DNA from: Nitrospira sp. | GTDB taxonomy: Bacteria > Nitrospirota > Nitrospiria > Nitrospirales > Nitrospiraceae | Reading direction: 5' to 3' | Length of the DNA stretch: 64,000 nt | NCBI GenBank assembly: GCA_030692565.1 | Contig: JAUYAO010000058.1 | Location: 1 to 64,000 of the forward strand | Shown: positions 1 through 64,000 of the stretch, in pieces | Layout of the letters: every line of letters starts with the position of its first letter | Numbering within the stretch: position 1 is the stretch's first letter | Notes under the pieces: model-generated | The model's database searches: none | Seen by the model: the letters and a program-made list of their open reading frames with translations, nothing else | What the model was told of the DNA's origin: nothing | Made by a program: the position numbers and the translations under genes

Positions 1-103
1 GAGGCGGAGCAGGACGACCCACGCTTACAAGCGGCCTGTGGAGACCGAAGGGGAGACGGTCTGTCATGCTCCGTCAGGTGATGACTTGTAGTATGCATCA
101 CGG
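1..103. other. Window-edge stretch, nothing recognised
   Basis: No convincing open reading frame or RNA gene is visible in these first 103 bases. They could be the tail or downstream region of a gene outside the window. I compared the segment by eye with conserved RNase P, tmRNA and tRNA signatures and found no match. Confidence 0.3.
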
Positions 104-235
104 CCTCCTCTAAGATACAAGGGGAGGCGAGGAGGGGTAGAAGCTCGTAGACTGCCACGCCGCTGGCGAACGCTCAAGCTGGTGATGGCAGCTGGAAGTC
201 TCGACCTCCCCTGCCCCCTCCCTACGAAGGAGGGG
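104..235. repeat. MITE-like palindrome-ended element, copy P1
   Basis: One of at least four ~130-bp elements in this window. The right end carries TCGACCTCCCC followed by a CCTCC-CTACGAAGGAGGGG palindrome. The left end carries a related purine-rich arm (AAGGGGAGGCGAGGAGGGG) in inverse orientation; its outer palindrome is decayed. The core contains GGTGATGGCAGC, which recurs inverted in the copy at 5157-5284. It encodes no protein. Confidence 0.7.
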
Positions 236-259
236 AACGTGCGGGTTAGGATGTCTGAC

Positions 260-294
260 AGGGACAGGCACCGCGGGGCGCGGAGCCAGTCCCT
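260..294. repeat. REP-like imperfect palindrome
   Basis: AGGGACAGGCACCGCG and CGCGGAGCCAGTCCCT form a 16-bp stem with two mismatches around a 3-nt loop. It lies directly before the terminator at 303-339. Palindromes with a GGGACTGGCTCC/GGTGCCTGTCCC pattern resemble bacterial REP sequences; I cannot check copy number here. Confidence 0.5.
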
Positions 295-302
295 AGAAAG
301 CA

Positions 303-339
303 GAAGCCCCGCGGGGGATCTCCCCGCGGGGCTTCTTTC
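303..339 (+). terminator. Strong intrinsic terminator
   Basis: A perfect 14-bp GC-rich stem (GAAGCCCCGCGGGG, 303-316, with its complement at 322-335) has a 5-nt loop and is followed by TTTCT. It would end a plus-strand transcript entering from before the window. It has few Ts on the other side, so it is less convincing for the minus-strand porin gene. Confidence 0.8.
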
Positions 340-381
340 TGTTGCGCGTTCAGCGGATCATCGCGTCACGCGTCACTCAGG

Positions 382-429
382 CCCTCTCCCTCACCCTCTC
401 CCAGCAACTGGGAGAGGGAAGGGTGAGGG
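382..429. repeat. Long inverted repeat after the porin gene
   Basis: CCCTCACCCTCTCCC (388-402) pairs with GGGAGAGGG (410-418) and GGGTGAGGG (421-429), with a two-base bulge. It starts one base beyond the porin stop codon, so it may protect or end that mRNA. Preceded at 361-380 by heptamer-type repeat TCGCGTCACGCGTCACTCAG. Confidence 0.6.
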
Positions 430-2136
430 TTAGAAGTTCATCCAGAGCTGGACGTAGCCCCACTGTTGATTGGTGCTGGTGCCCAGGTTCTCCTGGATGT
501 ACGAACCGGCAAACAGATACCCATAGGTGGCTTGGAAGGCCAGCTTGCCGTCCATCATCATGTGGGTCCAGGAGAAGTCGATTTCGTCTCCGATGTGCCT
601 CTTGGTGTTACCCGTCTTTGAGAAGATATAGGCGCCCTGCGCACCGCGGTACCAGTTATCCTGAGCACTCGCGAGGTTCAAGTTGGTATACCACAGCTCG
701 ATGTGGTCATCCTTGCTCGGACGAGCTTGGAAGTTCACCGAGGGGCTCATCATGTTCTTCCAGGCCTGCGTATCCATGTAACCCATGTGGATGTGGTTGG
801 TCGGGAAGAAGTTTTCGAAGGTATTGGCAGTTCCGCAAGCAATGGCTCCAGCGCCCTGACCGCAATTATTGCGCCCGTCGCCTGAGGCATAGTCGAAGTT
901 GAACGCCAAGCGCGGCTTCCAGGCCGTCTCATAGGCCGTGTAGCCGATCCAGTTTCTGGTCGCAAAGGCACTGATGCTCAAGCAACGGCCACTGCCGACG
1001 CAACCACCGGCTCCGCCAGTCAACGCGTTATTATTACCACTGTCACCCATCGAGCCGAACTGATAGACGGTTTCATTGATCGCGTCCCAATTGCCCTTGC
1101 GCATTTCGATCCGGTTACCCACCGTGTGGCGGACCTGGTTCGCATGCTTCGGCGCTCCCTGGCCAAACGTTGCATCGGTGGTCACTTGCCCAGAACCCAA
1201 ACCATTCCGATAAAAAACGTAGTAGGGTTCGATCAGGAACCCTGGGATTGACTTGATCTGGTTGTAGAAAATGATCATGTCGCCATCAGCCGAGGCACTG
1301 TTGGTGGTTCCCGCCAGATTATTGCCCAAGCTGCCGAGCGGCGCAGCCTGGCCGAGATCACTCTCCGACGTCTTGAACCAGCCCAAGTAGCTATCAATCG
1401 ACTTGGTGCTGTATTGCAGCATCACACCGTCATGGGAGAAGCCGGTGTTCGCCCAATCGAAGTGGCCGAATAGTGAGTGGTTTCCGAAGATCACGTATTG
1501 CCGACCGGCCTTCAAGCTGAGGCCTTGGACGCCGGCAAAGTTCCGGACCAACATATAAGCAGCCCGGACGCCCAAACGTCCGTTGTTGCCGCCGCCGCCA
1601 CCAGTAGATCCGTTATGATTCAATGCATCCACACCGCCGGCGCCGTTCGTTCCGCCGGCAGCCCCGTTACCACCCCAGGTGGCCGCGTCGATCAATTCCA
1701 TGTAGAAATTGACATCGGGCGAGAGGTCATAGCCGATACCCAACCGCACCCACTGCTGCACGTACGAATCGTTGGCTCTGCCAGCATTTCTCGTGCCAGC
1801 GTTGGCTTGCGCGAACGTATTACAATTTCCTGCTCCTTGAAACGTGCTGCCGAAGCAGGAGTTCTGCCGCATTTCCGGCCGCACGCGGACATCCGCGCGC
1901 ATCCAGAAGTTCTTGAGATCGAAGTTCTTCCCGATCTTCGGATCGTAGAGTTCGTACGCTTCCTTTTGCGGAATCGCCCGGGGGATGGCGGGAAGATTCG
2001 TGATCTTCTCGCCTTCCGGCAGTTCAAAAGCCGCTTGGACCGGGGCTGCCGTGACCGACATACCCGCTGCCATTACGGCCGCGCTGAAGAAGGTGGCCAT
2101 CCCGGCCAACCTTGTCCGTCCTTGGATGCTTCTCAT
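430..2136 (-). CDS. Outer-membrane beta-barrel porin, alginate-export-like
   Basis: A 568-residue secreted protein, probably an outer-membrane channel. Residues 1-35 form a signal peptide (MRSIQGRTRLAG, then a hydrophobic stretch ending PVQA). The mature part is rich in alternating aromatic and polar residues, has glycine/asparagine-rich loops (for example GGNGAAGGTNGAGG and STGGGGGNNGRL), and ends in phenylalanine (QLWMNF), as expected for a BAM-assembled barrel. I chose the ATG at 2136 because AGGAGG lies 6 nt upstream and the signal peptide begins there; a longer frame reaching 2271 adds only an unlikely arginine/serine-rich leader. The substrate cannot be told from the sequence. The family call (alginate-export type) is by general resemblance. 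Confidence 0.75.
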   Translation of the reverse strand: MRSIQGRTRLAGMATFFSAAVMAAGMSVTAAPVQAAFELPEGEKITNLPAIPRAIPQKEAYELYDPKIGKNFDLKNFWMRADVRVRPEMRQNSCFGSTFQGAGNCNTFAQANAGTRNAGRANDSYVQQWVRLGIGYDLSPDVNFYMELIDAATWGGNGAAGGTNGAGGVDALNHNGSTGGGGGNNGRLGVRAAYMLVRNFAGVQGLSLKAGRQYVIFGNHSLFGHFDWANTGFSHDGVMLQYSTKSIDSYLGWFKTSESDLGQAAPLGSLGNNLAGTTNSASADGDMIIFYNQIKSIPGFLIEPYYVFYRNGLGSGQVTTDATFGQGAPKHANQVRHTVGNRIEMRKGNWDAINETVYQFGSMGDSGNNNALTGGAGGCVGSGRCLSISAFATRNWIGYTAYETAWKPRLAFNFDYASGDGRNNCGQGAGAIACGTANTFENFFPTNHIHMGYMDTQAWKNMMSPSVNFQARPSKDDHIELWYTNLNLASAQDNWYRGAQGAYIFSKTGNTKRHIGDEIDFSWTHMMMDGKLAFQATYGYLFAGSYIQENLGTSTNQQWGYVQLWMNF

Positions 2137-2386
2137 AGCGTTCCTCCTGTGAATTGGATAACAGCCCCTGTTGGCTCCACTCCCACAGACAGGCTGCCGA
2201 CTTGAGATCCAACTACTTCCACTACGACGACTTGCTTGACCCGACTCTGCTGCTTCACAACCATTGCGCACTCGTTCTTTTCGGTTTCACTCAGTCTGTT
2301 TCTACCAAGCATTCGGAATTCTGCCTTCAAAAATCTCACTTTCAGTCCGGCGCAGCGCTTCCCGCCACCTCCTTCCCTGAAAGATC
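2137..2386. other. Intergenic region upstream of porin
   Basis: This holds the porin ribosome-binding site (AGGAGG, just upstream of 2136) and presumably its promoter. I could not pick out a convincing -35/-10 pair. No conserved-looking reading frame is present. Confidence 0.4.
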
Positions 2387-2496
2387 GTGACCGGTAACAG
2401 GTGACGCGTGACGCGCACTTAACGATTCGGCAAGGCCCCCTGCAACCCTCTATTGTTCTTCTGTTCTTCTCGCTGGTCACTGGTCACCCGTCACGT
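2387..2496. repeat. Heptamer-arm element E1 (TGAC family)
   Basis: Left arm 2387-2416 reads as 7-nt units GTGACCG, GTAACAG, GTGACGC, GTGACGC. Right arm 2471-2496 reads as inverted units CTGGTCA, CTGGTCA, CCCGTCA. A ~54-nt unrelated core lies between. It fills the space between the porin promoter region and the first tat gene's 3' end. Confidence 0.75.
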
Positions 2497-2506
2497 CTTC
2501 TACGTT

Positions 2507-2806
2507 CTACGCCTGCCCGGACTGGCTGATGGACTTGGTCCCGTCCTCCGCCTGTTTGCCGGCCGCGTTGATTTCCTCTTCCGCTTCCTTCATCGACGCC
2601 TGGAAATCCTGCTCGACCATCTTCACTTCCTGCTGAATCATGTTGATCTCGGGCTCCACCGACTTCCGCAGATCTTCCGCCGTCTCCTTGAACCCTTTGA
2701 CGGCCTTCCCGACCTGCCGCCCGACTTCAGGCAGCTGCTTGGGCCCGAACAACAGAAACGCGATCACCAGGATAATTAAGACTTCGCCGGCGCCTAATCC
2801 AAACAT
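2507..2806 (-). CDS. Twin-arginine translocase TatA/TatB-family protein
   Basis: This 99-residue protein is a component of the Tat system, which exports folded proteins across the inner membrane. Residues 1-20 form the single N-terminal membrane helix (MFGLGAGEVLIILVIAFLLF). The hinge motif FGPKQLPEVG follows, then an amphipathic helix (VGKAVKGFKETAEDL), then an acidic coiled-coil-like tail rich in Glu, Lys and Gln. The FGP hinge is compatible with either TatA or TatB. It is the second of two adjacent tat-type genes; the pair may supply the TatA and TatB roles, although no tatC is in the window. Its Shine-Dalgarno sequence is weak. Confidence 0.88.
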   Translation of the reverse strand: MFGLGAGEVLIILVIAFLLFGPKQLPEVGRQVGKAVKGFKETAEDLRKSVEPEINMIQQEVKMVEQDFQASMKEAEEEINAAGKQAEDGTKSISQSGQA

Positions 2807-2817
2807 GGTTCAACCCT

Positions 2818-2910
2818 GTGACGAGTAACGAGTGACAGGTGACGAGTTCTCCATCAAGCAAGGCGTTTACTCTCCACTGCTCGTCACGCGTCACACTTCA
2901 CGCGTCACGT
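2818..2910. repeat. Heptamer-arm element E2 (TGAC family)
   Basis: Left arm 2818-2846 is four 7-nt units (GTGACGA, GTAACGA, GTGACAG, GTGACGA). Right arm 2880-2910 is inverted units (CTCGTCA, CGCGTCA, CACTTCA, CGCGTCA). The 33-nt core is unrelated to that of E1. The element fills almost the whole gap between the two tat genes. Confidence 0.8.
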
Positions 2911-2922
2911 CCCCCTCATTTA

Positions 2923-3204
2923 TTATCCCTGCTTCGTCTGTCCCGGCTGCGCGACCGGCGCGGCCTGCGGCGGCGGCACCGCTTCCGGCTGGCCCATCAC
3001 TTGTGCCTGCACTTGCGGCGGCGCCACCGGGGGCTGTTCGCCCGGCGTCACATCGATGGCATCGGCCTCGTGGACCGACTTTTTAAATCCCTTGATCGCT
3101 TTACCGAGCCCCTCGCCCAGTTGCGGCAATTTCCCCGCGCCGAAAATGATCAACACGATGATCAAGATCAGCATCAATTCCATCCAGCCGAAGGAGCCAA
3201 ACAT
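2923..3204 (-). CDS. tatA: Twin-arginine translocase subunit TatA
   Basis: A 93-residue TatA-type pore subunit. The membrane helix is at residues 1-21 (MFGSFGWMELMLILIIVLII), followed by the hinge FGAGKLPQLGEGLG and the amphipathic helix with KAIKGFKKSV, both standard for TatA. The tail from about residue 55 is proline/glutamine-rich and probably disordered. GAGGTAAG about 5 nt upstream of the ATG supports the start. It lies upstream of the second TatA/B-type gene in the same direction, with element E2 between them. Confidence 0.92.
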   Translation of the reverse strand: MFGSFGWMELMLILIIVLIIFGAGKLPQLGEGLGKAIKGFKKSVHEADAIDVTPGEQPPVAPPQVQAQVMGQPEAVPPPQAAPVAQPGQTKQG

Positions 3205-3444
3205 GTCTTACCTCGTGATGCGCACGCTGTCCGTCTAAATTTCTCGACGCTCTCCCGAATCCAGTACGAAAGATGGGGGAGATACCTAAATCGCGGGGAA
3301 GGCTATAGAAAACTCAAGGACAAGTCAAGGAAAAACTCAGGGAACGGGCTCTGGGACAGCGGCGGGAGGTAAGGAAGAAGGAGACGGGAACGAGAGTGCT
3401 ACGAGTTAATCCAGGCAGGACGATCCATAAAGCTCACTCTTCTT
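3205..3444. other. Intergenic region upstream of tatA
   Basis: This is the leader and presumed promoter region of the minus-strand tat pair. No clear promoter hexamers, RNA gene or credible coding frame was found. The stretch is purine-rich on the plus strand (GGAAGG-type runs). Confidence 0.35.
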
Positions 3445-3574
3445 CCTCCCCTTTGTAAGGGGAGGCGAGGAGAAGTAGAGATGCTCAGACCACCATGGGC
3501 GCTTGCGCGCGTGCGCAGTCATCACTGCAACCGAAAGACTCGACCTCCCCTAACCCCTCCTTACGAAGGAGGGG
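3445..3574. repeat. MITE-like palindrome-ended element, copy P2
   Basis: The left end is the 21-bp palindrome CCTCCCCTT-TGT-AAGGGGAGG (3445-3465) and the right end is CCCCTCCTT-ACG-AAGGAGGGG (3554-3574). Inside them are inverted arms GGCGAGGAGAAGTAGA and TCGACCTCCCCTAA. The ~60-nt core includes GCAGTCATCACTGC. It lies just downstream of the MidA-like gene's stop. Confidence 0.8.
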
Positions 3575-3597
3575 CAGAAGAGAAATAGCGCGGGATC

Positions 3598-5067
3598 TTA
3601 CTTACAGAGAAAATGATGATACTCAATCGGGCTGGGAGGCGCAGTGAGAGCCACGTTCAGCGTATCGGGATCGTACCCGACAGCTTCGAGATCTCGTGAC
3701 GTCGCGGATAATTCCTCCTCGGTCAGGTAGGCCACCGTGTCCGGCACCCCCGTGCGCTTGAGCGAGAGCACCATGCCGTTCAACGTTTCCCGCTCTTCCA
3801 TCGGCATGTTCTTCTGCAGCGGAAACTCCAGCATACGGCTGTAGGGACTTTCGTAGGCCTCGTTCAACGCCTTGATGGTTTTGAGCACCAGGCGATCCTG
3901 CTCCCACGCTTGCATCTTCGGTCCGGCCGACGGATGGGTCGCGAGCAGGTCCATGAGCGTAATGACATTCGTATTCAACGACCGCCCGACGAATTCCCGC
4001 TGCGGCTCAATGGCGATTCCGCCCAGCCCCAGATGTTTCGCGATTGCCTCGACCAAGGCGAAGTTAATCATGAAACTGTACTGCCCGCCGAACTGGCCAT
4101 AGCAGGGCTTGTCCGGATCGTTGAGCACTTGCATATCCGCCGTGCCGGCATCGAAGGCGCTGAAGCCGACCGCGCCGGGAGCCAGCAACCGCTTGGCCTC
4201 TTTCAATGTCGCAAAGGCCCCCAGGTTGATTGGAACGAGCACTTGCTCATCAATCGTCTTCAGAAATTCGGTGATCGTCTTGCGGTACGGAACATCTTTC
4301 CACTCCACCTTCCGGTATTCCTTCTCCCAGACCAGGTCGTCGAGGAAGGGAGGAAAGGTCTTGAGCGTCTCGATGTCTTTGCCCTCGAAAGCCCGGACAA
4401 AGCCCGACCAATCCTGAATGGTGGCATGGAGCGATTCGCTGAGATTGGGACGGAGGAATTCCTCCTCGATCTCGCCGGCGTTCTTCGCCATGAGCTTGGT
4501 GGGAAGATCGTTCCACAATTCGTTGCAGATGATCCGATCGACCGATTGATCCGCGGCCCCGGACACATGATCGACGGTGGCCAGCTGAGCCTCGACGCGA
4601 TCTTTGTGCGGCGCGAGGCCCGGATGCGCCAGCGCACGATCCAGGACCGATTGCTCCCAATCCACCAGGACATACTTCACGCGAGGATAGACCTGCCCGG
4701 CTTTGTCGATCGTTTTCAGGTGGCTCAAGAAACAGGCGGCCAGATTGCCGTTCCCCGGTCCCCACTCGTGGATGACCAGGCTAGGGGCTAGGGGCAAGGG
4801 GCTAGGGGTCGGAGAATCTTCGCTCTTACCTCTAACCTCGCGCCCCTCGCCTCGCGCCTTATCCCGCTTCACAACCTTCTCGAAATAATCCGCGGCGAGC
4901 GCATGCGCCAACCGATAGTCTGCCGACGCGAAGGTTTGATAATAGGTCCGCAACTGGTCGCCTCGGAGGCGATAAAACAGCGTATTAAGATGGGCTTGCC
5001 ACTGATCCAGCGGCTTGTAGTCCCCGATCAACTGCGGCAATGCGTCGGCGTCTTGTAACGTGCTCAT
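3598..5067 (-). CDS. SAM-dependent methyltransferase, MidA/NDUFAF7-like
   Basis: A 489-residue protein that resembles class I SAM-dependent methyltransferases of the MidA/NDUFAF7 (DUF185) type. The SAM-binding glycine motif is at about residues 99-110 (HEWGPGNGNLAA) and an acidic strand end follows (YVLVDWEQS). The substrate is unknown; the mitochondrial relative methylates an arginine in a complex I subunit. Residues ~69-97 (RGEGREVRGKSEDSPTPSP...) are low-complexity and are encoded by the inserted heptamer element at 4778-4861. They sit immediately before the glycine motif, and the frame is kept. The gene stands alone between two palindrome-ended repeats. Confidence 0.7.
   Translation of the reverse strand: MSTLQDADALPQLIGDYKPLDQWQAHLNTLFYRLRGDQLRTYYQTFASADYRLAHALAADYFEKVVKRDKARGEGREVRGKSEDSPTPSPLPLAPSLVIHEWGPGNGNLAACFLSHLKTIDKAGQVYPRVKYVLVDWEQSVLDRALAHPGLAPHKDRVEAQLATVDHVSGAADQSVDRIICNELWNDLPTKLMAKNAGEIEEEFLRPNLSESLHATIQDWSGFVRAFEGKDIETLKTFPPFLDDLVWEKEYRKVEWKDVPYRKTITEFLKTIDEQVLVPINLGAFATLKEAKRLLAPGAVGFSAFDAGTADMQVLNDPDKPCYGQFGGQYSFMINFALVEAIAKHLGLGGIAIEPQREFVGRSLNTNVITLMDLLATHPSAGPKMQAWEQDRLVLKTIKALNEAYESPYSRMLEFPLQKNMPMEERETLNGMVLSLKRTGVPDTVAYLTEEELSATSRDLEAVGYDPDTLNVALTAPPSPIEYHHFLCK
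4778..4861. repeat. Heptamer-arm element G1 (GGGGC family) inside a gene
   Basis: Left arm 4778-4808 is repeated CTAGGGG/CAAGGGG units of 7 nt. Right arm 4826-4861 is inverted units of the YTCGCCT/CTAACCT type. It is an in-frame insertion in the MidA-like methyltransferase gene. The core includes CTTCGCTC, which is also present in the ybeY copy G2. Confidence 0.75.
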
Positions 5068-5156
5068 GTGGTTTCAGTCCCTGGTAAAGAATCGCGATTG
5101 TAACAGACGACTCGAAAGCGCCGCAATCGGGGAATGCGGCCTCATCGGCATCGATT

Positions 5157-5284
5157 CCCCTCCTTCGTAAGGAGGGGAGAGGGGAGGTCGAGCCGTCCGG
5201 CTGCCATCACCGGTGCGGCAATTCGTGAGTCACACAGCCGCCCTGAGCCTCTACCCCTCCCAGCCTCCCCTTACAAAGGGGAGG
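5157..5284. repeat. MITE-like palindrome-ended element, copy P3
   Basis: This copy is in the opposite orientation to P1 and P2. It runs from CCCCTCCTTCGTAAGGAGGGG (5157-5177), then GGGGAGGTCGAG, core, TCTACCCCTCC, to CCTCCCCTTACAAAGGGGAGG with the same 9-bp arms (5264-5284). An extra half-copy, CTACTTCCCCTTACAAAGGG, follows at 5314-5350. Together they fill the gap between the methyltransferase and the next gene; the rest of 5068-5402 shows nothing else. Confidence 0.8.
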
Positions 5285-5402
5285 AATCATAAAAACTGTG
5301 AGCCATCACACGCTCTACTTCCCCTTACAAAGGGGAGGATAAGGAGGGTGTGCAGTCTTGACCTTGACTCTTACGGCAGAGGGGGTGTACCAGACCTTGC
5401 AT

Positions 5403-5951
5403 ATGAGCCGGCTCCTTTTCATTGTCCTTGCTGCCCTGCTCGCTGGGCCAGCCTCCATCTGGGCCGATGAACTGCCCATCACCAAAAATCTTCCTATCCC
5501 AGAATTTCAGAATCGTCCGGAAGATGCCAAACCGTACGACTTCGACGCGCCCCCGCAGGGAATGTTCCGCTCCATCACCATGGCCGAGGGGTTTGAAGAG
5601 GAACTGGGCTTTCGCCAGACCCACGAAATTGTCCCGGTCAAGCCGACCGAACGATTCACCGCCGATGCGCCGGCCATCTTCATCGTCTTCGCTCTCCATC
5701 AGCACTACCAGGCCTTCAAAGTATTCGGCCGATGCTTTCCCGAGGGGATCGCTGGCATCGAACCGGACACGATCATCAGCGAAGACGCCATGCACATGGC
5801 CCTGGAAGATGAGAGCGGGTACTTGAAACTGCTCCCGCCGAAAGAACGGTGGATACCGGGCCGCTACAAAGTCGAAATTCACGCCGGCGAACAGGTGAGC
5901 GAGATGAGCCTGATCGGTACGATGCGTTTTACGGTCGTAGCGGGGAAGTGA
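5403..5951 (+). CDS. Secreted protein of unknown function
   Basis: A 182-residue protein that I do not recognise. The ATG at 5403 gives a clean Sec signal peptide (MSRLLFIVLAALLAG, cleavage near SIWA-DEL). A TTG 45 nt upstream would add a poor leader, so I prefer the ATG even though no good ribosome-binding site is seen. The mature part has an all-beta look with a late segment GRYKVEIHAGEQVSEM and a single cysteine (GRCFPEG). A periplasmic or surface location is inferred. The stop codon lies inside the left arm of element E3. Confidence 0.6.
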   Translation: MSRLLFIVLAALLAGPASIWADELPITKNLPIPEFQNRPEDAKPYDFDAPPQGMFRSITMAEGFEEELGFRQTHEIVPVKPTERFTADAPAIFIVFALHQHYQAFKVFGRCFPEGIAGIEPDTIISEDAMHMALEDESGYLKLLPPKERWIPGRYKVEIHAGEQVSEMSLIGTMRFTVVAGK

Positions 5952-6018
5952 CGGGTGACGCGTGATGAGTGACGAAGATGCTCCTGGCTTGTCACCCGTC
6001 ACTGTTCACGCATCACGG
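5948..6018. repeat. Heptamer-arm element E3 (TGAC family)
   Basis: Left arm 5948-5973 (GTGACGG, GTGACGC, GTGATGA, GTGAC) faces inverted right arm 5991-6018 (GTCACCC, GTCACTG, TTCACGC, ATCACGG). The core is only 17 nt, so a long hairpin is possible. It overlaps the stop codon of the preceding gene. Confidence 0.78.
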
Positions 6019-6121
6019 TCTTTCATTGACGGCCGGAACCCAGGCGTATATAAGCATGGATAGATTCCTTACGGTGATGGGGTTCACCGGAACCGCCTGT
6101 GGTTTCCACTCAGGCTGATAA

Positions 6122-6145
6122 CTCCTACGCACCCTCTGGTAGGAG
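6122..6145 (+). promoter_or_regulatory. Hairpin overlapping the ribosome-binding site
   Basis: CTCCTAC (6122-6128) is exactly complementary to GTAGGAG (6139-6145), which contains the Shine-Dalgarno sequence of the ABC-type gene starting at 6154. The hairpin could limit ribosome access. A regulatory role is inference. Confidence 0.45.
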
Positions 6146-6153
6146 CTTCGTTC

Positions 6154-7836
6154 ATGGCCGCACCGGATCCCGTATTCCCTCAGTATCAGCTCCGCAACAT
6201 CCTCGACGACATCCTGACTCAATTGGGGTTGCTGATCCGGCTTGAGCGCAAGATGCTCGGCATCATCGCGTCCTATGCCGTGGCCATCGGGATGTTCCTG
6301 TTGTGCGTCCCGATTGCCGTGCAGGAACTGGTCAGCACCTTTTCGTTCGCCGTACAGCCCTCCATGATCTTCACCTTGGCGCTTGTCGTAGGGTGCGCCC
6401 TCACGGGCGCAGCCGCCTTCCGCATCTTGCAGGCACGGGCGGTGGAAACCTTGCAACAACGCATCTACACCCGCATTGCCATCGCCTTTACCGAGACGCT
6501 GCCGCGGCTTCAGGAAGAGTCCTTTCTCCCGCAACATGCGCATCGCTTTGCCGAAGCCGATCTGCTGACCCGCGCCCTGGTCGCCATGGTGGCGGATCTC
6601 TTCAATGTCGCCGTGGTCGGGAGCATCGGCATGACCATGCTGGTCTTGTTCCACCCCTATTTTCTGCTCTACAACGTCACCCTGGTCACCGGCTTCGTCG
6701 TCCTGCTCACCCTGTTCGGGCGGGGCGGCTTCTTGATCACACTCGAAATGTCGCGGCTGAACTATGAGGTCTACCACTGGATGCAGAACATCGCCGCCAA
6801 TCTCCCGCACCTGCGCGCCGCCGGACACAGCCCCTATCTCATGCAGAAGACGGATGCCCTGACGAAGGCCTACGCCCGCGTGCGGCAACGCCGCTCCGAC
6901 CTGCTGACCGGCCGCCAATACAAAGCCGCGGCGCTCTGGCAAGTCGTCGGACACACCGGCATGATCGCCACGGCCGGCATGCTCGTCTCAACCGGCCAGC
7001 TCACGGTAGGCCAGTTCGCCGCCGCGGAGCTGCTGGCGGGACAGCTGCTCCTGAACATGGACACGCTGGCGCGCCGCATGGTCCACATGTTCTTCGCCTT
7101 CGTGGCCTTCCGGGAAATGAACGCCTTTTTTTCACTGCCCCAGGATACGCACGGGGCCAAAGCGATTGTGCCGATGGGACACTTCGGACTGGAGGGGGTC
7201 TCGATCGCCGCGCGCAACCTTTCCTTCGCCCATCCGAATTCGGCCCCGCTGTTTGAGGATCTCGATTTAGACGTCGTCGCCGGAGAAAAGATCGCCCTGC
7301 TCTGCCAGTCCAATGTGCAAAAAACCGCCATGGCCAAAGTCCTGGCCGGTCTGCTCCCGCCCACCGGCGGCGTGGTGCGCTACAACGATATGAATCTGGT
7401 CGAGGTGAGCCTGGAGTCGATCGACCCCTATCGCGGCTTGATGATGGACTCACAGCCCACGCTGCTCGAAGGGACGATCGAGGACAATCTGACGCTGGGC
7501 CGCCCTGCCATCTCCCATGACGATATCCTGCGGGCGCTCCATTTCGTGGAGCTGGATGATGAGATCGATCACTTTCCCGACGGCCTGGCCACGCAGGTGA
7601 CGGGCCACCGCGATCAATTCACGTTGAGTCAGACGCTGCGCCTCCTGCTCGCCCGCGCCATTGTGATCCGGCCGCATGTCCTGATTATCGACGGCACCCT
7701 GCACAACATGGTTCCCGCGCTGCGCGAAACGATTTTACGCCGGCTGTGCTCCAAGGACGAACCCTGGTCGGTCATCTTCGTCACCAACGATCCGACGTTT
7801 GCCGCCTATGTCGACCGCCGCGTAACGGTCGCGTAA
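6154..7836 (+). CDS. ABC transporter-like protein with degenerate ATPase
   Basis: A 560-residue fusion of a membrane domain and a nucleotide-binding-like domain, as in ABC exporters. Residues ~1-330 hold about six hydrophobic segments; residues ~345-560 resemble an ABC ATPase. The catalytic motifs are broken: Walker A (384-391) reads CQSNVQKT with all three glycines gone, the signature (491-495) is LSQTL instead of LSGGQ, the Walker B aspartate 513 is followed by Gly not Glu, and the switch His is Asn545. The Q-loop glutamine (MDSQPTLLEG) survives. It is therefore unlikely to hydrolyse ATP normally. It could be a regulatory or structural half of a heterodimer, or a repurposed protein. TAGGAG precedes the start. 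Confidence 0.8.
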   Translation: MAAPDPVFPQYQLRNILDDILTQLGLLIRLERKMLGIIASYAVAIGMFLLCVPIAVQELVSTFSFAVQPSMIFTLALVVGCALTGAAAFRILQARAVETLQQRIYTRIAIAFTETLPRLQEESFLPQHAHRFAEADLLTRALVAMVADLFNVAVVGSIGMTMLVLFHPYFLLYNVTLVTGFVVLLTLFGRGGFLITLEMSRLNYEVYHWMQNIAANLPHLRAAGHSPYLMQKTDALTKAYARVRQRRSDLLTGRQYKAAALWQVVGHTGMIATAGMLVSTGQLTVGQFAAAELLAGQLLLNMDTLARRMVHMFFAFVAFREMNAFFSLPQDTHGAKAIVPMGHFGLEGVSIAARNLSFAHPNSAPLFEDLDLDVVAGEKIALLCQSNVQKTAMAKVLAGLLPPTGGVVRYNDMNLVEVSLESIDPYRGLMMDSQPTLLEGTIEDNLTLGRPAISHDDILRALHFVELDDEIDHFPDGLATQVTGHRDQFTLSQTLRLLLARAIVIRPHVLIIDGTLHNMVPALRETILRRLCSKDEPWSVIFVTNDPTFAAYVDRRVTVA

Positions 7837-7856
7837 TTCACGATGGAGCAACGGGC

Positions 7857-7985
7857 ATGACTTGGGAGACCGCCGCGATCTGGATGGGCATGGCTTTGCT
7901 GGCGTCGCTCATCTCCGTGCGCATCGGCGTGTCCGTCGCGCTGGTGGAAATCTGCGTCGGCATCGCCGGCGGCAACGTGAAGTGA
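7857..7985 (+). pseudogene. 5' remnant of a CPA2-type cation:proton antiporter
   Basis: Only 42 codons remain (MTWETAAIWMGMALLASL, then RIGVSVALVEICVGIAGGN). This looks like the first transmembrane helix and the start of the second of a Kef/CPA2 sodium:proton antiporter, with the characteristic LVEICVGIAGGN segment, cut off by a stop. Its TGA overlaps the ATG of the MFS gene (TGATG at 7983-7987), so if translated it could act as a leader peptide coupling translation. I infer that the rest of the antiporter gene was deleted or replaced by the MFS gene. Confidence 0.55.
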
Positions 7986-9157
7986 TGCGACGATCAATCC
8001 CGCGCAATGTGTGGATCGCCGGATGGGTCAGCTTCTTCATGGACGTCAGTTCGGAGATGGTGTATCCCCTCGTGCCGCTGTTTCTCACCTCATCGTTAGG
8101 CGCGAGCAAATCCGTTGTCGGGCTCATCGAGGGCATTGCCGAAGCAGCCGCGAGCCTGCTCAAACTGTTTTCCGGTGTGGTGGCCGATCGCTTCGGTAAA
8201 ACCAAGCTCTTAATGGGGCTGGGCTACGGGATCTCGACCGCTTCTCGTCCGCTTCTGGCGCTCGCCCCAGGATGGGGAATGGTGCTGGCAGCCCGTTTTA
8301 CCGACCGCGTCGGCAAGGGCATCAGGACTGCCCCGCGCGATGCGATCATCGCGGCCTCGACTCCGCCGGAGCGGCTGGGGCTGGCCTTCGGCTTCCACCG
8401 GGCGCTGGATACGGCGGGAGCAGTGATAGGCCCGGCCCTGGCCCTCGTCATTCTGTCCGTCTGGGTGGCAGACTATCGCCTTGTCTTCTGGCTGTCCATC
8501 GTGCCCGGCGTGGTAGCCGTTGCACTGATCGTCTGGTTCATCAATTCCGATGGTCCGATTCCCTCAACTCGGCCGCCGCGCGAGTGGTCGCTTCGTGGGC
8601 TCGATCCGCGTCTTCTGAAATTCCTGCTAGTCATCGGCTTGTTCTCCCTCGGCAATTCCAGCAACGCATTTATGATCCTCAGAGCCGAGCAGGTCGGAGT
8701 GAGTCCGGCCTGGATTTCCGCGCTCTACCTTGGCTTCAACATCGCCTATGCCCTGCTGTCGGTGCCTGCCGGAATGCTGGCCGATCGAATTGGACCGAAA
8801 AAGATGATTCTGTCTGGATTTGTGCTGTTCGCCATGGTGTACGCAGGGTTTGCTCTGGCGACACACATCTGGCAAATTGCGACACTCTTCATCGGCTATG
8901 GTCTGTACATGGGCCTGACGGACGGAGTGCAGCGCGCCTATCTCTCCACCTTGATCAGCGCAGACCAGCAGGCCACCGGATTCGGCCTCTATCACATGGT
9001 GGTCGGCCTGGCTATCTTACCCGCAAGCCTCATCGCCGGACTGCTGTGGGATTCCATCGGACCGGCTGCCCCCTTCGCATTCGGTGCAACCATGGCCTTG
9101 CTTTCAGGGTTGGCCTTCGTGTGGCTGGCCAAGAACCACTCACCCGCCGGCGTTTGA
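7985..9157 (+). CDS. Major facilitator superfamily transporter
   Basis: A 390-residue inner-membrane transporter with roughly twelve hydrophobic helices. The MFS loop 2-3 signature is visible in GVVADRFGKTKLLMGLGY and again after the central loop in GMLADRIGPKKMILSGF. FTDRVGKGIRTAPRDAII is typical of a drug/metabolite-type subfamily. The substrate cannot be told. The ATG at 7985 overlaps the upstream remnant's stop codon; the frame upstream of this ATG reads as an arginine-rich shadow. The gene has no good Shine-Dalgarno of its own, so translational coupling to the remnant is likely. Confidence 0.85.
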   Translation: MRRSIPRNVWIAGWVSFFMDVSSEMVYPLVPLFLTSSLGASKSVVGLIEGIAEAAASLLKLFSGVVADRFGKTKLLMGLGYGISTASRPLLALAPGWGMVLAARFTDRVGKGIRTAPRDAIIAASTPPERLGLAFGFHRALDTAGAVIGPALALVILSVWVADYRLVFWLSIVPGVVAVALIVWFINSDGPIPSTRPPREWSLRGLDPRLLKFLLVIGLFSLGNSSNAFMILRAEQVGVSPAWISALYLGFNIAYALLSVPAGMLADRIGPKKMILSGFVLFAMVYAGFALATHIWQIATLFIGYGLYMGLTDGVQRAYLSTLISADQQATGFGLYHMVVGLAILPASLIAGLLWDSIGPAAPFAFGATMALLSGLAFVWLAKNHSPAGV

Positions 9158-9229
9158 CGGTCTCCGGACCATTCGTTAGAATGCCGGCGTGACGATGTTG
9201 CTACACTCATCAAGACCGCGCCGCGCCTC

Positions 9230-9964
9230 ATGAGCCCATCACCACGCCCATGGGCCTCCGTCGTCATTCCCATCAAGGATGAACGAGACAACCTCACGCC
9301 GCTGACCGAACGGGTGCTCAAAGTCCTCTCGACTCGCGAAGAATCCAAAACCGCGCCGTTTGAGCTGGTGTACATCGACGACGGCAGCAGCGACGGCAGC
9401 AGCGAATTGCTGGACCAGCTCCAACAAACCTATCCGGCGGTCCGCGTGCTGCACTTCGACCGGAACTACGGACAATCCTCCGCCTTCGACGCCGGATTCA
9501 AACATTCCACCGGCGACCTGGTCATTACGCTGGACGGCGATCTGCAAAACGATCCGGCCGACATCGACAAGATGCTGCCCCTGCTCCGGCAATTCGATCT
9601 GGTGTGCGGATGGCGCACCAGCCGCAACGACAATCTCGTCAGAAAACTGTCCTCGCGCATCGCGAACGCCGTGCGCAGCGCCGTGACCGGCGACCGCGTG
9701 CACGACACCGGCTGCTCCCTGAAAATTTTCCGGCGCGCCGTCGTGGACAAGCTGCAGCTCTTCACCGGCATGCACCGATTTTTTCCGGCCTTAGCCCTCA
9801 TGCACGGCTTCACCGTCACCGAAATACCGGTCAGCCACCATCCCCGGGCACATGGGATTTCCAAGTACGGCGTCGGCAATCGGCTCTTCAAGAGCCTCTA
9901 CGACCTGATCGCCGTGCGCTGGATGCAACATCGCTGTTTACGATACCGACTCCGTGACCAGTGA
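9230..9964 (+). CDS. Family 2 glycosyltransferase, dolichyl-P-mannose-synthase-like
   Basis: A 244-residue GT-A fold enzyme that transfers a sugar to a polyprenyl phosphate, probably at the cytoplasmic face. Nucleotide-sugar-binding motifs are VVIPIKDERDNL near the N-terminus and YIDDGSSDGS. The metal-binding DxD-type motif is in ITLDGDLQNDP at about residue 100. It lacks the C-terminal membrane helices of ArnC/GtrB, so it is a soluble or peripheral form. Together with the LAB_N gene and the ArnT-like GT39 gene downstream it forms a lipid-linked sugar transfer operon. Its last codons run into the left arm of element E4. Confidence 0.88.
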   Translation: MSPSPRPWASVVIPIKDERDNLTPLTERVLKVLSTREESKTAPFELVYIDDGSSDGSSELLDQLQQTYPAVRVLHFDRNYGQSSAFDAGFKHSTGDLVITLDGDLQNDPADIDKMLPLLRQFDLVCGWRTSRNDNLVRKLSSRIANAVRSAVTGDRVHDTGCSLKIFRRAVVDKLQLFTGMHRFFPALALMHGFTVTEIPVSHHPRAHGISKYGVGNRLFKSLYDLIAVRWMQHRCLRYRLRDQ

Positions 9965-10378
9965 CGGGTGACGCGTGATGAGAGCAGGCCAGGAACGAAC
10001 ACGTGTATATAGCCACAAAGATTTGGATGTATGGAAGCGATCCATGGATCTCGCCTCAACCGTCTATCGCCTTAGCGCCCAGTTCCCCAAAGAAGAGGTG
10101 TACGGCCTGAGCCTGCAAGCTAGACGCTCCGCGGTTTCAATCCCCAGTAACATCGCCGAAGGTGCCGCACGAAATTCGAGCAAGGAATTCATCCAGCACC
10201 TCTATATCGCCTTGGGCTCTGCAGCCGAATTAGAAACACAGCTTCTGCTGGCGCGACAAATGGACTTCCTGACAGAAACTGATCCACTGCAGCAACTCGA
10301 CCAAATTCGGAAGATGCTGATCGGCCTGATTCAATCCGTGAAGCAAAAACCTGTCACGCGCCGCTCGTCACACGTCAC
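9954..10378. mobile_element. Heptamer-arm element E4 carrying a four-helix-bundle gene
   Basis: Left arm 9954-9982 (GTGACCA, GTGACGG, GTGACGC, GTGATGA) and inverted right arm 10351-10378 (CTGTCAC..., CTCGTCA, CACGTCA) are the same heptamer types that bound the short elements E1-E3. Here the core is a complete gene. It separates two genes of one operon, which argues for insertion. Mobility is inferred. Confidence 0.5.
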
Positions 10379-10388
10379 ATCATTATGA
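9978..10388 (+). CDS. Four-helix bundle protein (S23/IVS family)
   Basis: A 136-residue protein of the family first seen in intervening sequences of 23S rRNA genes, also related in fold to the Avd accessory protein of diversity-generating retroelements. Family landmarks are KDLDVWKRSMDLA at the start, LSLQARRSAVSIPSNIAEG in the middle, then KEFIQHLYIALGSAAELETQ. The function is unknown. The start codon (ATG 9978, or GTG 9975) lies in the left arm of E4 and the C-terminal tail (KPVTRRSSHVTSL) is encoded by the right arm. Its stop overlaps the ATG of the LAB_N gene (ATGA). It interrupts the GT2/LAB_N/ArnT operon. Confidence 0.88.
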   Translation: MRAGQERTRVYSHKDLDVWKRSMDLASTVYRLSAQFPKEEVYGLSLQARRSAVSIPSNIAEGAARNSSKEFIQHLYIALGSAAELETQLLLARQMDFLTETDPLQQLDQIRKMLIGLIQSVKQKPVTRRSSHVTSL

Positions 10389-10696
10389 TCACGACTGACA
10401 CCATCTGGATTGCCACGGGATTTCTCGGCCAGGGCCTGTTCTTCGGCCGCTGGATCGTGCAATGGCTCGCCTCGGAACGCAGCGCCTCCAGCAAAGTGCC
10501 GATCTCCTTCTGGTATTTGAGTCTCGTCGGAGGCCTCATCACGCTGGCCTATGCCATCTACCGGAAAGATCCCGTCTTCATTGCCGGGCAAAGCATCGGC
10601 GGCGTCGTCTACGTGCGTAACCTCATGCTGATCTACCGCCCGAATCCCTCGAAGCCCGTGACCGGTAGTGGAGCCCAGGTAACGGGTGACAAGTGA
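10385..10696 (+). CDS. Lipid-A-disaccharide synthase N-terminal-domain (LAB_N) protein
   Basis: A 103-residue inner-membrane protein with three hydrophobic helices, equivalent to the standalone LAB_N domain. Features are GFLGQGLFFGRWIVQWLASE and PISFWYLSLVGGLITLAYAI, typical of this SMR/PQ-loop-like domain. Such genes are regularly found between a GT2 and an ArnT-like gene and may help move a lipid-linked sugar; that role is inference. The C-terminal tail (KPVTGSGAQVTGDK) comes from the left arm of heptamer element E5. Confidence 0.85.
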   Translation: MITTDTIWIATGFLGQGLFFGRWIVQWLASERSASSKVPISFWYLSLVGGLITLAYAIYRKDPVFIAGQSIGGVVYVRNLMLIYRPNPSKPVTGSGAQVTGDK

Positions 10697-10770
10697 CAAG
10701 CGAAACAATGAGACAAGCCGACGCCCCTGCGCCCTCCGCCGGTAACGCGTCACTCGTCGCGCGTCACCTC
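10658..10770. repeat. Heptamer-arm element E5 (TGAC family) across a gene junction
   Basis: Left arm 10658-10700 (GTGACCG, then GTAACGG, GTGACAA, GTGACAA) encodes the LAB_N C-terminus. Right arm 10741-10770 (GTAACGC, GTCACTC, GTCGCGC, GTCACCT) encodes part of the ArnT-like N-terminus. The ~40-nt core holds the alternative start codon at 10708. Confidence 0.7.
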
Positions 10771-12528
10771 TGCATCCTGCTGGCCCTCTGCGGCATCCTG
10801 TTCTTTTGGAATCTGGGCGCCCTTGGCCTGACCGATCGCGACGAAGGCCGCAACGCCGAAGCCGGTCGAGAGATGCTCGAAACCGGCGACTGGATGAGCC
10901 CCACTTTCAACTACGAACCCCGCTATGCGAAGCCGGTGCTGGTCTACTGGCTGATGGGCGCCTCCTACAAGACATTCGGCGTCAGCGAATTCGCCGCGCG
11001 ATTCCCGTCGGCGCTCTTCGGACTCGGCCTGGTGCTGATGCTCTACCTGTTTCTCGCGCGCCTGCGCGACGCGAATACGGGGCTGCTTGGTGCGCTGATG
11101 CTGGCGCTCAATCTCCAGATGATCGGGCTGAACCGCATGGCCCTGACCGACAGCGTGTTGATCTTTTTCACCACGCTCTCGCTCTTCGCCTTCTGGCTGG
11201 GATTTCAGACCACGCGCGAGCGACGCCCCTGGATGTGGGTCTGCTATGCGGCCATGGGCATCGCCACGCTGGCGAAGGGACCGGTAGGGTTCCTGGTTCC
11301 TTTGATCGTGGTCGCGCTCTACCTGTCTCTCACGAAACAGTGGCGGCCCTTCTGGCAGGAGGGGCGCCCGCTCGCAGGCACGGCGCTGACGGTCCTGATC
11401 GCGCTGCCCTGGTACGCAGGCATGTGGTGGCTTCACGGCAGCGAGTACACGGCCTCGGCGCAAGCCAACACCGTCGGGCGCTTTCTCAAGCCCATGGAAG
11501 GGCACAGCTTCGGATTCTTGTTCTACATTCCGGTGTTGCTCCTCGGATTTTTCCCCTGGAGCGGCTGGCTGCTCTTTGCCTGGCCACAGACCTACAAGAG
11601 CTGGCGCGCGGCACGCAAGATGAACGTGACAAGTGACACGTCACGCGTTATCGAATCTCCAGACCTGTCACCTGTCACCTGTCACTCGTCACATTCCGAT
11701 AGCCTGGACTGGTTCGCCGCTGCGTGGATCTTTGGAACGTTCGTCTTTTTCACGCTCTCGTCGACGAGACTGCCCCATTACATCGGCCCCCTCTTTCCCG
11801 CCGCCGCGATCCTGACGGCTTCTTATTGGGCACGCTGCGTACGGGAACCCTCGACCAGAGGCGCCAATGCCTCCGTTCACCTGGTCATGTGGCTGGGGTT
11901 TATCCTGGCGGGAGCCATGGCCTGCCTGCCCTGGATCTACGACACGATGCTGGCGAGTAAGCTCACGAAGGAATATCCGTTAGCCACCCAGCTCTCTCTG
12001 GGCCACGGGCCCTATATCGCCGCGACGGTCCTGCTGGTGGGGATGGGCTTGGTGGGGTTGTTCGGCCTGTCGGACACCAGACGCAATGCCGCCTTCTGGG
12101 CAGCCAGCGGATCGCTGTTCGGCGTGGTCCTCGTGCTGATGATTTTCATCCTGCCCGCGGCGAATCGATTTTTCGTCGCGCCGCAGCAAGAGCTGGCCTA
12201 TGCCGCCGGATTGAACCTGAAGCCGGACGAACAACTGATCGCCTATGGGGCGACAAGACCTTCGACAGCGTTTTATGCCAGACGAAAAGTGCTCTTTGTG
12301 GGAGCGGGTGAAGAAGAGAAACTCCGCACGGCCCTGAGCCAGCCGGGCCGCTCGATGATTCTGCTGCCGGAATCGTTTGTGGGCAAACTGCCGGGGGATC
12401 TCAAGAATTATCAGCCGATCTTGAAGCGCTACGGCTATCTGCTCTTAGCCCGTGAGCCGATGGTAAACATTCCAGAGGGACTGCTCCCGCCTCCACCGGC
12501 CCTCGAACCCAAGATCTTCGGTCACTAA
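10693..12528 (+). CDS. ArnT-like family 39 glycosyltransferase
   Basis: A 611-residue polytopic membrane enzyme of the PMT/ArnT type, which transfers a sugar from a polyprenyl-phosphate donor to lipid A or protein in the periplasm. The first periplasmic loop has the catalytic acidic motif in LGLTDRDEGRNAEAGREM, followed by SPTFNYEPRYAKPVLVYWL. About a dozen hydrophobic helices follow, with a C-terminal periplasmic domain of ~100 residues. The GTG at 10693 overlaps the preceding stop (GTGA); ATG 10708 is the alternative. Residues ~312-334 (VTSDTSRVIESPDLSPVTCH...) are encoded by heptamer element E6, inserted in frame in a loop. It is the last gene of the operon. Confidence 0.88.
   Translation: MTSETMRQADAPAPSAGNASLVARHLCILLALCGILFFWNLGALGLTDRDEGRNAEAGREMLETGDWMSPTFNYEPRYAKPVLVYWLMGASYKTFGVSEFAARFPSALFGLGLVLMLYLFLARLRDANTGLLGALMLALNLQMIGLNRMALTDSVLIFFTTLSLFAFWLGFQTTRERRPWMWVCYAAMGIATLAKGPVGFLVPLIVVALYLSLTKQWRPFWQEGRPLAGTALTVLIALPWYAGMWWLHGSEYTASAQANTVGRFLKPMEGHSFGFLFYIPVLLLGFFPWSGWLLFAWPQTYKSWRAARKMNVTSDTSRVIESPDLSPVTCHSSHSDSLDWFAAAWIFGTFVFFTLSSTRLPHYIGPLFPAAAILTASYWARCVREPSTRGANASVHLVMWLGFILAGAMACLPWIYDTMLASKLTKEYPLATQLSLGHGPYIAATVLLVGMGLVGLFGLSDTRRNAAFWAASGSLFGVVLVLMIFILPAANRFFVAPQQELAYAAGLNLKPDEQLIAYGATRPSTAFYARRKVLFVGAGEEEKLRTALSQPGRSMILLPESFVGKLPGDLKNYQPILKRYGYLLLAREPMVNIPEGLLPPPPALEPKIFGH
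11626..11692. repeat. Heptamer-arm element E6 (TGAC family) inside a gene
   Basis: Left arm GTGACAA, GTGACAC (11626-11640) faces inverted units CCTGTCA, CCTGTCA, CCTGTCA, CTCGTCA (11664-11692). The insertion keeps the reading frame of the ArnT-like gene. Confidence 0.75.
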
Positions 12529-12541
12529 GAAGCATGCAGGG

Positions 12542-12566
12542 TGAGCGGCGCGTCACCGCCCTCACT
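12542..12566. terminator. Possible shared terminator hairpin
   Basis: GTGAGCGGCG and CCGCCCTCAC form an imperfect GC-rich hairpin in the 40-bp gap between the converging ArnT-like and PAP2 genes. There is no T-run on either side, so the call is weak. Confidence 0.3.
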
Positions 12567-12568
12567 CC

Positions 12569-13696
12569 TTAGACCAATGGGAGAACGCCTCGAAGCGCCA
12601 CGAGGATGACCAGACTCAGCAGAACCGCACCCGCCAACTCACAGTCTCTGACCACAGGAACCCAGCAGGGTTCTTCCACGACATTCTCGGCCTGCTCTCC
12701 ACGAAACCAGAGCGCCACGCAGAGCAACCCGGTTGACGCCATGACAATTGGCGCCGTGGACATCACCGATAGCCCGATGGCCGTCGCCAGCATCGGGCCT
12801 TGTGCGGATCTCGTGATAGCGGCTACTTGACTCGACCATCGAGCGCGAATGCAACTCACGACGCCGACGACCACCAACAAGGCGCCAGCCCCGGTGAGAA
12901 TGAGGCCTTCCCGTCCGGCCTCGACCGGAACCGCTAATGCCCAAAAGAGAGCAAAGCCCCACACCGTTCCGATGGCGGCGTAATATAACGCGGACTCGGC
13001 CGACCGGAACCAGTCCTTCCAAGGATTCACGGCCACCATCCCGCTCACCGTTCCCAACACCCATCCGCCGAACACGTCGCTGGGGAAATGCGATCCGCGC
13101 AACACACGGCTGAGCGCGACGAATGCTGCCATGCCGATGAATATCGCCGCCAACAACGGAAAGCGGCGGCTCAGGACAACCGCGAGCGCAAAGGTCGCGG
13201 TCGTATGGCCGGACGGAAAGGAATCGAATCCGGAAGCCAGCGACGGCGCGATCGACCACTCGCCCGATGCAGAGAATTTCGGCCGCGGCCGGCCGACGAG
13301 ATGTTTGACCGTATGGACAAGCACCGTGGCCAGTCCGTGCGCCCACAGAGTTTGGATGCCGGTCGCGATGCCGCGCGAAGCCGGCAGCAGCCAGCCGACG
13401 GCCAGCAGGATCGCGCTGACGATCAGTAACTGCCGCCCGTCGCCCATCCAGTTCCCGGCGTGACTCACGAACGCCATCCAGGGAATCGTCAACGTCCCGC
13501 CGCCTTCCGGCGTCGTGATCGTGCGCAGATAGCGCGCCGTCGGACCATCGAGTTGACGCAGGCCCCAAAAGACACAGGCCAGGGCGACTAATAGACAGGC
13601 CAGGGCCGCGAAGCGTGCCCAGTGATGGGTGACGCGTGACGCGTGATGAGCGGAATGCACAGACACGGTGTCTTGCCTCTCTTCCCCACTCGTCAC
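12569..13696 (-). CDS. PAP2-family phosphatase, membrane bound
   Basis: A 375-residue integral membrane phosphatase, probably acting on undecaprenyl diphosphate or another lipid phosphate in the periplasm. All three PAP2 motifs are present: KHLVGRPRP, PSGHTT, and SRVLRGSHFPSDVFGG. There are several hydrophobic helices before and after, and an unusual C-terminal extension of ~130 residues with about four more. The N-terminal 25 residues (MTSGEERQDTVSVHSAHHAS...) are encoded by heptamer element E7, so the true start is uncertain; GTG 13696 is the longest option. It converges on the ArnT-like gene, which fits a shared role in lipid-carrier metabolism. Confidence 0.85.
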   Translation of the reverse strand: MTSGEERQDTVSVHSAHHASRVTHHWARFAALACLLVALACVFWGLRQLDGPTARYLRTITTPEGGGTLTIPWMAFVSHAGNWMGDGRQLLIVSAILLAVGWLLPASRGIATGIQTLWAHGLATVLVHTVKHLVGRPRPKFSASGEWSIAPSLASGFDSFPSGHTTATFALAVVLSRRFPLLAAIFIGMAAFVALSRVLRGSHFPSDVFGGWVLGTVSGMVAVNPWKDWFRSAESALYYAAIGTVWGFALFWALAVPVEAGREGLILTGAGALLVVVGVVSCIRARWSSQVAAITRSAQGPMLATAIGLSVMSTAPIVMASTGLLCVALWFRGEQAENVVEEPCWVPVVRDCELAGAVLLSLVILVALRGVLPLV

Positions 13697-13718
13697 ACGT
13701 CACCTGTCACTCGTCACC
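13622..13718. repeat. Heptamer-arm element E7 (TGAC family)
   Basis: Left arm 13622-13650 (GTGATGG, GTGACGC, GTGACGC, GTGATGA) and inverted right arm 13688-13718 (CTCGTCA, CACGTCA, CCTGTCA, CTCGTCA) enclose a 37-nt core. It covers the start of the PAP2 gene and ends 9 bp from the TolB-like gene's stop codon. Confidence 0.78.
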
Positions 13719-13726
13719 CTCTTACC

Positions 13727-14863
13727 TTACGGCACCCAATCCGCCAGGAAGACATTGAACTCGCCCGGCTGCTTCGCGTTGCGATCAGAGACCCACACCA
13801 CGCGTTTACCGTCCGGCGAGAACATCGGAAAGCTGTTGAACTGCCCGTCGAACGTCAAACGTTCCAACCCGGCGCCGTCATCACCCACGAGATACAAATG
13901 AAAGCTCGGCCTGCCGCCCTCGCCGCGGGTTTCCACATTCGAGGAAAACACAATCCGTTTCCCGTCCGGGTGAAAGAACGGCGAAAAGTTCGACGCGCCG
14001 TTCGACGTCACCTGGTGCTTTCCGCTCCCGTCGGCATTCATGATGAACAGTTCCAGTTGGCCCGGCTCCACCAGCCGCTGCCCCAGCAACTCTTTGTAGT
14101 GCGCGATCTCGGCCGGATCCGTGGGATGGGACGCCCGATAGACAATGCGTTTGCTGTCCGGGGAGAAGAACGCCCCGCCATCGTAGCCGACATCGTCGGT
14201 CAAGCGGCGATGGTGCGACCCGTCGAGGTCCATCGCATAGATATCCAAATCGCCGTCTCGGACTGAGGTCCACACGATGCTCTTGCCGTCCGGCGAGACC
14301 GTGGCTTCCGCGTCGTAGCCGGGCGTATTGGTCAACCGCTGCATCTCCTGTCCGTCGATGCGGGCGGCAAAAAGATCGTAGTCGTCGAGGGCCCAGCGAT
14401 ACGCTCCTTCGCGCTTCGGCTTAGGCGGACAGTTCGGGCCGTGCAGATGGGTGGAGGAATAGAGGACCCGCCGATCTCCCGGGAAAAAGTAGCCGCAGGT
14501 CGTGGCGCCGGACCCGGTACTCACCAGACGGACATTGTCGCTTTCCAGGTCCATCACATACATCTGGTAGCAGCCGAGAGGGATGTCGTCCGGTTTCAGC
14601 GTGGCCGCATAGGTGTCTTTCATCCAGTTGTTGGTCGACTGGAAGATGAGCTTATTCCCCGTGAAAGAAAAATAGGCTTCGGCATTTTGCCGGCCAAACG
14701 TGAGCTGCTTGATATTCTTGAAGTGCCGCTCGGCACTGACTGGAGCTGGGGCCTTGGTCGCCGCTGCGCCTTTTGTCCGATCGGCCGTCAGTCCAAGCTG
14801 AGGCCACAAGACCAAGGCGATCGCAACTACGATCAGACCGCGCATTCGATTACCGCTGTTCAT
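13727..14863 (-). CDS. TolB-like PD40 beta-propeller protein, secreted
   Basis: A 378-residue periplasmic protein. A signal peptide (MNSGNRMRGLIVVAIALVLW, cleavage after GLTA) is followed by repeated propeller blades with the PD40 signature: ATVSPDGKSIVWTS, AFFSPDSKRIVYRA, PFFHPDGKRIVFSS and PMFSPDGKRVVWVS. Such proteins bind other proteins or peptides; this one is not the TolB of a Tol-Pal operon. GGAGGT about 8 nt upstream supports ATG 14863. It overlaps the upstream M1 peptidase gene by 14 bp, so the two are probably translated together; a joint role in peptide handling is inference. Confidence 0.85.
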   Translation of the reverse strand: MNSGNRMRGLIVVAIALVLWPQLGLTADRTKGAAATKAPAPVSAERHFKNIKQLTFGRQNAEAYFSFTGNKLIFQSTNNWMKDTYAATLKPDDIPLGCYQMYVMDLESDNVRLVSTGSGATTCGYFFPGDRRVLYSSTHLHGPNCPPKPKREGAYRWALDDYDLFAARIDGQEMQRLTNTPGYDAEATVSPDGKSIVWTSVRDGDLDIYAMDLDGSHHRRLTDDVGYDGGAFFSPDSKRIVYRASHPTDPAEIAHYKELLGQRLVEPGQLELFIMNADGSGKHQVTSNGASNFSPFFHPDGKRIVFSSNVETRGEGGRPSFHLYLVGDDGAGLERLTFDGQFNSFPMFSPDGKRVVWVSDRNAKQPGEFNVFLADWVP

Positions 14864-17072
14864 CACGTCGAACCTCCTTCATTCCCTGAAACTCCTGCCA
14901 CATGTCCCGTTTTGTCACGGTGCCTTCGTCGAAGACCACCGCGCTCTGCCATCCGTAAAAGAAGAGGAGCCGCGCCACTTTCGCGGCCGCCGCAGGATCC
15001 ACCGCGTACAGCACGGTCACCACCGAACCAGGTGCATCAGGACGATGGCAGGACCACAGCACCGCCATGCGGCGGCCTTCGTAGCCGGTTCCAGCAATGT
15101 GAAATCCATCGGGTCCCACCGTCGCCAAATCTCCGCAGGCTTTCGCAATCAACGATTGTACCTGTACATGATGGTCTGATGTCGCCACGATCAACACCGA
15201 TCCTGACGGAGGCACGGCCATCGTGTCCATCGCTAAGATCGCGGCTTTCCGTTCCGGAGCCCCCTGCGCATCTTGCGCCTCGATCCGCGCGACAAGTTCC
15301 TTGAACGGTGTCGCGCTCTCAGGAAACAGCGGCAGCACCGCCTTTCGCTGATCGGTCACAAACAGATTCAACACCGGGGCCAGTTGCTCCCGCTTCAGTC
15401 GTTGCAGACTCATGAAATCGGGATCGATCGACAAACTCAGTGGCTCAGCCGGAACCATTAGCTCGACGTCTTGCTGCTCGGCGGCCAAGGCCACCGCCAC
15501 CGAGGTGGCCGATCCTTTCATCGTGATAGCCAGCGGCAGGATGAACCGAAACGCACCGCCTTCCCTGGTGAGTCTGACGCGCAACGTATACGCCCCCGGC
15601 TGATCCTGCCTGGGAAGCGCCGTCGCCTCGGCAATAACGACGGCGGGCGCGCCAGGCCGCTCGACCCATTGCGCAAAGAACCACCGCAACTCCCGTCCGC
15701 TGGTCTGGGAAAAAATCCGCTCGAGATCCTGCCAGTCGGCATGCCGCCCGGACAGATCGGCCACTAACAGCTTCACGCTACGCCAGAATGCCTCGTCCCC
15801 GAGCTCCAACCGAAGCTGATGAAACACCATCGCCGCTTTTTGGTACCCGATGGCGTTGTCCTTTTCATCGCTCTTTCGCTGAAACGCCGCGATGGGATAG
15901 TCCAGCTGTGGGGACACATAGAGGCTGTAACCTTGCAACATCAATCGTCGCTGTTCACGCGCTTGCCGATCATCATGGATCAACTCGTGCCAGTAATAAT
16001 TCGTCAGGTACGTCGTCAGCCCCTCGACCCAGTTCCCGCTCTCGGGACGATTCCACACCGCGTTGCCGATCCAGGAATGGACGATCTCATGCCCTAGGGC
16101 ATAGGGCTGAGTATAATGCCGCTTAATGCTGCCGCTTCCCAGCAAGGTAAAGGACGGCATCCCCAAGCCGCTCGCAAAAAAGTTCTCCACCACGGCAAAC
16201 TGCTCGAAGGGGAACGCCCCCAGCAGCGGGACATAGGCATCGAGATATTTCGCTGTCGCGGCCAAATATTCGTCGGCCAACGCGGCGTCGTCGGGGAACA
16301 GGTAGGTGGCCAGGCGGACCACTTGCCCACTCGCAGCCTTCCAATCCCGCGTCGTGACCGTGAATCGATTGGCCACCAGAGTAAGCGCTTCGGTCACGCC
16401 CGACTCCCACGTCTGCACGGAGCGACAGGGCACATCGGAACGAGGCTTCGCGCAATCCTGCTTCGCACCTCCCCGCCCCTGACTCACCGCAGTCCATCCA
16501 CCCGGCATCTCAACCATCAGCGCATAGGATGCGAGCGAACCGCCCAGATCGGGATACCAGCCGGTTTCACTGCTCACATACACCCCTTCCGGGCCGATAT
16601 GCCCGGACGTTTCGCTCGGCGTCACGAATCGAAGATGCCGCGGTTCGCGCGGCGGATCATCGATGGCCCCGCGATAGCGCCATTCCAGCGTCACATCTCC
16701 TTGTTGATGATCGGGTAGCGAAACCAGGAGGGAGCGGAGATTGGAATCGATTGCCGCAGCGCCCAGCGACGTCGAGACGGGCGTCAGGCGCTCTTCGCTC
16801 CCCACCCTTGTCACAAGCGCCACCATCTCGAGGCGCAACGATTTGGCCAAGGTGAAGTCCAGCGGCGACTGTGAACCACCGACCCGCACGACCATCCGAT
16901 CGGTCACGGTCAGCTGATGCTGGTCAGGATCGATGCTGGCGCGAAGTTCGTGCCGGATTATGGCAGGGGGAGGCGCAGGAGCATCGCCGGCCTGCCCCTG
17001 TGACAGGGGCAGGAGCAGCGACAATCCGATGAGACAAGCGATGAAACCGAGGCGCGAGCTTCCGACTGGCAT
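14850..17072 (-). CDS. M1-family metallopeptidase, secreted
   Basis: A 740-residue zinc aminopeptidase-like protein. The ATG at 17072 opens a signal peptide (MPVGSSRLGFIACLIGLSLL). The zinc site is intact: HEIVHSW, with the third ligand in NWVEGLTTY 19 residues later. The usual GAMEN exopeptidase motif is altered (VVENFFASGLGMPSF), so substrate recognition may differ from classical aminopeptidase N. A beta-rich N-terminal domain precedes the catalytic domain, and ~200 residues with a Rossmann-like look (VLIVATSDHHVQVQSL) follow. An upstream TTG (17108) was rejected because it would bury the signal peptide. The gene overlaps the TolB-like gene. Confidence 0.85.
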   Translation of the reverse strand: MPVGSSRLGFIACLIGLSLLLPLSQGQAGDAPAPPPAIIRHELRASIDPDQHQLTVTDRMVVRVGGSQSPLDFTLAKSLRLEMVALVTRVGSEERLTPVSTSLGAAAIDSNLRSLLVSLPDHQQGDVTLEWRYRGAIDDPPREPRHLRFVTPSETSGHIGPEGVYVSSETGWYPDLGGSLASYALMVEMPGGWTAVSQGRGGAKQDCAKPRSDVPCRSVQTWESGVTEALTLVANRFTVTTRDWKAASGQVVRLATYLFPDDAALADEYLAATAKYLDAYVPLLGAFPFEQFAVVENFFASGLGMPSFTLLGSGSIKRHYTQPYALGHEIVHSWIGNAVWNRPESGNWVEGLTTYLTNYYWHELIHDDRQAREQRRLMLQGYSLYVSPQLDYPIAAFQRKSDEKDNAIGYQKAAMVFHQLRLELGDEAFWRSVKLLVADLSGRHADWQDLERIFSQTSGRELRWFFAQWVERPGAPAVVIAEATALPRQDQPGAYTLRVRLTREGGAFRFILPLAITMKGSATSVAVALAAEQQDVELMVPAEPLSLSIDPDFMSLQRLKREQLAPVLNLFVTDQRKAVLPLFPESATPFKELVARIEAQDAQGAPERKAAILAMDTMAVPPSGSVLIVATSDHHVQVQSLIAKACGDLATVGPDGFHIAGTGYEGRRMAVLWSCHRPDAPGSVVTVLYAVDPAAAAKVARLLFFYGWQSAVVFDEGTVTKRDMWQEFQGMKEVRRDEQR

Positions 17073-17082
17073 CGGAAGGGTT

Positions 17083-17868
17083 TTAGCACTCGCGACAGAC
17101 GAGCACAAGCTGAATGGCGGTCAATAAGCGATCGAGCGCGATCGGCTTTCCCAGCACTTCTTGCGGACCCAACGACCAGGCTTCTTCCAGCATCTCTTCG
17201 TTGTGACTCCCGGTCATAATGATCACGCCGCCGGGATACTCTTTTTCCCGAAGCGCTTTCAGCACATCGATCCCGGACAGCCCGGGCATCACCATATCGA
17301 GGAGCAACAAATCCGGCGCGGCTTCTTCGACGACCCGCATCGCTTCATAACCATCCTTCACACCCAATGTCCGGTACCCGCGCAGGCTAAGGAACTGTAC
17401 GAGCAGATCGCGCACCAGCGGATCGTCATCGACGACCAACACCGACTCTGCCGTCTCTTGCCCGGCAAACGAGGGAATCGGGGAGACCGGCGTCTGATTG
17501 ACCTTGACCGGCGTCTGAGACACCCGATGCACCGCTTCGACCAAAATATCGAGCGACAGCCCGCGGCGGATAAAGTCAGTGACTCGCAGGGAGCGCGCCT
17601 GATTCTCCTGCACTTCCGTGGCGCCACCTCCAAGAATAATGACCGGCGCCTCGGGATCGATGGCCCGAATCTCTTTCAAGACCGTCAAGCCGTCCATCTC
17701 CGGCATACGCAGATCGAGCAACGTAATGCGCGGGGTATGTTTGCGAAACAGATTCAGCCCTTCACGGCCGCTGGTCGTGGTGATCACTTGATACCCATGC
17801 CGCATGAAGACGGTCTGAAGGAGATCGCAGTTCATCTGGTCATCGTCGACGATTAAGATCTTGATCAT
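17083..17868 (-). CDS. Tandem receiver-domain response regulator (REC-REC)
   Basis: A 261-residue protein made only of two CheY-like receiver domains. REC1 (residues 1-115) keeps the acidic pocket (VDDD, 7-10) and phospho-acceptor Asp52 (LLDLRMPE), but the conserved Thr/Ser is Gly (IILGGGA, ~80) and the conserved Lys is Arg (FIRRG, ~101). REC2 (142-258) has Asp191, Thr219 (IIMTGS) and Lys241 (LGKPI) and looks fully functional. It has no output domain, so it probably signals by protein contact. It ends CREC, two cysteines close together. No kinase gene is adjacent. Confidence 0.85.
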   Translation of the reverse strand: MIKILIVDDDQMNCDLLQTVFMRHGYQVITTTSGREGLNLFRKHTPRITLLDLRMPEMDGLTVLKEIRAIDPEAPVIILGGGATEVQENQARSLRVTDFIRRGLSLDILVEAVHRVSQTPVKVNQTPVSPIPSFAGQETAESVLVVDDDPLVRDLLVQFLSLRGYRTLGVKDGYEAMRVVEEAAPDLLLLDMVMPGLSGIDVLKALREKEYPGGVIIMTGSHNEEMLEEAWSLGPQEVLGKPIALDRLLTAIQLVLVCREC

Positions 17869-17974
17869 TCGAAACCCCTGCCTCTGAAACAGGTGAATGC
17901 TATTGGCGATACACTCCCAAGAGATACGTCACCACCATAGCACAGGGGATTCGGAGCGAAAAGAAAATGGCGGG

Positions 17975-18910
17975 TTATGACCGAGCGGCCGGTTGGCCGA
18001 ATAAGGCGGCAATGAAGGCTTCCTGATTGAAATCCTGCAGGTCTTCGACCGCCTCTCCCACACCGATCAAACGGACAGGCAGCTTCAGCTCATCGGCGAT
18101 GGCCACCACAATCCCGCCGCGCGCCGTCCCATCGAGCTTGGTGAGCGCCAACCCGGTGACGCCGACGACGTCCTTGAACTGCCGCGCTTGCGCCAACGCG
18201 TTCTGTCCGACCGTCGCATCGAGCACCAGGAGAATTTCATGCGGCGCTCCCGGCAGCGCCTGACCGATCACCCGAACGATCTTCCGCAATTCCTCCATCA
18301 GATTCGACTTCGTATGCAACCGCCCGGCCGTATCGATGAGCACCACATCGACCGCGCGCGCCTTGGCCGCCACAATGCCGTCGAACGCGACGGCCGCCGG
18401 ATCCGCGCCGTGGCGATGCCGGATCACATCCACGCCGACACGATCGGCCCACACTTGCAGCTGATCAATTGCCGCCGCGCGAAAGGTATCGCCGGCCACG
18501 AGCAGAGGGCGACGACCACCCTGCGCCAACCGTTGCGCCATCTTGGCGATGGTCGTCGTTTTCCCGACGCCATTCACCCCGACCATCAGGACCACAAAGG
18601 GCTTCGGCCCCTTCTCGATCAGCTGTTCCAGCGACGGCCCTTGCACGGGCGCCAAGACACCGTACAGGGTACGGCTCAAGACATTCTGCAACGCCTCCGA
18701 ATTGGCCGCATCCGCTCCTCTGGCATGTTCGCGCACATGCGTCATCAATCGATCGACTACCCGCACACCCAAGTCTGCCGTGAGCAACGCGGCCTCCAGC
18801 TCTTCGAGCATCGCAGGATCGGGCGTGCGCCCCAAGACGCGATCCAGTGATTGCCGAACGACCTGCCGCGTCTTGCTGAGGCCGTCGCTCAGCCGCTGAA
18901 ACCATCCCAT
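17975..18910 (-). CDS. ftsY: Signal recognition particle receptor FtsY
   Basis: A 311-residue SRP-type GTPase that docks ribosome-SRP complexes at the inner membrane. An N-domain helical bundle (residues 1-95) is followed by the G domain with P-loop GVNGVGKTTT (111-120), DTAGR, and TKLDGTARGG. It lacks the long acidic A-domain seen in E. coli and starts with an amphipathic helix (MGWFQRLSDGLSK) likely to bind membrane. It follows phoH and ybeY on the same strand, with the half-element E8 in the 4-bp-to-35-bp space around the ybeY stop. Confidence 0.95.
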   Translation of the reverse strand: MGWFQRLSDGLSKTRQVVRQSLDRVLGRTPDPAMLEELEAALLTADLGVRVVDRLMTHVREHARGADAANSEALQNVLSRTLYGVLAPVQGPSLEQLIEKGPKPFVVLMVGVNGVGKTTTIAKMAQRLAQGGRRPLLVAGDTFRAAAIDQLQVWADRVGVDVIRHRHGADPAAVAFDGIVAAKARAVDVVLIDTAGRLHTKSNLMEELRKIVRVIGQALPGAPHEILLVLDATVGQNALAQARQFKDVVGVTGLALTKLDGTARGGIVVAIADELKLPVRLIGVGEAVEDLQDFNQEAFIAALFGQPAARS

Positions 18911-18914
18911 CTGT

Positions 18915-19493
18915 TCACCCGTGATGTGTGATGAGTGATCCGTGACGAGGATCCATCAGGAGTCTTGGTAACGGCGTCAGGGATCGCATGATCGCCTGCT
19001 CCCTTCGCCGCATGCGGCGGGCTTCCAGCTCGTTCCGCTCATGATCGTAGCCGCAGAGGTGCAAGATACCATGAATCAGCAAGACCGCGAGCTCCTCGTC
19101 GAGCGACCGGCCTCCCTGCCGCGCCTGACGCGTCGCGGTCGGGATTGAGATCACCACGTCGCCAAGCAGTTCGGGCGCGGGGCTGGGGGCGAAAGGAAGG
19201 AGTCTCTTTCGCTTCGCTCGTGGCCCCTTGCCTCTTGCCCCTTGCCTCTCGCCTCTCGCCCCTTGCCCCTTGCCCACGTCAGCATCGCGCATGGCAAACG
19301 CCAGAACGTCGGTAGTGCGATCCTTCTTCCGATACTCGCGGTTCAACCGACGCATCCGCCCATCGGCCACCAGATCAATACTAAGTTCTGACTGCTTTTC
19401 CCCGACCGCGACGAGCACACGCTCTGCCAGACGCCTCAGGGCCGCCTGGCGTACCCTCACACGAGTGAGACGCTCACGTACATAGACAGCCAT
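18915..19493 (-). CDS. ybeY: Endoribonuclease YbeY with in-frame repeat insertion
   Basis: A 192-residue metal-dependent RNase for 16S rRNA 3'-end maturation and ribosome quality control. The zinc motif HGILHLCGYDH (141-151) is intact, and TDVLAFAMRD (61-70) and LLGDVVISIPTA (109-120) are the conserved strands. Between them, residues ~71-107 (GKGQGARGERQGARGKGPRAK...) are an arginine/glycine-rich insert absent from ordinary YbeY, encoded by heptamer element G2. It lies between two core strands where homologs have a short loop. The ATG directly follows the phoH TAA with no gap. Confidence 0.92.
   Translation of the reverse strand: MAVYVRERLTRVRVRQAALRRLAERVLVAVGEKQSELSIDLVADGRMRRLNREYRKKDRTTDVLAFAMRDADVGKGQGARGERQGARGKGPRAKRKRLLPFAPSPAPELLGDVVISIPTATRQARQGGRSLDEELAVLLIHGILHLCGYDHERNELEARRMRRREQAIMRSLTPLPRLLMDPRHGSLITHHG
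18917..18949. repeat. Heptamer half-element E8 (TGAC family)
   Basis: A single arm of units GTGATGT, GTGATGA, GTGATCC, GTGACGA. It encodes the last residues of YbeY (RHGSLITHHG) and provides the upstream region of ftsY. No opposite arm is seen. Confidence 0.6.
19174..19275. repeat. Heptamer-arm element G2 (GGGGC family) inside ybeY
   Basis: Right arm 19224-19275 is an almost pure array of 7-nt units (CCTTGCC, TCTTGCC, CCTTGCC, TCTCGCC, TCTCGCC, CCTTGCC, CCTTGCC). The left arm 19174-19200 has inverted units of the GGGGCTG/GGGGCGA type. The core CTTTCGCTTCGCTCG shares CTTCGCTC with G1. Confidence 0.8.
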
Positions 19494-20558
19494 TTAGTGG
19501 GATTGACCCGAGGAGCCGCGGGGCGGCGAACCAGAGGAGGACCACTTGTTGGACCCGGAAGGAGACGATTGTGGTGCTGCCGGCCCCTTGGATAGCCTGG
19601 GATCACCACCGGTTGCAGACTGATGTCGATCGTAGGCTCTGACGATGTCCTGGACCAGCCGATGACGGACCACATCTTTCTCATCGAAATACACGAAGGC
19701 AATCCCTTCGATATCGCGCAAGATTTCCTTCACTTCGATAAGACCGGACACCCGCTCAGACGGCAGATCGATCTGCGTGATATCTCCGGTCACGACCACC
19801 TTTGAATGAAATCCTAATCTGGTGAGAAACATTTTCATCTGTTCCGCTGTGGCATTCTGCGCTTCGTCCAAAATGACGAACGAATCATTCAAGGTGCGCC
19901 CGCGCATGAATGCCAACGGCGCGATCTCGATATCCCCGCGTTCAATCATGCGATTGGCCCGCTCCATATCCATCATGTCAAACAACGCATCGTACAGCGG
20001 GCGCAGATACGGATTCACCTTTGCGTACATATCGCCGGGGAGAAAGCCGAGCTTCTCGCCGGCCTCGACCGCAGGCCGCGCCAGAATGATGCGACTCACT
20101 TCCTTCTTCATCAACGCACTGACCGCCATCGCCATCGCCAGATAGGTCTTGCCCGTCCCGGCAGGCCCGATCGCAATCACAATGTCGTGCGTCTCAATCG
20201 CTTCAATGTAGGATTTCTGCGTGGGAGATTTCGGGCCGACGAACCGCTTCTTCGTGACTATCGTCGTGGCGTTGGTCAGCACCTCTTTAACGGAGGCATC
20301 CGGCGTCTGGCGCAGCGCGGTCAGCGCATGCGTCACATCATCGGCTTGAAGCACCAGTCCATCGTTGGTGAGATTCGCGAGTTCGAAGAGGATCCGTTCG
20401 GCTTGGCGAGTCGCGTCAGGAAGACCGTCGAGGGTGACTTCTTCACCGCGCGCGGACAGCCGCACGCCGAGATCGTCCTCAATCAGTTTGAGGTGCCGGT
20501 CGTGGTGACCGAAGAGGGCGGCAGTGTCCGTGCCTTCTCGTAGTTTTAGTTTACGCAC
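19494..20558 (-). CDS. phoH: PhoH-like ATPase
   Basis: A 354-residue PhoH-type P-loop ATPase, usually linked to RNA metabolism and regularly beside ybeY. An N-terminal KH-like region (1-90) precedes Walker A GPAGTGKTY (131-139) and Walker B VILDEAQNAT. The conserved ARPAVEAGEKLGFLPGDM and TGDITQIDLP segments are present. The last ~35 residues (RLSKGPAAPQSSPSGSNKWS...) are Ser/Gly/Pro-rich and not part of the family core. Translation starts at GTG 20558, with GGAGGGAG about 14 nt upstream. Confidence 0.93.
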   Translation of the reverse strand: MRKLKLREGTDTAALFGHHDRHLKLIEDDLGVRLSARGEEVTLDGLPDATRQAERILFELANLTNDGLVLQADDVTHALTALRQTPDASVKEVLTNATTIVTKKRFVGPKSPTQKSYIEAIETHDIVIAIGPAGTGKTYLAMAMAVSALMKKEVSRIILARPAVEAGEKLGFLPGDMYAKVNPYLRPLYDALFDMMDMERANRMIERGDIEIAPLAFMRGRTLNDSFVILDEAQNATAEQMKMFLTRLGFHSKVVVTGDITQIDLPSERVSGLIEVKEILRDIEGIAFVYFDEKDVVRHRLVQDIVRAYDRHQSATGGDPRLSKGPAAPQSSPSGSNKWSSSGSPPRGSSGQSH

Positions 20559-20657
20559 GAATGCAGGTTCGTCTCCCTCCTAGAACATCAGATGGATAGA
20601 TTCTAGCAGAGGGAGAAAAGGCGAGACAAGCAGAAGTAGGGAACAGAGCAAACAGGG

Positions 20658-21626
20658 TTACGCCCCCGCTGGTTTACCAGGGATGCCGACGCCGAACGCA
20701 AGGTCAAACTCCTGATAGGCCGTGCCTCCCTGGCCATCTTTTGCCAAGACCTTGACGTGGAAGACGCCCCGGTTGCCCGGCGGGATCATCCAGGTAATCC
20801 GGCCTGAACCTGGCTCGATGGTCATCCCGGCAGGAGCCGTTTCTAATTCATAGGTCAAGCGATCCCCGTCGGAGTCCGTCGCTCTCACGGCATACTCATA
20901 TTGATCCGGCGTCACCGGCGCGGGGGGAGTCGATACGATCGTAGGAGCCGTATTGCCCAACGTTACGATCTCTGAACGAACCATATTGCCGACGGCCTGG
21001 GGATCGCGCGCCGTCACTTCGACCACAACGTTGTCTCGCGGAACCAATCCCGTCGTATCAAAGAACGCCTCTTCCCCCTCCTTCACGACTGCATCATTCC
21101 GGAACCAGCGATAGGTCAAATCAACCCGGTCATGATCAGGGTCGGTCGCAACCACCTCTGCGGTCAGCTTGCCCCCGGGCTGTACTGTCTGAGGGGTCAA
21201 TGTCACTGCGGTGAGATGGGGAGCGGTATTGCCGACCTGCGCCGCCGGAGTGCGGACCGGTTTTCCCTTCTGCTTTCCATCAGAGGGTGTGATCTCGGCA
21301 GAAATCATTTGCCCCCGGCGCAACAGTTCGGCCGGAAAGGTCGGGCTCGTTTGGCCGGCGACCGGCGCATCATTCACATACCACTGATAGGAATAGGTGA
21401 TGGGGTCCCGCTCAGGATCCTCCGCCAGGGCTTGGACTCCGACCGGATTCGTCAGGGAGAGAGTCTCCGTGAGAAGCTTCGCCAGCACCATGACAGGCGG
21501 CCCATTTCCAGCCGCGCCGGAAACAAGGGTTGCCTCGGAAGGGGAACTTCCGGTGCACCCAGTCTCGCTCAGAATTGCCAGCATACCGGCAAGCAACAGC
21601 TGTCTATGAGATATACGGCCAATCAT
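20658..21626 (-). CDS. Secreted Ig-like-domain protein, possible lipoprotein
   Basis: A 322-residue exported protein. The N-terminus (MIGRISHRQLLLAGMLAIL) ends in SETGC; Cys24 could be lipidated, although Glu at -3 is atypical for a lipobox. Three repeated cadherin/He_PIG-like modules follow, marked by VGNTAPHLTAV, TLGNTAPTIVST and acidic turn motifs ATDPDHDRVDLTYRW, EDPERDPITYSYQW and ATDSDGDRLTYEL that look calcium-binding. It lies 83 bp downstream of pilY1 on the same strand and may be co-expressed with the pilus genes. An adhesive or structural role is inferred. Confidence 0.7.
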   Translation of the reverse strand: MIGRISHRQLLLAGMLAILSETGCTGSSPSEATLVSGAAGNGPPVMVLAKLLTETLSLTNPVGVQALAEDPERDPITYSYQWYVNDAPVAGQTSPTFPAELLRRGQMISAEITPSDGKQKGKPVRTPAAQVGNTAPHLTAVTLTPQTVQPGGKLTAEVVATDPDHDRVDLTYRWFRNDAVVKEGEEAFFDTTGLVPRDNVVVEVTARDPQAVGNMVRSEIVTLGNTAPTIVSTPPAPVTPDQYEYAVRATDSDGDRLTYELETAPAGMTIEPGSGRITWMIPPGNRGVFHVKVLAKDGQGGTAYQEFDLAFGVGIPGKPAGA

Positions 21627-21708
21627 GCTGTCTCATCGTTCATTATCTTGCGAACCCCGAGTCGGCGATGGCGCCTGTTGGCGACCATCGCCGACCACCA
21701 TTTCACCA

Positions 21709-24700
21709 TCAGTCTCGTTGATGCACCCAGCTCACATACTTACTATAGAAACCATTGAGACCAGCGGGGGGGGAATTTGCGTTACCTCCACTCAGCTGGA
21801 AATTAATCTTTGCCCCCTCTTGCCCAGTATGCATCGATCCGGATGAGGCTAGACCCACTCCAAGATCAACCCTGGTGTTGATATTCGTATTCGCACCGGA
21901 CGGCGTGGTTCCTACCACAGGGTAGGGAGGCGCAGTTCCTGTTTTATAGAAGAGAACATACAGATAGCTGATTCCGTCGGATGCACAGAAATTGTTGGTT
22001 GGAACGAATGTCGGCAAGAATATGACCCCGGCTATCAGGGTGGGATTGACTACCGATCGCTCAGCGGAGTAACTCACACCGGAGATTGTCACAGGCCCCG
22101 GTAACGTAACCCGCCACCCGTCCTTACTTGCGACCAACCCCATCATCGAATTCGCCCCGGTACCCTCGACGCTCGTCGCACCGGGATTCGTCGGATCGCT
22201 GACTTGATTCGTTCCAGAAGCACACACTAGACAGACAACCGCATTGGTCACATTGACCAAATCGTTACTAAAGCAGCTTACCGTCGTGGTTTGCACGCAG
22301 GTCCCGTTCATAACCTTGTCTTTGAGACCGTAGAGCCGCTGAATGTCTTCATCCACCTTGTCGGCATTACCAAAGTACCGGCCTGTTCCAAAGAAGACCC
22401 AGGTCGCATTCGTGTCGTCGATCGTCACCGCCGGCGCGGCGGCCGTCGGGCCGACTTCAACCGTTGTGCCCGTGCCGGCATCGACGAAGGTATCGATCAC
22501 TTCCGTCGGCGTCCGATTGGCCCCATTCGCAATCCCCCAGGTATCCGTAGTGCAAGGAGCAGCCGGACAATTCATGGTGAGCCGGTACATTTTCCCGCGC
22601 CAGGGCAGCGCCCCATCGTGGATCGTGCGCCCTGAATAAGCAACGTCTGTCCGCCAATCCAGATCCTTATCGATCGACACCACATGCCCCATAAACGATC
22701 GCCAGGTTCCGACAGGCATGGTCGTCAGACTGCCGCCGGGAGCCACCTTCGGCCCGTTCTTGAGATCCACCACATACAACTTCGCCCCCTGTTGCGTTGG
22801 ACCGGGGACCACCGGCAAATCGGCCTGGTAGCCGTTGGGGCCGGACCCGAATATCACGAACCACTTCTCGTTCAGCGGTGATGTGCTGGTATCGGGTGGT
22901 GTGATGCTATCGGGCTTCATCCGCACCACCGAGGGATAGCTGGTCGTCAAACCCAACCCGCTGTCGGTAAATACCCACTTCAGTTTCGGGCTGACTTCCG
23001 GATTAGTCACGTCGAGCGCGAAGTAGGCGCTATAAAACGTGCGAGACGTCCCGCCAATCGTGGCCGTCATCGGCGGAGCCCCACCCCCAGCAATACATTG
23101 CCCGCAACTGCCGCCCATGCGGAATCCCCCGATGAGAAGCGTGCCCCATCCGCCCGGATGGTCGGCATCCGGAGTGAACACCCGCGCTTCCGTGATCGTC
23201 GGCTTCAAATCGACGTAGTACACATGGCTATAGTCGACCCGCGCCAGCCACTGGAGCTGAGGGAGCAATTCCTGCGGAATGAACGACCACATCTCAGCCC
23301 CGAGGTTCGGGCCGCTTGAATTGTCGGTCGGATTCTTGGTGTACCATCCATGCTCAACGGTGCCAGCCGTCGTTGAATCATCGCCCTTGTGGTAATACCC
23401 GCCGTTGAACGCATGGAGCATTCCATCGTTCGCGCCGACATAGGCCACTTGCCGGCGATTCCGGTATTTCTGATAAAACAGATTGTAATCGGCATCGCCA
23501 TAGGCCAAATCGTATCGAGCCTTCGGCGCGCTCACAATGGTCGGCGTGGAATGGATCGGATCTCCCAACTTCCAGACCTTATACGTCCTGCTCCCGACCG
23601 GTGTCTCCAACATTCTCGTCCGCAGGCCCGCCACCTCGTCGCCACGAATAAAATTGATGAGATTTGTGGCAGAACCGCCGCTATCGCAAGCAGTGGCAGC
23701 GGGATACCGGAGATAGTCTTTGAGCGCCGCGCAGTTTGCCGTATTGAAATCGATCTGCTCGGCTGGATCGACGACACCATTATTGTTCGCATCGACCCAC
23801 GTCAGAATCGTACGCGCCCCTGATGTGGTGTAGGCCAACTCTTTCCCCGCCTCCCACACCGGCACAATAGATTTCAGATCGGAGGTCAGGATCGGCGTGG
23901 CGCTGTCGGCTACTCCATCTCCGTTGAGATCGACAAACTTGTCCACGAGCACCTTCTGATACGTCCCGCTCGATGGATCGTTATCGTACCTGGTGGTAAT
24001 GATCCGATCCTGCTCATACACCAGCTTTCCGTCCTGGACGGTATCTTCACGGAAATTGCCGAACCCATCAACGAACAGGGAATGGGTGTAACCGGTCCAC
24101 TTCACATTCGCCCCACCCAGACCCACGTCGCTCGTGAAGAAGTAGGCTTGATAGATCGATCCTTCCCCGGTCGAGGCAGTGGCGAGCACCGAGATCGAGG
24201 TCCCGGACGCGCTCTTGCGGATAATCGCCGTGATGGTGGCCATCAGCCGATCTTGCAAGTCGTCCACATTCGACGATTCGAAATAGGTGTCCGGAATCCC
24301 GTCGCTGCCGGGCGCCCCGGTGGCGTTGATGACCTTATCCCATTCGTCCTGGAGATCAGGCAGCTTATTGTTATTGGTGTCTTCAAACCCGCCCAACAGC
24401 GCCGCATGCATCAGCAGCTCGCGTCCGGTGATCACGCCGAAGGCGTAGAAGGTATAGACCGTGAGGTTTTGCAGCCCCGGCAGGCAACGTCCGGACACTC
24501 CCAGCGCCGCAATCGTGCCATCCGCCGTGCCATTGCAAGGCCGCAGATCGTTGATGTGAGACCAATAGGCCACGTCGTCCAGAAAGTGCGTGCCATTGGC
24601 GAATCCCTGGGCGTCGTAATCCGTCCGATGCTGTTTCAACAGAATATTCGGTGGAGTGGCGGGGTCGTTGTTGCAGGTTGATCCTGGATTGTTGACATAG

Positions 24701-26256
24701 GGCGCACCCCGGTTGCTGGTGCAGGGGGTCCCGGCATAGGCCGGCGCATTCGCTTGCGCATAGTTGCAGAGCGAGGTTGAGCTCGAGGTGCATACTCCGG
24801 TCACCGGATCGGCGCCAGGAATATTCCTATCCTGCGTCGGTTCCCCGTCGGTAAAAACAAGCACGAAGGTCTTGCAGCAGGGCACCTGTGTCGAGGTGGT
24901 CGCCCAGGCCGGGGTATGGTTGCTGCCATAGAAGTAGGGATCGCGACCAGCCGCGCACGTCGCGGTCGGCCCTCCTGAAACATAGCCGGACGGGCAGACC
25001 TCGGTACCGGTCAATGCCGTGATTTCCGGCGTCCCCGCCCCGCCCCCGCCGGTCCCTAAGGACCCAATGCCGTTCGTCGCCAACGCCACGCCGGGCGCGT
25101 AGCCGATCGGATAAACATAGGCGCTCGGATACATGCTGGAATTGATCTGCGCCACGTAGCGCGCCGCTTCGTACAGCGTTTCGGCGAGCGGCGTCCAGGT
25201 CGAGGGCCAGGCTTCTTCCACCGCGTCCACCATGGCCGCCGTATTCGTGTTGAAGGTTTCGACGAAGGTTCCATTGAAGTCGATGGACTGGCGGCTTCCG
25301 ATCCCGACAAGCACTTGGAGGCCGTCGTTCTGCCCGCTTGTTGACCCACTGGGCGCGAAGTTGTTGTTGAAGACCGCCAAGCCGAAGCGGGCCTGGGGGC
25401 CTATTTGCTGCACCACTCCGGCCGGCTCGGTGGCGACGGCGAGCCGGACCGCATATTGAGTCTCCGCGAAGCCGTCTGCATCAACGCAGGTCGTGGCGGT
25501 GTTGCCCGGTGCGGTGGCGTCATCGTCGATGCAGAAGGTCCCCTGCATACCGGAGGTTCCACCCCGCAAGTGAACCCGAATAGTGCCCGGCGTGCCCGGC
25601 GTCGCCGCCGTTGGGATCCGTCCGCCATAGCCGTTGATCCCGCCGCCGCTGACGATCGCGGCGGTCTCGTGACCGTTGCCGGTCCCCGCATAGCGTCGTT
25701 GCGACGCGATGGTTTTCATCGACGGCGCCCCCGTCGCCGGGCAGGTCCCGTCCGCGGCGCGGCCCACCGCGCAGTCGCCTCCGATCATGGCTACTTTCAC
25801 GGCATCGAACCGCCGGAAGACGGCCCAGTTCAGGAAGTTCCCATCCCATTGGGTAGAGGAACAGGCAGTCGCCACCGCCGCTGGCGCCTTCGGCCCCGCC
25901 AGTTCAAACCGCCCGTTCGGCTGGCCTGTCACCGTATAGGCCCCGTTGTAGGTGTAACAGGACAGCGGGTCGAAGAATCCCGAATAGCGGGTGCTGTTGG
26001 TGAATACCGTGACCGTCGACACGCCTCCACCCGGAGGGGGGAGTGTGCCGCAATTCGCCGATTCGCAGGCGCGATTGGTCATGCTGCCCGAGTTGTCCAT
26101 GAGGATCAGAATATTCGGCGCGACTTGGTCGCTGACGAACGGCGGCACGGCATAGTACTGGTCCATCGTTTGGGCTTGCGCCGCGCGCGCCCCCCAGAGA
26201 CAGACCAACACCGCCAGCATGACGGCTCCACAAGTGGCGATATTCCGGCTCTTCAT
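21709..26256 (-). CDS. pilY1: PilY1-like type IV pilus tip/assembly protein
   Basis: A 1515-residue secreted protein that matches PilY1, the pilus-tip adhesin and assembly factor. From ATG 26256 (good GGGAGGG site) a signal peptide runs to AQA. A von Willebrand A-like region follows with MIDAS motif MDNSGSM (~53-59). The C-terminal half is a PQQ-like beta-propeller (VAYVGANDGMLHAFNG, WGTLLIGGFRMGG). EF-like calcium loops are visible (DLNGDGVAD, DANNNGVVDP, DTNNNKLPDL). Cysteines are abundant in the first half (RACESANCG, CCKTF), suggesting disulfides. It ends the first minor-pilin cluster. Confidence 0.92.
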   Translation of the reverse strand: MKSRNIATCGAVMLAVLVCLWGARAAQAQTMDQYYAVPPFVSDQVAPNILILMDNSGSMTNRACESANCGTLPPPGGGVSTVTVFTNSTRYSGFFDPLSCYTYNGAYTVTGQPNGRFELAGPKAPAAVATACSSTQWDGNFLNWAVFRRFDAVKVAMIGGDCAVGRAADGTCPATGAPSMKTIASQRRYAGTGNGHETAAIVSGGGINGYGGRIPTAATPGTPGTIRVHLRGGTSGMQGTFCIDDDATAPGNTATTCVDADGFAETQYAVRLAVATEPAGVVQQIGPQARFGLAVFNNNFAPSGSTSGQNDGLQVLVGIGSRQSIDFNGTFVETFNTNTAAMVDAVEEAWPSTWTPLAETLYEAARYVAQINSSMYPSAYVYPIGYAPGVALATNGIGSLGTGGGGAGTPEITALTGTEVCPSGYVSGGPTATCAAGRDPYFYGSNHTPAWATTSTQVPCCKTFVLVFTDGEPTQDRNIPGADPVTGVCTSSSTSLCNYAQANAPAYAGTPCTSNRGAPYVNNPGSTCNNDPATPPNILLKQHRTDYDAQGFANGTHFLDDVAYWSHINDLRPCNGTADGTIAALGVSGRCLPGLQNLTVYTFYAFGVITGRELLMHAALLGGFEDTNNNKLPDLQDEWDKVINATGAPGSDGIPDTYFESSNVDDLQDRLMATITAIIRKSASGTSISVLATASTGEGSIYQAYFFTSDVGLGGANVKWTGYTHSLFVDGFGNFREDTVQDGKLVYEQDRIITTRYDNDPSSGTYQKVLVDKFVDLNGDGVADSATPILTSDLKSIVPVWEAGKELAYTTSGARTILTWVDANNNGVVDPAEQIDFNTANCAALKDYLRYPAATACDSGGSATNLINFIRGDEVAGLRTRMLETPVGSRTYKVWKLGDPIHSTPTIVSAPKARYDLAYGDADYNLFYQKYRNRRQVAYVGANDGMLHAFNGGYYHKGDDSTTAGTVEHGWYTKNPTDNSSGPNLGAEMWSFIPQELLPQLQWLARVDYSHVYYVDLKPTITEARVFTPDADHPGGWGTLLIGGFRMGGSCGQCIAGGGAPPMTATIGGTSRTFYSAYFALDVTNPEVSPKLKWVFTDSGLGLTTSYPSVVRMKPDSITPPDTSTSPLNEKWFVIFGSGPNGYQADLPVVPGPTQQGAKLYVVDLKNGPKVAPGGSLTTMPVGTWRSFMGHVVSIDKDLDWRTDVAYSGRTIHDGALPWRGKMYRLTMNCPAAPCTTDTWGIANGANRTPTEVIDTFVDAGTGTTVEVGPTAAAPAVTIDDTNATWVFFGTGRYFGNADKVDEDIQRLYGLKDKVMNGTCVQTTTVSCFSNDLVNVTNAVVCLVCASGTNQVSDPTNPGATSVEGTGANSMMGLVASKDGWRVTLPGPVTISGVSYSAERSVVNPTLIAGVIFLPTFVPTNNFCASDGISYLYVLFYKTGTAPPYPVVGTTPSGANTNINTRVDLGVGLASSGSMHTGQEGAKINFQLSGGNANSPPAGLNGFYSKYVSWVHQRD

Positions 26257-26308
26257 GGCACCCTCCCTCGTTCTGACTGCGAACTTCATGACGCTCACAC
26301 CTCCGGAA

Positions 26309-26662
26309 TCACTTCGGAAAAATGAGAATCATCTTGTCGATCTTGTCGCTGTGCTCTTTCTTCACGTGAAATTTCACCGCCGCATTGCGCATGAGGCTCG
26401 AGGGTTCCATCGCATTCCCCTCCTCATCCACGATCACCACGTCCGGCATGAGGCCATAGGTCCGCCCGTCGATGTCGAGCGTCTTCTCATAGACGGCCGT
26501 GATCGTGCCGCTCTGGTACCCGATCGCCATGGCCGGCACAGACTGGTCGGCATGCGCGCCGGGAGCTCCCGCACTTGTCCACGTGGCGGCCGCGAGCAGA
26601 CTCGCGGCGATGATGACCCTTCCTGCCTTCCGCATTCTCGACATCTTCACGCAATCTCTCAT
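26309..26662 (-). CDS. Small secreted protein in the pilus cluster
   Basis: A 117-residue protein of unknown function between pilX and pilY1. I chose ATG 26662 because AAAGGAGG lies 10 nt upstream; longer frames reach 26776 but overlap pilX. A signal peptide (RKAGRVIIAASLLAAATW, cleavage near AHA-DQS) precedes a short beta-rich domain: YQSGTITAVYEKTLDIDGRTY and KFHVKKEHSDKIDKMILIFPK. The GTI..VYE..L.IDG pattern resembles small PilY1-associated beta-barrel proteins, but I cannot name a family. Its fixed position suggests a pilus role. Confidence 0.65.
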   Translation of the reverse strand: MRDCVKMSRMRKAGRVIIAASLLAAATWTSAGAPGAHADQSVPAMAIGYQSGTITAVYEKTLDIDGRTYGLMPDVVIVDEEGNAMEPSSLMRNAAVKFHVKKEHSDKIDKMILIFPK

Positions 26663-26714
26663 GGCCGCCATGCCTCCTTTGAGCCTGCTCGACCCGCTCA
26701 TCCTCCGACCCTGG

Positions 26715-27341
26715 CTACAGCGCCCGGCGCTTACAGCCATCCGAATCGGTGCCAAAAAGACAGTCGAATACCGCAATCACACGACTCGTCGCCCCGGTGG
26801 CGGCATTCGCCGCCGTACAATCGACGCGGTAGAATATATCCAACGTCTTCTCGTCATTCCCCTGGTTACTCCCTGCCCGATGTTTGTTGTAGAGATAGTC
26901 AATGTCGCCGTTTACCAGATAGTTGTTCACTGTCATCGTGATATTGGGGGCATTCCCGGCGCCCACCGCCACATCCGGATTGTTTCGCATAGAGGAGGGG
27001 ATGCCAATGATTTCCTGATAGGTCGTCCCCGCACTCGCCGCTGGCACAGGGCCCGCCGGCGCCACAAATATGGCCGGCAGGTTATTGCCGGAATCATGAC
27101 TTCCTTGAATCACGTTGACCGACATGCCCACACAAGCTTCTGCGGCGTCGGTGCCCTCCTCGACCATCCTGACTGCGCCGGCCATCGAGTTTTCCAAGCC
27201 GGTCATCGTGAGCGCGGATACGCCGAGCGTGCCGGCCATCAGCATGATCATCATCACGGTCATGAACGTTGTGCCCCGCTCATCAAGACCCAGCGAGTCT
27301 TGCCTGCATGCTTGAGCCCAAGTACCATCAGCATGTCTCAT
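26715..27341 (-). CDS. pilX: PilX-like minor pilin assembly protein (set 1)
   Basis: A 208-residue inner-membrane or minor pilin protein with the PilX N-terminal signature ERGTTFMTVMMIMLMAGTLG at residues ~21-40: a Glu-Arg-Gly leader followed by one hydrophobic helix. It has no cleavable GFTLxE site. The C-terminal domain contains two spaced cysteines (RVDCTAAN, FDCLFGTDSDGC) likely to form a disulfide. Its ATG overlaps the pilW stop (ATGA), so the two are translationally coupled. Confidence 0.82.
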   Translation of the reverse strand: MRHADGTWAQACRQDSLGLDERGTTFMTVMMIMLMAGTLGVSALTMTGLENSMAGAVRMVEEGTDAAEACVGMSVNVIQGSHDSGNNLPAIFVAPAGPVPAASAGTTYQEIIGIPSSMRNNPDVAVGAGNAPNITMTVNNYLVNGDIDYLYNKHRAGSNQGNDEKTLDIFYRVDCTAANAATGATSRVIAVFDCLFGTDSDGCKRRAL

Positions 27342-28573
27342 GGATATGCCCTCATATTTCGAAGCTCAACCGTGCGAGTCTGCACCCGTCTGCGAAACTG
27401 CATATAGGCTTGCTGTTGAGCCGGCGTAGTGTTATCGCCGAACGCAAAGACCCCGGTTGCATGATTATGGTCGCTCACGTTGATAATCCCGTTACTGTTC
27501 GATACGTTCGTCGAGATGCCTTCGCCCAGCCCCTGGTCTAATTGCGTTTGCCGGGCGACGATCGACACTTGCGCCATGCGGATCTTCATCGGCGTCATGG
27601 ACGCGCCGAACGGCGCCGCCGTGCCGAACCAATTCCTATTGGTCACAAAATCGGGGGCATCGAAGATGCCATTCCCACTCAAATCGTCGATCTGCCCATC
27701 AAGACTTGCGGACCTGATCATCGGACTGCAGCCATCGCACGCATATTCCAACTGGAGGTCTTCGACCCCATCCATAATAGGCACACAGTTCGCGTTGACC
27801 TGATTGCAGTTCGGCGACGTGCCCGGCAATACCAGCGCGGCGGGAACCGCCCCACGCACGAGACAGGGCGCCGACCCCTGGCAAATATTGAGGGCGTCAG
27901 GGGGCGGAATTACTTGATAGGTAATGCACTGCACCAGATAGACCTGAGTTCCGGTACCAAACGCCGTCGGATCCTGGATGGGCGGATTTATGGTCAATCC
28001 ACCAGGATTCGCTGCTAGGATGGTCGACCCGGCCACTCCGCCGATTGACACCACATTTCCCGGCAGTGCGAGAAACCCGCCAGAGAGCGCGTTGCCCATC
28101 CCCGTAGTGGCATTCGCCGGCATCGGTATGTTGGCAATCGGCACCTTTGGTCCTCCGATTGTCCCATTCGGCGGCACAAACACCTGCCACAAGGCTCCTA
28201 CCGCCGTAATCGAATTCGTCATCGGAACGACCATTGAGATGGAGTCAGGTCCGAAATCGGCTCCTGCCGGGGAGTTGTCCACAGGAACAAGTGCCGACGG
28301 AGTCCCGTTGATATGACACCCCCCGACGGGTGTCGTGAGTCCCTGCATCCCGAAACCGGCCAGTTTCAGATCGGCCGTGATCATATCGAGGGCATTGCGG
28401 GCTGTGGCTTGCGTATTGCCCACCTGCCCGCTGACCCTGGCGCCCTTCTGAGTCACGGTCAAGGCCCCGAATCCAGCCGCGAGCAGCGCCGTCGTCATCA
28501 TGGTCGCAACCATGACTTCCGTCAGCGTAAATCCAGCTTGGGCCTGGTTCCGGTCATGCGCCTGTGCTGTCAT
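27338..28573 (-). CDS. pilW: PilW-like minor pilin (set 1)
   Basis: A 411-residue prepilin. The class III-type leader MTAQAHDRNQAQAG is followed by FTLTEVMVATMMTTALLAAG, giving cleavage after Gly14 and the conserved Glu5 of mature pilins. The long C-terminal domain has several cysteines (VGGCHINGT, LVQCITYQV, NICQGSAPCL, EYACDGCSP), suggesting disulfide-stabilised loops. PilW proteins join the pilus-initiating complex with PilV, PilX and FimU/FimT. It overlaps pilX by 4 bp and lies 47 bp after pilV. Confidence 0.85.
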   Translation of the reverse strand: MTAQAHDRNQAQAGFTLTEVMVATMMTTALLAAGFGALTVTQKGARVSGQVGNTQATARNALDMITADLKLAGFGMQGLTTPVGGCHINGTPSALVPVDNSPAGADFGPDSISMVVPMTNSITAVGALWQVFVPPNGTIGGPKVPIANIPMPANATTGMGNALSGGFLALPGNVVSIGGVAGSTILAANPGGLTINPPIQDPTAFGTGTQVYLVQCITYQVIPPPDALNICQGSAPCLVRGAVPAALVLPGTSPNCNQVNANCVPIMDGVEDLQLEYACDGCSPMIRSASLDGQIDDLSGNGIFDAPDFVTNRNWFGTAAPFGASMTPMKIRMAQVSIVARQTQLDQGLGEGISTNVSNSNGIINVSDHNHATGVFAFGDNTTPAQQQAYMQFRRRVQTRTVELRNMRAYP

Positions 28574-28620
28574 AGATTCACCTAGTCCTTCTCGTCTGAC
28601 TCAGGCCGACTGCTCACTGG

Positions 28621-29139
28621 TTACTCAGGAACGATAAGCGTTTGAAACGCGACGGTTCTGGCTCGCTGTGTCGATGCTCGCTCATTCCAGTTCACTCTGA
28701 CCGTGACTTGCATCGCTCCGGATCCAGCCGGCCCCACCGAAGTCGCAGTTACCAGACCAACTCCGTTCACGAGGTTTGAGCCTAAAATCCTCGCCCGCCA
28801 CTGAGCGCAATCCCCCTGCACCGTCTGAATCACCTCCGGCTTGTTGGACGGGATCGGTGGGATGCCCAGCGGTGGCGGTGCCGGAAGTCCACCTACAAGG
28901 CAGTTGCCGACACCAGTGGTATCAAGATTGTGGTACGCCCAGGAGTACTGCCGATTGTTCTGGATCCGCTCCATCATGTCGGCGGCGATGTTCGTCACAA
29001 TGGATAAATCGTTGGCATCCACATTCTTGCCGAAAGACACGCCCTGCATGGCTGCCATACCCATCACACCCACGCCGAGAATGGCCGCCGAGATCAGTAC
29101 CTCTGCCAGCGTAAACCCCTGTTCGTTGCGTACCTTCAT
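28621..29139 (-). CDS. pilV: PilV-like minor pilin (set 1)
   Basis: A 172-residue prepilin. The leader MKVRNEQG precedes FTLAEVLISAAILGVGVMGM, with Glu5 conserved. I chose ATG 29139 because it gives a normal short leader. An ATG at 29166 overlaps the fimT stop (ATGA) and would give a 17-residue leader; it may be the coupled start. The mature domain has two cysteines (GNCLVGG, QGDCAQW) likely bonded. Confidence 0.82.
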   Translation of the reverse strand: MKVRNEQGFTLAEVLISAAILGVGVMGMAAMQGVSFGKNVDANDLSIVTNIAADMMERIQNNRQYSWAYHNLDTTGVGNCLVGGLPAPPPLGIPPIPSNKPEVIQTVQGDCAQWRARILGSNLVNGVGLVTATSVGPAGSGAMQVTVRVNWNERASTQRARTVAFQTLIVPE

Positions 29140-29162
29140 GATGGTTTCGCCTGCTCCTCTCT

Positions 29163-29678
29163 TCATGATGTGGCGTTCAACACACAAGGGTTGATGGCCT
29201 GCCGACACCACGTCACTTTTCCCGAAGGCGCGAGTGAGATCGTGTAAATCAGACTAGGGTTACGTACGCTTTGTAGTTGAATTGTCTGAGCCGCCAGAGG
29301 CGTCGTGCTCAGCCCTCTAGGCGTATAGCCGATAGGGTTAACTGGCAGTGGCAGGACAAATCTCACATTTAAAGGCAAGGTCTCTGCTCCAAGTGGCGCG
29401 GTGAACGTCACCTGGTCCTGGCCCATCGGTATATTGGCAGGAGTAGCCACAATCATAGCGCTCCGGCTAATCGCCGCAGTGCGAGCCATGAGGAGACGGT
29501 TATAGAGCGTCGTCGTTGTTTGATAGAGCTCGTACTTGGCATACATGAACGTCAGATTCGGAACGGCCAGCGCCGCAGAAATTCCGATAATGACGACGAC
29601 GATCATGATCTCAAGAAGGGTGAACCCCCCTTCCTGTGTACGGACCTTGCGTAGCCTGTTTGATCTAGCGTGCATCAT
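29163..29678 (-). CDS. FimT/GspH-like minor pilin (set 1)
   Basis: A 171-residue prepilin and first gene of the downstream pilin set. The leader ends QEGG before FTLLEIMIVVVIIGISAALA, with cleavage after Gly and conserved Glu5. The C-terminal domain has the GspH/FimT look (APSGKVTWCRQAINPC), with two cysteines near the end. GGGGGTG about 5 nt upstream supports the ATG at 29678. FimT/GspH proteins prime pilus or pseudopilus assembly. Confidence 0.82.
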   Translation of the reverse strand: MMHARSNRLRKVRTQEGGFTLLEIMIVVVIIGISAALAVPNLTFMYAKYELYQTTTTLYNRLLMARTAAISRSAMIVATPANIPMGQDQVTFTAPLGAETLPLNVRFVLPLPVNPIGYTPRGLSTTPLAAQTIQLQSVRNPSLIYTISLAPSGKVTWCRQAINPCVLNATS

Positions 29679-30025
29679 GGCACCCCCAACCGAGCAAGGG
29701 GCATGCCGTTACTGAGGCTTTTGCGTTACAGCTTAACTGCTGGATTTATCAAGACTTGTTCGAAACAAGACTGAGCGTGTGATGGTCGCTTTTCGCGCAA
29801 TGTGCCGACAAATTTTGGCCGGGAGTCTGTGCCAATGCGCGCGCGCGCCCTTGCGGTCCGAGATGGCGCGACCCTCAAACGCCCCACTGGTCACTACATA
29901 TAATGGTGGTTGGCTGAAGGCTGGAGATGCGGCACAGACAGGTTACGAAAGGGGGCTCTTCAGAAAATCGAGCGGGTCAAGAACCTGGGTCTTGGGCCTA
30001 TCGTGTCACGCTCCCCTTTCCGATG
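29679..30025. other. Intergenic region upstream of pilin set 1
   Basis: This should contain the promoter of the fimT-to-pilY1 operon. I could not identify a convincing sigma70 or sigma54 site by eye. No coding frame with family resemblance is present. The rest of the gap to 30194 is element P4. Confidence 0.35.
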
Positions 30026-30158
30026 CCTCCCCTTCGTAAGGGGAGGTGAGGTGGGGTCGAGTCTCCGCAGGCGGTCGTGCGCTCGTGCCTGCCGTGCTTG
30101 TCCCCGTGGCCCCCCCCCCGGCTTCGACCTCCCCTCGCCCCTCCTTACAAAGGAGGGG
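30026..30158. repeat. MITE-like palindrome-ended element, copy P4
   Basis: The left palindrome CCTCCCCTT-CGT-AAGGGGAGG (30026-30046) and right palindrome CCCCTCCTT-ACA-AAGGAGGGG (30138-30158) bound inverted arms GGTGGGGTCGA and TTCGACCTCCCC. It has the same architecture and near-identical size to P2 and P3. Confidence 0.8.
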
Positions 30159-30194
30159 AAAGAGAGAGGAAATACCCGGCCGTCACCAGGCACG

Positions 30195-30593
30195 TTAGGG
30201 TCGCGCAGCGAGTACGGAGAACTGATGCGAGTGCAGGAGCCGCTCATCGGCCGTCAGCAACGTCAAGCCATAGACAGCGGCAGTCGCGGCAAGAAACCGA
30301 TCGGCTGGGTCTTGATGGGAAAGATCGATGTGCCGGCTCATCACCGCAACGGCATGCGTAAGAGGCGCTTCACGAAATGGGATCGTATCCAGCAGACACT
30401 GAATCCATGCGGCAGGGTCGGGTTGAAGGTGAATACGCTTCTTCTCAGCCAACAGATGCACTTCCCACAGCGTGATGGGCGACAGCCAGAGTTCGTTGTG
30501 GAGATTTTCTAACTCGGCTCTGATCTCTGCCGATAGGTGACCCGGTTCAAGCACGCTCCAGAGAAGGACGTGAGTATCGAGCAACAGCTTCAC
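30195..30593 (-). CDS. PIN-domain toxin, VapC-like
   Basis: A 132-residue PIN-fold RNase-type toxin. The catalytic acidic residues are visible: LLDTHVLLW near the start, ITLWEVHLL, and the later DPADRFLAATA with LTADERLL. I chose GTG 30593 because its GTGA overlaps the antitoxin's stop and gives the canonical (V/M)KLLLDTH start. ATG 30611 would add MGSSSR. It is paired with the antitoxin gene immediately upstream. The module sits between the two minor-pilin sets, close to palindrome elements on both sides. Confidence 0.88.
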   Translation of the reverse strand: MKLLLDTHVLLWSVLEPGHLSAEIRAELENLHNELWLSPITLWEVHLLAEKKRIHLQPDPAAWIQCLLDTIPFREAPLTHAVAVMSRHIDLSHQDPADRFLAATAAVYGLTLLTADERLLHSHQFSVLAARP

Positions 30594-30859
30594 GCGCGAA
30601 GAGCTTCCCATTCCTCAGAGCCGGAAACAGGATCGATAATATCACCCGTAATGGCGCCGGAACTGGAGAACGAGCCAAGCCATGACTGTGGCATCGATGA
30701 GGGAGGGGGGGGCCCCACCTGAGCGATGGGCTCCCCCTTGCGGAGGACCAAGATAGGTTTCTTGGTTCGGTTGACTCGGGCAAGAATAGCCAAGCACGTC
30801 GCCTTGAACTGAGAAATCGAGACTTCTTCCATCTCAGAACGCTTTCGTATTTTACTCAT
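30590..30859 (-). CDS. Phd/YefM-type antitoxin
   Basis: An 89-residue partner of the PIN toxin. The N-terminal segment VSISQFKATCLAILARVNRT followed by KPILVLRKGEPIAQVGP is the Phd/YefM DNA-binding fold. The C-terminal half (SGAITGDIIDPVSGSEEWEAL) would be the toxin-neutralising segment. It likely represses its own operon. It has a poor Shine-Dalgarno; a shorter start at 30832 (MEEVSISQ) is equally possible. The proline run PPPPSS (from a C/G homopolymer, GGGGGGGG at about 30707) is a possible slippage site. Confidence 0.82.
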   Translation of the reverse strand: MSKIRKRSEMEEVSISQFKATCLAILARVNRTKKPILVLRKGEPIAQVGPPPPSSMPQSWLGSFSSSGAITGDIIDPVSGSEEWEALRA

Positions 30860-31035
30860 GGCAAGACACTACCATGGTCGATGACTATGGTCAAACACGA
30901 TGCCCCTCATCAACCATTACCTACGCCAGTCAGTTTCGGAATAAGGGATCGGCTAGTGGGAAGACCGGGGGGTTCAGGCTGATCGCTGTCGCGTGCTGTG
31001 TATGCCGTTCTGATCCCTGTGGCCCCCCGACTTCG

Positions 31036-31066
31036 CCTCCCCTCGCCCCTCCTTACGAAGGAGGGG
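31036..31066. repeat. Half-copy of the MITE-like element, P5
   Basis: Only the right end is present: CCTCCCCTCGCCC running into the palindrome CCTTACGAAGG. The preceding bases (CCCTGTGGCCCCCCGACTTCG) resemble the core end of P4. It fills most of the gap between the antitoxin gene and the PilB-like gene; the rest of 30860-31146 shows nothing. Confidence 0.65.
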
Positions 31067-31146
31067 GGGAACAGGGGATGGCCGGCGTCATTCCGAGCGT
31101 GCCACCTCGTTCATGTACCCACACGAAATCCAGAAGCACCGGATTT

Positions 31147-32958
31147 TTATTTCACGGCCACGGCACGGACTTGCCTATAGGTGGTGACGCCTTCGAAAAT
31201 TTTCTGAATCCCATGTTGGAGCAGTGTCACCATCCCCTCACGCCTCGCGACACCCGCCATCTCTGCCGTTCTGGCCCGAGACTGAATACAGCGCTTTACC
31301 TCATCTGAACCGACCAGCAACTCATGCAGCGCCATCCGGCCTTTGAATCCGCTCTGATTGCAGCGCTCACATCCACACGCGCGATAGAAGTTCAGCTCTG
31401 GCGAATACGTGACTCCGACTCGGTCCCAGTCACACGCTCCATAGGCTTGAACCAGGTCGTCAAACTCCTGCCGATCCGGAAGGTACGCCTCTTTGCAGTG
31501 CGCACAGAGGCGCTTGCACAATCGTTGCGCCAGCACGCCTAGCATCGCATCGGAAAAGTTGAACGCATCGCACCCCATATCCAACAGTCGCGTCACGGTC
31601 TCGACGGCACTATTGGTGTGCAGCGTGCTCATGACCAGATGACCGGTCAGTGATGCCTCAATCGCGATGTCCGCGGTTTCTTTATCGCGCATCTCCCCGA
31701 TCATGATGATATCCGGATCGGCCCGCAGAAACGCCCGCATAGCCGCAGCGAAGGTAAAGCCGATCTTGGGGTGCACCTGCACTTGACGGAGCCCCTCCTG
31801 GGTCAGTTCGATCGGATCCTCTGCCGTCACGATCTTGCGGGCATCGGTATTCACCTGCTTCAACAGGGCATGCAAGGTCGTCGTTTTCCCGGACCCGGTC
31901 GGACCCACGCAGAGGAGAATGCCCTGCGGACGTTCGGCCAACTCCTTGACGGCCTGCAAGACGCCCGGCATAAACTCCATGGCCTCCAACGGCATCGGGA
32001 TTTTCGCCGTTAAGAGTCGCAGCGTGACATCTTCGTTTTCTCCCGCCGTCGGGAGCGTCGCCACACGCAGTTCAAGCTCCCGATCTTTTGCGAGACGATA
32101 GCGAATCTTGCCATCCTGCGGTTTGCGTCGCTCCGCGATATCCAGATTGGCCATGATCTTGATGCGTGACACCACCGCGCGCCGGTAGCCGGAGGGAATC
32201 TTCATGTAGGGGAAGCAGGTCCCGTCAACACGGAAGCGCACCGCGGTGTCACGCCCGGTCGAATAGGGTTCGATGTGAATATCCGAAGCCCCGAGCCGGT
32301 CTGCCTCCGCGATCAATTGGTTCGCCAGTCGTACAATGGCGGAGTCATGCTCGGTAATCTGCTGCACGTTGCCGTCAGCCTCGTTCCAGACCTCATGCAC
32401 GAGTTCGCCGAGAATGTCGGCGATCGCCCCGCGAGCCGACTGCTCGGTGGCCAGAAGCAACCACTTTTCGAGATCGCGCCGTAGTCCAACCACGACTCGA
32501 ATCGTCAGCCGTGGGAATGCCCGACGGATGTCCGGATCTTTATCGAGATCCTGAGGATCCGTCCTCAAAATCTCCACCACCGCTCCCTGCCGCTTGATCG
32601 GCACCCACGCGCTTTTCCTGAGATACTCAACGCGCAGATTCTTGAGGAGCGCCACCTCTAGAACAGCGCGCTCGTCATACGCAAGAAACGGGCAGCTAAA
32701 ATACTCGCTGAGCACGGCGCCAAAGTCGGACTTGGCAACGTGATACGTGTCGAGGAGGAGCGACTCCAGGTCAACACCTTCCACCCGTACCGCCTCAAGC
32801 GCTGCTTCCATCTCATCCTGACTGAGCACGCCGCGAGTCACCAGTAGCGTCAGGAGACGGCGCTCCCGATCCATACGAGCAGGCGGATTCTTGCTTAGCG
32901 GACGTTCTACGTTGTTAGACGGATTCGCCTTGGGGAGCTTGTCGCCTGGACTCTGCAC
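31147..32958 (-). CDS. PilB/GspE-family assembly ATPase
   Basis: A 603-residue hexameric motor for pilus or type II secretion assembly. The N-terminal GspE domain (30-180) is followed by the ATPase core: Walker A GPTGSGKTTT (~355-364), the Asp box TAEDPIEL, Walker B DIIMIGEMRD, and the His box TGHLVMSTLHTNSA. A tetracysteine zinc site follows (CAHC ... CGCERC). GTG start with GGAGGTGAAGA upstream. It is the last gene of the second pilin set, so it probably powers those pilins; PilB versus GspE cannot be separated from sequence alone. Confidence 0.92.
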   Translation of the reverse strand: MQSPGDKLPKANPSNNVERPLSKNPPARMDRERRLLTLLVTRGVLSQDEMEAALEAVRVEGVDLESLLLDTYHVAKSDFGAVLSEYFSCPFLAYDERAVLEVALLKNLRVEYLRKSAWVPIKRQGAVVEILRTDPQDLDKDPDIRRAFPRLTIRVVVGLRRDLEKWLLLATEQSARGAIADILGELVHEVWNEADGNVQQITEHDSAIVRLANQLIAEADRLGASDIHIEPYSTGRDTAVRFRVDGTCFPYMKIPSGYRRAVVSRIKIMANLDIAERRKPQDGKIRYRLAKDRELELRVATLPTAGENEDVTLRLLTAKIPMPLEAMEFMPGVLQAVKELAERPQGILLCVGPTGSGKTTTLHALLKQVNTDARKIVTAEDPIELTQEGLRQVQVHPKIGFTFAAAMRAFLRADPDIIMIGEMRDKETADIAIEASLTGHLVMSTLHTNSAVETVTRLLDMGCDAFNFSDAMLGVLAQRLCKRLCAHCKEAYLPDRQEFDDLVQAYGACDWDRVGVTYSPELNFYRACGCERCNQSGFKGRMALHELLVGSDEVKRCIQSRARTAEMAGVARREGMVTLLQHGIQKIFEGVTTYRQVRAVAVK

Positions 32959-32986
32959 TCTTCACCTCCTCCCTGCTACGTCGGTA

Positions 32987-34459
32987 TCATTCATATCGGA
33001 CCGTCCAGGTCCCGGGCGCGCGCATAACAACCGGAATCCCGCGAAACAGTCCGCGCCCCATCTCGTGGTCGTACCACAGCTCCATGGTCGCCCCCGGGTG
33101 AGTCGTCGCAATCGTCCCTTCCGCCGCTACGGCCCCGAACACCCGCACGGAGCGATCGAGCGTGATATTCCCGACGGCATAGAGCGCCCCGTTCAGATGA
33201 ATATTCGAGAGTTGAACGGTGGTCCGGCTGCCGGCCGCCTCGCTTCCTCCGGCAGGGGGGCTCAGTACCGACAGGGACTGCCCCGACCCGGCAGGACCCA
33301 CCATGACATGACCTTGCACGACAAGGACCGCTTCAAGGTACGCCGTACTCAGCCGAACCACCCCGAGGTTATCCGTCCGCGGAGCCTTCTGATCCAACGT
33401 GTCGATGAAGATGAGTCCTCGGGTATCGCCAACGCTGCGTGAGCGGAGGTAGTCGTCTGGAGCCACACCACGGCCTGGCTCTACTGCCCCATTCAAATAC
33501 AGGAGACCATCCCGATCGATTGCCACGTAGGTGCCATGTTGCTTGGCAAATTGCTTGAGCTGCTCGTACCCCCAGCGATCTCTCCGCACCCCGGGAGTCG
33601 GATGCCGATTGACATGGACATTGAGGGGAAGCACGACACTACTGCTTTGCCCCGGTGACAATTGCATGAGATGAACCGGCCCCCCTACTAACATCGACAA
33701 CCACCGGTCTTCGCGGTGAGACATATCGCGATAACTCACACCGGTCACCGGTGCGCTGTCACTCTGCGAAGGGAGATCTTCCACCCGCTGCACAATCAGA
33801 TCCCCTCCGACGGTCAGGTCTCCCCAATGCACCAGCGCACCCGACTCCGGCGCAACCTGAGGCACACCAAGATTGCCTCCAACCTGGATCCCGGCCCGCA
33901 GTGCCGGAATTTCCAGGGCACGGAGTTGCATCGAGACCGCATGTCTCACGGAAGAACTCACCGTCGCGACTGTTGCGTCGACGGTACAGAGCAACCCGGG
34001 TGCGCTCGGGGCATAGACCTTCAGCTCTTGCACTGAACCGAGATCCTGCAGGAGCCGAAACATTCCTGTCTCCGCATCGTTCAACAAATGGTGATCTGCA
34101 CTCCGTGAAGCATCGAGCCACACATCGGGACGATCGGCCGTTCCGATGAATTGAGACCGGCCGGCCTGGTCGAAAAATGAGGGACTTCCCTCTGAGGACG
34201 ACTGCCGCTTGGTCAGGAACGCCGCCAAGGCCGACGGGCTGGTGTGCGGACTATGAAACCAGGCGATGACCAGATCTTGCGCCGCATCAGCCACGGCCTG
34301 ACCCACAGCGACCTCGGTGGCTCCCGAGGCGCTCGACGCCTCTTGCCCTGCCAGATCCAGCAACGCCGCGCCCACCAGCGCCAGCACCAACGCAAGAATG
34401 ATGACCCCCAACAGCGCAATGCCCTGTTCATGTGATGAGTGTGTTTGAACCGTCTTCAT
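32987..34459 (-). CDS. PilX-like pilus-cluster protein (set 2)
   Basis: A 490-residue protein with a PilX-like N-terminus: EQGIALLGVIILALVLALVG, one hydrophobic helix, then GQEASSASGATEVAVGQAV. The large C-terminal region contains a series of short beta segments with VGGNLGV, GGDLIVQR, VQGHVMVGP and LNGALYAVGNITLDRSVRV, a pattern like right-handed beta-helix or bactofilin-type surface proteins. That is inference. It occupies the PilX position between pilW and the ATPase, and is more than twice the size of the set-1 protein. Confidence 0.7.
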   Translation of the reverse strand: MKTVQTHSSHEQGIALLGVIILALVLALVGAALLDLAGQEASSASGATEVAVGQAVADAAQDLVIAWFHSPHTSPSALAAFLTKRQSSSEGSPSFFDQAGRSQFIGTADRPDVWLDASRSADHHLLNDAETGMFRLLQDLGSVQELKVYAPSAPGLLCTVDATVATVSSSVRHAVSMQLRALEIPALRAGIQVGGNLGVPQVAPESGALVHWGDLTVGGDLIVQRVEDLPSQSDSAPVTGVSYRDMSHREDRWLSMLVGGPVHLMQLSPGQSSSVVLPLNVHVNRHPTPGVRRDRWGYEQLKQFAKQHGTYVAIDRDGLLYLNGAVEPGRGVAPDDYLRSRSVGDTRGLIFIDTLDQKAPRTDNLGVVRLSTAYLEAVLVVQGHVMVGPAGSGQSLSVLSPPAGGSEAAGSRTTVQLSNIHLNGALYAVGNITLDRSVRVFGAVAAEGTIATTHPGATMELWYDHEMGRGLFRGIPVVMRAPGTWTVRYE

Positions 34460-34486
34460 GGCGCCTGACTCCTTTCATCCGATGCG

Positions 34487-35227
34487 CTAGGAGCGCACCG
34501 TGACTTCTCGAATGACTTTGGCATCACCGACAACCGGCAGAAGTTCCACAGCGACACGAAGGATCCGGCCTATGCCTGCACCAGCCTTCCCCCACTCATC
34601 CCAATACGACAATCGCACGGACTGCAGATCGCCGATCAACACCCCGGCGCCTCCATCAATCTGCCGCATCAGCTGCGTGCGATCTCGGTCATCAACCCGG
34701 GTGTAGTACGTGACCCGATTGCGCACCTCTACCGACGCGCCAGCCGGATAGGTTCCCCCAACCGGGCCACTCAGCAGGAGTTGGCTGCGCTGACCTGAGC
34801 TCCCCAGTCGGTGGGACTCGCACCCGCTCATCCCACAGAGCACCACCGTTTTCCCTGCGTCCCACCCACGGCCGTTCTGCACCGGCAAAACGGTTTGACC
34901 GGCCGCGACAGAGGCGGTGGTCACCGTCCGCAACCCATGGATGTTGGCGGAAAACTCAAAGCGATCAGACCTGGCAACGACAATGGTCGACGACGAAGCC
35001 ATGCGCACTTCCTGCTCAAACACTTCCAATCCCACCCGCATCTCTTGTTGGGCGGCCATAATGCGTTGCTGTCGAACAGCCTGGGCCTGCACGATGTTGA
35101 ACGCCTCCAGGCTTCCCGCCAACACCAACGTTCCGATCGCCAACGCCACCATCAGTTCTGACAAACACACCCCGGACGGTGAGATCAGGATTGTCAGCCA
35201 CCGGTGATGTCGAGTCGGTCCGCTCAT
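34487..35227 (-). CDS. PilW-like minor pilin (set 2), atypical cleavage site
   Basis: A 246-residue prepilin-like protein. ATG 35227 has AGGAG 5 nt upstream and overlaps the pilV stop (ATGA). The N-terminal helix reads SPSGVCLSELMVALAIGTLV: Gly at -1 and Glu5 are kept, but the usual phenylalanine at +1 is Val and a Cys is at +2. The leader of 18 residues is long. The C-terminal domain has a CGMSGC pair likely bonded. It belongs with the other set-2 minor pilins. Confidence 0.78.
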   Translation of the reverse strand: MSGPTRHHRWLTILISPSGVCLSELMVALAIGTLVLAGSLEAFNIVQAQAVRQQRIMAAQQEMRVGLEVFEQEVRMASSSTIVVARSDRFEFSANIHGLRTVTTASVAAGQTVLPVQNGRGWDAGKTVVLCGMSGCESHRLGSSGQRSQLLLSGPVGGTYPAGASVEVRNRVTYYTRVDDRDRTQLMRQIDGGAGVLIGDLQSVRLSYWDEWGKAGAGIGRILRVAVELLPVVGDAKVIREVTVRS

Positions 35228-35703
35228 CGGGCTCCTGTAAATGTCGGATTGGCCCGCACGGTTCCCAGCTCCACCACCCGCACGCCCCCGACCGCCGGAT
35301 AGGATGCCGCCGCCCGAATCGTCACCCATCCGGCCATGCTGAGCGGCCCGAGACGGTCCATCGCCACCGTCCACTTCAGGGTCACCCCGTCATGCTCCCA
35401 CTGAGCCGAGTAGATGCCATCTCCGGCCGAAACATCGGCCCCCTGACCATCATCCGCCATCATCACATCCGTCCTGCCGTCGTGGTCGAGGTCATCCTGC
35501 AGAAGCGCCTCCCACCGCACGGACCGCTTGGCTTCCAAGCGCCCCTGCGCCAGGGCCAACGCCCTGGTCTTTAATGTCCCCTGTTGAACCAGCCTGGCAG
35601 ACACCTCAAGCGCCGCCATCCCTCCCATCACGACAATCGTTGAAATAGTCATGGCGACCATCGCCTCCACCAGACTGAAGCCCCTGTCGTAACGCCGCGT
35701 CAT
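35224..35703 (-). CDS. PilV-like minor pilin (set 2)
   Basis: A 159-residue prepilin. The short leader MTRRYDRG precedes FSLVEAMVAMTISTIVVMGG, with Glu5 conserved. The mature domain includes an acidic turn DLDHDGRTDVMMADDGQG that resembles a calcium-binding loop, unusual for PilV. Its ATG overlaps the preceding fimT stop (ATGA) and its stop overlaps the next ATG, so the three pilins are tightly coupled. Confidence 0.8.
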   Translation of the reverse strand: MTRRYDRGFSLVEAMVAMTISTIVVMGGMAALEVSARLVQQGTLKTRALALAQGRLEAKRSVRWEALLQDDLDHDGRTDVMMADDGQGADVSAGDGIYSAQWEHDGVTLKWTVAMDRLGPLSMAGWVTIRAAASYPAVGGVRVVELGTVRANPTFTGAR

Positions 35704-36167
35704 CGAATTGAGACTCGTCCGGTAAGACTCACGGTGATGGTGCGGGCATGCCCCTGGCCGTTGCGGAATTGAATCGTCGTGGCGGTCGCAGAACGACCGC
35801 TCGGATGAAAGACGACATCCGGTCCCGCGCTCGGCTCATCAATCTCCAGCCCTTTGTGCTGATATGACAACTGGTGATGCTGCACGCGATCGTTGCCGAC
35901 CTGGGCGACGATGGCCTGGCGTTCTTGGTCGAATACCAGCCGGACACGGTCTCGTTTCGAGATCGCCCATTGCCTCGCCCAACGGAGTTCAGAGGAAACC
36001 TGCTGCGCAAATACATCGGCTTGCATGCGCGCGTTCAGCATCATCAGATTGGGAATGGCCAACGCCGATACGAGTCCGACGATGGCCATCGAGGTCAGTG
36101 CCTCCGTGAGGCTGAACCCGCTCTCACTCTTCACCACTGATGTTCTATTTGTGCTGCATCGGTTCAT
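35700..36167 (-). CDS. FimT/GspH-like minor pilin (set 2)
   Basis: A 155-residue prepilin and first pilin of set 2. The leader ends KSESG before FSLTEALTSMAIVGLVSALA, with Glu5 conserved. The C-terminal domain follows the GspH pattern, with FRNGQGHARTITVSLTGRV near the end. It has no cysteines after the leader, unlike its set-1 counterpart. It lies 245 bp downstream of the prepilin peptidase. Confidence 0.8.
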   Translation of the reverse strand: MNRCSTNRTSVVKSESGFSLTEALTSMAIVGLVSALAIPNLMMLNARMQADVFAQQVSSELRWARQWAISKRDRVRLVFDQERQAIVAQVGNDRVQHHQLSYQHKGLEIDEPSAGPDVVFHPSGRSATATTIQFRNGQGHARTITVSLTGRVSIR

Positions 36168-36412
36168 ACTCAGGTGTCATATCAAGAGCTGTACCCGACG
36201 CCCGAAGCTCTGCATTTCGATATGAGCCGATAGGAGCAAGACACTGATCCCTTTGAATTGCACAGGAAATTCAGCAGTAATTGGAGGGAATAGCCGCGAA
36301 GCCTGGGCATCGTGACCGACGCGCGGAGCGCATGACCGCGTGACGAGGCGGATACAATCCGGAAAGGAATAGATACAGAGGAGAGCGAATAGCGTGAATT
36401 GGGGGGATGAGA

Positions 36413-37183
36413 TTAGCCCGCCAACAACCCCTGGTACCACTCAAGAAGGGGGGCTCCAAAGAAGAGGGCGCTCACTGCGCCCAGGACCAGGAAGGGGCCA
36501 AAGGGAATATACTCCTCGCGCTTGATCACCTGCGCCGCAAGTAGCGACACGCCGACGACCGATCCGACCAGGGATCCAATCATGATCGTCATCAATGCCA
36601 ACTTCCACCCCAGAAATGCCCCGATCATGGCCAGTAATTTGATATCCCCGCCGCCCATCCCTTCTTTGCCGAACAGATAGGGACTGGCCCAGGCGAGCAG
36701 CCACAAAATCCCGCCACCAACGAGGAGGCCCACAAGGCCATTCAACAATCCCAATGGCAGGATGGTTGCGGCACTCACCAGCCCTAACACGATCCCGGGA
36801 AAGGTGACGGCATTGGGAATAATCTTATGGGACAAGTCCGTGCCCGCCACCACGAGCAAGGCGGAAAAAAGAATGGCATAGACCGCCGCCACCAACGTAG
36901 GCCCAAAAACCCACAGCATGGCCAGATACCCAACAGTATTCAACGCTTCTACGACAGGATAGTGGAGCGGAATGCTGACGGAACAGGCGCGACATCGACC
37001 GGCAAGCATCAGATAGCCCAGCATCGGTACGTTGTCGTACCAGGCGATCGGCTTGGAGCAGGCAGGACAATGGGATCCTGGCCAGACAATGGATTCATGG
37101 CGAGGCAGTCGGTAAATGCACACATTGAGAAAACTCCCAATGAGTGCGCCCAAGAGTCCCACGATGAGATACAACTGCCACAT
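36413..37183 (-). CDS. pilD: Prepilin peptidase (PilD/GspO)
   Basis: A 256-residue inner-membrane aspartic peptidase that cleaves prepilin leaders and usually N-methylates the new end. The cytoplasmic loop has the two cysteine pairs HCPAC and CRACS, indicating the methyltransferase-capable type. Catalytic aspartates are in GTDLSHKIIPN and GGGDIKLLAMIGAFLG. About eight hydrophobic helices are visible. I chose ATG 37183; the longer frame begins at a TTG. It heads the set-2 pilin genes and would serve both sets. Confidence 0.93.
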   Translation of the reverse strand: MWQLYLIVGLLGALIGSFLNVCIYRLPRHESIVWPGSHCPACSKPIAWYDNVPMLGYLMLAGRCRACSVSIPLHYPVVEALNTVGYLAMLWVFGPTLVAAVYAILFSALLVVAGTDLSHKIIPNAVTFPGIVLGLVSAATILPLGLLNGLVGLLVGGGILWLLAWASPYLFGKEGMGGGDIKLLAMIGAFLGWKLALMTIMIGSLVGSVVGVSLLAAQVIKREEYIPFGPFLVLGAVSALFFGAPLLEWYQGLLAG

Positions 37184-37293
37184 ACCGCACCCTGTCCTTC
37201 TGGAAACCGTGAAGACGTCCAATTTCTCTCTAGCTGGTTACGAATACTCTTGTTTCCGTACTCAGTAACCCTACTAGGGCCATTATGCTTGCA

Positions 37294-37322
37294 TTTACAC
37301 TTATTAAGAACGTCTCTATACT
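37294..37322 (+). promoter_or_regulatory. Sigma70-type promoter for the LuxR-type gene
   Basis: TTTACA (37294-37299) and TATACT (37317-37322) are separated by 17 bp. The expected start near 37329 leaves a leader of about 75 nt before the ATG at 37405. Confidence 0.65.
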
Positions 37323-37404
37323 TTTGCTCGCAGCGCGCCTGAGGCGCAGCCGCGCGAATCCAGTATACCTCAAGCCCCGGCGATTCAAAGGAGAACCGAC
37401 GATT

Positions 37405-37683
37405 ATGGCCAAAGCAACGACCAAGCCTCGGGTACGCAAATCCCTTGCTGACCTCGAGCCCCCTCCCCGCAAGAAACGGCCGGAGTCGCTCACCGCACGC
37501 GAACAGGAAATCTTAGAATTGATCTGGGCCGGATTTAAGAATAAGGAAATCGGCACCAAGCTCAAGATCAGCGTGAAAACGGTGGAAGCGCACCGCGCGA
37601 ACATGATGAAGAAGATGCGGGTGTCCAACACCGCACAACTCCTGAAGAACGCCATTCAAGGCGGCGTGCTGAAGATCCGCTAA
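37405..37683 (+). CDS. Small LuxR-type HTH regulator
   Basis: A 92-residue DNA-binding protein consisting of a basic N-terminus and a single GerE/LuxR HTH: SLTAREQEILELIWAGFKNK, then EIGTKLKISVKTVEAHRANM (recognition helix). It has no receiver or ligand domain, so its activity is presumably set by expression or by partners. ATG 37405 has AAGGAG upstream; a longer frame to 37285 is not needed. It is divergent from pilD, so it may regulate the pilus genes; that is inference. Its stop overlaps the converging rlmB stop by 4 bp. Confidence 0.85.
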   Translation: MAKATTKPRVRKSLADLEPPPRKKRPESLTAREQEILELIWAGFKNKEIGTKLKISVKTVEAHRANMMKKMRVSNTAQLLKNAIQGGVLKIR

Positions 37684-38459
37684 CGTGTGCGGGGTGGTGC
37701 GGGCACTGCGCGCTGCCGCACCGCCTCGAAGAGCGTCACTGCCGCAGAAGCCGATACATTCAGCGACTGCACATGCCCCTTCATCGGGATGCGAATCCGC
37801 TCATCGCAATGCTGTAAAACGCCGGGACGAATCCCCGCGCCTTCTCCCCCGAAAACCAACCCGACAGGGCCTCGGAAATCCACGTCGGTGAACAGCTTCG
37901 TCGCCGCCGGATCCAATCCGTAGATCCACACCCCTGCCGCTTTCAAAGACTCAAGCAGCCGGCTGGTATTCGTCACGCGGGCAACGGGGATATGGTCGAT
38001 CGCCCCGGCCGATACTTTCGCCACGACCGACGTCAGCCCGGCCGCCCGCCGCTCAGGAATAAACACCCCATGCACCCCGGCCCCTTCGGCCGTGCGAAGT
38101 ACCGCGCCAAGATTATGTGGATCTTCCACGCCATCGAGAATCACGAGTAACGGCGGCTCGTTCCGTTTGGCTGCGCCGGCAAGAATGGAATCTTCCGTCT
38201 GATAGGCCTTCGCCGCGGCAAAAGCCACGATGCCCTGATGTCGGCCGCCGGGAGCCAGCCGATCGAGAGACGCGAGCGGCTGGATATGAACCGGCACATG
38301 CAGCGCCCTGGCCAACTGCACCAGTTCCGCGAACTGCTTATCAGTCCGGATCACATGCAGCCGCTGCAACGGCCTGCTGCCGGCCTTCAGCGCTTCCCGG
38401 ACCGCATGGAGACCGTAGAGAATCTCCTGGCTGTCATCGCTTCCATCGGCTGGTGCCAT
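37680..38459 (-). CDS. rlmB: 23S rRNA 2'-O-methyltransferase RlmB-like (SpoU/TrmH family)
   Basis: A 259-residue SPOUT methyltransferase that methylates a ribose in 23S rRNA (G2251 in E. coli) or a tRNA. An N-terminal substrate-binding domain (YGLHAVREALKAG) precedes the three SpoU motifs: LDGVEDPHNLGAVLRTAEGA, FGGEGAGIRP and IPMKGHVQSLNVSASAAV, the last two forming the trefoil knot. ATG 38459 has GAGGACAAG upstream and lies 26 bp inside cysS; the longer frame upstream is a cysS shadow. It is the last gene of the surE-dedA-cysS-rlmB run. Confidence 0.9.
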   Translation of the reverse strand: MAPADGSDDSQEILYGLHAVREALKAGSRPLQRLHVIRTDKQFAELVQLARALHVPVHIQPLASLDRLAPGGRHQGIVAFAAAKAYQTEDSILAGAAKRNEPPLLVILDGVEDPHNLGAVLRTAEGAGVHGVFIPERRAAGLTSVVAKVSAGAIDHIPVARVTNTSRLLESLKAAGVWIYGLDPAATKLFTDVDFRGPVGLVFGGEGAGIRPGVLQHCDERIRIPMKGHVQSLNVSASAAVTLFEAVRQRAVPAPPRTR

Positions 38460-39942
38460 CGGGCTTGTCCTCAATGATGATGCCTTGGGAGGCAAGTTCG
38501 GCTCTAATTTCATCAGCGCGTTTAAAGTCCTTCTTTTTCTTGGCTTGAATGCGCTCAGCAAGCCTCGATTCGATTTCTGAATCAGGCATTCCCTCTTTCT
38601 GCACTGCCACGACAGCTTCACCAATACCAACTACCACAGACATACTTTTTGAGACCCCAACAGCTTCGCGCACCATCTTCCTTGTCGAACTAAACTGCCA
38701 AACATCCAACTGGAACAATCCCAGCATGCTACCAAGGGATCTGAACTCTTCTCTTGCCGTCTTCCTTGCCTGCGTTGATAAACCCTTCTGGATCAGTTTG
38801 TTTACTTCGCCACGCAACTGCAGAAGTGCGGCCAAAGCTACAGGTGTATTAAAATCATCATCCATACCCCTTCGGAAGGTCTCTCCAGAAAAACCAATTG
38901 CAAACTGGAGCTCATTATCGATGCCTGAAGAACCATGCTCCGTCTCCGACAGCCGATTAAAGAGATCATAAAAGCCATCTAACGCCTGTTTTGCCTCCTT
39001 CAAGGCTTGATCTGAAAAATCGAGAGGTCCGTGGTAATGGGTGGAAAGGAGAAAGTAGCGAAGCATTTCGCCCGTGACTTCTTCCGGCCACTCCGATTTT
39101 TCAAAGATCTCTCTGATCGTGAAAAAGTTCCCCAGCGACTTGGACATCTTCTCTTGATTGATCTGCACAAACCCGTTGTGCATCCAGTAGCGGGCAAATT
39201 CTTTCCCGGTAGCTCCGCACGATTGCGCGATTTCGTTCTCATGATGCGGGAAAATGAGATCCATCCCGCCGCCATGAATATCGAACGTCTCGCCCAGGTG
39301 CCGAATGGACATGGCGGAACATTCGATGTGCCACCCCGGCCGTCCTTGGCCCCAGGGGCTCGGCCAGGCCGGCTCGCCAGGCTTGGCGCTCTTCCAGAGA
39401 GCGAAATCCATCGGGTGCCGTTTTCGCTCGTCCACACCCACCCGTGCCCCGGCTTGAAGATCGTCCATCTTCCGCTTGGAGAGTCGCCCGTAATCTCCGT
39501 ACTTGGCAACTTCGAAGTAGACATCTCCGTCCACTTGATACGCCAAACCCTTTGCGATCAGGGTTTCGGTCAGCCGGACGATGTCGGCCATATGCTCGGT
39601 GGCTTTCGGTTCGATCGACGCGGGGCGCACGCCCAATCGTCCCATATCATCGTGATAGGCCTGAATGTATGTCGCAGTAATCGCGTCGCAACTGACATGC
39701 TGTTCATTGGCGCGTTTGATGATCTTGTCATCGACATCGGTGAAGTTTTTGGCAAACTCGACGCGAAAGCCGGAATATTCCAGATACCGCCGAACCACAT
39801 CGAACACCAGAGCACTACGCGCATGCCCGATGTGGCAATAGTCATAGACCGTTACCCCGCACACGTACATGCGTACGATGCCGGGCACGAGCGGTTCAAA
39901 CGCGTCCTTCTTCCCTGTCAACGTGTTGTAGATTTTGAGCAT
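38434..39942 (-). CDS. cysS: Cysteinyl-tRNA synthetase
   Basis: A 502-residue class I aminoacyl-tRNA synthetase. The zinc-binding start is MYVCGVTVYDYCHIGHARS, which contains the HIGH signature. The other zinc ligands are visible in WHIECSAMS and FPHHENEIAQS. KMSKSLGNF is the KMSKS loop. The C-terminal third (38520-39000) is visibly richer in A/T than the rest of the gene and its neighbours, and differs in codon choice. It overlaps rlmB by 26 bp and follows dedA by 9 bp. Confidence 0.96.
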   Translation of the reverse strand: MLKIYNTLTGKKDAFEPLVPGIVRMYVCGVTVYDYCHIGHARSALVFDVVRRYLEYSGFRVEFAKNFTDVDDKIIKRANEQHVSCDAITATYIQAYHDDMGRLGVRPASIEPKATEHMADIVRLTETLIAKGLAYQVDGDVYFEVAKYGDYGRLSKRKMDDLQAGARVGVDERKRHPMDFALWKSAKPGEPAWPSPWGQGRPGWHIECSAMSIRHLGETFDIHGGGMDLIFPHHENEIAQSCGATGKEFARYWMHNGFVQINQEKMSKSLGNFFTIREIFEKSEWPEEVTGEMLRYFLLSTHYHGPLDFSDQALKEAKQALDGFYDLFNRLSETEHGSSGIDNELQFAIGFSGETFRRGMDDDFNTPVALAALLQLRGEVNKLIQKGLSTQARKTAREEFRSLGSMLGLFQLDVWQFSSTRKMVREAVGVSKSMSVVVGIGEAVVAVQKEGMPDSEIESRLAERIQAKKKKDFKRADEIRAELASQGIIIEDKPDGTSRWKR

Positions 39943-39951
39943 GAGGTCAAC

Positions 39952-40590
39952 CTACGGCAGTGTCGCGCGCCTCTTCGGCCAGTGCGACCAAATAAAGAGC
40001 CCAATGATGATGGCCAGAATCACACCGATCACGATATCAAACCCATGAAAATATTGCCGCAGATCTTCCCAATGCTCGCCCATCTTGAACCCGATATACG
40101 CAAGGAGGTAGCACCAGGGCAACGCACCGAGAAACGTGAACAGCACAAAACGAGGGAAGTTCATCCGGGCGATGCCGGCCGGCAATGAAATAAATGTGCG
40201 CACCACCGGCAGCATCCGGCTGAAAAACACCGCGGCTTCCCCGTATTTCAGGAACCAGCGATCGGCAATGTCGAGATCTCGATGCGACACGAGAAAGTAC
40301 GGGCCATAACGCTCCACGAACGGGCGGCCACCCCAAACCCCCGCGTAGTAGGCTGCAATAGACCCGACGACGTTTCCTACCGCCCCGGCCAATGTGACCC
40401 CGAGCATCGTGAACTGCCCGGACAGCACCAGATAGCCGGAAAACGGCATGATAATCTCGCTGGGCAACGGGATGCAGGCACTCTCCACGGCCATAGTAAA
40501 CAGAATTCCGGCATACCCGAATCGGGAAATGCAGGCGATGACGAAGCGGCTCAGCTCGCCGATGATCGCTTCAATGAGACTTCCAATCAC
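39952..40590 (-). CDS. DedA-family membrane protein
   Basis: A 212-residue inner-membrane protein of the DedA/VTT family, members of which flip phospholipids or undecaprenyl phosphate. The family signature region is GYAGILFTMAVESACIPLPSEIIMPFSG in the first third (given here as two pieces: GYAGILFTMAVESACIPLPS and EIIMPFSG). The second conserved segment is VVRTFISLPAGIARMNFPRF. It lies between surE (3 bp) and cysS (9 bp) and is clearly co-transcribed. Confidence 0.9.
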   Translation of the reverse strand: MIGSLIEAIIGELSRFVIACISRFGYAGILFTMAVESACIPLPSEIIMPFSGYLVLSGQFTMLGVTLAGAVGNVVGSIAAYYAGVWGGRPFVERYGPYFLVSHRDLDIADRWFLKYGEAAVFFSRMLPVVRTFISLPAGIARMNFPRFVLFTFLGALPWCYLLAYIGFKMGEHWEDLRQYFHGFDIVIGVILAIIIGLFIWSHWPKRRATLP

Positions 40591-40593
40591 CGA

Positions 40594-41397
40594 TCACCCC
40601 TTCCGCCGGGAGGCTGACTGCGGATGCGGCTTGGGGCGCACCAACTTACCTTGGATCATCGGTTCCCAGGCGCGAAAATGATCGAGGACGGCGTAGTTGG
40701 TGCAGTCCAGATGGATCGGGGTCACCGACACCCGTCCCTGTTCGAGCGCTTCATGATCGGCGTTTTTGCTCCGGCTCCAGGATACCCGCGTCCCGGCAAT
40801 CCAATAATACTTTCTGCCATGCGGATCGAGCTTTTCGATGATGGGGTTATGAAAGCGCCGCCGACTCAGGCAGGTGACCCGAACTCCCTTGATGGCCCGC
40901 AACGCACGATTCGGCACATTCACATTCAACAACGTCTCGTCCGGCAACCCCTGCGCCAATACCTGCCGCACAATACGCGCGGCATAGTCCGCGGCGACAG
41001 GAAATCGAAAAGTCTCTCGACCCTCCTGCGAGACGGCAATCGATGGAATGCCGAGAATCGTCCCTTCCATCGCCGCAGAGACGGTGCCTGAGTAGAGCAC
41101 ATCATCGCCGAGATTGACGCCCTTGTTGATTCCGGATACCACGATGGCAGGAGGCTTCGGCATTACCTTGAGCAACGCCAAATTTACACAGTCCACCGGC
41201 GTGCCGTTGACGGAAAATGTGCGTGGAGCCAGACGATGGAGCCGAAGAGGCTTATGCAACGTCACGGCATGAGCCACAGCGGTCCGCTCTCGATCCGGCG
41301 CCACCACCCACACCTCGCCGACCGCCTTAAGCGCTTCGGCCAATGCCGTCAGGCCTGGCGAGTCGATCCCATCGTCATTTGTGACCAAGATTCGCAT
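40594..41397 (-). CDS. surE: 5'/3'-nucleotidase SurE
   Basis: A 267-residue metal-dependent nucleotidase for nucleoside monophosphates. It begins with the signature MRILVTNDDGIDSPGL, whose two aspartates bind the metal. NGTPVDCVNLAL and VSGINKGVNLGDDVLYSGTV are the other conserved segments. It is the first gene of the surE-dedA-cysS-rlmB group and starts just downstream of the tRNA-Pro terminator, so it needs a promoter within about 20 bp or partial read-through. Confidence 0.95.
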   Translation of the reverse strand: MRILVTNDDGIDSPGLTALAEALKAVGEVWVVAPDRERTAVAHAVTLHKPLRLHRLAPRTFSVNGTPVDCVNLALLKVMPKPPAIVVSGINKGVNLGDDVLYSGTVSAAMEGTILGIPSIAVSQEGRETFRFPVAADYAARIVRQVLAQGLPDETLLNVNVPNRALRAIKGVRVTCLSRRRFHNPIIEKLDPHGRKYYWIAGTRVSWSRSKNADHEALEQGRVSVTPIHLDCTNYAVLDHFRAWEPMIQGKLVRPKPHPQSASRRKG

Positions 41398-41411
41398 GTG
41401 ATTCCAGTCAT

Positions 41412-41440
41412 AAAAAAAGCTGCGCGAAGCAGCTTGTTTT
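41412..41440 (-). terminator. Intrinsic terminator after tRNA-Pro
   Basis: On the minus strand AAGCTGC (complement of 41429-41435) pairs with GCAGCTT (complement of 41417-41423) around a 5-nt loop. A run of Ts follows, from the A-run at 41412-41418. It separates tRNA-Pro from surE. Confidence 0.8.
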
Positions 41441-41516
41441 CCATCCCTGCAGCCGACCGAAAGGCCGCGCCACTATCGCTGCCTCATGCTCAGCCGCTAA
41501 GGGGCTTCGAAAAGAT

Positions 41517-41593
41517 TGGTCGGGGCGGCGGGATTTGAACCCACGACCACTCGCACCCCAAGCGAGTACGCTACCGGGCTGCGCTACGCCCCG
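41517..41593 (-). tRNA. tRNA-Pro (GGG anticodon)
   Basis: 77 nt including an encoded CCA. The acceptor stem is CGGGGCG paired with CGCCCCG, discriminator A. The anticodon stem CTCGC/GCGAG closes loop TTGGGGT, giving anticodon GGG. The T-arm contains GGTTCAAATCC. C1-G72 at the acceptor end is typical of tRNA-Pro. Confidence 0.95.
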
Positions 41594-41669
41594 ACATCTT
41601 CTCTGTATGATTCAATCTCTATTCTCGCTTGTGCAACCCCGGAAAGGCAATGGGGATGTTACGGAAGAC

Positions 41670-42020
41670 TTATCGTGAATGCGCGTCGATGATTTTCACA
41701 ATGGCCTGGAGATCCCCGCGCAGCTTCTTGGCCAACTCTTGAGGGGTGAGCTTTCGAGAAGCCGCCCGCCCGCGCCTGGCCCAATACCGCTTCACTCCCT
41801 CCAGCGTATGACCTTCGTCATACAACATCCGCTTAATTTCAAGGACGGTCTCAATGTCCCGACGAATATACAGCCGCTGATTTCCCCGACTTTTCTTCGG
41901 GCTCAGGAACTTAAACTCAGACTCCCAAAAACGTAGCACATAAGCAGGGAGCTTCGTCAGTTGACTGACCTCCCCGATTTTATAGAAAACTTTGCTCCCC
42001 AGCCTGGGTTCAATCCCCAT
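41670..42020 (-). CDS. MerR-family HTH regulator
   Basis: A 116-residue protein with an N-terminal MerR winged helix: VFYKIGEVSQLTKLPAYVLR followed by FWESEFKFLSPKKSRGNQRL. A short helical region follows; it lacks an effector-binding domain. This small form is commonly located just downstream of ihfA, as here (43 bp). The target is unknown. The start at ATG 42020 matches the usual position of the domain. Confidence 0.9.
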   Translation of the reverse strand: MGIEPRLGSKVFYKIGEVSQLTKLPAYVLRFWESEFKFLSPKKSRGNQRLYIRRDIETVLEIKRMLYDEGHTLEGVKRYWARRGRAASRKLTPQELAKKLRGDLQAIVKIIDAHSR

Positions 42021-42063
42021 GACCGGCCCTCATGCGGTGGTCGCGATGTAGGTCTCGCGATAG

Positions 42064-42339
42064 CTACGAATTGACGTACTTCTTAAAGACTTGGCTAGGG
42101 CGGAATGTGACGACGCGACGCGGGGTAATCCCAATTTCTTCTCCTGTACGAGGATTGCGCCCCTTGCGAGAACCTTTGCTGCGAACGACGAAATTGCCGA
42201 AGCCCGCAATTTTGACGGACTCACCTTTTTGCAGCACCGACTTGAGGAGATTGAGCACAAGTTCAACGATATCGGCCGCCTCATTTTTCGAAATTCCTAC
42301 CTGCTTGAATATCTCGTTCGCGATATCAGCCTTTCTCAT
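42064..42339 (-). CDS. ihfA: Integration host factor / HU-family DNA-bending protein
   Basis: A 91-residue nucleoid protein. It starts MRKADIANEIFKQVGISKNE; the beta-arm signature GFGNFVVRSKGSRKGRNPRT with the intercalating proline (NPRTGEEI) is complete. The adjacent MerR-type gene and general sequence favour the IHF alpha subunit, but separation from HU is by inference. GGAGGGGGG lies close to the ATG. The promoter is at 42422-42450. Confidence 0.9.
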   Translation of the reverse strand: MRKADIANEIFKQVGISKNEAADIVELVLNLLKSVLQKGESVKIAGFGNFVVRSKGSRKGRNPRTGEEIGITPRRVVTFRPSQVFKKYVNS

Positions 42340-42421
42340 GCCACCCCCCTCCGTAACCGCTGCGCATTCCCATCACACAACCTCCGATGAAGTTGCACTC
42401 TAAAGACGGAAAGTTCTGCTT

Positions 42422-42450
42422 AAGTTACGTGAGGTTACGAGTTCTGTCAA
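42422..42450 (-). promoter_or_regulatory. Sigma70-type promoter for ihfA-merR
   Basis: On the minus strand TTGACA (complement of 42445-42450) and TAACTT (complement of 42422-42427) are 17 bp apart. The leader to ATG 42339 is about 75 nt. Confidence 0.65.
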
Positions 42451-42484
42451 GAATAAACATTGCCGGACAGGCGGGAGGAGCTCG

Positions 42485-44134
42485 TTAACGCTTCGAAAGA
42501 AGCTTGTACTCTATGCTGTCGGCCAAGGCTTGCCAAGTCGCCTCTATAATGTTCTCGGAGACCCCGACCGTTCCCCACTTATCTTTGTGGTCGCCGGATT
42601 CGATCAGTACCCGCACCTTCGACTCGGTACCTTTATTAGCCGCGAGCACTCGAACCTTGTAGTCGAGGAGCTTCACTTCTTGCAATTGTGGGTAGAACTT
42701 TTCCAACGACTTACGCAGCGCATGATCCAGCGCATTCACCGGCCCGGCACCGACCGCTGCGGTATGCTCGACCACTCCGCCAACCTTGACCATCACGGTC
42801 GCCTCTGAAAGGGGAGCGCCGTCCTCTTGCTTTTTCTCAACAATCACGCGGAATCCCAGCAGCTGGAACGCCGGTTTATGAGTCCCCATCGCCTTGCGCA
42901 TCAACAACTCAAACGAGCCCTCAGCGCCTTCAAACTGGTAGCCCTCATTTTCCCGCTCTTTGAGCGTATCGATCAGCTCTTGCACCTTCGCGTGGTCTTT
43001 CGACAGCTTGATGCCGTAGGCCTCGATCTTGTCTAACAGCCCGCTGCGCCCCGCGTAGTCCGACACCAGCACGCGCTGGCGATTCCCGACCCTCTTCGGA
43101 TCAACGTGCTCATACGTTAACGCATTCTTCAGCACCGCATGAATATGGACGCCGCCCTTATGAGCAAACGCAGAATCGCCCACATAGGGCTGATGCTTAT
43201 TGGGCATCAAGTTCGCGATTTCCGTGACGAACCCCGACACATCTTTCAAATGACTGAGCCGTTCGCCGAGCGCCGGACGCCGCATCTTCAATTCCAGATT
43301 GGGAATGATTGAACAGAGATTGGCATTCCCACACCGCTCACCGATCCCATTGATCGTCCCCTGCACTTGAACAATGCCGGTCTCGATCGCCACCAGCGAG
43401 TTCGCCACCGCCATTTCACAATCATTGTGGGCGTGGATACCCAGCGGTACCTTGATTTCCTGGCGAACGACCTCGCAGATCGTTCGGATCTCCCACGGCA
43501 TCGCTCCGCCGTTCGTATCGCAGAGAATGACGCGTTCAGCCCCGGCCGCCACCGCCTTCCGAATCGTATTCAGCGCATACTCCGGATTCGTCTTGTACCC
43601 GTCGAAGAAATGCTCGGCATCGTAAAACACCCGCCGGCCCTTGCTTTTGAGGTGCGCGATGGAGTCGCCGATCAATTCGAGATTTTTCGCCAGCGAGATC
43701 CCTAACGCATCGGTCACATGCAGCGACCAGGTTTTCCCGAACAGCGTGATGGTCTTGGTTTCAGATGCAAGGAGTGCCTGCAGATTCTGGTCTTTACGGA
43801 CAGAGTTGCTGGCTTTGCGCGTCGATCCAAAGGCAATGACCGAGGCATGCTTGAGCGGGGTCGTCTTCATGATCCGGAAAAATTCGATGTCTTTCGGATT
43901 GGCTCCCGGCCAGCCGCCTTCAATATAGTGCACGCCGAGCTCGTCCAGCTTTTGAGCCACGCGGACTTTGTCTTCCGCTGAAAAACTGACATCCTCAGCC
44001 TGCGCGCCGTCGCGAAGCGTCGTATCGTAAATTTCCAGCGCAGCGGCTCGATCGAGGGTGAGAACAGGAATGACGACAGGCTCCTCCGGCGGAGCGGGAC
44101 GAGCAGGACGAGTCTGTGAGGATTTTCGAGCCAT
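42485..44134 (-). CDS. cimA: (R)-citramalate synthase
   Basis: A 549-residue enzyme that condenses pyruvate with acetyl-CoA to citramalate, the first step of the threonine-independent isoleucine route. The HMGL-like TIM barrel begins with [20 protein letters not shown]; other catalytic segments are [12 protein letters not shown] and [16 protein letters not shown] with the metal-binding His-x-His. [15 protein letters not shown] is family-specific. The C-terminal LeuA allosteric domain (from ~400) should bind isoleucine. It lies 60 bp downstream of lysC and is the last gene of the operon. Confidence 0.92.
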
Positions 44135-44194
44135 CGTCTGAAAGACTAACAGGAGTGAGAAGGATCTGTCGAGCGGGAACCAGCCGAATCCGCG

Positions 44195-45436
44195 TTACTT
44201 GTTCGGCCGGTCTCCTGGTGGAACCCGATCAAGGCCAAATGCCGTATGCAGTGAACGCATGGCCAATTCCAAATACTTCTCGTCGATGACGCAGGAGATT
44301 TTGATCTCCGACGTGCTGATCATCATGATGTTGACCCCTTCACGGGATAACACCTCGAACATCTTCGCCGCGACACCTGAATGCGAGCGCATACCCACGC
44401 CGATGAGTGAGACCTTGGCAATCGCTTCGGTAATCGCCACACTTCTGGCCCCGACATCTTTGGCCACACCTTGGAGCAGCGGAGTGGCAGCGCGCAAATC
44501 CGCCCGAGGAACGGTGAACGACAAGTCCGTCAACGCATCCTGGCTGACATTCTGAATGATCATGTCGACGTTGATGTTGGCCTGGGCGACGGGCCCGAAA
44601 ATTTTTGCCGCGATGCCGGGCTTGTCGGGCACACCGACCATCGTGATTTTTGCCTGGTTCCGGTCTCCCGTAACTCCCGCCACCGCCACCGCTTCCATGT
44701 CCGCATCTTCACGTGTCACGAGAGTCCCCTTTCCTTCTTTAAAGCTCGAGTTCACCTCAACCGGGACATTGAACTTCGCGGCGAACTCCACCGATCTGGC
44801 CTGCAGCACCTTCGCGCCGAGGCTGGCCATTTCCAACATTTCTTCATATGAAATCTTATCGATCCGCCGCGCCGCAGGCACCACATTGGGATCCGAGGTG
44901 TAGACCCCGTCCACATCGGTAAAGATGATGCACCGATCGGCTTTCAACGCCGCAGCCAAGGCCACCGCAGACAGATCAGACCCGCCACGCCCCAGCGTTG
45001 TGACATCCGACTGTTCATTGATGCCCTGGAACCCCGCCACCACGGGAATGATGCCTTTTGCCAACGCCTCGCGAAGCCGGTCGGCGGAGACCCGCGCAAT
45101 CCGGGCCTTGGTGTGGGCGCTGTCGGTGACAATGCCGACTTGCCGTCCGGTGTAGGACCGGGCATTCAATCCGCGACCACGAAGATCCATCGCCAAGAGC
45201 GCCACGGTCACACGCTCCCCCGTGGACAACAGCATGTCCATCTCACGGTCATCGGGCGTAGCGGCCGCCTCGTGCGCAAGCTTGATCAATCGATCCGTCT
45301 CGCCGCTCATCGCAGACAACACGACGACCACCTGGTCTCCGGCACGATGCGACTGCGCGACCCGCTCTGCGACCCGATGGATCCGTTCGATCGTGCCGAC
45401 CGAGGTCCCGCCGTATTTCTGAACAATCAACGCCAC
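44195..45436 (-). CDS. lysC: Aspartate kinase
   Basis: A 413-residue monofunctional aspartokinase, the first step of threonine, lysine and methionine synthesis. GTG 45436 gives the usual start [14 protein letters not shown] and has AAAGGGTGAG just upstream; a TTG at 45454 is less likely. The kinase domain includes [19 protein letters not shown] and [12 protein letters not shown]. Two ACT domains follow ([32 protein letters not shown]) for feedback control. Its 5' end is partly duplicated upstream (45521-45602). Confidence 0.95.
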
Positions 45437-45675
45437 CGACTCACCCTTTGGCAAACAGCTGAATTACAAACTGACTGGTAGCACGAACCGGCGCCTGAGA
45501 GGCCTGCGCATCAGTCTCGGTGATCCGATGAATTCGTTCGATCATCCCGACCAATATCCCGTCACATTTCTGACCGATCAACGCCACCGACTCACCCTTT
45601 GGCAAACAGCTTGATCACAAACTTACTGGCGTCACGGACCGGCGCCTTGGAGGCTTGCGCATCCATCTCGGTAAA
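45377..45675. repeat. Decayed tandem duplication at the lysC/apgM junction
   Basis: A segment of about 150 bp spanning the 5' end of lysC and the 3' end of the apgM-like gene occurs twice: roughly 45377-45526 and 45521-45675. Shared blocks include ACGCCACCGACTCACCCTTT and GGCAAACAGCT (both copies), and GTTCGATCNTNCCGACC. The outer halves are the working gene ends; the inner halves (45455-45600) have diverged and contain stops. Confidence 0.85.
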
Positions 45676-46803
45676 TCGACGACCGCCTGCCGCCCCTTCC
45701 TTCCCGGGGCCCTCCCCAAACACCGCAAACGCCTGTCCCTGCATCCCTTCGCCATGGTCACACAGCGCGAGAAACCGATACGAGCCTTTCTTTGCGAGCC
45801 CGTCCAGGATCGGCCCGACGAGGTCCCGGTCAAACTCTTCAATGGCCTGCACCGTCGCATTCACATCGCTGCCATGCACCACTTCATCGGACAAGGAGGC
45901 ATGGACGTAGACAAAGTCTTTCTTGCCGAACTCATCAAGGACCGTCGCCGTCATCGCCTTAAAGTGTTCATCCCCGAGCCCTGGAGAATCCGACGCGTCC
46001 AACCCGGCGCACAATCCAACCCCACGGTGGACGTCGCTGGAGGCCACAACCGCACCGGTGACGTGAAATCGTTCCGTCAAGCTAGGCCATGGAATCGCCC
46101 GCCCCTCTCCCCATAGCCAGATACAATTGGCCGGATTCTTCCCTGAAGCCAGCCGTTCTTTATTGATGGGATGATCGCGCAGAATGACATGCGACGTTTC
46201 CATCAACTCTCTCAGAATATCGGCGCCGTCCCCCGTCGGGAGCGCATCCCCGATCAGATGGCCTCTCACTGACTGCGGATCCACACACACGGCCCGTGGC
46301 TTGCCCTTCATCCACACCATGACATGACGATGGCCCGTCCCGGGGTAAAACTGCATCGTTTCAGAGCCGAGCTGCTCATTGATCGCCTCGATCAATTCAC
46401 GCGCCTCCTCCGTTTCGATGAGGCCGGCCGTCGCATCATCGAGTACGACATGCGCGCTTAACTTCTTGATGTCGGCGCCGACTTTTCCGCCTTCCGGCTT
46501 CACCGTGACCATCGTACAACGATAGACCACATCCTGCTCCGTCACGGATACGCCGAGACTGGCGGCCTCGAGCGGACCGGGACCTTGATAGTATTTCTTG
46601 GGGTCGTACCCGAGAATTGCCGTCCCGTTGAGCCCGCTGCCATGGCGATGCCCCTCCGCAGGAATCGTGACCAACCCGAGTTCGCCGATCCGTGCCAATC
46701 GATCAAGATGAGGCGTGGCAGCCGCCTGGAGCGGCGTGCGCCCCCCCAGAGCATCCTGCGCATGACCCGCTAACCCGCCAGCATGGAGAATCAGATACTT
46801 CAT
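45592..46803 (-). CDS. ApgM-like protein, probable homoserine kinase analogue
   Basis: A 403-residue alkaline-phosphatase-superfamily protein related to archaeal-type 2,3-bisphosphoglycerate-independent phosphoglycerate mutase. Family landmarks: GGRTPLQAAATPHLDRLA, GTAILGYDPKKYYQGPGPLE, YPGTGHRHVM and LALCDHGEGMQG. The usual metal-binding DG near the start is AGG here (MKYLILHAGGLAG), and the residue after the probable nucleophile Ser57 (GSGLNG) is Gly instead of Asp. It lies between thrC and lysC in an operon without thrB. Such clustered homologs are known as predicted functional analogues of homoserine kinase, and I favour that role over mutase. It starts 13 bp after thrC. Confidence 0.8.
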   Translation of the reverse strand: MKYLILHAGGLAGHAQDALGGRTPLQAAATPHLDRLARIGELGLVTIPAEGHRHGSGLNGTAILGYDPKKYYQGPGPLEAASLGVSVTEQDVVYRCTMVTVKPEGGKVGADIKKLSAHVVLDDATAGLIETEEARELIEAINEQLGSETMQFYPGTGHRHVMVWMKGKPRAVCVDPQSVRGHLIGDALPTGDGADILRELMETSHVILRDHPINKERLASGKNPANCIWLWGEGRAIPWPSLTERFHVTGAVVASSDVHRGVGLCAGLDASDSPGLGDEHFKAMTATVLDEFGKKDFVYVHASLSDEVVHGSDVNATVQAIEEFDRDLVGPILDGLAKKGSYRFLALCDHGEGMQGQAFAVFGEGPGKEGAAGGRRFTEMDAQASKAPVRDASKFVIKLFAKG

Positions 46804-46816
46804 TGAGATCAGACCC

Positions 46817-47890
46817 TCATCGCGCGTTTAATAACCGGGCAACATCCGAGGATGTCGCCTTGACAGTCAACGGCGGTTTCGACACGCTGATCGCCGTATC
46901 GGCATCTTTCAATCCGTGTCCGGTCAGCGTACATACCACCGTCTCCCCTTCCCGCAATTTCCCGGCTCGGCCCAGCTTCGTCACCCCTGCGACGGACGCG
47001 GCAGAAGCCGGCTCGCAAAACACGCCCTCCGTGGCCGCCACCAGCGTATAGGCTTGAAGAATTTCTTCATCGGTGACCAGGTCGATCGCGCCGGATGATT
47101 CCTCCACCGCGGTCGACGCCGCGGCCCAGCTTGCCGGATTCCCGATACGAATGGCTGTGGCGATCGTTTGCGGTTCTTCCACCACCCGACCCAAGACCAT
47201 CGGGGCGGCTCCCGCCGCCTGAAAGCCCATCATGCGCGGCAACTTGGTCGTCTGATTCGCGGCCCGATACTCACGATAGCCTTTCCAATAGGCCGTAATG
47301 TTCCCGGCATTCCCGACCGGCAACACATGAAGATGCGGCGCATCCCCCAATTGATCGCAGACTTCAAAGGCGGCCGTCTTCTGGCCTTCGATTCGAAAGG
47401 GATTGATGGAATTGACCAGCTCAATATGGTGCGCGACCGAGAGATCTTTGACGATCGTCAGGGCCTGATCGAAATTGCCTTCGATTTGGATAACCGTCGC
47501 CTGATGCATCATGGCTTGCGACAGTTTCCCGAGCGCGATCTTGCCCGCAGGGATCAACACATAGACAGCCAGCCCGGCGCGGGCCCCGTAGGCCGCGGCG
47601 GAGGCGGAGGTATTGCCGGTCGATGCGCACATGACCGCGCGCGCGCCCTGCTCCACCGCCTTCGAGATCGCCAGCGTCATCCCGCGGTCTTTGAATGAGC
47701 CGGTGGGATTGGCCCCCTCGAATTTCAAGTAGAGGTCGACACCCGGGGCAATCGCCTTCGCCAAACGTTCCGCGCGAATGAGCGGCGTATTGCCTTCCCC
47801 CAAACTGATGATCGGCGTCGCCCCCGTCACCGGAAGAAACTTTCGATACTCCTCAATAATGCCGCGCCAACGAGCCATCCGACTACTCAT
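46817..47890 (-). CDS. thrC: Threonine synthase
   Basis: A 357-residue PLP enzyme that converts O-phosphohomoserine to threonine. The PLP lysine is in [30 protein letters not shown] near the start and [19 protein letters not shown] are standard. It is the short, plant/archaeal-like form. ATG 47890 overlaps the hom stop by 8 bp; a start 12 nt later (MARWRG) is also possible. Confidence 0.95.
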
Positions 47891-49196
47891 CCTTCCCTTC
47901 CACGCGGATCAGCGTGGCCGGCTCAGAAATAAAGGCCTGGCGATTGATTTCACGAATCGCCTTCTGCACATCCCGCTCCTTCGCCATATGCGTCTTGATG
48001 ACCACCGGAACCGTCTGCCCTTCGCGACGGCCCTGCTGGAGCATCGACGAGATGCTGATCTCGCAACGGCCAAGCTCTCCGGCAATCTGCGCCAACACAC
48101 CCGGTCGATCCAGCACCATAAATCGGAGATAGTAGAGTGAGCTGATTTCTTCCATGGGCTTGATACGGATCGGCCGCCGCTGATCTTGCTGAAACGAGGC
48201 CGGCGGAACCCGCCCGGCAGCGCCCTTCAACAGATTGCGCCCGATCGCAATGACGTCGCTCACCACCGCACTGCCGGTCGGCATGGAGCCTGCGCCCCGA
48301 CCATGCAGGATCACGTCGCCCACAGCATCACCGACGAGATGGATCGCGTTATAGACGCCCTCGACTTTGGCGATCGGAGAATCGGACGGCACCATGGTCG
48401 GATGCACCCGCGCTTCAACGGCCCCGTCATGGAGCTTGGCGATCCCCAAGAGCTTGATCGTATATCCGAACTCCCTCGCATACGCGATGTCCTGCTCCGT
48501 GATATTGGTAATCCCCTCGGTGTAGATCTCTTTGAAATTGATCGGCGTTCCAAAAGCCAGATTCGCCAGAATGGCGAGCTTGTGGGCCGAGTCAATCCCG
48601 GCCACATCGAACGTGGGATCTGCTTCCGCATACCCGGCTTGCTGAGCATCTTTGAGAACCGCGTCGAAACTGTGCCCGTCGCGCGTCATCCGGGAGAGAA
48701 TATAATTCGACGTCCCGTTGATAATGCCGTAGATCGATTCGATACGATTCGCCGCCAGCCCTTCCGTCAACGCCCGAATGACCGGGATTCCGCCGCCCAC
48801 GCTGGCTTCGAAGCCAAGGTCCACATGACGGGACTCCGCCGCGGCAAAGATTTCCTCTCCGTGCAACGCCAGAAGCGCTTTATTGGCCGTGACGACATGT
48901 TTGCCGGCGGCAATGGCGTCGAGCATCACACGCTTGGCAAAATCGTAGCCGCCGACCAGCTCGATCACGATATCGATTGCCGGATCGGCAAGGACCTGCT
49001 TCACATCCGTCGTCAACACGCCGGGCGGCACCGCCACTCCGCGATCACGGGTGATGTCGAGATCGGCGATCCGCAGGAGCTCGACCGGAACGCCGACCCG
49101 CCGACGAATCAAGGCCGCGTTCTCGAACAAGACTTTCGCGACGCCGGTTCCGACGGTTCCGAATCCGATCAGTCCGACACCGATGCGGGTTTTCAT
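47883..49196 (-). CDS. hom: Homoserine dehydrogenase
   Basis: A 437-residue NAD(P)H-dependent enzyme reducing aspartate semialdehyde to homoserine. The nucleotide-binding fold starts [17 protein letters not shown]; catalytic-domain segments include [15 protein letters not shown] and [19 protein letters not shown]-terminal ACT domain ([19 protein letters not shown]) should sense threonine. Its ATG overlaps the alaC stop (ATGA). Confidence 0.96.
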
Positions 49197-50389
49197 TCCT
49201 CCGACCCTTCGAGCTTCAACACCTTCTTAATCCCCCGAACCGCCTGCCTGGTTCGATGTTCGTTTTCGACCAGCCCGAATCGCACATACTCATCGCCACC
49301 CTCGCCGAACCCGATGCCGGGAGAGACCGCTACCTTTGCCTCGCGCAACAACAACTTCGAGAACTCCAACGACCCCATATGCCGATAGGCCTGCGGAATC
49401 TGCGCCCACACAAACATCGTCGCCAGGGGTTTGGTCACCTGCCACCCGATCCGGTTCAAGCCGCCCACCAACACATCCCGCCGCTTCTGATAGCGCAACA
49501 CCGTCTCTTTGACGCAGTCCTGAGGCCCGTTCAGCGCGATGACACTGGCAATCTGGACCGGTTGAAAAATACCGTAATCGAGATAGCTCTTGATCTTCGC
49601 CAAGGCTCCGACCACTTCTCGATTGCCGACACAAAATCCCACCCGCCATCCGGGCATATTGTAGGCCTTCGACAGCGTATAGAACTCGACGCCGATATCC
49701 TTCGCGCCGGGGACCTGGAGAAAACTCGGCGCCTTATAGCCATCAAACACCAGATCGGCATAGGCGAGATCGTGAATGACGATCACGTTGCGCTCTTTGG
49801 CAAACGCGACAATCTTCTTAAAGAATGAAATATCGACCACCGCGGTCGTGGGATTGTGCGGGAAGTTGATGACCAGGATTTTTGGACGCGGCATCGTCTG
49901 CCGATAGACCCGTTGCAAATCCTCAAAAAAATCGCTGTCCTGGCGCAGTTCGATCCCGCGCACCTCGCCCCCGGCAATGATGAAGCTATACATATGGATA
50001 GGGTACGTCGGCGTGGGCGTGAGGACCACGTCGCCGGGACCGATCATCGCCAGCGCAAGATGGGCCAGGCCTTCCTTGGATCCGATCGTGACAATGGCTT
50101 CCGTTTCGGGATCCAGCTCGACATTGTAATTCCGCTTGTACCAACCGCAAATCGCCTGACGCAGCTTGGTGATGCCGCGCGACGCCGAGTAGCGGTGGTT
50201 CTTGCCTTTGCGGGCGGCTTCAATCAGCTTGTCGACGATGTGAGGCGGAGTCGGCTGGTCGGGATTGCCCATCCCGAAATCGATGACATCCTCTCCGCGT
50301 TGTCGAGCTTCTAACTTGAGGCTCTGCACCTGAGCAAACACATATGGCGGAAGTCGCTTTAACCGATAAAACCCATCGCCCAAACCCAT
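49193..50389 (-). CDS. alaC: Class I aminotransferase, AlaC-like
   Basis: A 398-residue PLP aminotransferase and first gene of the threonine operon. The PLP lysine is in [32 protein letters not shown] and [13 protein letters not shown] are fold-type I signatures. It is close to alanine transaminase AlaC; enzymes of this group in similar operons are also annotated as aspartate aminotransferase, which would feed lysC. The substrate is therefore not certain. AGAGGA lies upstream of ATG 50389 and a strong promoter is at 50474-50502. Confidence 0.85.
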
Positions 50390-50473
50390 GACGGTCCTCT
50401 ACCTCTTAAATTCTGGTCTCCTTCAAGCTGCTCCTCAGTGATCAGAGGAATGAACAGGCTGGAAGAAGGGCCT

Positions 50474-50502
50474 ATTCTAATGGAGGGCTCCTGTCGAGTC
50501 AA
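50474..50502 (-). promoter_or_regulatory. Sigma70-type promoter for the threonine operon
   Basis: On the minus strand TTGACT (complement of 50497-50502) and TAGAAT (complement of 50474-50479) are exactly 17 bp apart. The leader of about 76 nt contains a short hairpin TCCTC-TGATCACT-GAGGA before the alaC start. I see no T-box or leader peptide rich in Thr/Ile codons. Confidence 0.75.
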
Positions 50503-50679
50503 TTTGCCTTGTGATTCTGTGGGGTTCGGTTTCAGCAAACATTTAGGCCTCACATTTTACCCATTCCAGCGACCCACGCCGGCCAACCTTGCTCCATCCC
50601 TCGCCTTCTGCTATTAATGCGTCACGTTTCCCCCGTCACTCATTCCGTTCCTGTTGGTCTCCCGCAGGCTGGAGGTGTC

Positions 50680-51393
50680 ATGGCCAGGCTGGGCGTTAAT
50701 ATTGACCATATCGCGACCCTTCGCCAAGCTCGGGGCGGGACCGATCCGGATCCCTTGGCCGCAGCGGTCCTCGTCGAACTCGCCGGGGCCGATGGCCTCG
50801 TCGTACACTTACGCGAAGATCGGCGGCACATTCAGGACCGCGACCTCACGCTCTTACGGGAGATCGTCCGGACCAAGTTGGACCTGGAAATGGCCGCCGA
50901 TGAAGCCATGGTCAAGATTGCGCTGACCATAAAACCGGACTTGGTCACCCTGGTCCCGGAAAAACGACAGGAGCTGACGACCGAGGGCGGTCTGGATGTG
51001 GCAGGGCTGAAAGAGCGTATGCAGACCACCGTCTCCATGCTGCACGATGCCGGAATCCCCGTCAGTCTCTTCATCGAGCCCGATCTCAATCAGATCAAAG
51101 CGGCGCACAAGATTTCGGCCGACTTCGTCGAGCTGCACACCGGGCGCTATGCCAACGCCACCAAGTCGAAAGAGGCCGATGCGGAATTCGAGGCGATCAC
51201 CCAGGCCGCCAAGCTCGCCTACAAGCTGGGCATGGGCGTCAACGCCGGACACGGCCTCAATTACCGCAACGTCGCACGGCTGACGCATATTCCTGAAATC
51301 GTGGAGTACAACATCGGGCACAGCATCATCGCCCGCGCCGTCCTCGTCGGCCTCGACCAGGCAGTCAAAGAAATGAAAGCGCTGCTCGGCTAG
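50680..51393 (+). CDS. pdxJ: Pyridoxine 5'-phosphate synthase
   Basis: A 237-residue TIM-barrel enzyme that forms pyridoxine 5'-phosphate in the DXP-dependent vitamin B6 route. It starts [50 protein letters not shown] and [13 protein letters not shown] are diagnostic. ATG 50680 has GGAGGT 3-4 nt upstream, a short spacing. A longer frame from 50617 would only translate heptamer-like repeat (GCGTCACG...CGTCACTC). The following gene is nnrD/E; the acpS gene often found between them is absent. Confidence 0.95.
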
Positions 51394-51526
51394 CCTGCCT
51401 GTCGACGCCATTCACCGTGACTCGAGCCGTCAACGATCTCATGACGCCACACGCATTCATCCTCTCGCGCCATGCGCTGCCAGTCGCATCGCAATGGCCC
51501 ACGGCCAGAAAAGGGTACGCCCCGCA

Positions 51527-53083
51527 ATGATGCTCATCGTCACCGCCGCACAGATGCAGGCGCTGGATCGCCGGACGATCGAAGAAGCCGGCGTGCCCGG
51601 AACCACGTTGATGGAGCGGGCCGGAGCCGGTGTCGTCGCCAGCCTTGAGCACCAGCTGGGTGCCTTGCGCGGGAAAGTCATCACGATCTTCTGTGGGAAA
51701 GGCAATAACGGCGGCGACGGATTCGTCGTGGCGCGCTTGCTCCACAAGCAACGAGCCAAGGTGCAGGTGTTCACCCTGGCTCCGGCCACGGACCTGAGTG
51801 GCGACGCCGCGCGCATGTACCGGCAACTCGTCCGGACCGCCGGCAAGACTGTCGTGAAGCCATTTACTTCGACCGGTCAAATTCAGACGATACTCGGCGA
51901 CAGCCACGCGATCATCGATGCGCTGCTCGGGACAGGCCTGGCCGCTCCGGTCACCGGCCGCTATGCGGAGGCGATTGACATCATCAATCAGGCAGAGCGC
52001 CTGACCGTGGCCGTGGATTTGCCCTCCGGTATCCATGCCGACACCGGCGCAGTGTTAGGCCGCGCCGTGAAGGCCGATCTGACGGTAACCTTCGGGCTGC
52101 CCAAGCTGGGTCTATTCCTGAATCAGGGCATCGATCACGCCGGACGGGTGGAGATTGTCGATATCGGTATTCCACCGGCCTATGTCGATGCCACGGAAAG
52201 CCGAATCCGCTTGATCACCGCCCCGTTTGTTCAGACCGCCTTACCTCCCCGCCGGCTCTCCAGCCACAAAGGCACCTTCGGCCATGCCGGCATCATCGCC
52301 GGCTCGGTCGGCAAGACCGGGGCCGCAGCGATGTCGGCACAGGCGGCTCTGCGAATGGGGGCAGGTCTGGTGACCGTGGCCATCCCGGCGAGCGTCAACG
52401 ATGTCCTGGAAGCCAAGCTCTTGGAAGTCATGACGATCCCGATGCCCGAGACCAAGGCGCGCACCTTGTCCCGCGCCGCGTTGGATCGCCTGAAAGACTT
52501 CATCGCCGCAAGAACGGCGGTCGCGATCGGCCCCGGGCTCTCAACCCATCCGGAAACCATTGAGCTGGTGCAGGCACTCGTCCGGCAACTAGATCGACCG
52601 AGTGTCCTCGATGCCGATGCGTTGAACGCGCTGGCCGGTCGCGCCGCGCTCTTCACCGAGTGTACAATCCCCCCCATCCTGACGCCACATCCCGGCGAAA
52701 TGGCCAGACTCGTGACCGAATCCTCGGCTCAATCGGTCAACGGGGACCGAATCGGTACGGCCGCACGTTTTGCCAGAGAACGCGGCTGCTACCTGGTGCT
52801 CAAAGGCGCCAGGACCGTGATTGCCGGACCTGACGGCAGGGTGGCCATTTGCCCGACCGGCAATCCCGGTATGGCCACCGCTGGAACCGGCGATGTCTTA
52901 ACCGGTATGATCGTCGGACTACTCGCCCAGGGAGTCGCCTCATGGGAGGCCGCCTGTGCCGCAACCTATGTGCACGGACTCGCCGGAGATCTGGCCGCCG
53001 AGACAATAGGACAGACCAGCTTAATCGCCAGAGATGTCATTGACCATATTCCCTATGCGCTCACGAACATCGGCTCAGCGTAG
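51527..53083 (+). CDS. nnr: Bifunctional NAD(P)HX epimerase/dehydratase
   Basis: A 518-residue repair enzyme for hydrated NAD(P)H. The N-terminal epimerase domain (1-215) has FCGKGNNGGDGFVVARLL and VAVDLPSGIHADTG. The C-terminal ADP-dependent dehydratase domain (from ~225) has SSHKGTFGHAGIIAGSVGKT, LTPHPGEMARL and the nucleotide-binding NPGMATAGTGDVLTGMI. ATG 51527 or 51530 fits the family start (MLIVTAAQMQALD). Confidence 0.95.
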   Translation: MMLIVTAAQMQALDRRTIEEAGVPGTTLMERAGAGVVASLEHQLGALRGKVITIFCGKGNNGGDGFVVARLLHKQRAKVQVFTLAPATDLSGDAARMYRQLVRTAGKTVVKPFTSTGQIQTILGDSHAIIDALLGTGLAAPVTGRYAEAIDIINQAERLTVAVDLPSGIHADTGAVLGRAVKADLTVTFGLPKLGLFLNQGIDHAGRVEIVDIGIPPAYVDATESRIRLITAPFVQTALPPRRLSSHKGTFGHAGIIAGSVGKTGAAAMSAQAALRMGAGLVTVAIPASVNDVLEAKLLEVMTIPMPETKARTLSRAALDRLKDFIAARTAVAIGPGLSTHPETIELVQALVRQLDRPSVLDADALNALAGRAALFTECTIPPILTPHPGEMARLVTESSAQSVNGDRIGTAARFARERGCYLVLKGARTVIAGPDGRVAICPTGNPGMATAGTGDVLTGMIVGLLAQGVASWEAACAATYVHGLAGDLAAETIGQTSLIARDVIDHIPYALTNIGSA

Positions 53084-53690
53084 CCGGCCCACGACCGCCG
53101 CACCACGGAAGGCCCGCGCGGCTACGCCGCCACGCGCTGCGTCGTCTGCGCCCTGGACGGTGGCGCTCCCCTCCCGCACCGCCACAGAAGCATTCGGCCG
53201 GATTATCGGGCGATCACTGGCCGGCGGCGAAACCCTGGCCCTCTCCGGAGAACTCGGCGCCGGGAAAACGGCTCTCGTGCGCGGCATTGCAACAGGACTG
53301 GGCACGCCGTCGAATCAGGTGACCAGCCCGACCTTCGTCCTGATCCACGAATACGAGGGACGGCTCCCGCTGATTCACGTGGATCTCTATCGCCTACGGA
53401 GCGGAGCGGAAGCCGAAGGAATCGGGCTGCAAGAATACTTTCATGGGAACATCGTCACGGCGATCGAATGGGCCGACAAGTTCCCGGAATTATTGCCGAG
53501 CGATCGGTTTGAACTCACGTTACAGCACAACACACCGACGACGAGAACTGCGCGCATGACCGCTCACGGACCGCGCGCCTGCACGTTGCTCGCAGCACTC
53601 AAACAAGCCGCTCGACAACGCCGGCGCGCGGCCACACCCAGCGCATCGCGCAAGACGGCCACCGGGAGAGGGAGACCCCGCACATCATGA
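53034..53690 (+). CDS. tsaE: tRNA threonylcarbamoyladenosine ATPase TsaE
   Basis: A 218-residue P-loop ATPase of the t6A tRNA modification complex (with TsaB/C/D). The TsaE core runs from about residue 45 to 165: Walker A LSGELGAGKTALVRG, then TSPTFVLIHEYEG, HVDLYRLRSG and AIEWADKFPELLP. Both ends carry extra arginine/alanine-rich tails. The start is uncertain (ATG 53034 overlapping nnr by 50 bp, or ATG 53055). It is translationally linked to lapA, whose ATG overlaps its stop. Confidence 0.92.
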   Translation: MSLTIFPMRSRTSAQRSRPTTAAPRKARAATPPRAASSAPWTVALPSRTATEAFGRIIGRSLAGGETLALSGELGAGKTALVRGIATGLGTPSNQVTSPTFVLIHEYEGRLPLIHVDLYRLRSGAEAEGIGLQEYFHGNIVTAIEWADKFPELLPSDRFELTLQHNTPTTRTARMTAHGPRACTLLAALKQAARQRRRAATPSASRKTATGRGRPRTS

Positions 53691-54025
53691 TTCGGCTCAT
53701 CTTGGTCGGAATTCTGCTGCTCCTTTCCCTGGCGTTTTTTCTCCAAAATCAGGAACAGGAAGTCACCTTGCGGTACTTCTTCGGTCTACTGGAAGCCTCC
53801 ACCCTGATCTACAAACCGATCCTCACCGCCTTCGCTGTCGGCCTGCTCGTGTCCGGCATTCTGTTATTCCCCCCATGGGTGCGCGGCCGAATTGAACTCC
53901 GCCGCAAGACCAAAGCGCTGCAAGATGCCGAAGTGGATCTGGAGCGTGCGCGCCAGTCGCTCGAAAAGCTGACCGGCCGTTCGAGTTCAACCCCCGGGCC
54001 CGCGCGAGATCTCGTCGATGAGTGA
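53687..54025 (+). CDS. LapA-domain inner-membrane protein
   Basis: A 112-residue protein with two transmembrane helices (MIRLILVGILLLLSLAFFLQ and ILTAFAVGLLVSGILLFPPW) and a cytoplasmic coiled-coil (LQDAEVDLERARQSLEKL). NQEQEVTLRYFFGL between helices is the LapA/DUF1049 signature. Relatives help lipopolysaccharide assembly control. Its last codons lie in the first copy of the duplicated mutS start region. Confidence 0.85.
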   Translation: MIRLILVGILLLLSLAFFLQNQEQEVTLRYFFGLLEASTLIYKPILTAFAVGLLVSGILLFPPWVRGRIELRRKTKALQDAEVDLERARQSLEKLTGRSSSTPGPARDLVDE

Positions 54026-54166
54026 GCACAACGCCAAGTCCGCTGATACGGCAATACGGGTCGCTCGAATAGGCCGCCGGCCGTTCCACCTCCGTCAAGC
54101 ACCCCGCGCGAGATCTCGCCGATGAGTGATCACGACGCCAGTCCGCTGATGCGGCAATACCGGGAG
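53999..54166. repeat. Decayed tandem duplication at the lapA/mutS junction
   Basis: Copy A begins near 53999 and copy B near 54103, an offset of 104 bp. Shared blocks are CGCGCGAGATCTCG, CGATGAGTGA and CGCTGAT-CGGCAATAC. Copy B contains the working mutS start (ATG 54122). In copy A the matching ATG (54018) has lost the mutS frame and the region now ends lapA. Confidence 0.85.
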
Positions 54167-56773
54167 ATCAAGCGCGGCTACGAACATGCGATCTTGTTTT
54201 TCCGGGTGGGTGATTTCTACGAAATGTTTTATCAGGATGCGCAGGAAGCTTCGCGCATTCTTTCCATCGCGCTGACCTCGCGCGACAAGAACAGCCCGAA
54301 TCCCGTCCCGCTCTGCGGCGTCCCTTACCATGCCGCCACCGGCTATATCGCCAAGCTGCTGAAGGCCGGGCGGACGGTGGCGCTGTGCGAGCAGGTCGAG
54401 GACCCCAAGCTCGCTAAAGGGCTGGTACGCCGAGAAGTCGTCCGGCTGTACACGCCCGGCACGCTCGTCGAAACCGAGTTTCTTTCTCCGGTCGAATCGA
54501 ATTTCCTCGCAGCCGTGGCCGTGAGCTCCACAGCCAAACCACAACCCGTTATCGGATTGGCGATGCTCGAAGTCTCCACCGGAGAGTTCTGGATTGCCGA
54601 ATTTCAGGGGGATCAGGCTCAGACGCAAACGTTGGATGAACTGGCTCGCCTCGATCCCCGTGAAATTCTGTTTGCGCCAACAGCCGACCGCCGGGACAGG
54701 GCCTGGCTCGATCAGATGAAAGGCATACGCCTGTGCGAGCGCGACGCGTCGACGTTTGACGCTGAACGAGCCGCTCGCCTGCTGCAAGAGCAGTTTCACA
54801 TTCATTCGCTGGAGGCCTTCGGTTGTCAGGGCCTGACGGCGGGAATCGGCGCGGCCGGAGCGGTCCTGAACTACTTCCGCGACACCCAGCCGAACGCGCC
54901 GCTGGATTACATCCGTCGCCCGCGTGTCCGCCGGATCTCGGACGCGATGCATTTGGACAGCGTCACCATTCGCAATCTCGAGCTGCTGAAACCGATGGGG
55001 GCCTTCGACGACGGTCACAGCGGGAAACCTGCCACGCTGCTCTCCGTGCTGGATCGAACCGTCACCGCCATGGGAAGCCGCCTGCTCCGCCAATGGTTAG
55101 TCCGGCCGCTGATTCACAGTGATGCCATCCAAGCCCGACTCGATGCCGTCGGAGAATTGAAAGACCGGATTGCGGCACGCGTGGCATTGCGCGCGGCGCT
55201 CAGAACCGTGCAGGATCTCTCACGCCTGAGTGGCCGCATCGTTCTCGGCGTGGCGGGCCCCCGGGAACTCCTGGCACTGAAGGACTCCCTCGCCGCCCTT
55301 CCGGAAATCGCAACGCAGCTGACTCCGCTCCTAAGCCCCCAGCTCGCCGAAGCCCGCGAAGCGTGGGACGACGGGCGGGATCTCGCCGAACTGATCGAAC
55401 AGGCCCTTCAACCGGAAGCGCCGATGTCCCTTCGAGACGGAGGCGTGATCCGCGACGGATACCACGCTGACGTGGATGAACTGCGAAAAGCCAACACCGA
55501 AGGCAAACACTGGATTGCCGCATTGGAGGCGAAAGAGCGTGAGCGGACCGGCATCGACTCCCTGAAAGTCCGCTACAACCAGGTGTTCGGCTACTACATC
55601 GAAATCACCAAGGCCAATTTGGCCCGCGTGCCGGCGGACTTTATTCGCAAGCAAACGCTGGTCAACGCCGAGCGATTCATGACCCCCGAGTTGAAAGAAC
55701 TTGAAGAACGTGTAACGGGCGCCGAAGTGAAACTGCTGGCGCTGGAGCAGGATCTATTCGCCCAGCTTCGCACGACCCTCGCCGGCCACGCCGACCGCCT
55801 GCAAGAGATGGCCGGAAAACTGGCCTTGATCGACGTGCTGGCCGGGCTGGCGGAAACCGCCGCCCTGAATCAATACGCCAAACCCGTCATCAACGAAGGC
55901 GGGCTGATCGACATTCGAGGCGGCCGCCATCCCGTCGTGGAACGGCTGACTGAAGAGATGGCATTCGTGCCGAACGACACATTCCTGAACCTGGACTCCC
56001 ACCGCCTGCAGATCCTGACCGGGCCCAATATGGCCGGGAAAAGCACCTTCCTTCGCCAAGTCGCCTTGATCGTCCTGCTCGCCCAGATCGGCAGCTTCGT
56101 CCCGGCGACGGCCGCGACCATCGGCGTGGTCGATCGAATCTTCACCCGCGTGGGAGCCTCGGACAATCTGGCCAGCGGCCACAGCACCTTCATGGTGGAG
56201 ATGGTTGAAACCGCCACGATTCTTCACAGCGCGACCGTGCGGAGCCTGATCCTGCTTGACGAAATCGGGCGGGGCACCAGCACCTACGACGGGCTCAGTA
56301 TCGCCTGGGCCGTTGCAGAATATATCCACGATCGTAGGACGCTCGGAGCCCGCACGTTGTTCGCCACGCACTATCATGAGATGACCCAATTGGAACAACA
56401 GCGTGACGGGATCAAGAATTTCCGGGTGGCGGTGCAAGAGCGCGACGGCGATGTGGTCTTTCTCCGGAAGATTGTCGCCGGAGGAGCGGACCGGAGTTAT
56501 GGCATCTACGTCGCCAAGCTGGCAGGCCTCCCGCAATCCGTCATCGCGCGGGCCCAGGATGTCCTTGTGCAGTTGGAGCGACCGGAGGCGGCCCAGATCG
56601 CGGAGTCAGCCCCCCACGCAGAACCAGCCGCCGCGCCGTTGCCTCAACCGCACCCCCTGGTCGAGGAAGTTCGGCAAATCGATTTATTCTCGATGACGCC
56701 TCTGGATGCCCTCAACTGCCTTGCGGATCTCCAGCGAAAAGCGACCCCCTCGACCAAGGATGCCGCATCCTGA
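54122..56773 (+). CDS. mutS: DNA mismatch repair protein MutS
   Basis: An 883-residue mismatch-recognition ATPase, full length. The N-terminal domain has the mismatch-wedging FYE motif (RVGDFYEMFY). The clamp and lever helices follow, and the ATPase domain has Walker A GPNMAGKSTFLRQ (~634-646), LLDEIGRGTSTYDGLSIAWA and ATHYHEMTQLE. The C-terminal ~60 residues carry the usual LFS-type segment (IDLFSMTPLDALN). ATG 54122 is inside copy B of a tandem duplication. Confidence 0.97.
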   Translation: MSDHDASPLMRQYREIKRGYEHAILFFRVGDFYEMFYQDAQEASRILSIALTSRDKNSPNPVPLCGVPYHAATGYIAKLLKAGRTVALCEQVEDPKLAKGLVRREVVRLYTPGTLVETEFLSPVESNFLAAVAVSSTAKPQPVIGLAMLEVSTGEFWIAEFQGDQAQTQTLDELARLDPREILFAPTADRRDRAWLDQMKGIRLCERDASTFDAERAARLLQEQFHIHSLEAFGCQGLTAGIGAAGAVLNYFRDTQPNAPLDYIRRPRVRRISDAMHLDSVTIRNLELLKPMGAFDDGHSGKPATLLSVLDRTVTAMGSRLLRQWLVRPLIHSDAIQARLDAVGELKDRIAARVALRAALRTVQDLSRLSGRIVLGVAGPRELLALKDSLAALPEIATQLTPLLSPQLAEAREAWDDGRDLAELIEQALQPEAPMSLRDGGVIRDGYHADVDELRKANTEGKHWIAALEAKERERTGIDSLKVRYNQVFGYYIEITKANLARVPADFIRKQTLVNAERFMTPELKELEERVTGAEVKLLALEQDLFAQLRTTLAGHADRLQEMAGKLALIDVLAGLAETAALNQYAKPVINEGGLIDIRGGRHPVVERLTEEMAFVPNDTFLNLDSHRLQILTGPNMAGKSTFLRQVALIVLLAQIGSFVPATAATIGVVDRIFTRVGASDNLASGHSTFMVEMVETATILHSATVRSLILLDEIGRGTSTYDGLSIAWAVAEYIHDRRTLGARTLFATHYHEMTQLEQQRDGIKNFRVAVQERDGDVVFLRKIVAGGADRSYGIYVAKLAGLPQSVIARAQDVLVQLERPEAAQIAESAPHAEPAAAPLPQPHPLVEEVRQIDLFSMTPLDALNCLADLQRKATPSTKDAAS

Positions 56774-56837
56774 GGGCCGCATCCCTCTTGATGCCGCTTC
56801 CTCAATAGTCGGATAATGGCCGCCTGCGAGGCGCTTC

Positions 56838-58007
56838 ATGGCAGTCAATGCCAATCAACGACTCCTCTTGGTGATCATCGGTCTGGGGATCGCCCTGTTC
56901 TGTCTCGACCTCTACCTCCCGCTGGGAATAGGAAACGGCGTTCTCTACGGGGGACTCGTCATTCTGTCGTTCCTGCTACCGAACCGTACAGGGCCGGTGA
57001 TCACCGCCTCCATATGTTCCGTGCTGACCATGGCCGACGTGATTCTGAGCCCCACGCTCGACGGAGTTCCCCTTTGGATGGGCGTCACGAACCGGCTCTT
57101 TAGTTTGACGGCCATCTGGCTACCGGTATTGTTCTTCCTTCATCAGCGCCGGGCAGAGGACACGTTGCAACGTGCCCATGATGACCTCGAAATACGCGTT
57201 CAACAACGCACCCAGGAACTGGCAACCGTCAACAATACCCTGGTTGAGGAAATCGCCGAGCGAGCAGAGACGGAACAATCGCTTCGGAACAGTGAAGCCG
57301 TGTTGCAGGCGAATCAGCGGGAACTTCGACAGAGCCGGGAGGATCTGCGCGCGTTAGCCGGACAACTCCTCACGGCGCAGGAAGAGGATCGCAGACGGAT
57401 TTCCCGGGACCTCCACGACGATATCAATCAACGGCTCGCCATGCTCTCAATGGATTTGCGGCAGGCTGAGAAAGACGAGTCCTCCGACGCACACTCGCTC
57501 CGCTCGACGATTCGGCTGGTCTCCGACCGGCTGACCATTGTCTCTGATGACGTACGCCAGATGGCCTACCGGTTTCACCCCTCCATCCTCGACGATCTCG
57601 GGCTCGTGAAAGCCATTCGACGCCAGATCGATGATTTCTCCACCCGCACAGGAATCAAGATATCCTATGTCCATCGGGATCCTACGACGGGGCTCCCCGC
57701 AGAAATGGCGATCTGCCTCTATCGGATCGTACAGGAAAGTCTGAGCAACATCGTCCGCCACGCCCACGCCTCCCAGGTTGAAGTCGAGTTGATCTGCGAA
57801 GACGATCTCGTGTCTCTCTCTGTCCATGACAACGGCAAGGGATTCGACCAGGCGCAACTCTCGCAGACCCGAGCACACCTGGGGCTTCTCAGCATGAAAG
57901 AACGGGTTCGCCTGGCGAAGGGTCGATTCGGAATCGATTCTACGCCCTCCCAGGGCACCCATATCCATGTTGAGATTCCCCTGACTACAGGAGCACCCCG
58001 TGCATAA
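56838..58007 (+). CDS. Sensor histidine kinase, NarX/DesK type
   Basis: A 389-residue membrane kinase. About four transmembrane helices (1-105) with no large periplasmic domain are followed by a coiled coil (107-185) and the HisKA_3 dimerisation domain, where His193 is the phospho-acceptor (RRRISRDLHDDINQRLAML). The HATPase_c domain has the N box (QESLSNIVRHAHAS), G1 box (VHDNGKGFD) and HLGLLSMKERV. It overlaps the response-regulator gene by 8 bp. The signal is unknown; sensing within the membrane is likely. Confidence 0.92.
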   Translation: MAVNANQRLLLVIIGLGIALFCLDLYLPLGIGNGVLYGGLVILSFLLPNRTGPVITASICSVLTMADVILSPTLDGVPLWMGVTNRLFSLTAIWLPVLFFLHQRRAEDTLQRAHDDLEIRVQQRTQELATVNNTLVEEIAERAETEQSLRNSEAVLQANQRELRQSREDLRALAGQLLTAQEEDRRRISRDLHDDINQRLAMLSMDLRQAEKDESSDAHSLRSTIRLVSDRLTIVSDDVRQMAYRFHPSILDDLGLVKAIRRQIDDFSTRTGIKISYVHRDPTTGLPAEMAICLYRIVQESLSNIVRHAHASQVEVELICEDDLVSLSVHDNGKGFDQAQLSQTRAHLGLLSMKERVRLAKGRFGIDSTPSQGTHIHVEIPLTTGAPRA

Positions 58008-58644
58008 ACCCCGCGTTCTGCTGGCCGACGACCACGCGCTCATCATTGAAGGCTTCAAACGTATTCTGGAAGGCCGGTACGACCTTGTCGGCACCGCCGC
58101 AGACGGTCGCGCACTGATCGAGTCGGCCAAAGCCCTTCAGCCGGACATCATTATACTCGACGTGTCGATGCCCCTCCTGAACGGCATTGATGCGGCTGCC
58201 CATCTTAAAAAAGTGTGCCCGATGGCCAAGCTGATCTTCGTCACGATGCATGCGGACACGGAATATGTTCGCTCTGCGTTTGAAGCCGGCGCCTCTGCCT
58301 ATGTCCTGAAACGATCAGCGGTCGATGAGTTGGAGCAGGCGATCCGAGCGGTCCTTGCCGGGCACTCGTATATTACCCCGCTCATTACCAAGGACCTCCT
58401 GGCCGTCTTTCTCGCCACCCCATCCGAAAAGGCCAATGGCGCCGGCGGCCTCACTCTGCGGCAGAAGGAAGTTCTTCAACTTCTTACCGAAGGGCGCACC
58501 GCCAAAGACATCGCTAATGTGCTGAACATTTCACCGAGAACCGTTGAATTCCATAAGGGGCAAATCCTGGAACTCTTGCAGTTGGAGAATACGGCTGACT
58601 TGATCAAATATGCGCTGTCCCACGGAATTGTTACCCCCACCTAG
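58000..58644 (+). CDS. NarL/FixJ-type response regulator
   Basis: A 214-residue transcription factor and partner of the upstream kinase. The receiver domain has acidic pocket ADDH (9-12), phospho-acceptor Asp54 (IILDVSMP), Thr (VTMHAD) and Lys (VLKRSA). The C-terminal LuxR HTH reads TLRQKEVLQLLTEGRTAKDI and NISPRTVEFHKGQI. GTG 58000 has AGGAGC upstream and lies within the kinase gene's end. Confidence 0.94.
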   Translation: MHKPRVLLADDHALIIEGFKRILEGRYDLVGTAADGRALIESAKALQPDIIILDVSMPLLNGIDAAAHLKKVCPMAKLIFVTMHADTEYVRSAFEAGASAYVLKRSAVDELEQAIRAVLAGHSYITPLITKDLLAVFLATPSEKANGAGGLTLRQKEVLQLLTEGRTAKDIANVLNISPRTVEFHKGQILELLQLENTADLIKYALSHGIVTPT

Positions 58645-58772
58645 GCCCATCAGAATCGACCGCTTCCTCGTAAAAATACATCCGGCACCTTCGGGAATTA
58701 CGAGTTCCATCCCGCGATAATAGTCCGTATAGAGTGGCATGACTCAACGGCTTCTGTGGCCAGGCGGTGCAG

Positions 58773-59003
58773 ATGGAGTTAGAGGACGAGTCCGAACAGA
58801 CCATCACGCCGGGACGATGGATGAGCGACCCCGTTGTCTTACTGTGCGACACCTGTCATCGTGTGCAAGACGGTCTTTCAGAACAGGCCAGTGAAGAGAA
58901 ATGGACAGACCAATCGCGCTTTTTTACCCTGCACAAGTTGAAGGCCTCCCAAGTCTGGTGGTGTCACACCATCTGCCGACGATGCAGCGCGACTACGATA
59001 TGA
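58773..59003 (+). CDS. Small cysteine-rich protein
   Basis: A 76-residue protein with two cysteine pairs: VVLLCDTCHRVQDG and, near the end, WWCHTICRRCSATT. The spacing (CxxC, a tryptophan/aromatic centre, then H-x-IC-x-x-C) resembles the small zinc-binding module often fused to the end of sensor kinases and response regulators (CSWCK...HGICPEC), here free-standing. It follows the two-component pair by 128 bp on the same strand and may work with it. The ribosome-binding site is weak, so the call is tentative. Confidence 0.5.
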   Translation: MELEDESEQTITPGRWMSDPVVLLCDTCHRVQDGLSEQASEEKWTDQSRFFTLHKLKASQVWWCHTICRRCSATTI

Positions 59004-59230
59004 GCATGCCCGATGATCGAGACGCCAGATCAGTCCCATGGGAACGACCGAATAATGGGCTGTAAGAAACGGCCTCTCTTGCAGCCCCCCACTTCGCTCG
59101 CGTGAACGACTGGTCCGGCCTCGCATCGTGTGAGCTGGCTAGAAGAGGAATGTGCCTCTGAGGCTACAACCGTCGAATTCACGAACAGACATGAACGTGA
59201 TCTCGCACTGATAGAAAAGAAACGCTCACT
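59004..59230. other. Intergenic region
   Basis: I see no RNA gene, repeat element or coding frame here that I can support. It separates the two-component group from the Pal group. Confidence 0.35.
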
Positions 59231-59335
59231 ATGTCGACTGACGGCATGATCTTTCTTGGGGGGAGCCTGGTGTTCGGGATTCTCCTGGTGTTGCTTATCC
59301 TACGCGTATACAAAGATCAACCGCGCGGAAAATGA
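59231..59335 (+). CDS. Possible 34-residue single-helix membrane peptide
   Basis: ATG 59231 to TGA 59335 encodes MSTDGMIFLGGSLVFGILLV, then LLILRVYKDQPRGK. One transmembrane helix is followed by a short basic tail. The Shine-Dalgarno is weak (AAAAGAAACG). Such small proteins occur as accessory subunits of membrane complexes, but no partner is evident here. Confidence 0.4.
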   Translation: MSTDGMIFLGGSLVFGILLVLLILRVYKDQPRGK

Positions 59336-59531
59336 CGACGCTCTTCGCCGCTGAATCGCCACGCCCGAGAGTCAGCAGGAATTCTCCCAACATCTGTGAG
59401 GTTCTGGCCCTCGTCGCACCTTCACCGGTAGCGACACCCCTTCCCGTCTCGGCCTATGCAACGTTCATGATGATCGGCGGTGGAAGCCTCAACGGTATGC
59501 CACCCACTCTCAATCAGCCATGAGGTGACCA

Positions 59532-60185
59532 ATGATCCGACGCCTGAGCCGAACTCTCTTGTATCTGGGGACCGTCCTATCTCTGAGTGGTCTCATCCTT
59601 GGCGGTGCTGGCTGCGCGAACAAGCAATTGTCCTCGAGCGCAGGAGACCAATCCATGACGACAAAAGGCCAAACTCCATCCGAGACTGTCCGACCGGATC
59701 GGATCGCCTCGATAGAGCCTCCTGCGGAGAACGGAGTATCCCGCACCCAAGAAACGCAAACCAACCAGATTCCCGCCCAGGCACCAGGAAGGACCGTCCC
59801 GTCAAACAGCGCAGCTTCGTTGCATGAGAACGGTTCCGTCATGACTCCGGACTCCACTGGAATCGGAGATATCTATTTCGATTTCGATCAGTACACCATT
59901 CGCACCGATGCGCAGCCCGTGCTCGAACGCAACGGCCATTGGATTCAGAACGCTTCCGGCAAGTCGCTATTGATCGAGGGGCATTGCGACGAGCGCGGGA
60001 CTCTGGCCTACAATCTCGTGTTGGGAGAAAAGCGCGCCAAATCCGCCAAGCGATACTTGGAGAATCTCGGGATCCCGGCTTCCCGTCTTCACACCACCAG
60101 TTATGGTGAAGTTAAACCTGCTTGCAACGAACACAACGAAGGCTGCTGGAAATACAATAGGCGCGCGCATTTTGTCGTGCAATAA
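59532..60185 (+). CDS. pal: Peptidoglycan-associated lipoprotein (Pal/OmpA-like)
   Basis: A 217-residue outer-membrane lipoprotein that anchors the envelope to peptidoglycan. The lipobox is LGGAGC with lipidated Cys28. Residues 29-105 are a Ser/Thr/Pro-rich linker. The OmpA-like domain (110-217) has IYFDFDQYTIRTDAQPVLE, LIEGHCDERGTLAYNLVLGE with the peptidoglycan-binding Asp/Arg, and LGIPASRLHTTSYGE. It is not next to tolQRAB here. Two cysteines near the end (PACNEHNEGCWKY) are unusual for Pal. Confidence 0.9.
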   Translation: MIRRLSRTLLYLGTVLSLSGLILGGAGCANKQLSSSAGDQSMTTKGQTPSETVRPDRIASIEPPAENGVSRTQETQTNQIPAQAPGRTVPSNSAASLHENGSVMTPDSTGIGDIYFDFDQYTIRTDAQPVLERNGHWIQNASGKSLLIEGHCDERGTLAYNLVLGEKRAKSAKRYLENLGIPASRLHTTSYGEVKPACNEHNEGCWKYNRRAHFVVQ

Positions 60186-60236
60186 ACTTTCTTCGGATAC
60201 TTTGCCTGGGCCATCCATCGGGAGAAGGAGGCAATT

Positions 60237-60857
60237 GTGAATCGTCTATCCTGTCGGATTCTGTTGTGCATCGGGGTGCTTGTCCTGGGAGCCTGTGCCG
60301 GCAAGGGCGAGCGTATCGATATTGCGATTCCTGGAATCACTCCGGGCGGCGGAACCGCCTCGGCCACCCCGGGACCCAGGATTGCGGTACTCCCCTTCGA
60401 AGATCAGCGGCTCAATCAAGCCCATCTCGGAACACGATCGCACCTCTGGGGTGGAATCAGCTATTTTGATCTACCGAGCGGGAGCGCGGCCAAAGCCACG
60501 GCCCAAGCCCTCATCGACTATCTGAGCCGGCAGGGCTGGAAAGCGTTCATGGCACGTACGCAGGGAAGCGACGGCGCGGATATCACGATTGCAGGGACTA
60601 TTCAGAGCCTGTCCGTGGATGCCAAGAGCGGATTCATGCATACGGATCTCACGGCAACGAACGCGCTGGCATTTCAGATCATAAACCACACCGATGAGAG
60701 CATCGTGCGAGAAAAGGTCTCCGGAACGGGAAGCGATCGGGTGTTTTGGTTCGATCAAGAGGATGCCCAGCATTTGACGACCGATCTTTTTGAAACCAAT
60801 TTCAAAACATTTCTTGGAGATCTCAAGATCGAAGGCCGAACGATCAGACTCAAGTAG
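60237..60857 (+). CDS. Lipoprotein of unknown function
   Basis: A 206-residue lipoprotein. The signal peptide MNRLSCRILLCIGVLVLGAC has Cys20 as the lipidation site (LGAC). The rest shows IAVLPFEDQR, then HLWGGISYFDLPSG and a segment AKATAQALIDYLSRQGWKAF, an arrangement seen in small outer-membrane-associated lipoproteins with a nucleoside-like beta-alpha fold. I cannot name the family. GTG start with AAGGAGG 6 nt upstream. It follows pal by 51 bp in the same direction. Confidence 0.7.
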   Translation: MNRLSCRILLCIGVLVLGACAGKGERIDIAIPGITPGGGTASATPGPRIAVLPFEDQRLNQAHLGTRSHLWGGISYFDLPSGSAAKATAQALIDYLSRQGWKAFMARTQGSDGADITIAGTIQSLSVDAKSGFMHTDLTATNALAFQIINHTDESIVREKVSGTGSDRVFWFDQEDAQHLTTDLFETNFKTFLGDLKIEGRTIRLK

Positions 60858-60934
60858 CGTGAACCGCCGTTGCGGATCCGCCGATCCGTTGTCCTACGAT
60901 GGTGTTCTCTGCCTCAATCCGGTATTGTTCGGAC

Positions 60935-61600
60935 ATGAGAACTATCGTCATCAGTTTGCTCATCCTGTTGACCGGTCTCTGGGGCGGCTATTCTCTCAGC
61001 CGCGTGGATCAGGAACTCCGGGTCATCTATGCGGAGTACACCCTGGCCACGACCGATCTCGGCCACATCAATGCCAAACTGATTCGCTACCGCACGTCGA
61101 TTCTGCGCGCGATCGAAGCCGATTCGCAAAAGGACTTTGAGAGTATTACTGCTCGTTTATCGGAACGACGTGCCCAGATCGAGCAACCCATCGAACGATT
61201 CATCAAAGCCGCCAATAGCGCGACCGTCAAGAGAAGCGGAATGGCCGATGAGCTGCGGGAACTCCAGGCGGTCAAAGCACGCCTCGCGGACTATATGGCT
61301 ACCTCCGAGCAAACCATCGGTCTGATCCAACAGCGCTGGAAAACCACTTCACAGGAAGAAGCGCAACGCCTGCGCGATGCCGCGGAGGAAAACGCAGCGG
61401 AGCGGGCGGGGTCCAAATTTATCGCGGTGACGCTAGAGCTGGATCTGTTATTGGAAGTCGTTGCGAAGATCGCGGGTGAAGTCCGAGACGAGGCAGATCG
61501 TCAGCTACGCACGATGAGCGCGATTGTCGTCGGAATCAGCGTGCTGCTCGCTGGGCTTGTTCTCTTTGCAGGGAATGCCTCCCGCCATCAAAAAGGCTGA
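60935..61600 (+). CDS. Membrane-anchored four-helix sensor-like protein
   Basis: A 221-residue protein with a transmembrane helix at each end (MRTIVISLLILLTGLWGGY; MSAIVVGISVLLAGLVLFAG) and a ~160-residue helical, charged periplasmic segment between them. This is the arrangement of 4HB_MCP ligand-binding domains, but there is no HAMP or signalling domain after the second helix. It might act with a separate kinase or chemoreceptor. ATG 60935 was chosen over an upstream ATG (60899) because the helix begins there. Confidence 0.65.
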   Translation: MRTIVISLLILLTGLWGGYSLSRVDQELRVIYAEYTLATTDLGHINAKLIRYRTSILRAIEADSQKDFESITARLSERRAQIEQPIERFIKAANSATVKRSGMADELRELQAVKARLADYMATSEQTIGLIQQRWKTTSQEEAQRLRDAAEENAAERAGSKFIAVTLELDLLLEVVAKIAGEVRDEADRQLRTMSAIVVGISVLLAGLVLFAGNASRHQKG

Positions 61601-61751
61601 TACGAAGCATCTCTCTTCTTCCGGAACGGCTTGTGAGAAGGCTTCATCGGGCAATTGCTCTTCCTGACTAACAGTTGCCAGGTCGTCGCAGTCTCTCAAG
61701 CTCCACACTTCCTCTCATACAATTCAGTATATATCCATCAGCGGGAAAATA

Positions 61752-61788
61752 AAAAAGCGGCCGCCCCGTGAGGAGCGACCGCCTTTTC
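61752..61788 (-). terminator. Intrinsic terminator for the secreted-protein gene
   Basis: On the minus strand GCGGTCGC pairs with GCGGCCGC (one G-U pair) around a 10-nt loop, followed by TTTTTTATTTT. It lies 20 bp past the stop at 61808. Confidence 0.82.
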
Positions 61789-61807
61789 TTACGAACGGGA
61801 AACTAAA

Positions 61808-62464
61808 TCAGTGCCCGCCGCCCTGATTGTACTTGGCTTCCCAAGGGATCAAACCACCGAGAGTGCGTCCGCCTGGCACCATCACATCATACTGCTGAGT
61901 CGGCTCGCCCTTCGGGGCCACATTGAGCACCTGCTTAGCTGCTGAGCAACCAGCATCGGCTTCGTTCTTACCAGCGCACTCCTTTAGGCGAAGGCTGGAA
62001 ATGCTCATGGTCTTCCCAGGAGCGCCGGCAATCTCTGGAAGCTTCTTGACGGACGAGATCACGCGATGGTTCTGCTCGGTCTCCGTGACGACAAACTCGA
62101 CCAGGTCGGTCGTGCTGCCCGGAGGCACTTCCTTCGCCGCGGCCGGTCCGGAATGCGGACGGCCCATCTTCTTCAACTCTTCCCACGCACCCTTGTCTGC
62201 ATAGAACTTGAGGTTCTTGCCCGGGTGAACTTTCTGCCAGAATAAGCCGCTCTCGGCGTTGCCGCCGAACACCGCGACATTGATCCAGACCGCCTCGTCG
62301 TAGGGATCCAGCACAATCACTCGGCCCTGCAATGTGGTGGGCTTGCTGAGATCGCCCCACTCAAACCGCTCTTGAAATGCTTCGATGGCCAGTGCGCTGG
62401 AAGCCATGCCGACTACCAGGGCAACAGCTGCCATCACGGCCCCGCCTTGCTTCTGAAGCTTCAT
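61808..62464 (-). CDS. Secreted protein of unknown function
   Basis: A 218-residue exported protein. ATG 62464 has AAGGAGG 8 nt upstream and opens a signal peptide MKLQKQGGAVMAAVALVVGM ending SSALA. The mature part begins with TTLQGRVIVLDPYDEAVWIN, a motif partly shared with the neighbouring gene (TLQGRV). Later segments are PPGSTTDLVEFVVTETEQNH and a cysteine pair (KECAGKNEADAGCSAAK). I do not recognise a family. It follows the gene at 62515-63024 by 50 bp and ends at a clear terminator, so the two form one transcription unit. Confidence 0.75.
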   Translation of the reverse strand: MKLQKQGGAVMAAVALVVGMASSALAIEAFQERFEWGDLSKPTTLQGRVIVLDPYDEAVWINVAVFGGNAESGLFWQKVHPGKNLKFYADKGAWEELKKMGRPHSGPAAAKEVPPGSTTDLVEFVVTETEQNHRVISSVKKLPEIAGAPGKTMSISSLRLKECAGKNEADAGCSAAKQVLNVAPKGEPTQQYDVMVPGGRTLGGLIPWEAKYNQGGGH

Positions 62465-62514
62465 AATCGAATCCTCCTTCAACAACATGAAAGAATAAAG
62501 CGTGATGAAATCGA

Positions 62515-63024
62515 TTACTTGAGAACCTTGAATCCGGTAATGGTCCGGCCGTCCAAGGTGACTTCCATGGCCACGAGTTCCTGCGCAGCCTTGATGATCT
62601 GATCCATCAACGCCTTGTCCTTCACAGCCAAACGCACCGTCGTGGCGGCATGGTACCAGCCTGCGTAGGCGTTGTTCTTATCGGTGCCGCCGACAAAGCC
62701 CCAGCCGCAGCAGGTGACCAAAGGATCCGGAGGCTTGACGTCCATCATGGTTGACGAACGGCCGGCCGGAGTGCCTGAAGCAGGATCACCGGTGTTCCAA
62801 TACTGAATACCGAACAGCAATTCGCTATCGGGATTGTCGGCCCACTGCGACCAGACACGACCCTGAAGCGTCTTGGCGGCATCGCCCTTCATGACCTTTC
62901 CACCGACCACGTCGGTGGCAGGACCACCTCCAGCTGGAGCATCGGCGGCCACGGCAAATCCGGCCGATAGCAAGCCAGCCACAGAGAACACTGCAACGGC
63001 GGCTAGTACTAAGACCCTCTTCAT
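62515..63024 (-). CDS. Secreted protein of unknown function, partner gene
   Basis: A 169-residue exported protein. ATG 63024 has AAGGAGGG upstream and a signal peptide MKRVLVLAAVAVFSVAGLLS ending AVAA. The mature part includes KTLQGRVWSQWADNPDSELL and a Cys-Cys pair followed by an aromatic stretch (VTCCGWGFVGG), then a helical end VKDKALMDQIIKAAQELVAM. I do not recognise a family. A strong promoter lies at 63214-63242, giving a leader of about 180 nt. Confidence 0.75.
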   Translation of the reverse strand: MKRVLVLAAVAVFSVAGLLSAGFAVAADAPAGGGPATDVVGGKVMKGDAAKTLQGRVWSQWADNPDSELLFGIQYWNTGDPASGTPAGRSSTMMDVKPPDPLVTCCGWGFVGGTDKNNAYAGWYHAATTVRLAVKDKALMDQIIKAAQELVAMEVTLDGRTITGFKVLK

Positions 63025-63213
63025 ACCTAGTCCCTCCTTCATAAAAATAAAACCCACAACCTAATGAACGTTCACTTTGAAAGCGATGAATACGTCTGCT
63101 ACCGAATGATCAGAGGCTACAAAGCTCAGGAGAAAGTGTTCGGCCACCCCCTTCCCTCTTTCTCTTTCGCGGTTGTTCCCCGTTTAAAATTTCTAGTTCA
63201 CTAGACCGGCGCA

Positions 63214-63242
63214 ATCGTACTGAAACGGTCAATTAGTGTCAA
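63214..63242 (-). promoter_or_regulatory. Sigma70-type promoter for the secreted-protein pair
   Basis: On the minus strand TTGACA (complement of 63237-63242) and TACGAT (complement of 63214-63219) are 17 bp apart. The ~180-nt leader to ATG 63024 is long; within 63025-63363 I see no other gene, but the A/T-rich stretch around 63250-63300 fits an upstream activating region. Confidence 0.65.
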
Positions 63243-63363
63243 GAAAATGTTTGACCCTCTAATAAAATTTTAATCCACAGGTAAACATCATATACAACAA
63301 CGCGTTATGCAGCATTCTCTTAATCATTTATTCTGTCCTAAATACAGCTCCATTAAAACCTTC

Positions 63364-64000
63364 TCATCTCGCGAGCTGGAGTTGGCGCGCAGACAGAGGC
63401 CCAAGACCGGTGATAGCCATCGATCTTTCGTCAAGAAGTTCCTGTGCGACTCGCTCCATCTGCTTGAATGTGACGGCATCGATGGCCCGCGTCATGTCAT
63501 CGAGTGACGTGTGTTTGCCTTTGATCATCTCGTCCTTCGCCAGCTTATTCATCCGGCTATGCGAACTCTCCAAGCTGAGCATCAGGCTGCCCTTCATTTG
63601 ATCCTTCGTTCGCTTCAACTCATCCCGCGTGATGCCGTTGGCAGCCATGCGACGAATCTCGCGGCGAATGACGTCGAGCACCCGCTCGACTTCTTTCTGG
63701 CGCGTTCCCGCATACACGGTGATGGTCCCGCCGTCTGAATAGCCGGAAAGAAAGGAGTAGATCGAATAGGCCAGTCCCCGCTTTTCTCTGACTTCCTGAA
63801 ACAGGCGCGAACTCACACTCCCGCCCAGCACGCTATTCAACACATACGCGGCATACCGATCCGGATGGCCGGCAGATATGCCCTTCATGCCGATGCAGAG
63901 ATGAACCTGCTCCAATTTCTTTTGCTGCATCACCACGCCGCCGAGAATCTCCGGCGCACGGCGCACATGCGGCTGCGGCGATGACGGACGACGACGGCCG
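63364..64000 (-). CDS. M16-family metallopeptidase, C-terminal part
   Basis: At least 212 residues; the frame stays open to the window edge, so the N-terminal catalytic half (HxxEH) is outside. This part is the C-terminal M16 domain: HLCIGMKGISAGHPDRYAAY, LNSVLGGSVSSRLFQEVREK and RGLAYSIYSFLSGYSDGG, whose Arg/Tyr pair helps bind substrate in the active half. A helical end (DELKRTKDQMKGSLMLSLES) follows. It is a processing-type peptidase; cellular role unknown. Confidence 0.88.
   Translation of the reverse strand, partial: GRRRPSSPQPHVRRAPEILGGVVMQQKKLEQVHLCIGMKGISAGHPDRYAAYVLNSVLGGSVSSRLFQEVREKRGLAYSIYSFLSGYSDGGTITVYAGTRQKEVERVLDVIRREIRRMAANGITRDELKRTKDQMKGSLMLSLESSHSRMNKLAKDEMIKGKHTSLDDMTRAIDAVTFKQMERVAQELLDERSMAITGLGPLSARQLQLAR

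Follow-up and report, generated by a model that had tools for sequence, protein, structure and literature searches.

How does a tandem repeat come to lie in frame inside the gene of a core RNase, and is the peptide that it encodes used by the protein or simply tolerated? The window, a stretch of 64,000 nucleotides from a Nitrospira genome, raises this question at ybeY, which has phoH as its upstream neighbour (19494-20558) and an SRP-type GTPase gene, ftsY-like, downstream (17975-18910). We consider it probable, at roughly 80%, that the insert is a dispersed Nitrospira hairpin repeat that became fixed in frame at a loop of YbeY, spread by recombination and is tolerated there. The gene and its insert are as follows.

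18915-19493, minus strand: ybeY, 192 aa, rRNA maturation endoribonuclease (Pfam PF02130, 5e-36; TIGR00043, 3.6e-37)
19173-19275, minus strand: heptamer-array hairpin, in frame in the β3-β4 loop, net gain of 31 aa (alignments and predicted fold)

The reading frame is open along the full length of the gene, and a single match to the family in the whole genome makes this the sole copy. Both the domain match and the metal motif of the YbeY family are present in the protein: HGILHLCGYDH (HxxxHxxxxxH) is intact downstream of the insert, as the first-pass annotation had stated, with histidines that are invariant in a 30-sequence alignment, and the strands flanking the insert are unchanged in the same alignment. 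The segment from TDVLAF to LLGDVVI measures 55 aa in the window compared with 24-30 aa in 76/80 named Nitrospira-type relatives, and it is no longer than 30 aa in all other same-genus genomes first examined. An in-frame insertion of repeat sequence, as had been proposed, is thereby confirmed; extra residues are present in the β3-β4 hairpin loop, but they amount to a net 31 aa over close relatives rather than the estimated 37 or so. They form an internal loop and not a tail, and the nearest genomes, instead of carrying an unrelated loop of equal length, have the short 24-aa form.

The insert is more than the simple 7-nt array first assigned to 19174-19275. Two heptamer arrays stand in inverted orientation to each other, (RGGCNNR)n–loop–(YNNGCCY)n; the tandem array proper is confined to 19223-19275, and the remainder is spacer and a degenerate inverted array.

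19223-19275, minus strand: G-rich arm, encoding GKGQGARGERQGARGKG (Tandem Repeats Finder, pattern search, translation)
19194-19222, minus strand: hairpin spacer of about 29 nt, encoding approximately PRAKRKRLLPF (recognisable in the L179 and L247 inserts described below)
19173-19193, minus strand: C-rich arm of degenerate inverted heptamers, encoding Pro-rich APSPAP (opposite-strand pattern match; pairs with the G-rich arm)
18921-18948, plus strand: second heptamer array, GTGATGA type (sequence; pLDDT <50 for residues 184-192)

By Tandem Repeats Finder, the G-rich arm holds 7.6 copies of a 7-mer; it reads GGGCAAG GGGCAAG GGGCGAG AGGCGAG AGGCAAG GGGCAAG AGGCAAG GGGC on the coding strand; the C-rich arm reads CGCCCCC AGCCCCG CGCCC on that strand and GGGCGCG GGGCTGG GGGCGAA on the opposite one. 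In the outer stem of the predicted fold, five positions of each heptamer are paired and two are not, and the folding energy of −52.9 kcal/mol versus −43.4 for shuffles (z −2.84) is only a moderate excess. The second array, with units GTGATGT GTGATGA GTGATCC GTGACGA, encodes most of the C-terminal tail of YbeY, ending SLITHHG, when read on the minus strand. The SRITHHE-type C-terminal tails of YbeY in L184, L206 and L221 are likewise encoded by CATCACG-type heptamers that adjoin the stop codon.

Repeats of this type are dispersed in the genome. Three successive RGGCNNR units are matched 29 times, compared with 2 matches for the reversed control pattern, and the corresponding counts are 119 versus 2 in G043 and 76 versus 0 in G111, although the distribution across the genus is patchy (22 in G101, 14 in G036, near background in most others). 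Most matches sit in inverted array pairs of 75-120 nt, and about 13 hairpins of this layout are found in the window's genome, the ybeY insert being one of them. Among short tandem repeats in 464 kb of this genome, including sampled stretches totalling 400 kb, a period of 7 clearly predominates; the lag-7 scan was relaxed because its strict version missed degenerate arrays. No second complete copy of the ybeY insert turned up in the genome: the heptamer part recurs at other sites and the spacer does not. The source of the insert would be one copy of this dispersed, hairpin-capable repeat, with inverted RGGCNNR arrays around a short spacer.

Three of the hairpins lie in frame in conserved genes: that in ybeY, one in a PF02636 methyltransferase gene of the window, and one on contig 50, in the gene of an Lhr-type helicase.

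3598-5067, minus strand: predicted methyltransferase, 489 aa (PF02636 match)
4778-4859, minus strand: hairpin of the RGGCNNR family, in frame in the methyltransferase gene

The methyltransferase hairpin is missing from relatives with a 96% identical protein (KRDKAKGTAATPLIVHEWGPG versus KRDKARGEGREVRGKSEDSPTPSPLPLAPSLVIHEWGPG), and the helicase copy contributes 32 residues where the alignment of relatives breaks, its matched halves lying only 9-30 nt apart in four of them; both copies are thus absent from close relatives at 90-96% protein identity. A second candidate insert of the helicase, at about 385-480 of L032 (SSILSPEGRGEGEGTSASS), is of the type that G/C-rich palindromes encode. The methyltransferase loop may, like that of YbeY, be a recurrent site, since it is occupied by ESRLTPHAS-like heptamer peptides in other species (L270-L272), and YbeY may therefore not be special among loop-bearing proteins. 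Further repeats were noted in passing: heptamers of another family (GTCACCT/GTCACTC type), arrayed at 11657-11698 and 13683-13717 of the window, a 151-bp unit in two tandem copies with 83% matching at 45374-45672, and, at 18946-19062 of L104, a third heptamer type (CGTCAAN ... NTGACGA) in an inverted pair with the layout of the RGGCNNR hairpins.

The design of the repeat accounts for how readily it can be translated. Because 7 equals 1 mod 3, the three frames of an array all encode one cyclic heptapeptide: by computation, each frame of (GGGCAAG)n gives GKGQGAR, and its complement gives LAPCPLP. The hairpin equals its reverse complement, so both strands read alike. Any in-frame copy of the inverted pair therefore yields a basic and then a Pro-rich stretch, as all three in-gene copies do. 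Stop-free units make up 46/64 of the RGGCNNR set on the G strand and 54/64 on the C strand, compared with 69% for all heptamers. Read-through would be easy for a repeat with these properties in both orientations, and changes in length by three units (21 nt, 7 aa) would preserve the frame, while stop content, such as the TAG in GGCTAGG units, would restrict which copies survive in genes.

Beyond the window, we observe homologous ybeY inserts in two other Nitrospira lineages, L179 (NEWR02000017.1, Nitrospira sp. CG24C) and L247 (VGXE01000012.1, isolate M_DeepCast_65m_mx_150, with the same sequence in genome G101), and a strain-specific origin, which the first-pass annotation had suggested checking by an alignment of relatives, was dropped on these grounds. 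Both have the spacer and array of the window's insert and are three heptamers shorter (21 nt, 7 aa). Their folds do not exceed those of shuffles (z 0.6 and 0.05), and they are thus arrays in which the hairpin has decayed or was never complete. In insert-free YbeY and PhoH trees, in which many forks are weak and the starred positions are local placements of L247 and, for PhoH, of the window, the three fall in different parts of the genus, each with nearest relatives that lack the insert.

Three independent landings of one element at a preferred site would explain why the three gene backgrounds are merely 55-64% identical and why the near relatives of each are free of the insert. We nevertheless regard this as unlikely: the spacer is common to all three inserts, whereas other copies in the window's genome do not have it, and L179 and L247 further share a left flank, GCGAGAC.TTCA.GCGGGC, and a right flank, GCCGCTCATCTC.TGCCGGA.ATGCTGGG. 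The inserts of these two are 85% identical over 84 nt compared with 55-60% for the remainder of ybeY, and on either side of its insert L247 is 88-91% identical to L203, which lacks one.

Recombination of an existing allele is the reading that we prefer, and within the window it would have involved more than the insert itself.

18915-19285, minus strand: 3' half of ybeY including the insert, a divergent tract probably imported by recombination (62% identity to nearest relative)

When compared to L170, the window is 90-94% identical in phoH and ftsY and 86% in the 5' part of ybeY, versus 62% from the insert to the stop codon. This tract is the most divergent of the region (z −14.5, against a minimum of −5.1 in 200 permutations), while L170 and L172 are 96% identical to each other across it. 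The best DNA matches to the window's 3' half reach 72-78%, and the donor would lie outside the compared set. That this half of the gene was imported together with the insert is probable, and the simplest account of all three alleles is that the insert moved between Nitrospira lineages by recombination, bringing the 3' half of ybeY with it in the window; many of the comparators are MAGs, which limits certainty at single loci. The L184/L221/L237 clade, in which the loop is short, also has heptamer-like residues there; they are suggestive and too short to support a claim.

The same loop carries other repeats across the phylum. G059, G068 and G065, which belong to another family of the order (f2), have GGGGACAG-type palindromes in the YbeY loop, and the loop sequence of G059 recurs as a dispersed repeat in G068 (23 matches, control 0). 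A phylum-wide sample of 60 YbeY genes, 58 of which could be parsed, was drawn from an E-value-ordered list, so that long loops are if anything under-represented; by the measure used for this sample, 18/58 loops have at least 20 aa, and 7/18 of these fold with z < −2 compared with 0/18 control segments of the same genes. The repeats in these loops and their neighbours include GGGGACAGAATTAAATTCTGTCCCC (L297, similar in L304), CCCTCTCCCCGCTGGGGAGAGGG types (L302, L308), heptamers in L340 (perfect: AGCGTTC x4 and AACTTTC x4) and L343, and, in L310, an array of 9-mers. A set of genes chosen for long matches, and biased by design, adds inverted heptamers, GGGAAST/ASTTCCC, in L284 and inverted octamers in L285 and L287. 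The CTTTCAA and GGGAAST families are less well shown as dispersed, since the reversed-pattern control says nothing about units as nearly symmetric as the former and the GGGAAST unit of G414 has only two other sites. Several long loops, for example those of L298, L348 and L349, have no repeat signal, and thus not every long loop is of repeat origin. The loop of L248 is 44 aa long and Arg-rich at the same place, unrelated to RGGCNNR and with strong hairpin potential (z −3.8).

Because the loop repeats of different Nitrospirota are unrelated, they are separate captures, and by sequence comparison the β3-β4 loop of YbeY is an apparent recurrent landing site for unrelated repeats in the phylum. A broader proposal is tentative, and we would not give it even odds: that the loop serves phylum-wide as a site of landing and exchange, at which unrelated inverted repeats are captured in frame and recombined between species, and, in addition, that inverted heptamer arrays form a distinct mobile or amplifying class of frame- and strand-independent coding DNA.

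The structure prediction bears on whether the peptide is tolerated or used. In an AlphaFold2 model built from the 30-sequence alignment, the YbeY core is intact, with helices and strands mostly above pLDDT 90, and its best matches among solved structures are the YbeY proteins 1oz9 (Foldseek E 1.1e-12), 7y7o and 1xm5. The insert lies between predicted strands 63-67 and 109-116, and residues 69-105, like the C-terminal 184-192, have pLDDT <50. According to its authors, the crystal structure of Staphylococcus aureus YbeY has a long, disordered β3-β4 loop (PMC9895993), which fits a tolerant site at the position of the window's insert. A copy fixed at the tip of this hairpin would add residues and spare the fold. 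With a single-copy gene and an intact core and motif, the model supports the part of the first-pass annotation that allowed for the insert being tolerated, most likely as a disordered loop.

The other possibility offered there is that the positive charge could affect RNA binding. An adaptive version of it, in which selection maintains a basic Arg/Gly/Lys loop because YbeY then binds rRNA more tightly, is in our judgment quite improbable. A GARGKG.R.KRK peptide is recognisable in three divergent lineages, and the insert has pN below pS (0.14 versus 0.21 between L179 and L247; 0.09 versus 0.22 between the window and L179 over a 45-nt part), which is compatible with weak selection on the peptide, although these values come from tiny counts of 3-9 changes. 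However, translating RGGCNNR gives basic residues in any frame, so the Arg/Gly/Lys content is explained without selection for charge, and peptides of the same type occur in two other, unrelated proteins. Positive charge is moreover unneeded as an explanation because unrelated repeats, often uncharged or Pro-rich, fill the loop in other Nitrospirota. Tolerance is thus the simpler reading, under which the peptide would be close to neutral. Simple repeats are error-prone and most of the relatives are metagenome bins, yet a sequencing or assembly artefact or a pseudogene is hardly credible given homologous inserts in two independent assemblies and a frame held across 31 net codons in a single ybeY copy with its motif intact.

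We regard the recurrence of loop captures across the phylum as the most interesting result. It suggests a route by which scattered repeats may enter a core protein, for which the 7-nt inverted-array design appears well suited, and the presence of unrelated repeats in one YbeY loop makes tolerance versus use testable through natural alleles. Literature searches outside subscription journals returned no prior description of the Nitrospira elements or of YbeY loop inserts; what is seen here in combination is a hairpin of heptamers that lies in frame in the gene of a core RNase, has probably passed between lineages and occupies a repeatedly used site.

Individual features of this combination are familiar from other systems. 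The closest precedent is that of the Rickettsia palindromic elements, which are about 150 bp long, dispersed, found in frame inside unrelated protein genes, and represented by several families per genus (PMC10969869). The likeness is claimed for the mode and not for membership by sequence: the Nitrospira element is also palindromic, dispersed (the 13 or so hairpins) and in frame in three unrelated genes. Unlike the Rickettsia elements, which as described encode a conserved, family-specific peptide, it consists of degenerate heptamer arrays that give the same peptide in every frame and a similar one on both strands, and its alleles differ in array length by three units. The GGGGACAG-type palindromes of other Nitrospirota resemble the window's insert in being genome-dispersed and in frame in the same YbeY loop, but they are short and near-perfect, lack a tandem unit and are unrelated in sequence. 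In comparison with MITEs, the Nitrospira element has inverted arms, and no target-site duplication is evident by eye between the methyltransferase insert and its empty relatives.

Heptamer repeats are over-represented in many bacteria, where they are mainly intergenic (PMC4692102, PMC4679880). The Nitrospira arrays share with the cyanobacterial STRR and with the heptamers of Xanthomonas, Nostoc and Beggiatoaceae a 7-nt tandem unit, dispersal, and a patchy distribution between related genomes, whereas they differ from intergenic direct arrays of the STRR type in forming inverted pairs, with three copies inside conserved genes. Finally, tandem repeats in the ORFs of Borgs produce disordered protein segments from units whose lengths are all divisible by three (PMC9879509); the ybeY insert likewise turns a tandem DNA repeat within an ORF into a predicted disordered segment, but with a 7-nt unit, such that the frame is kept by the total length.
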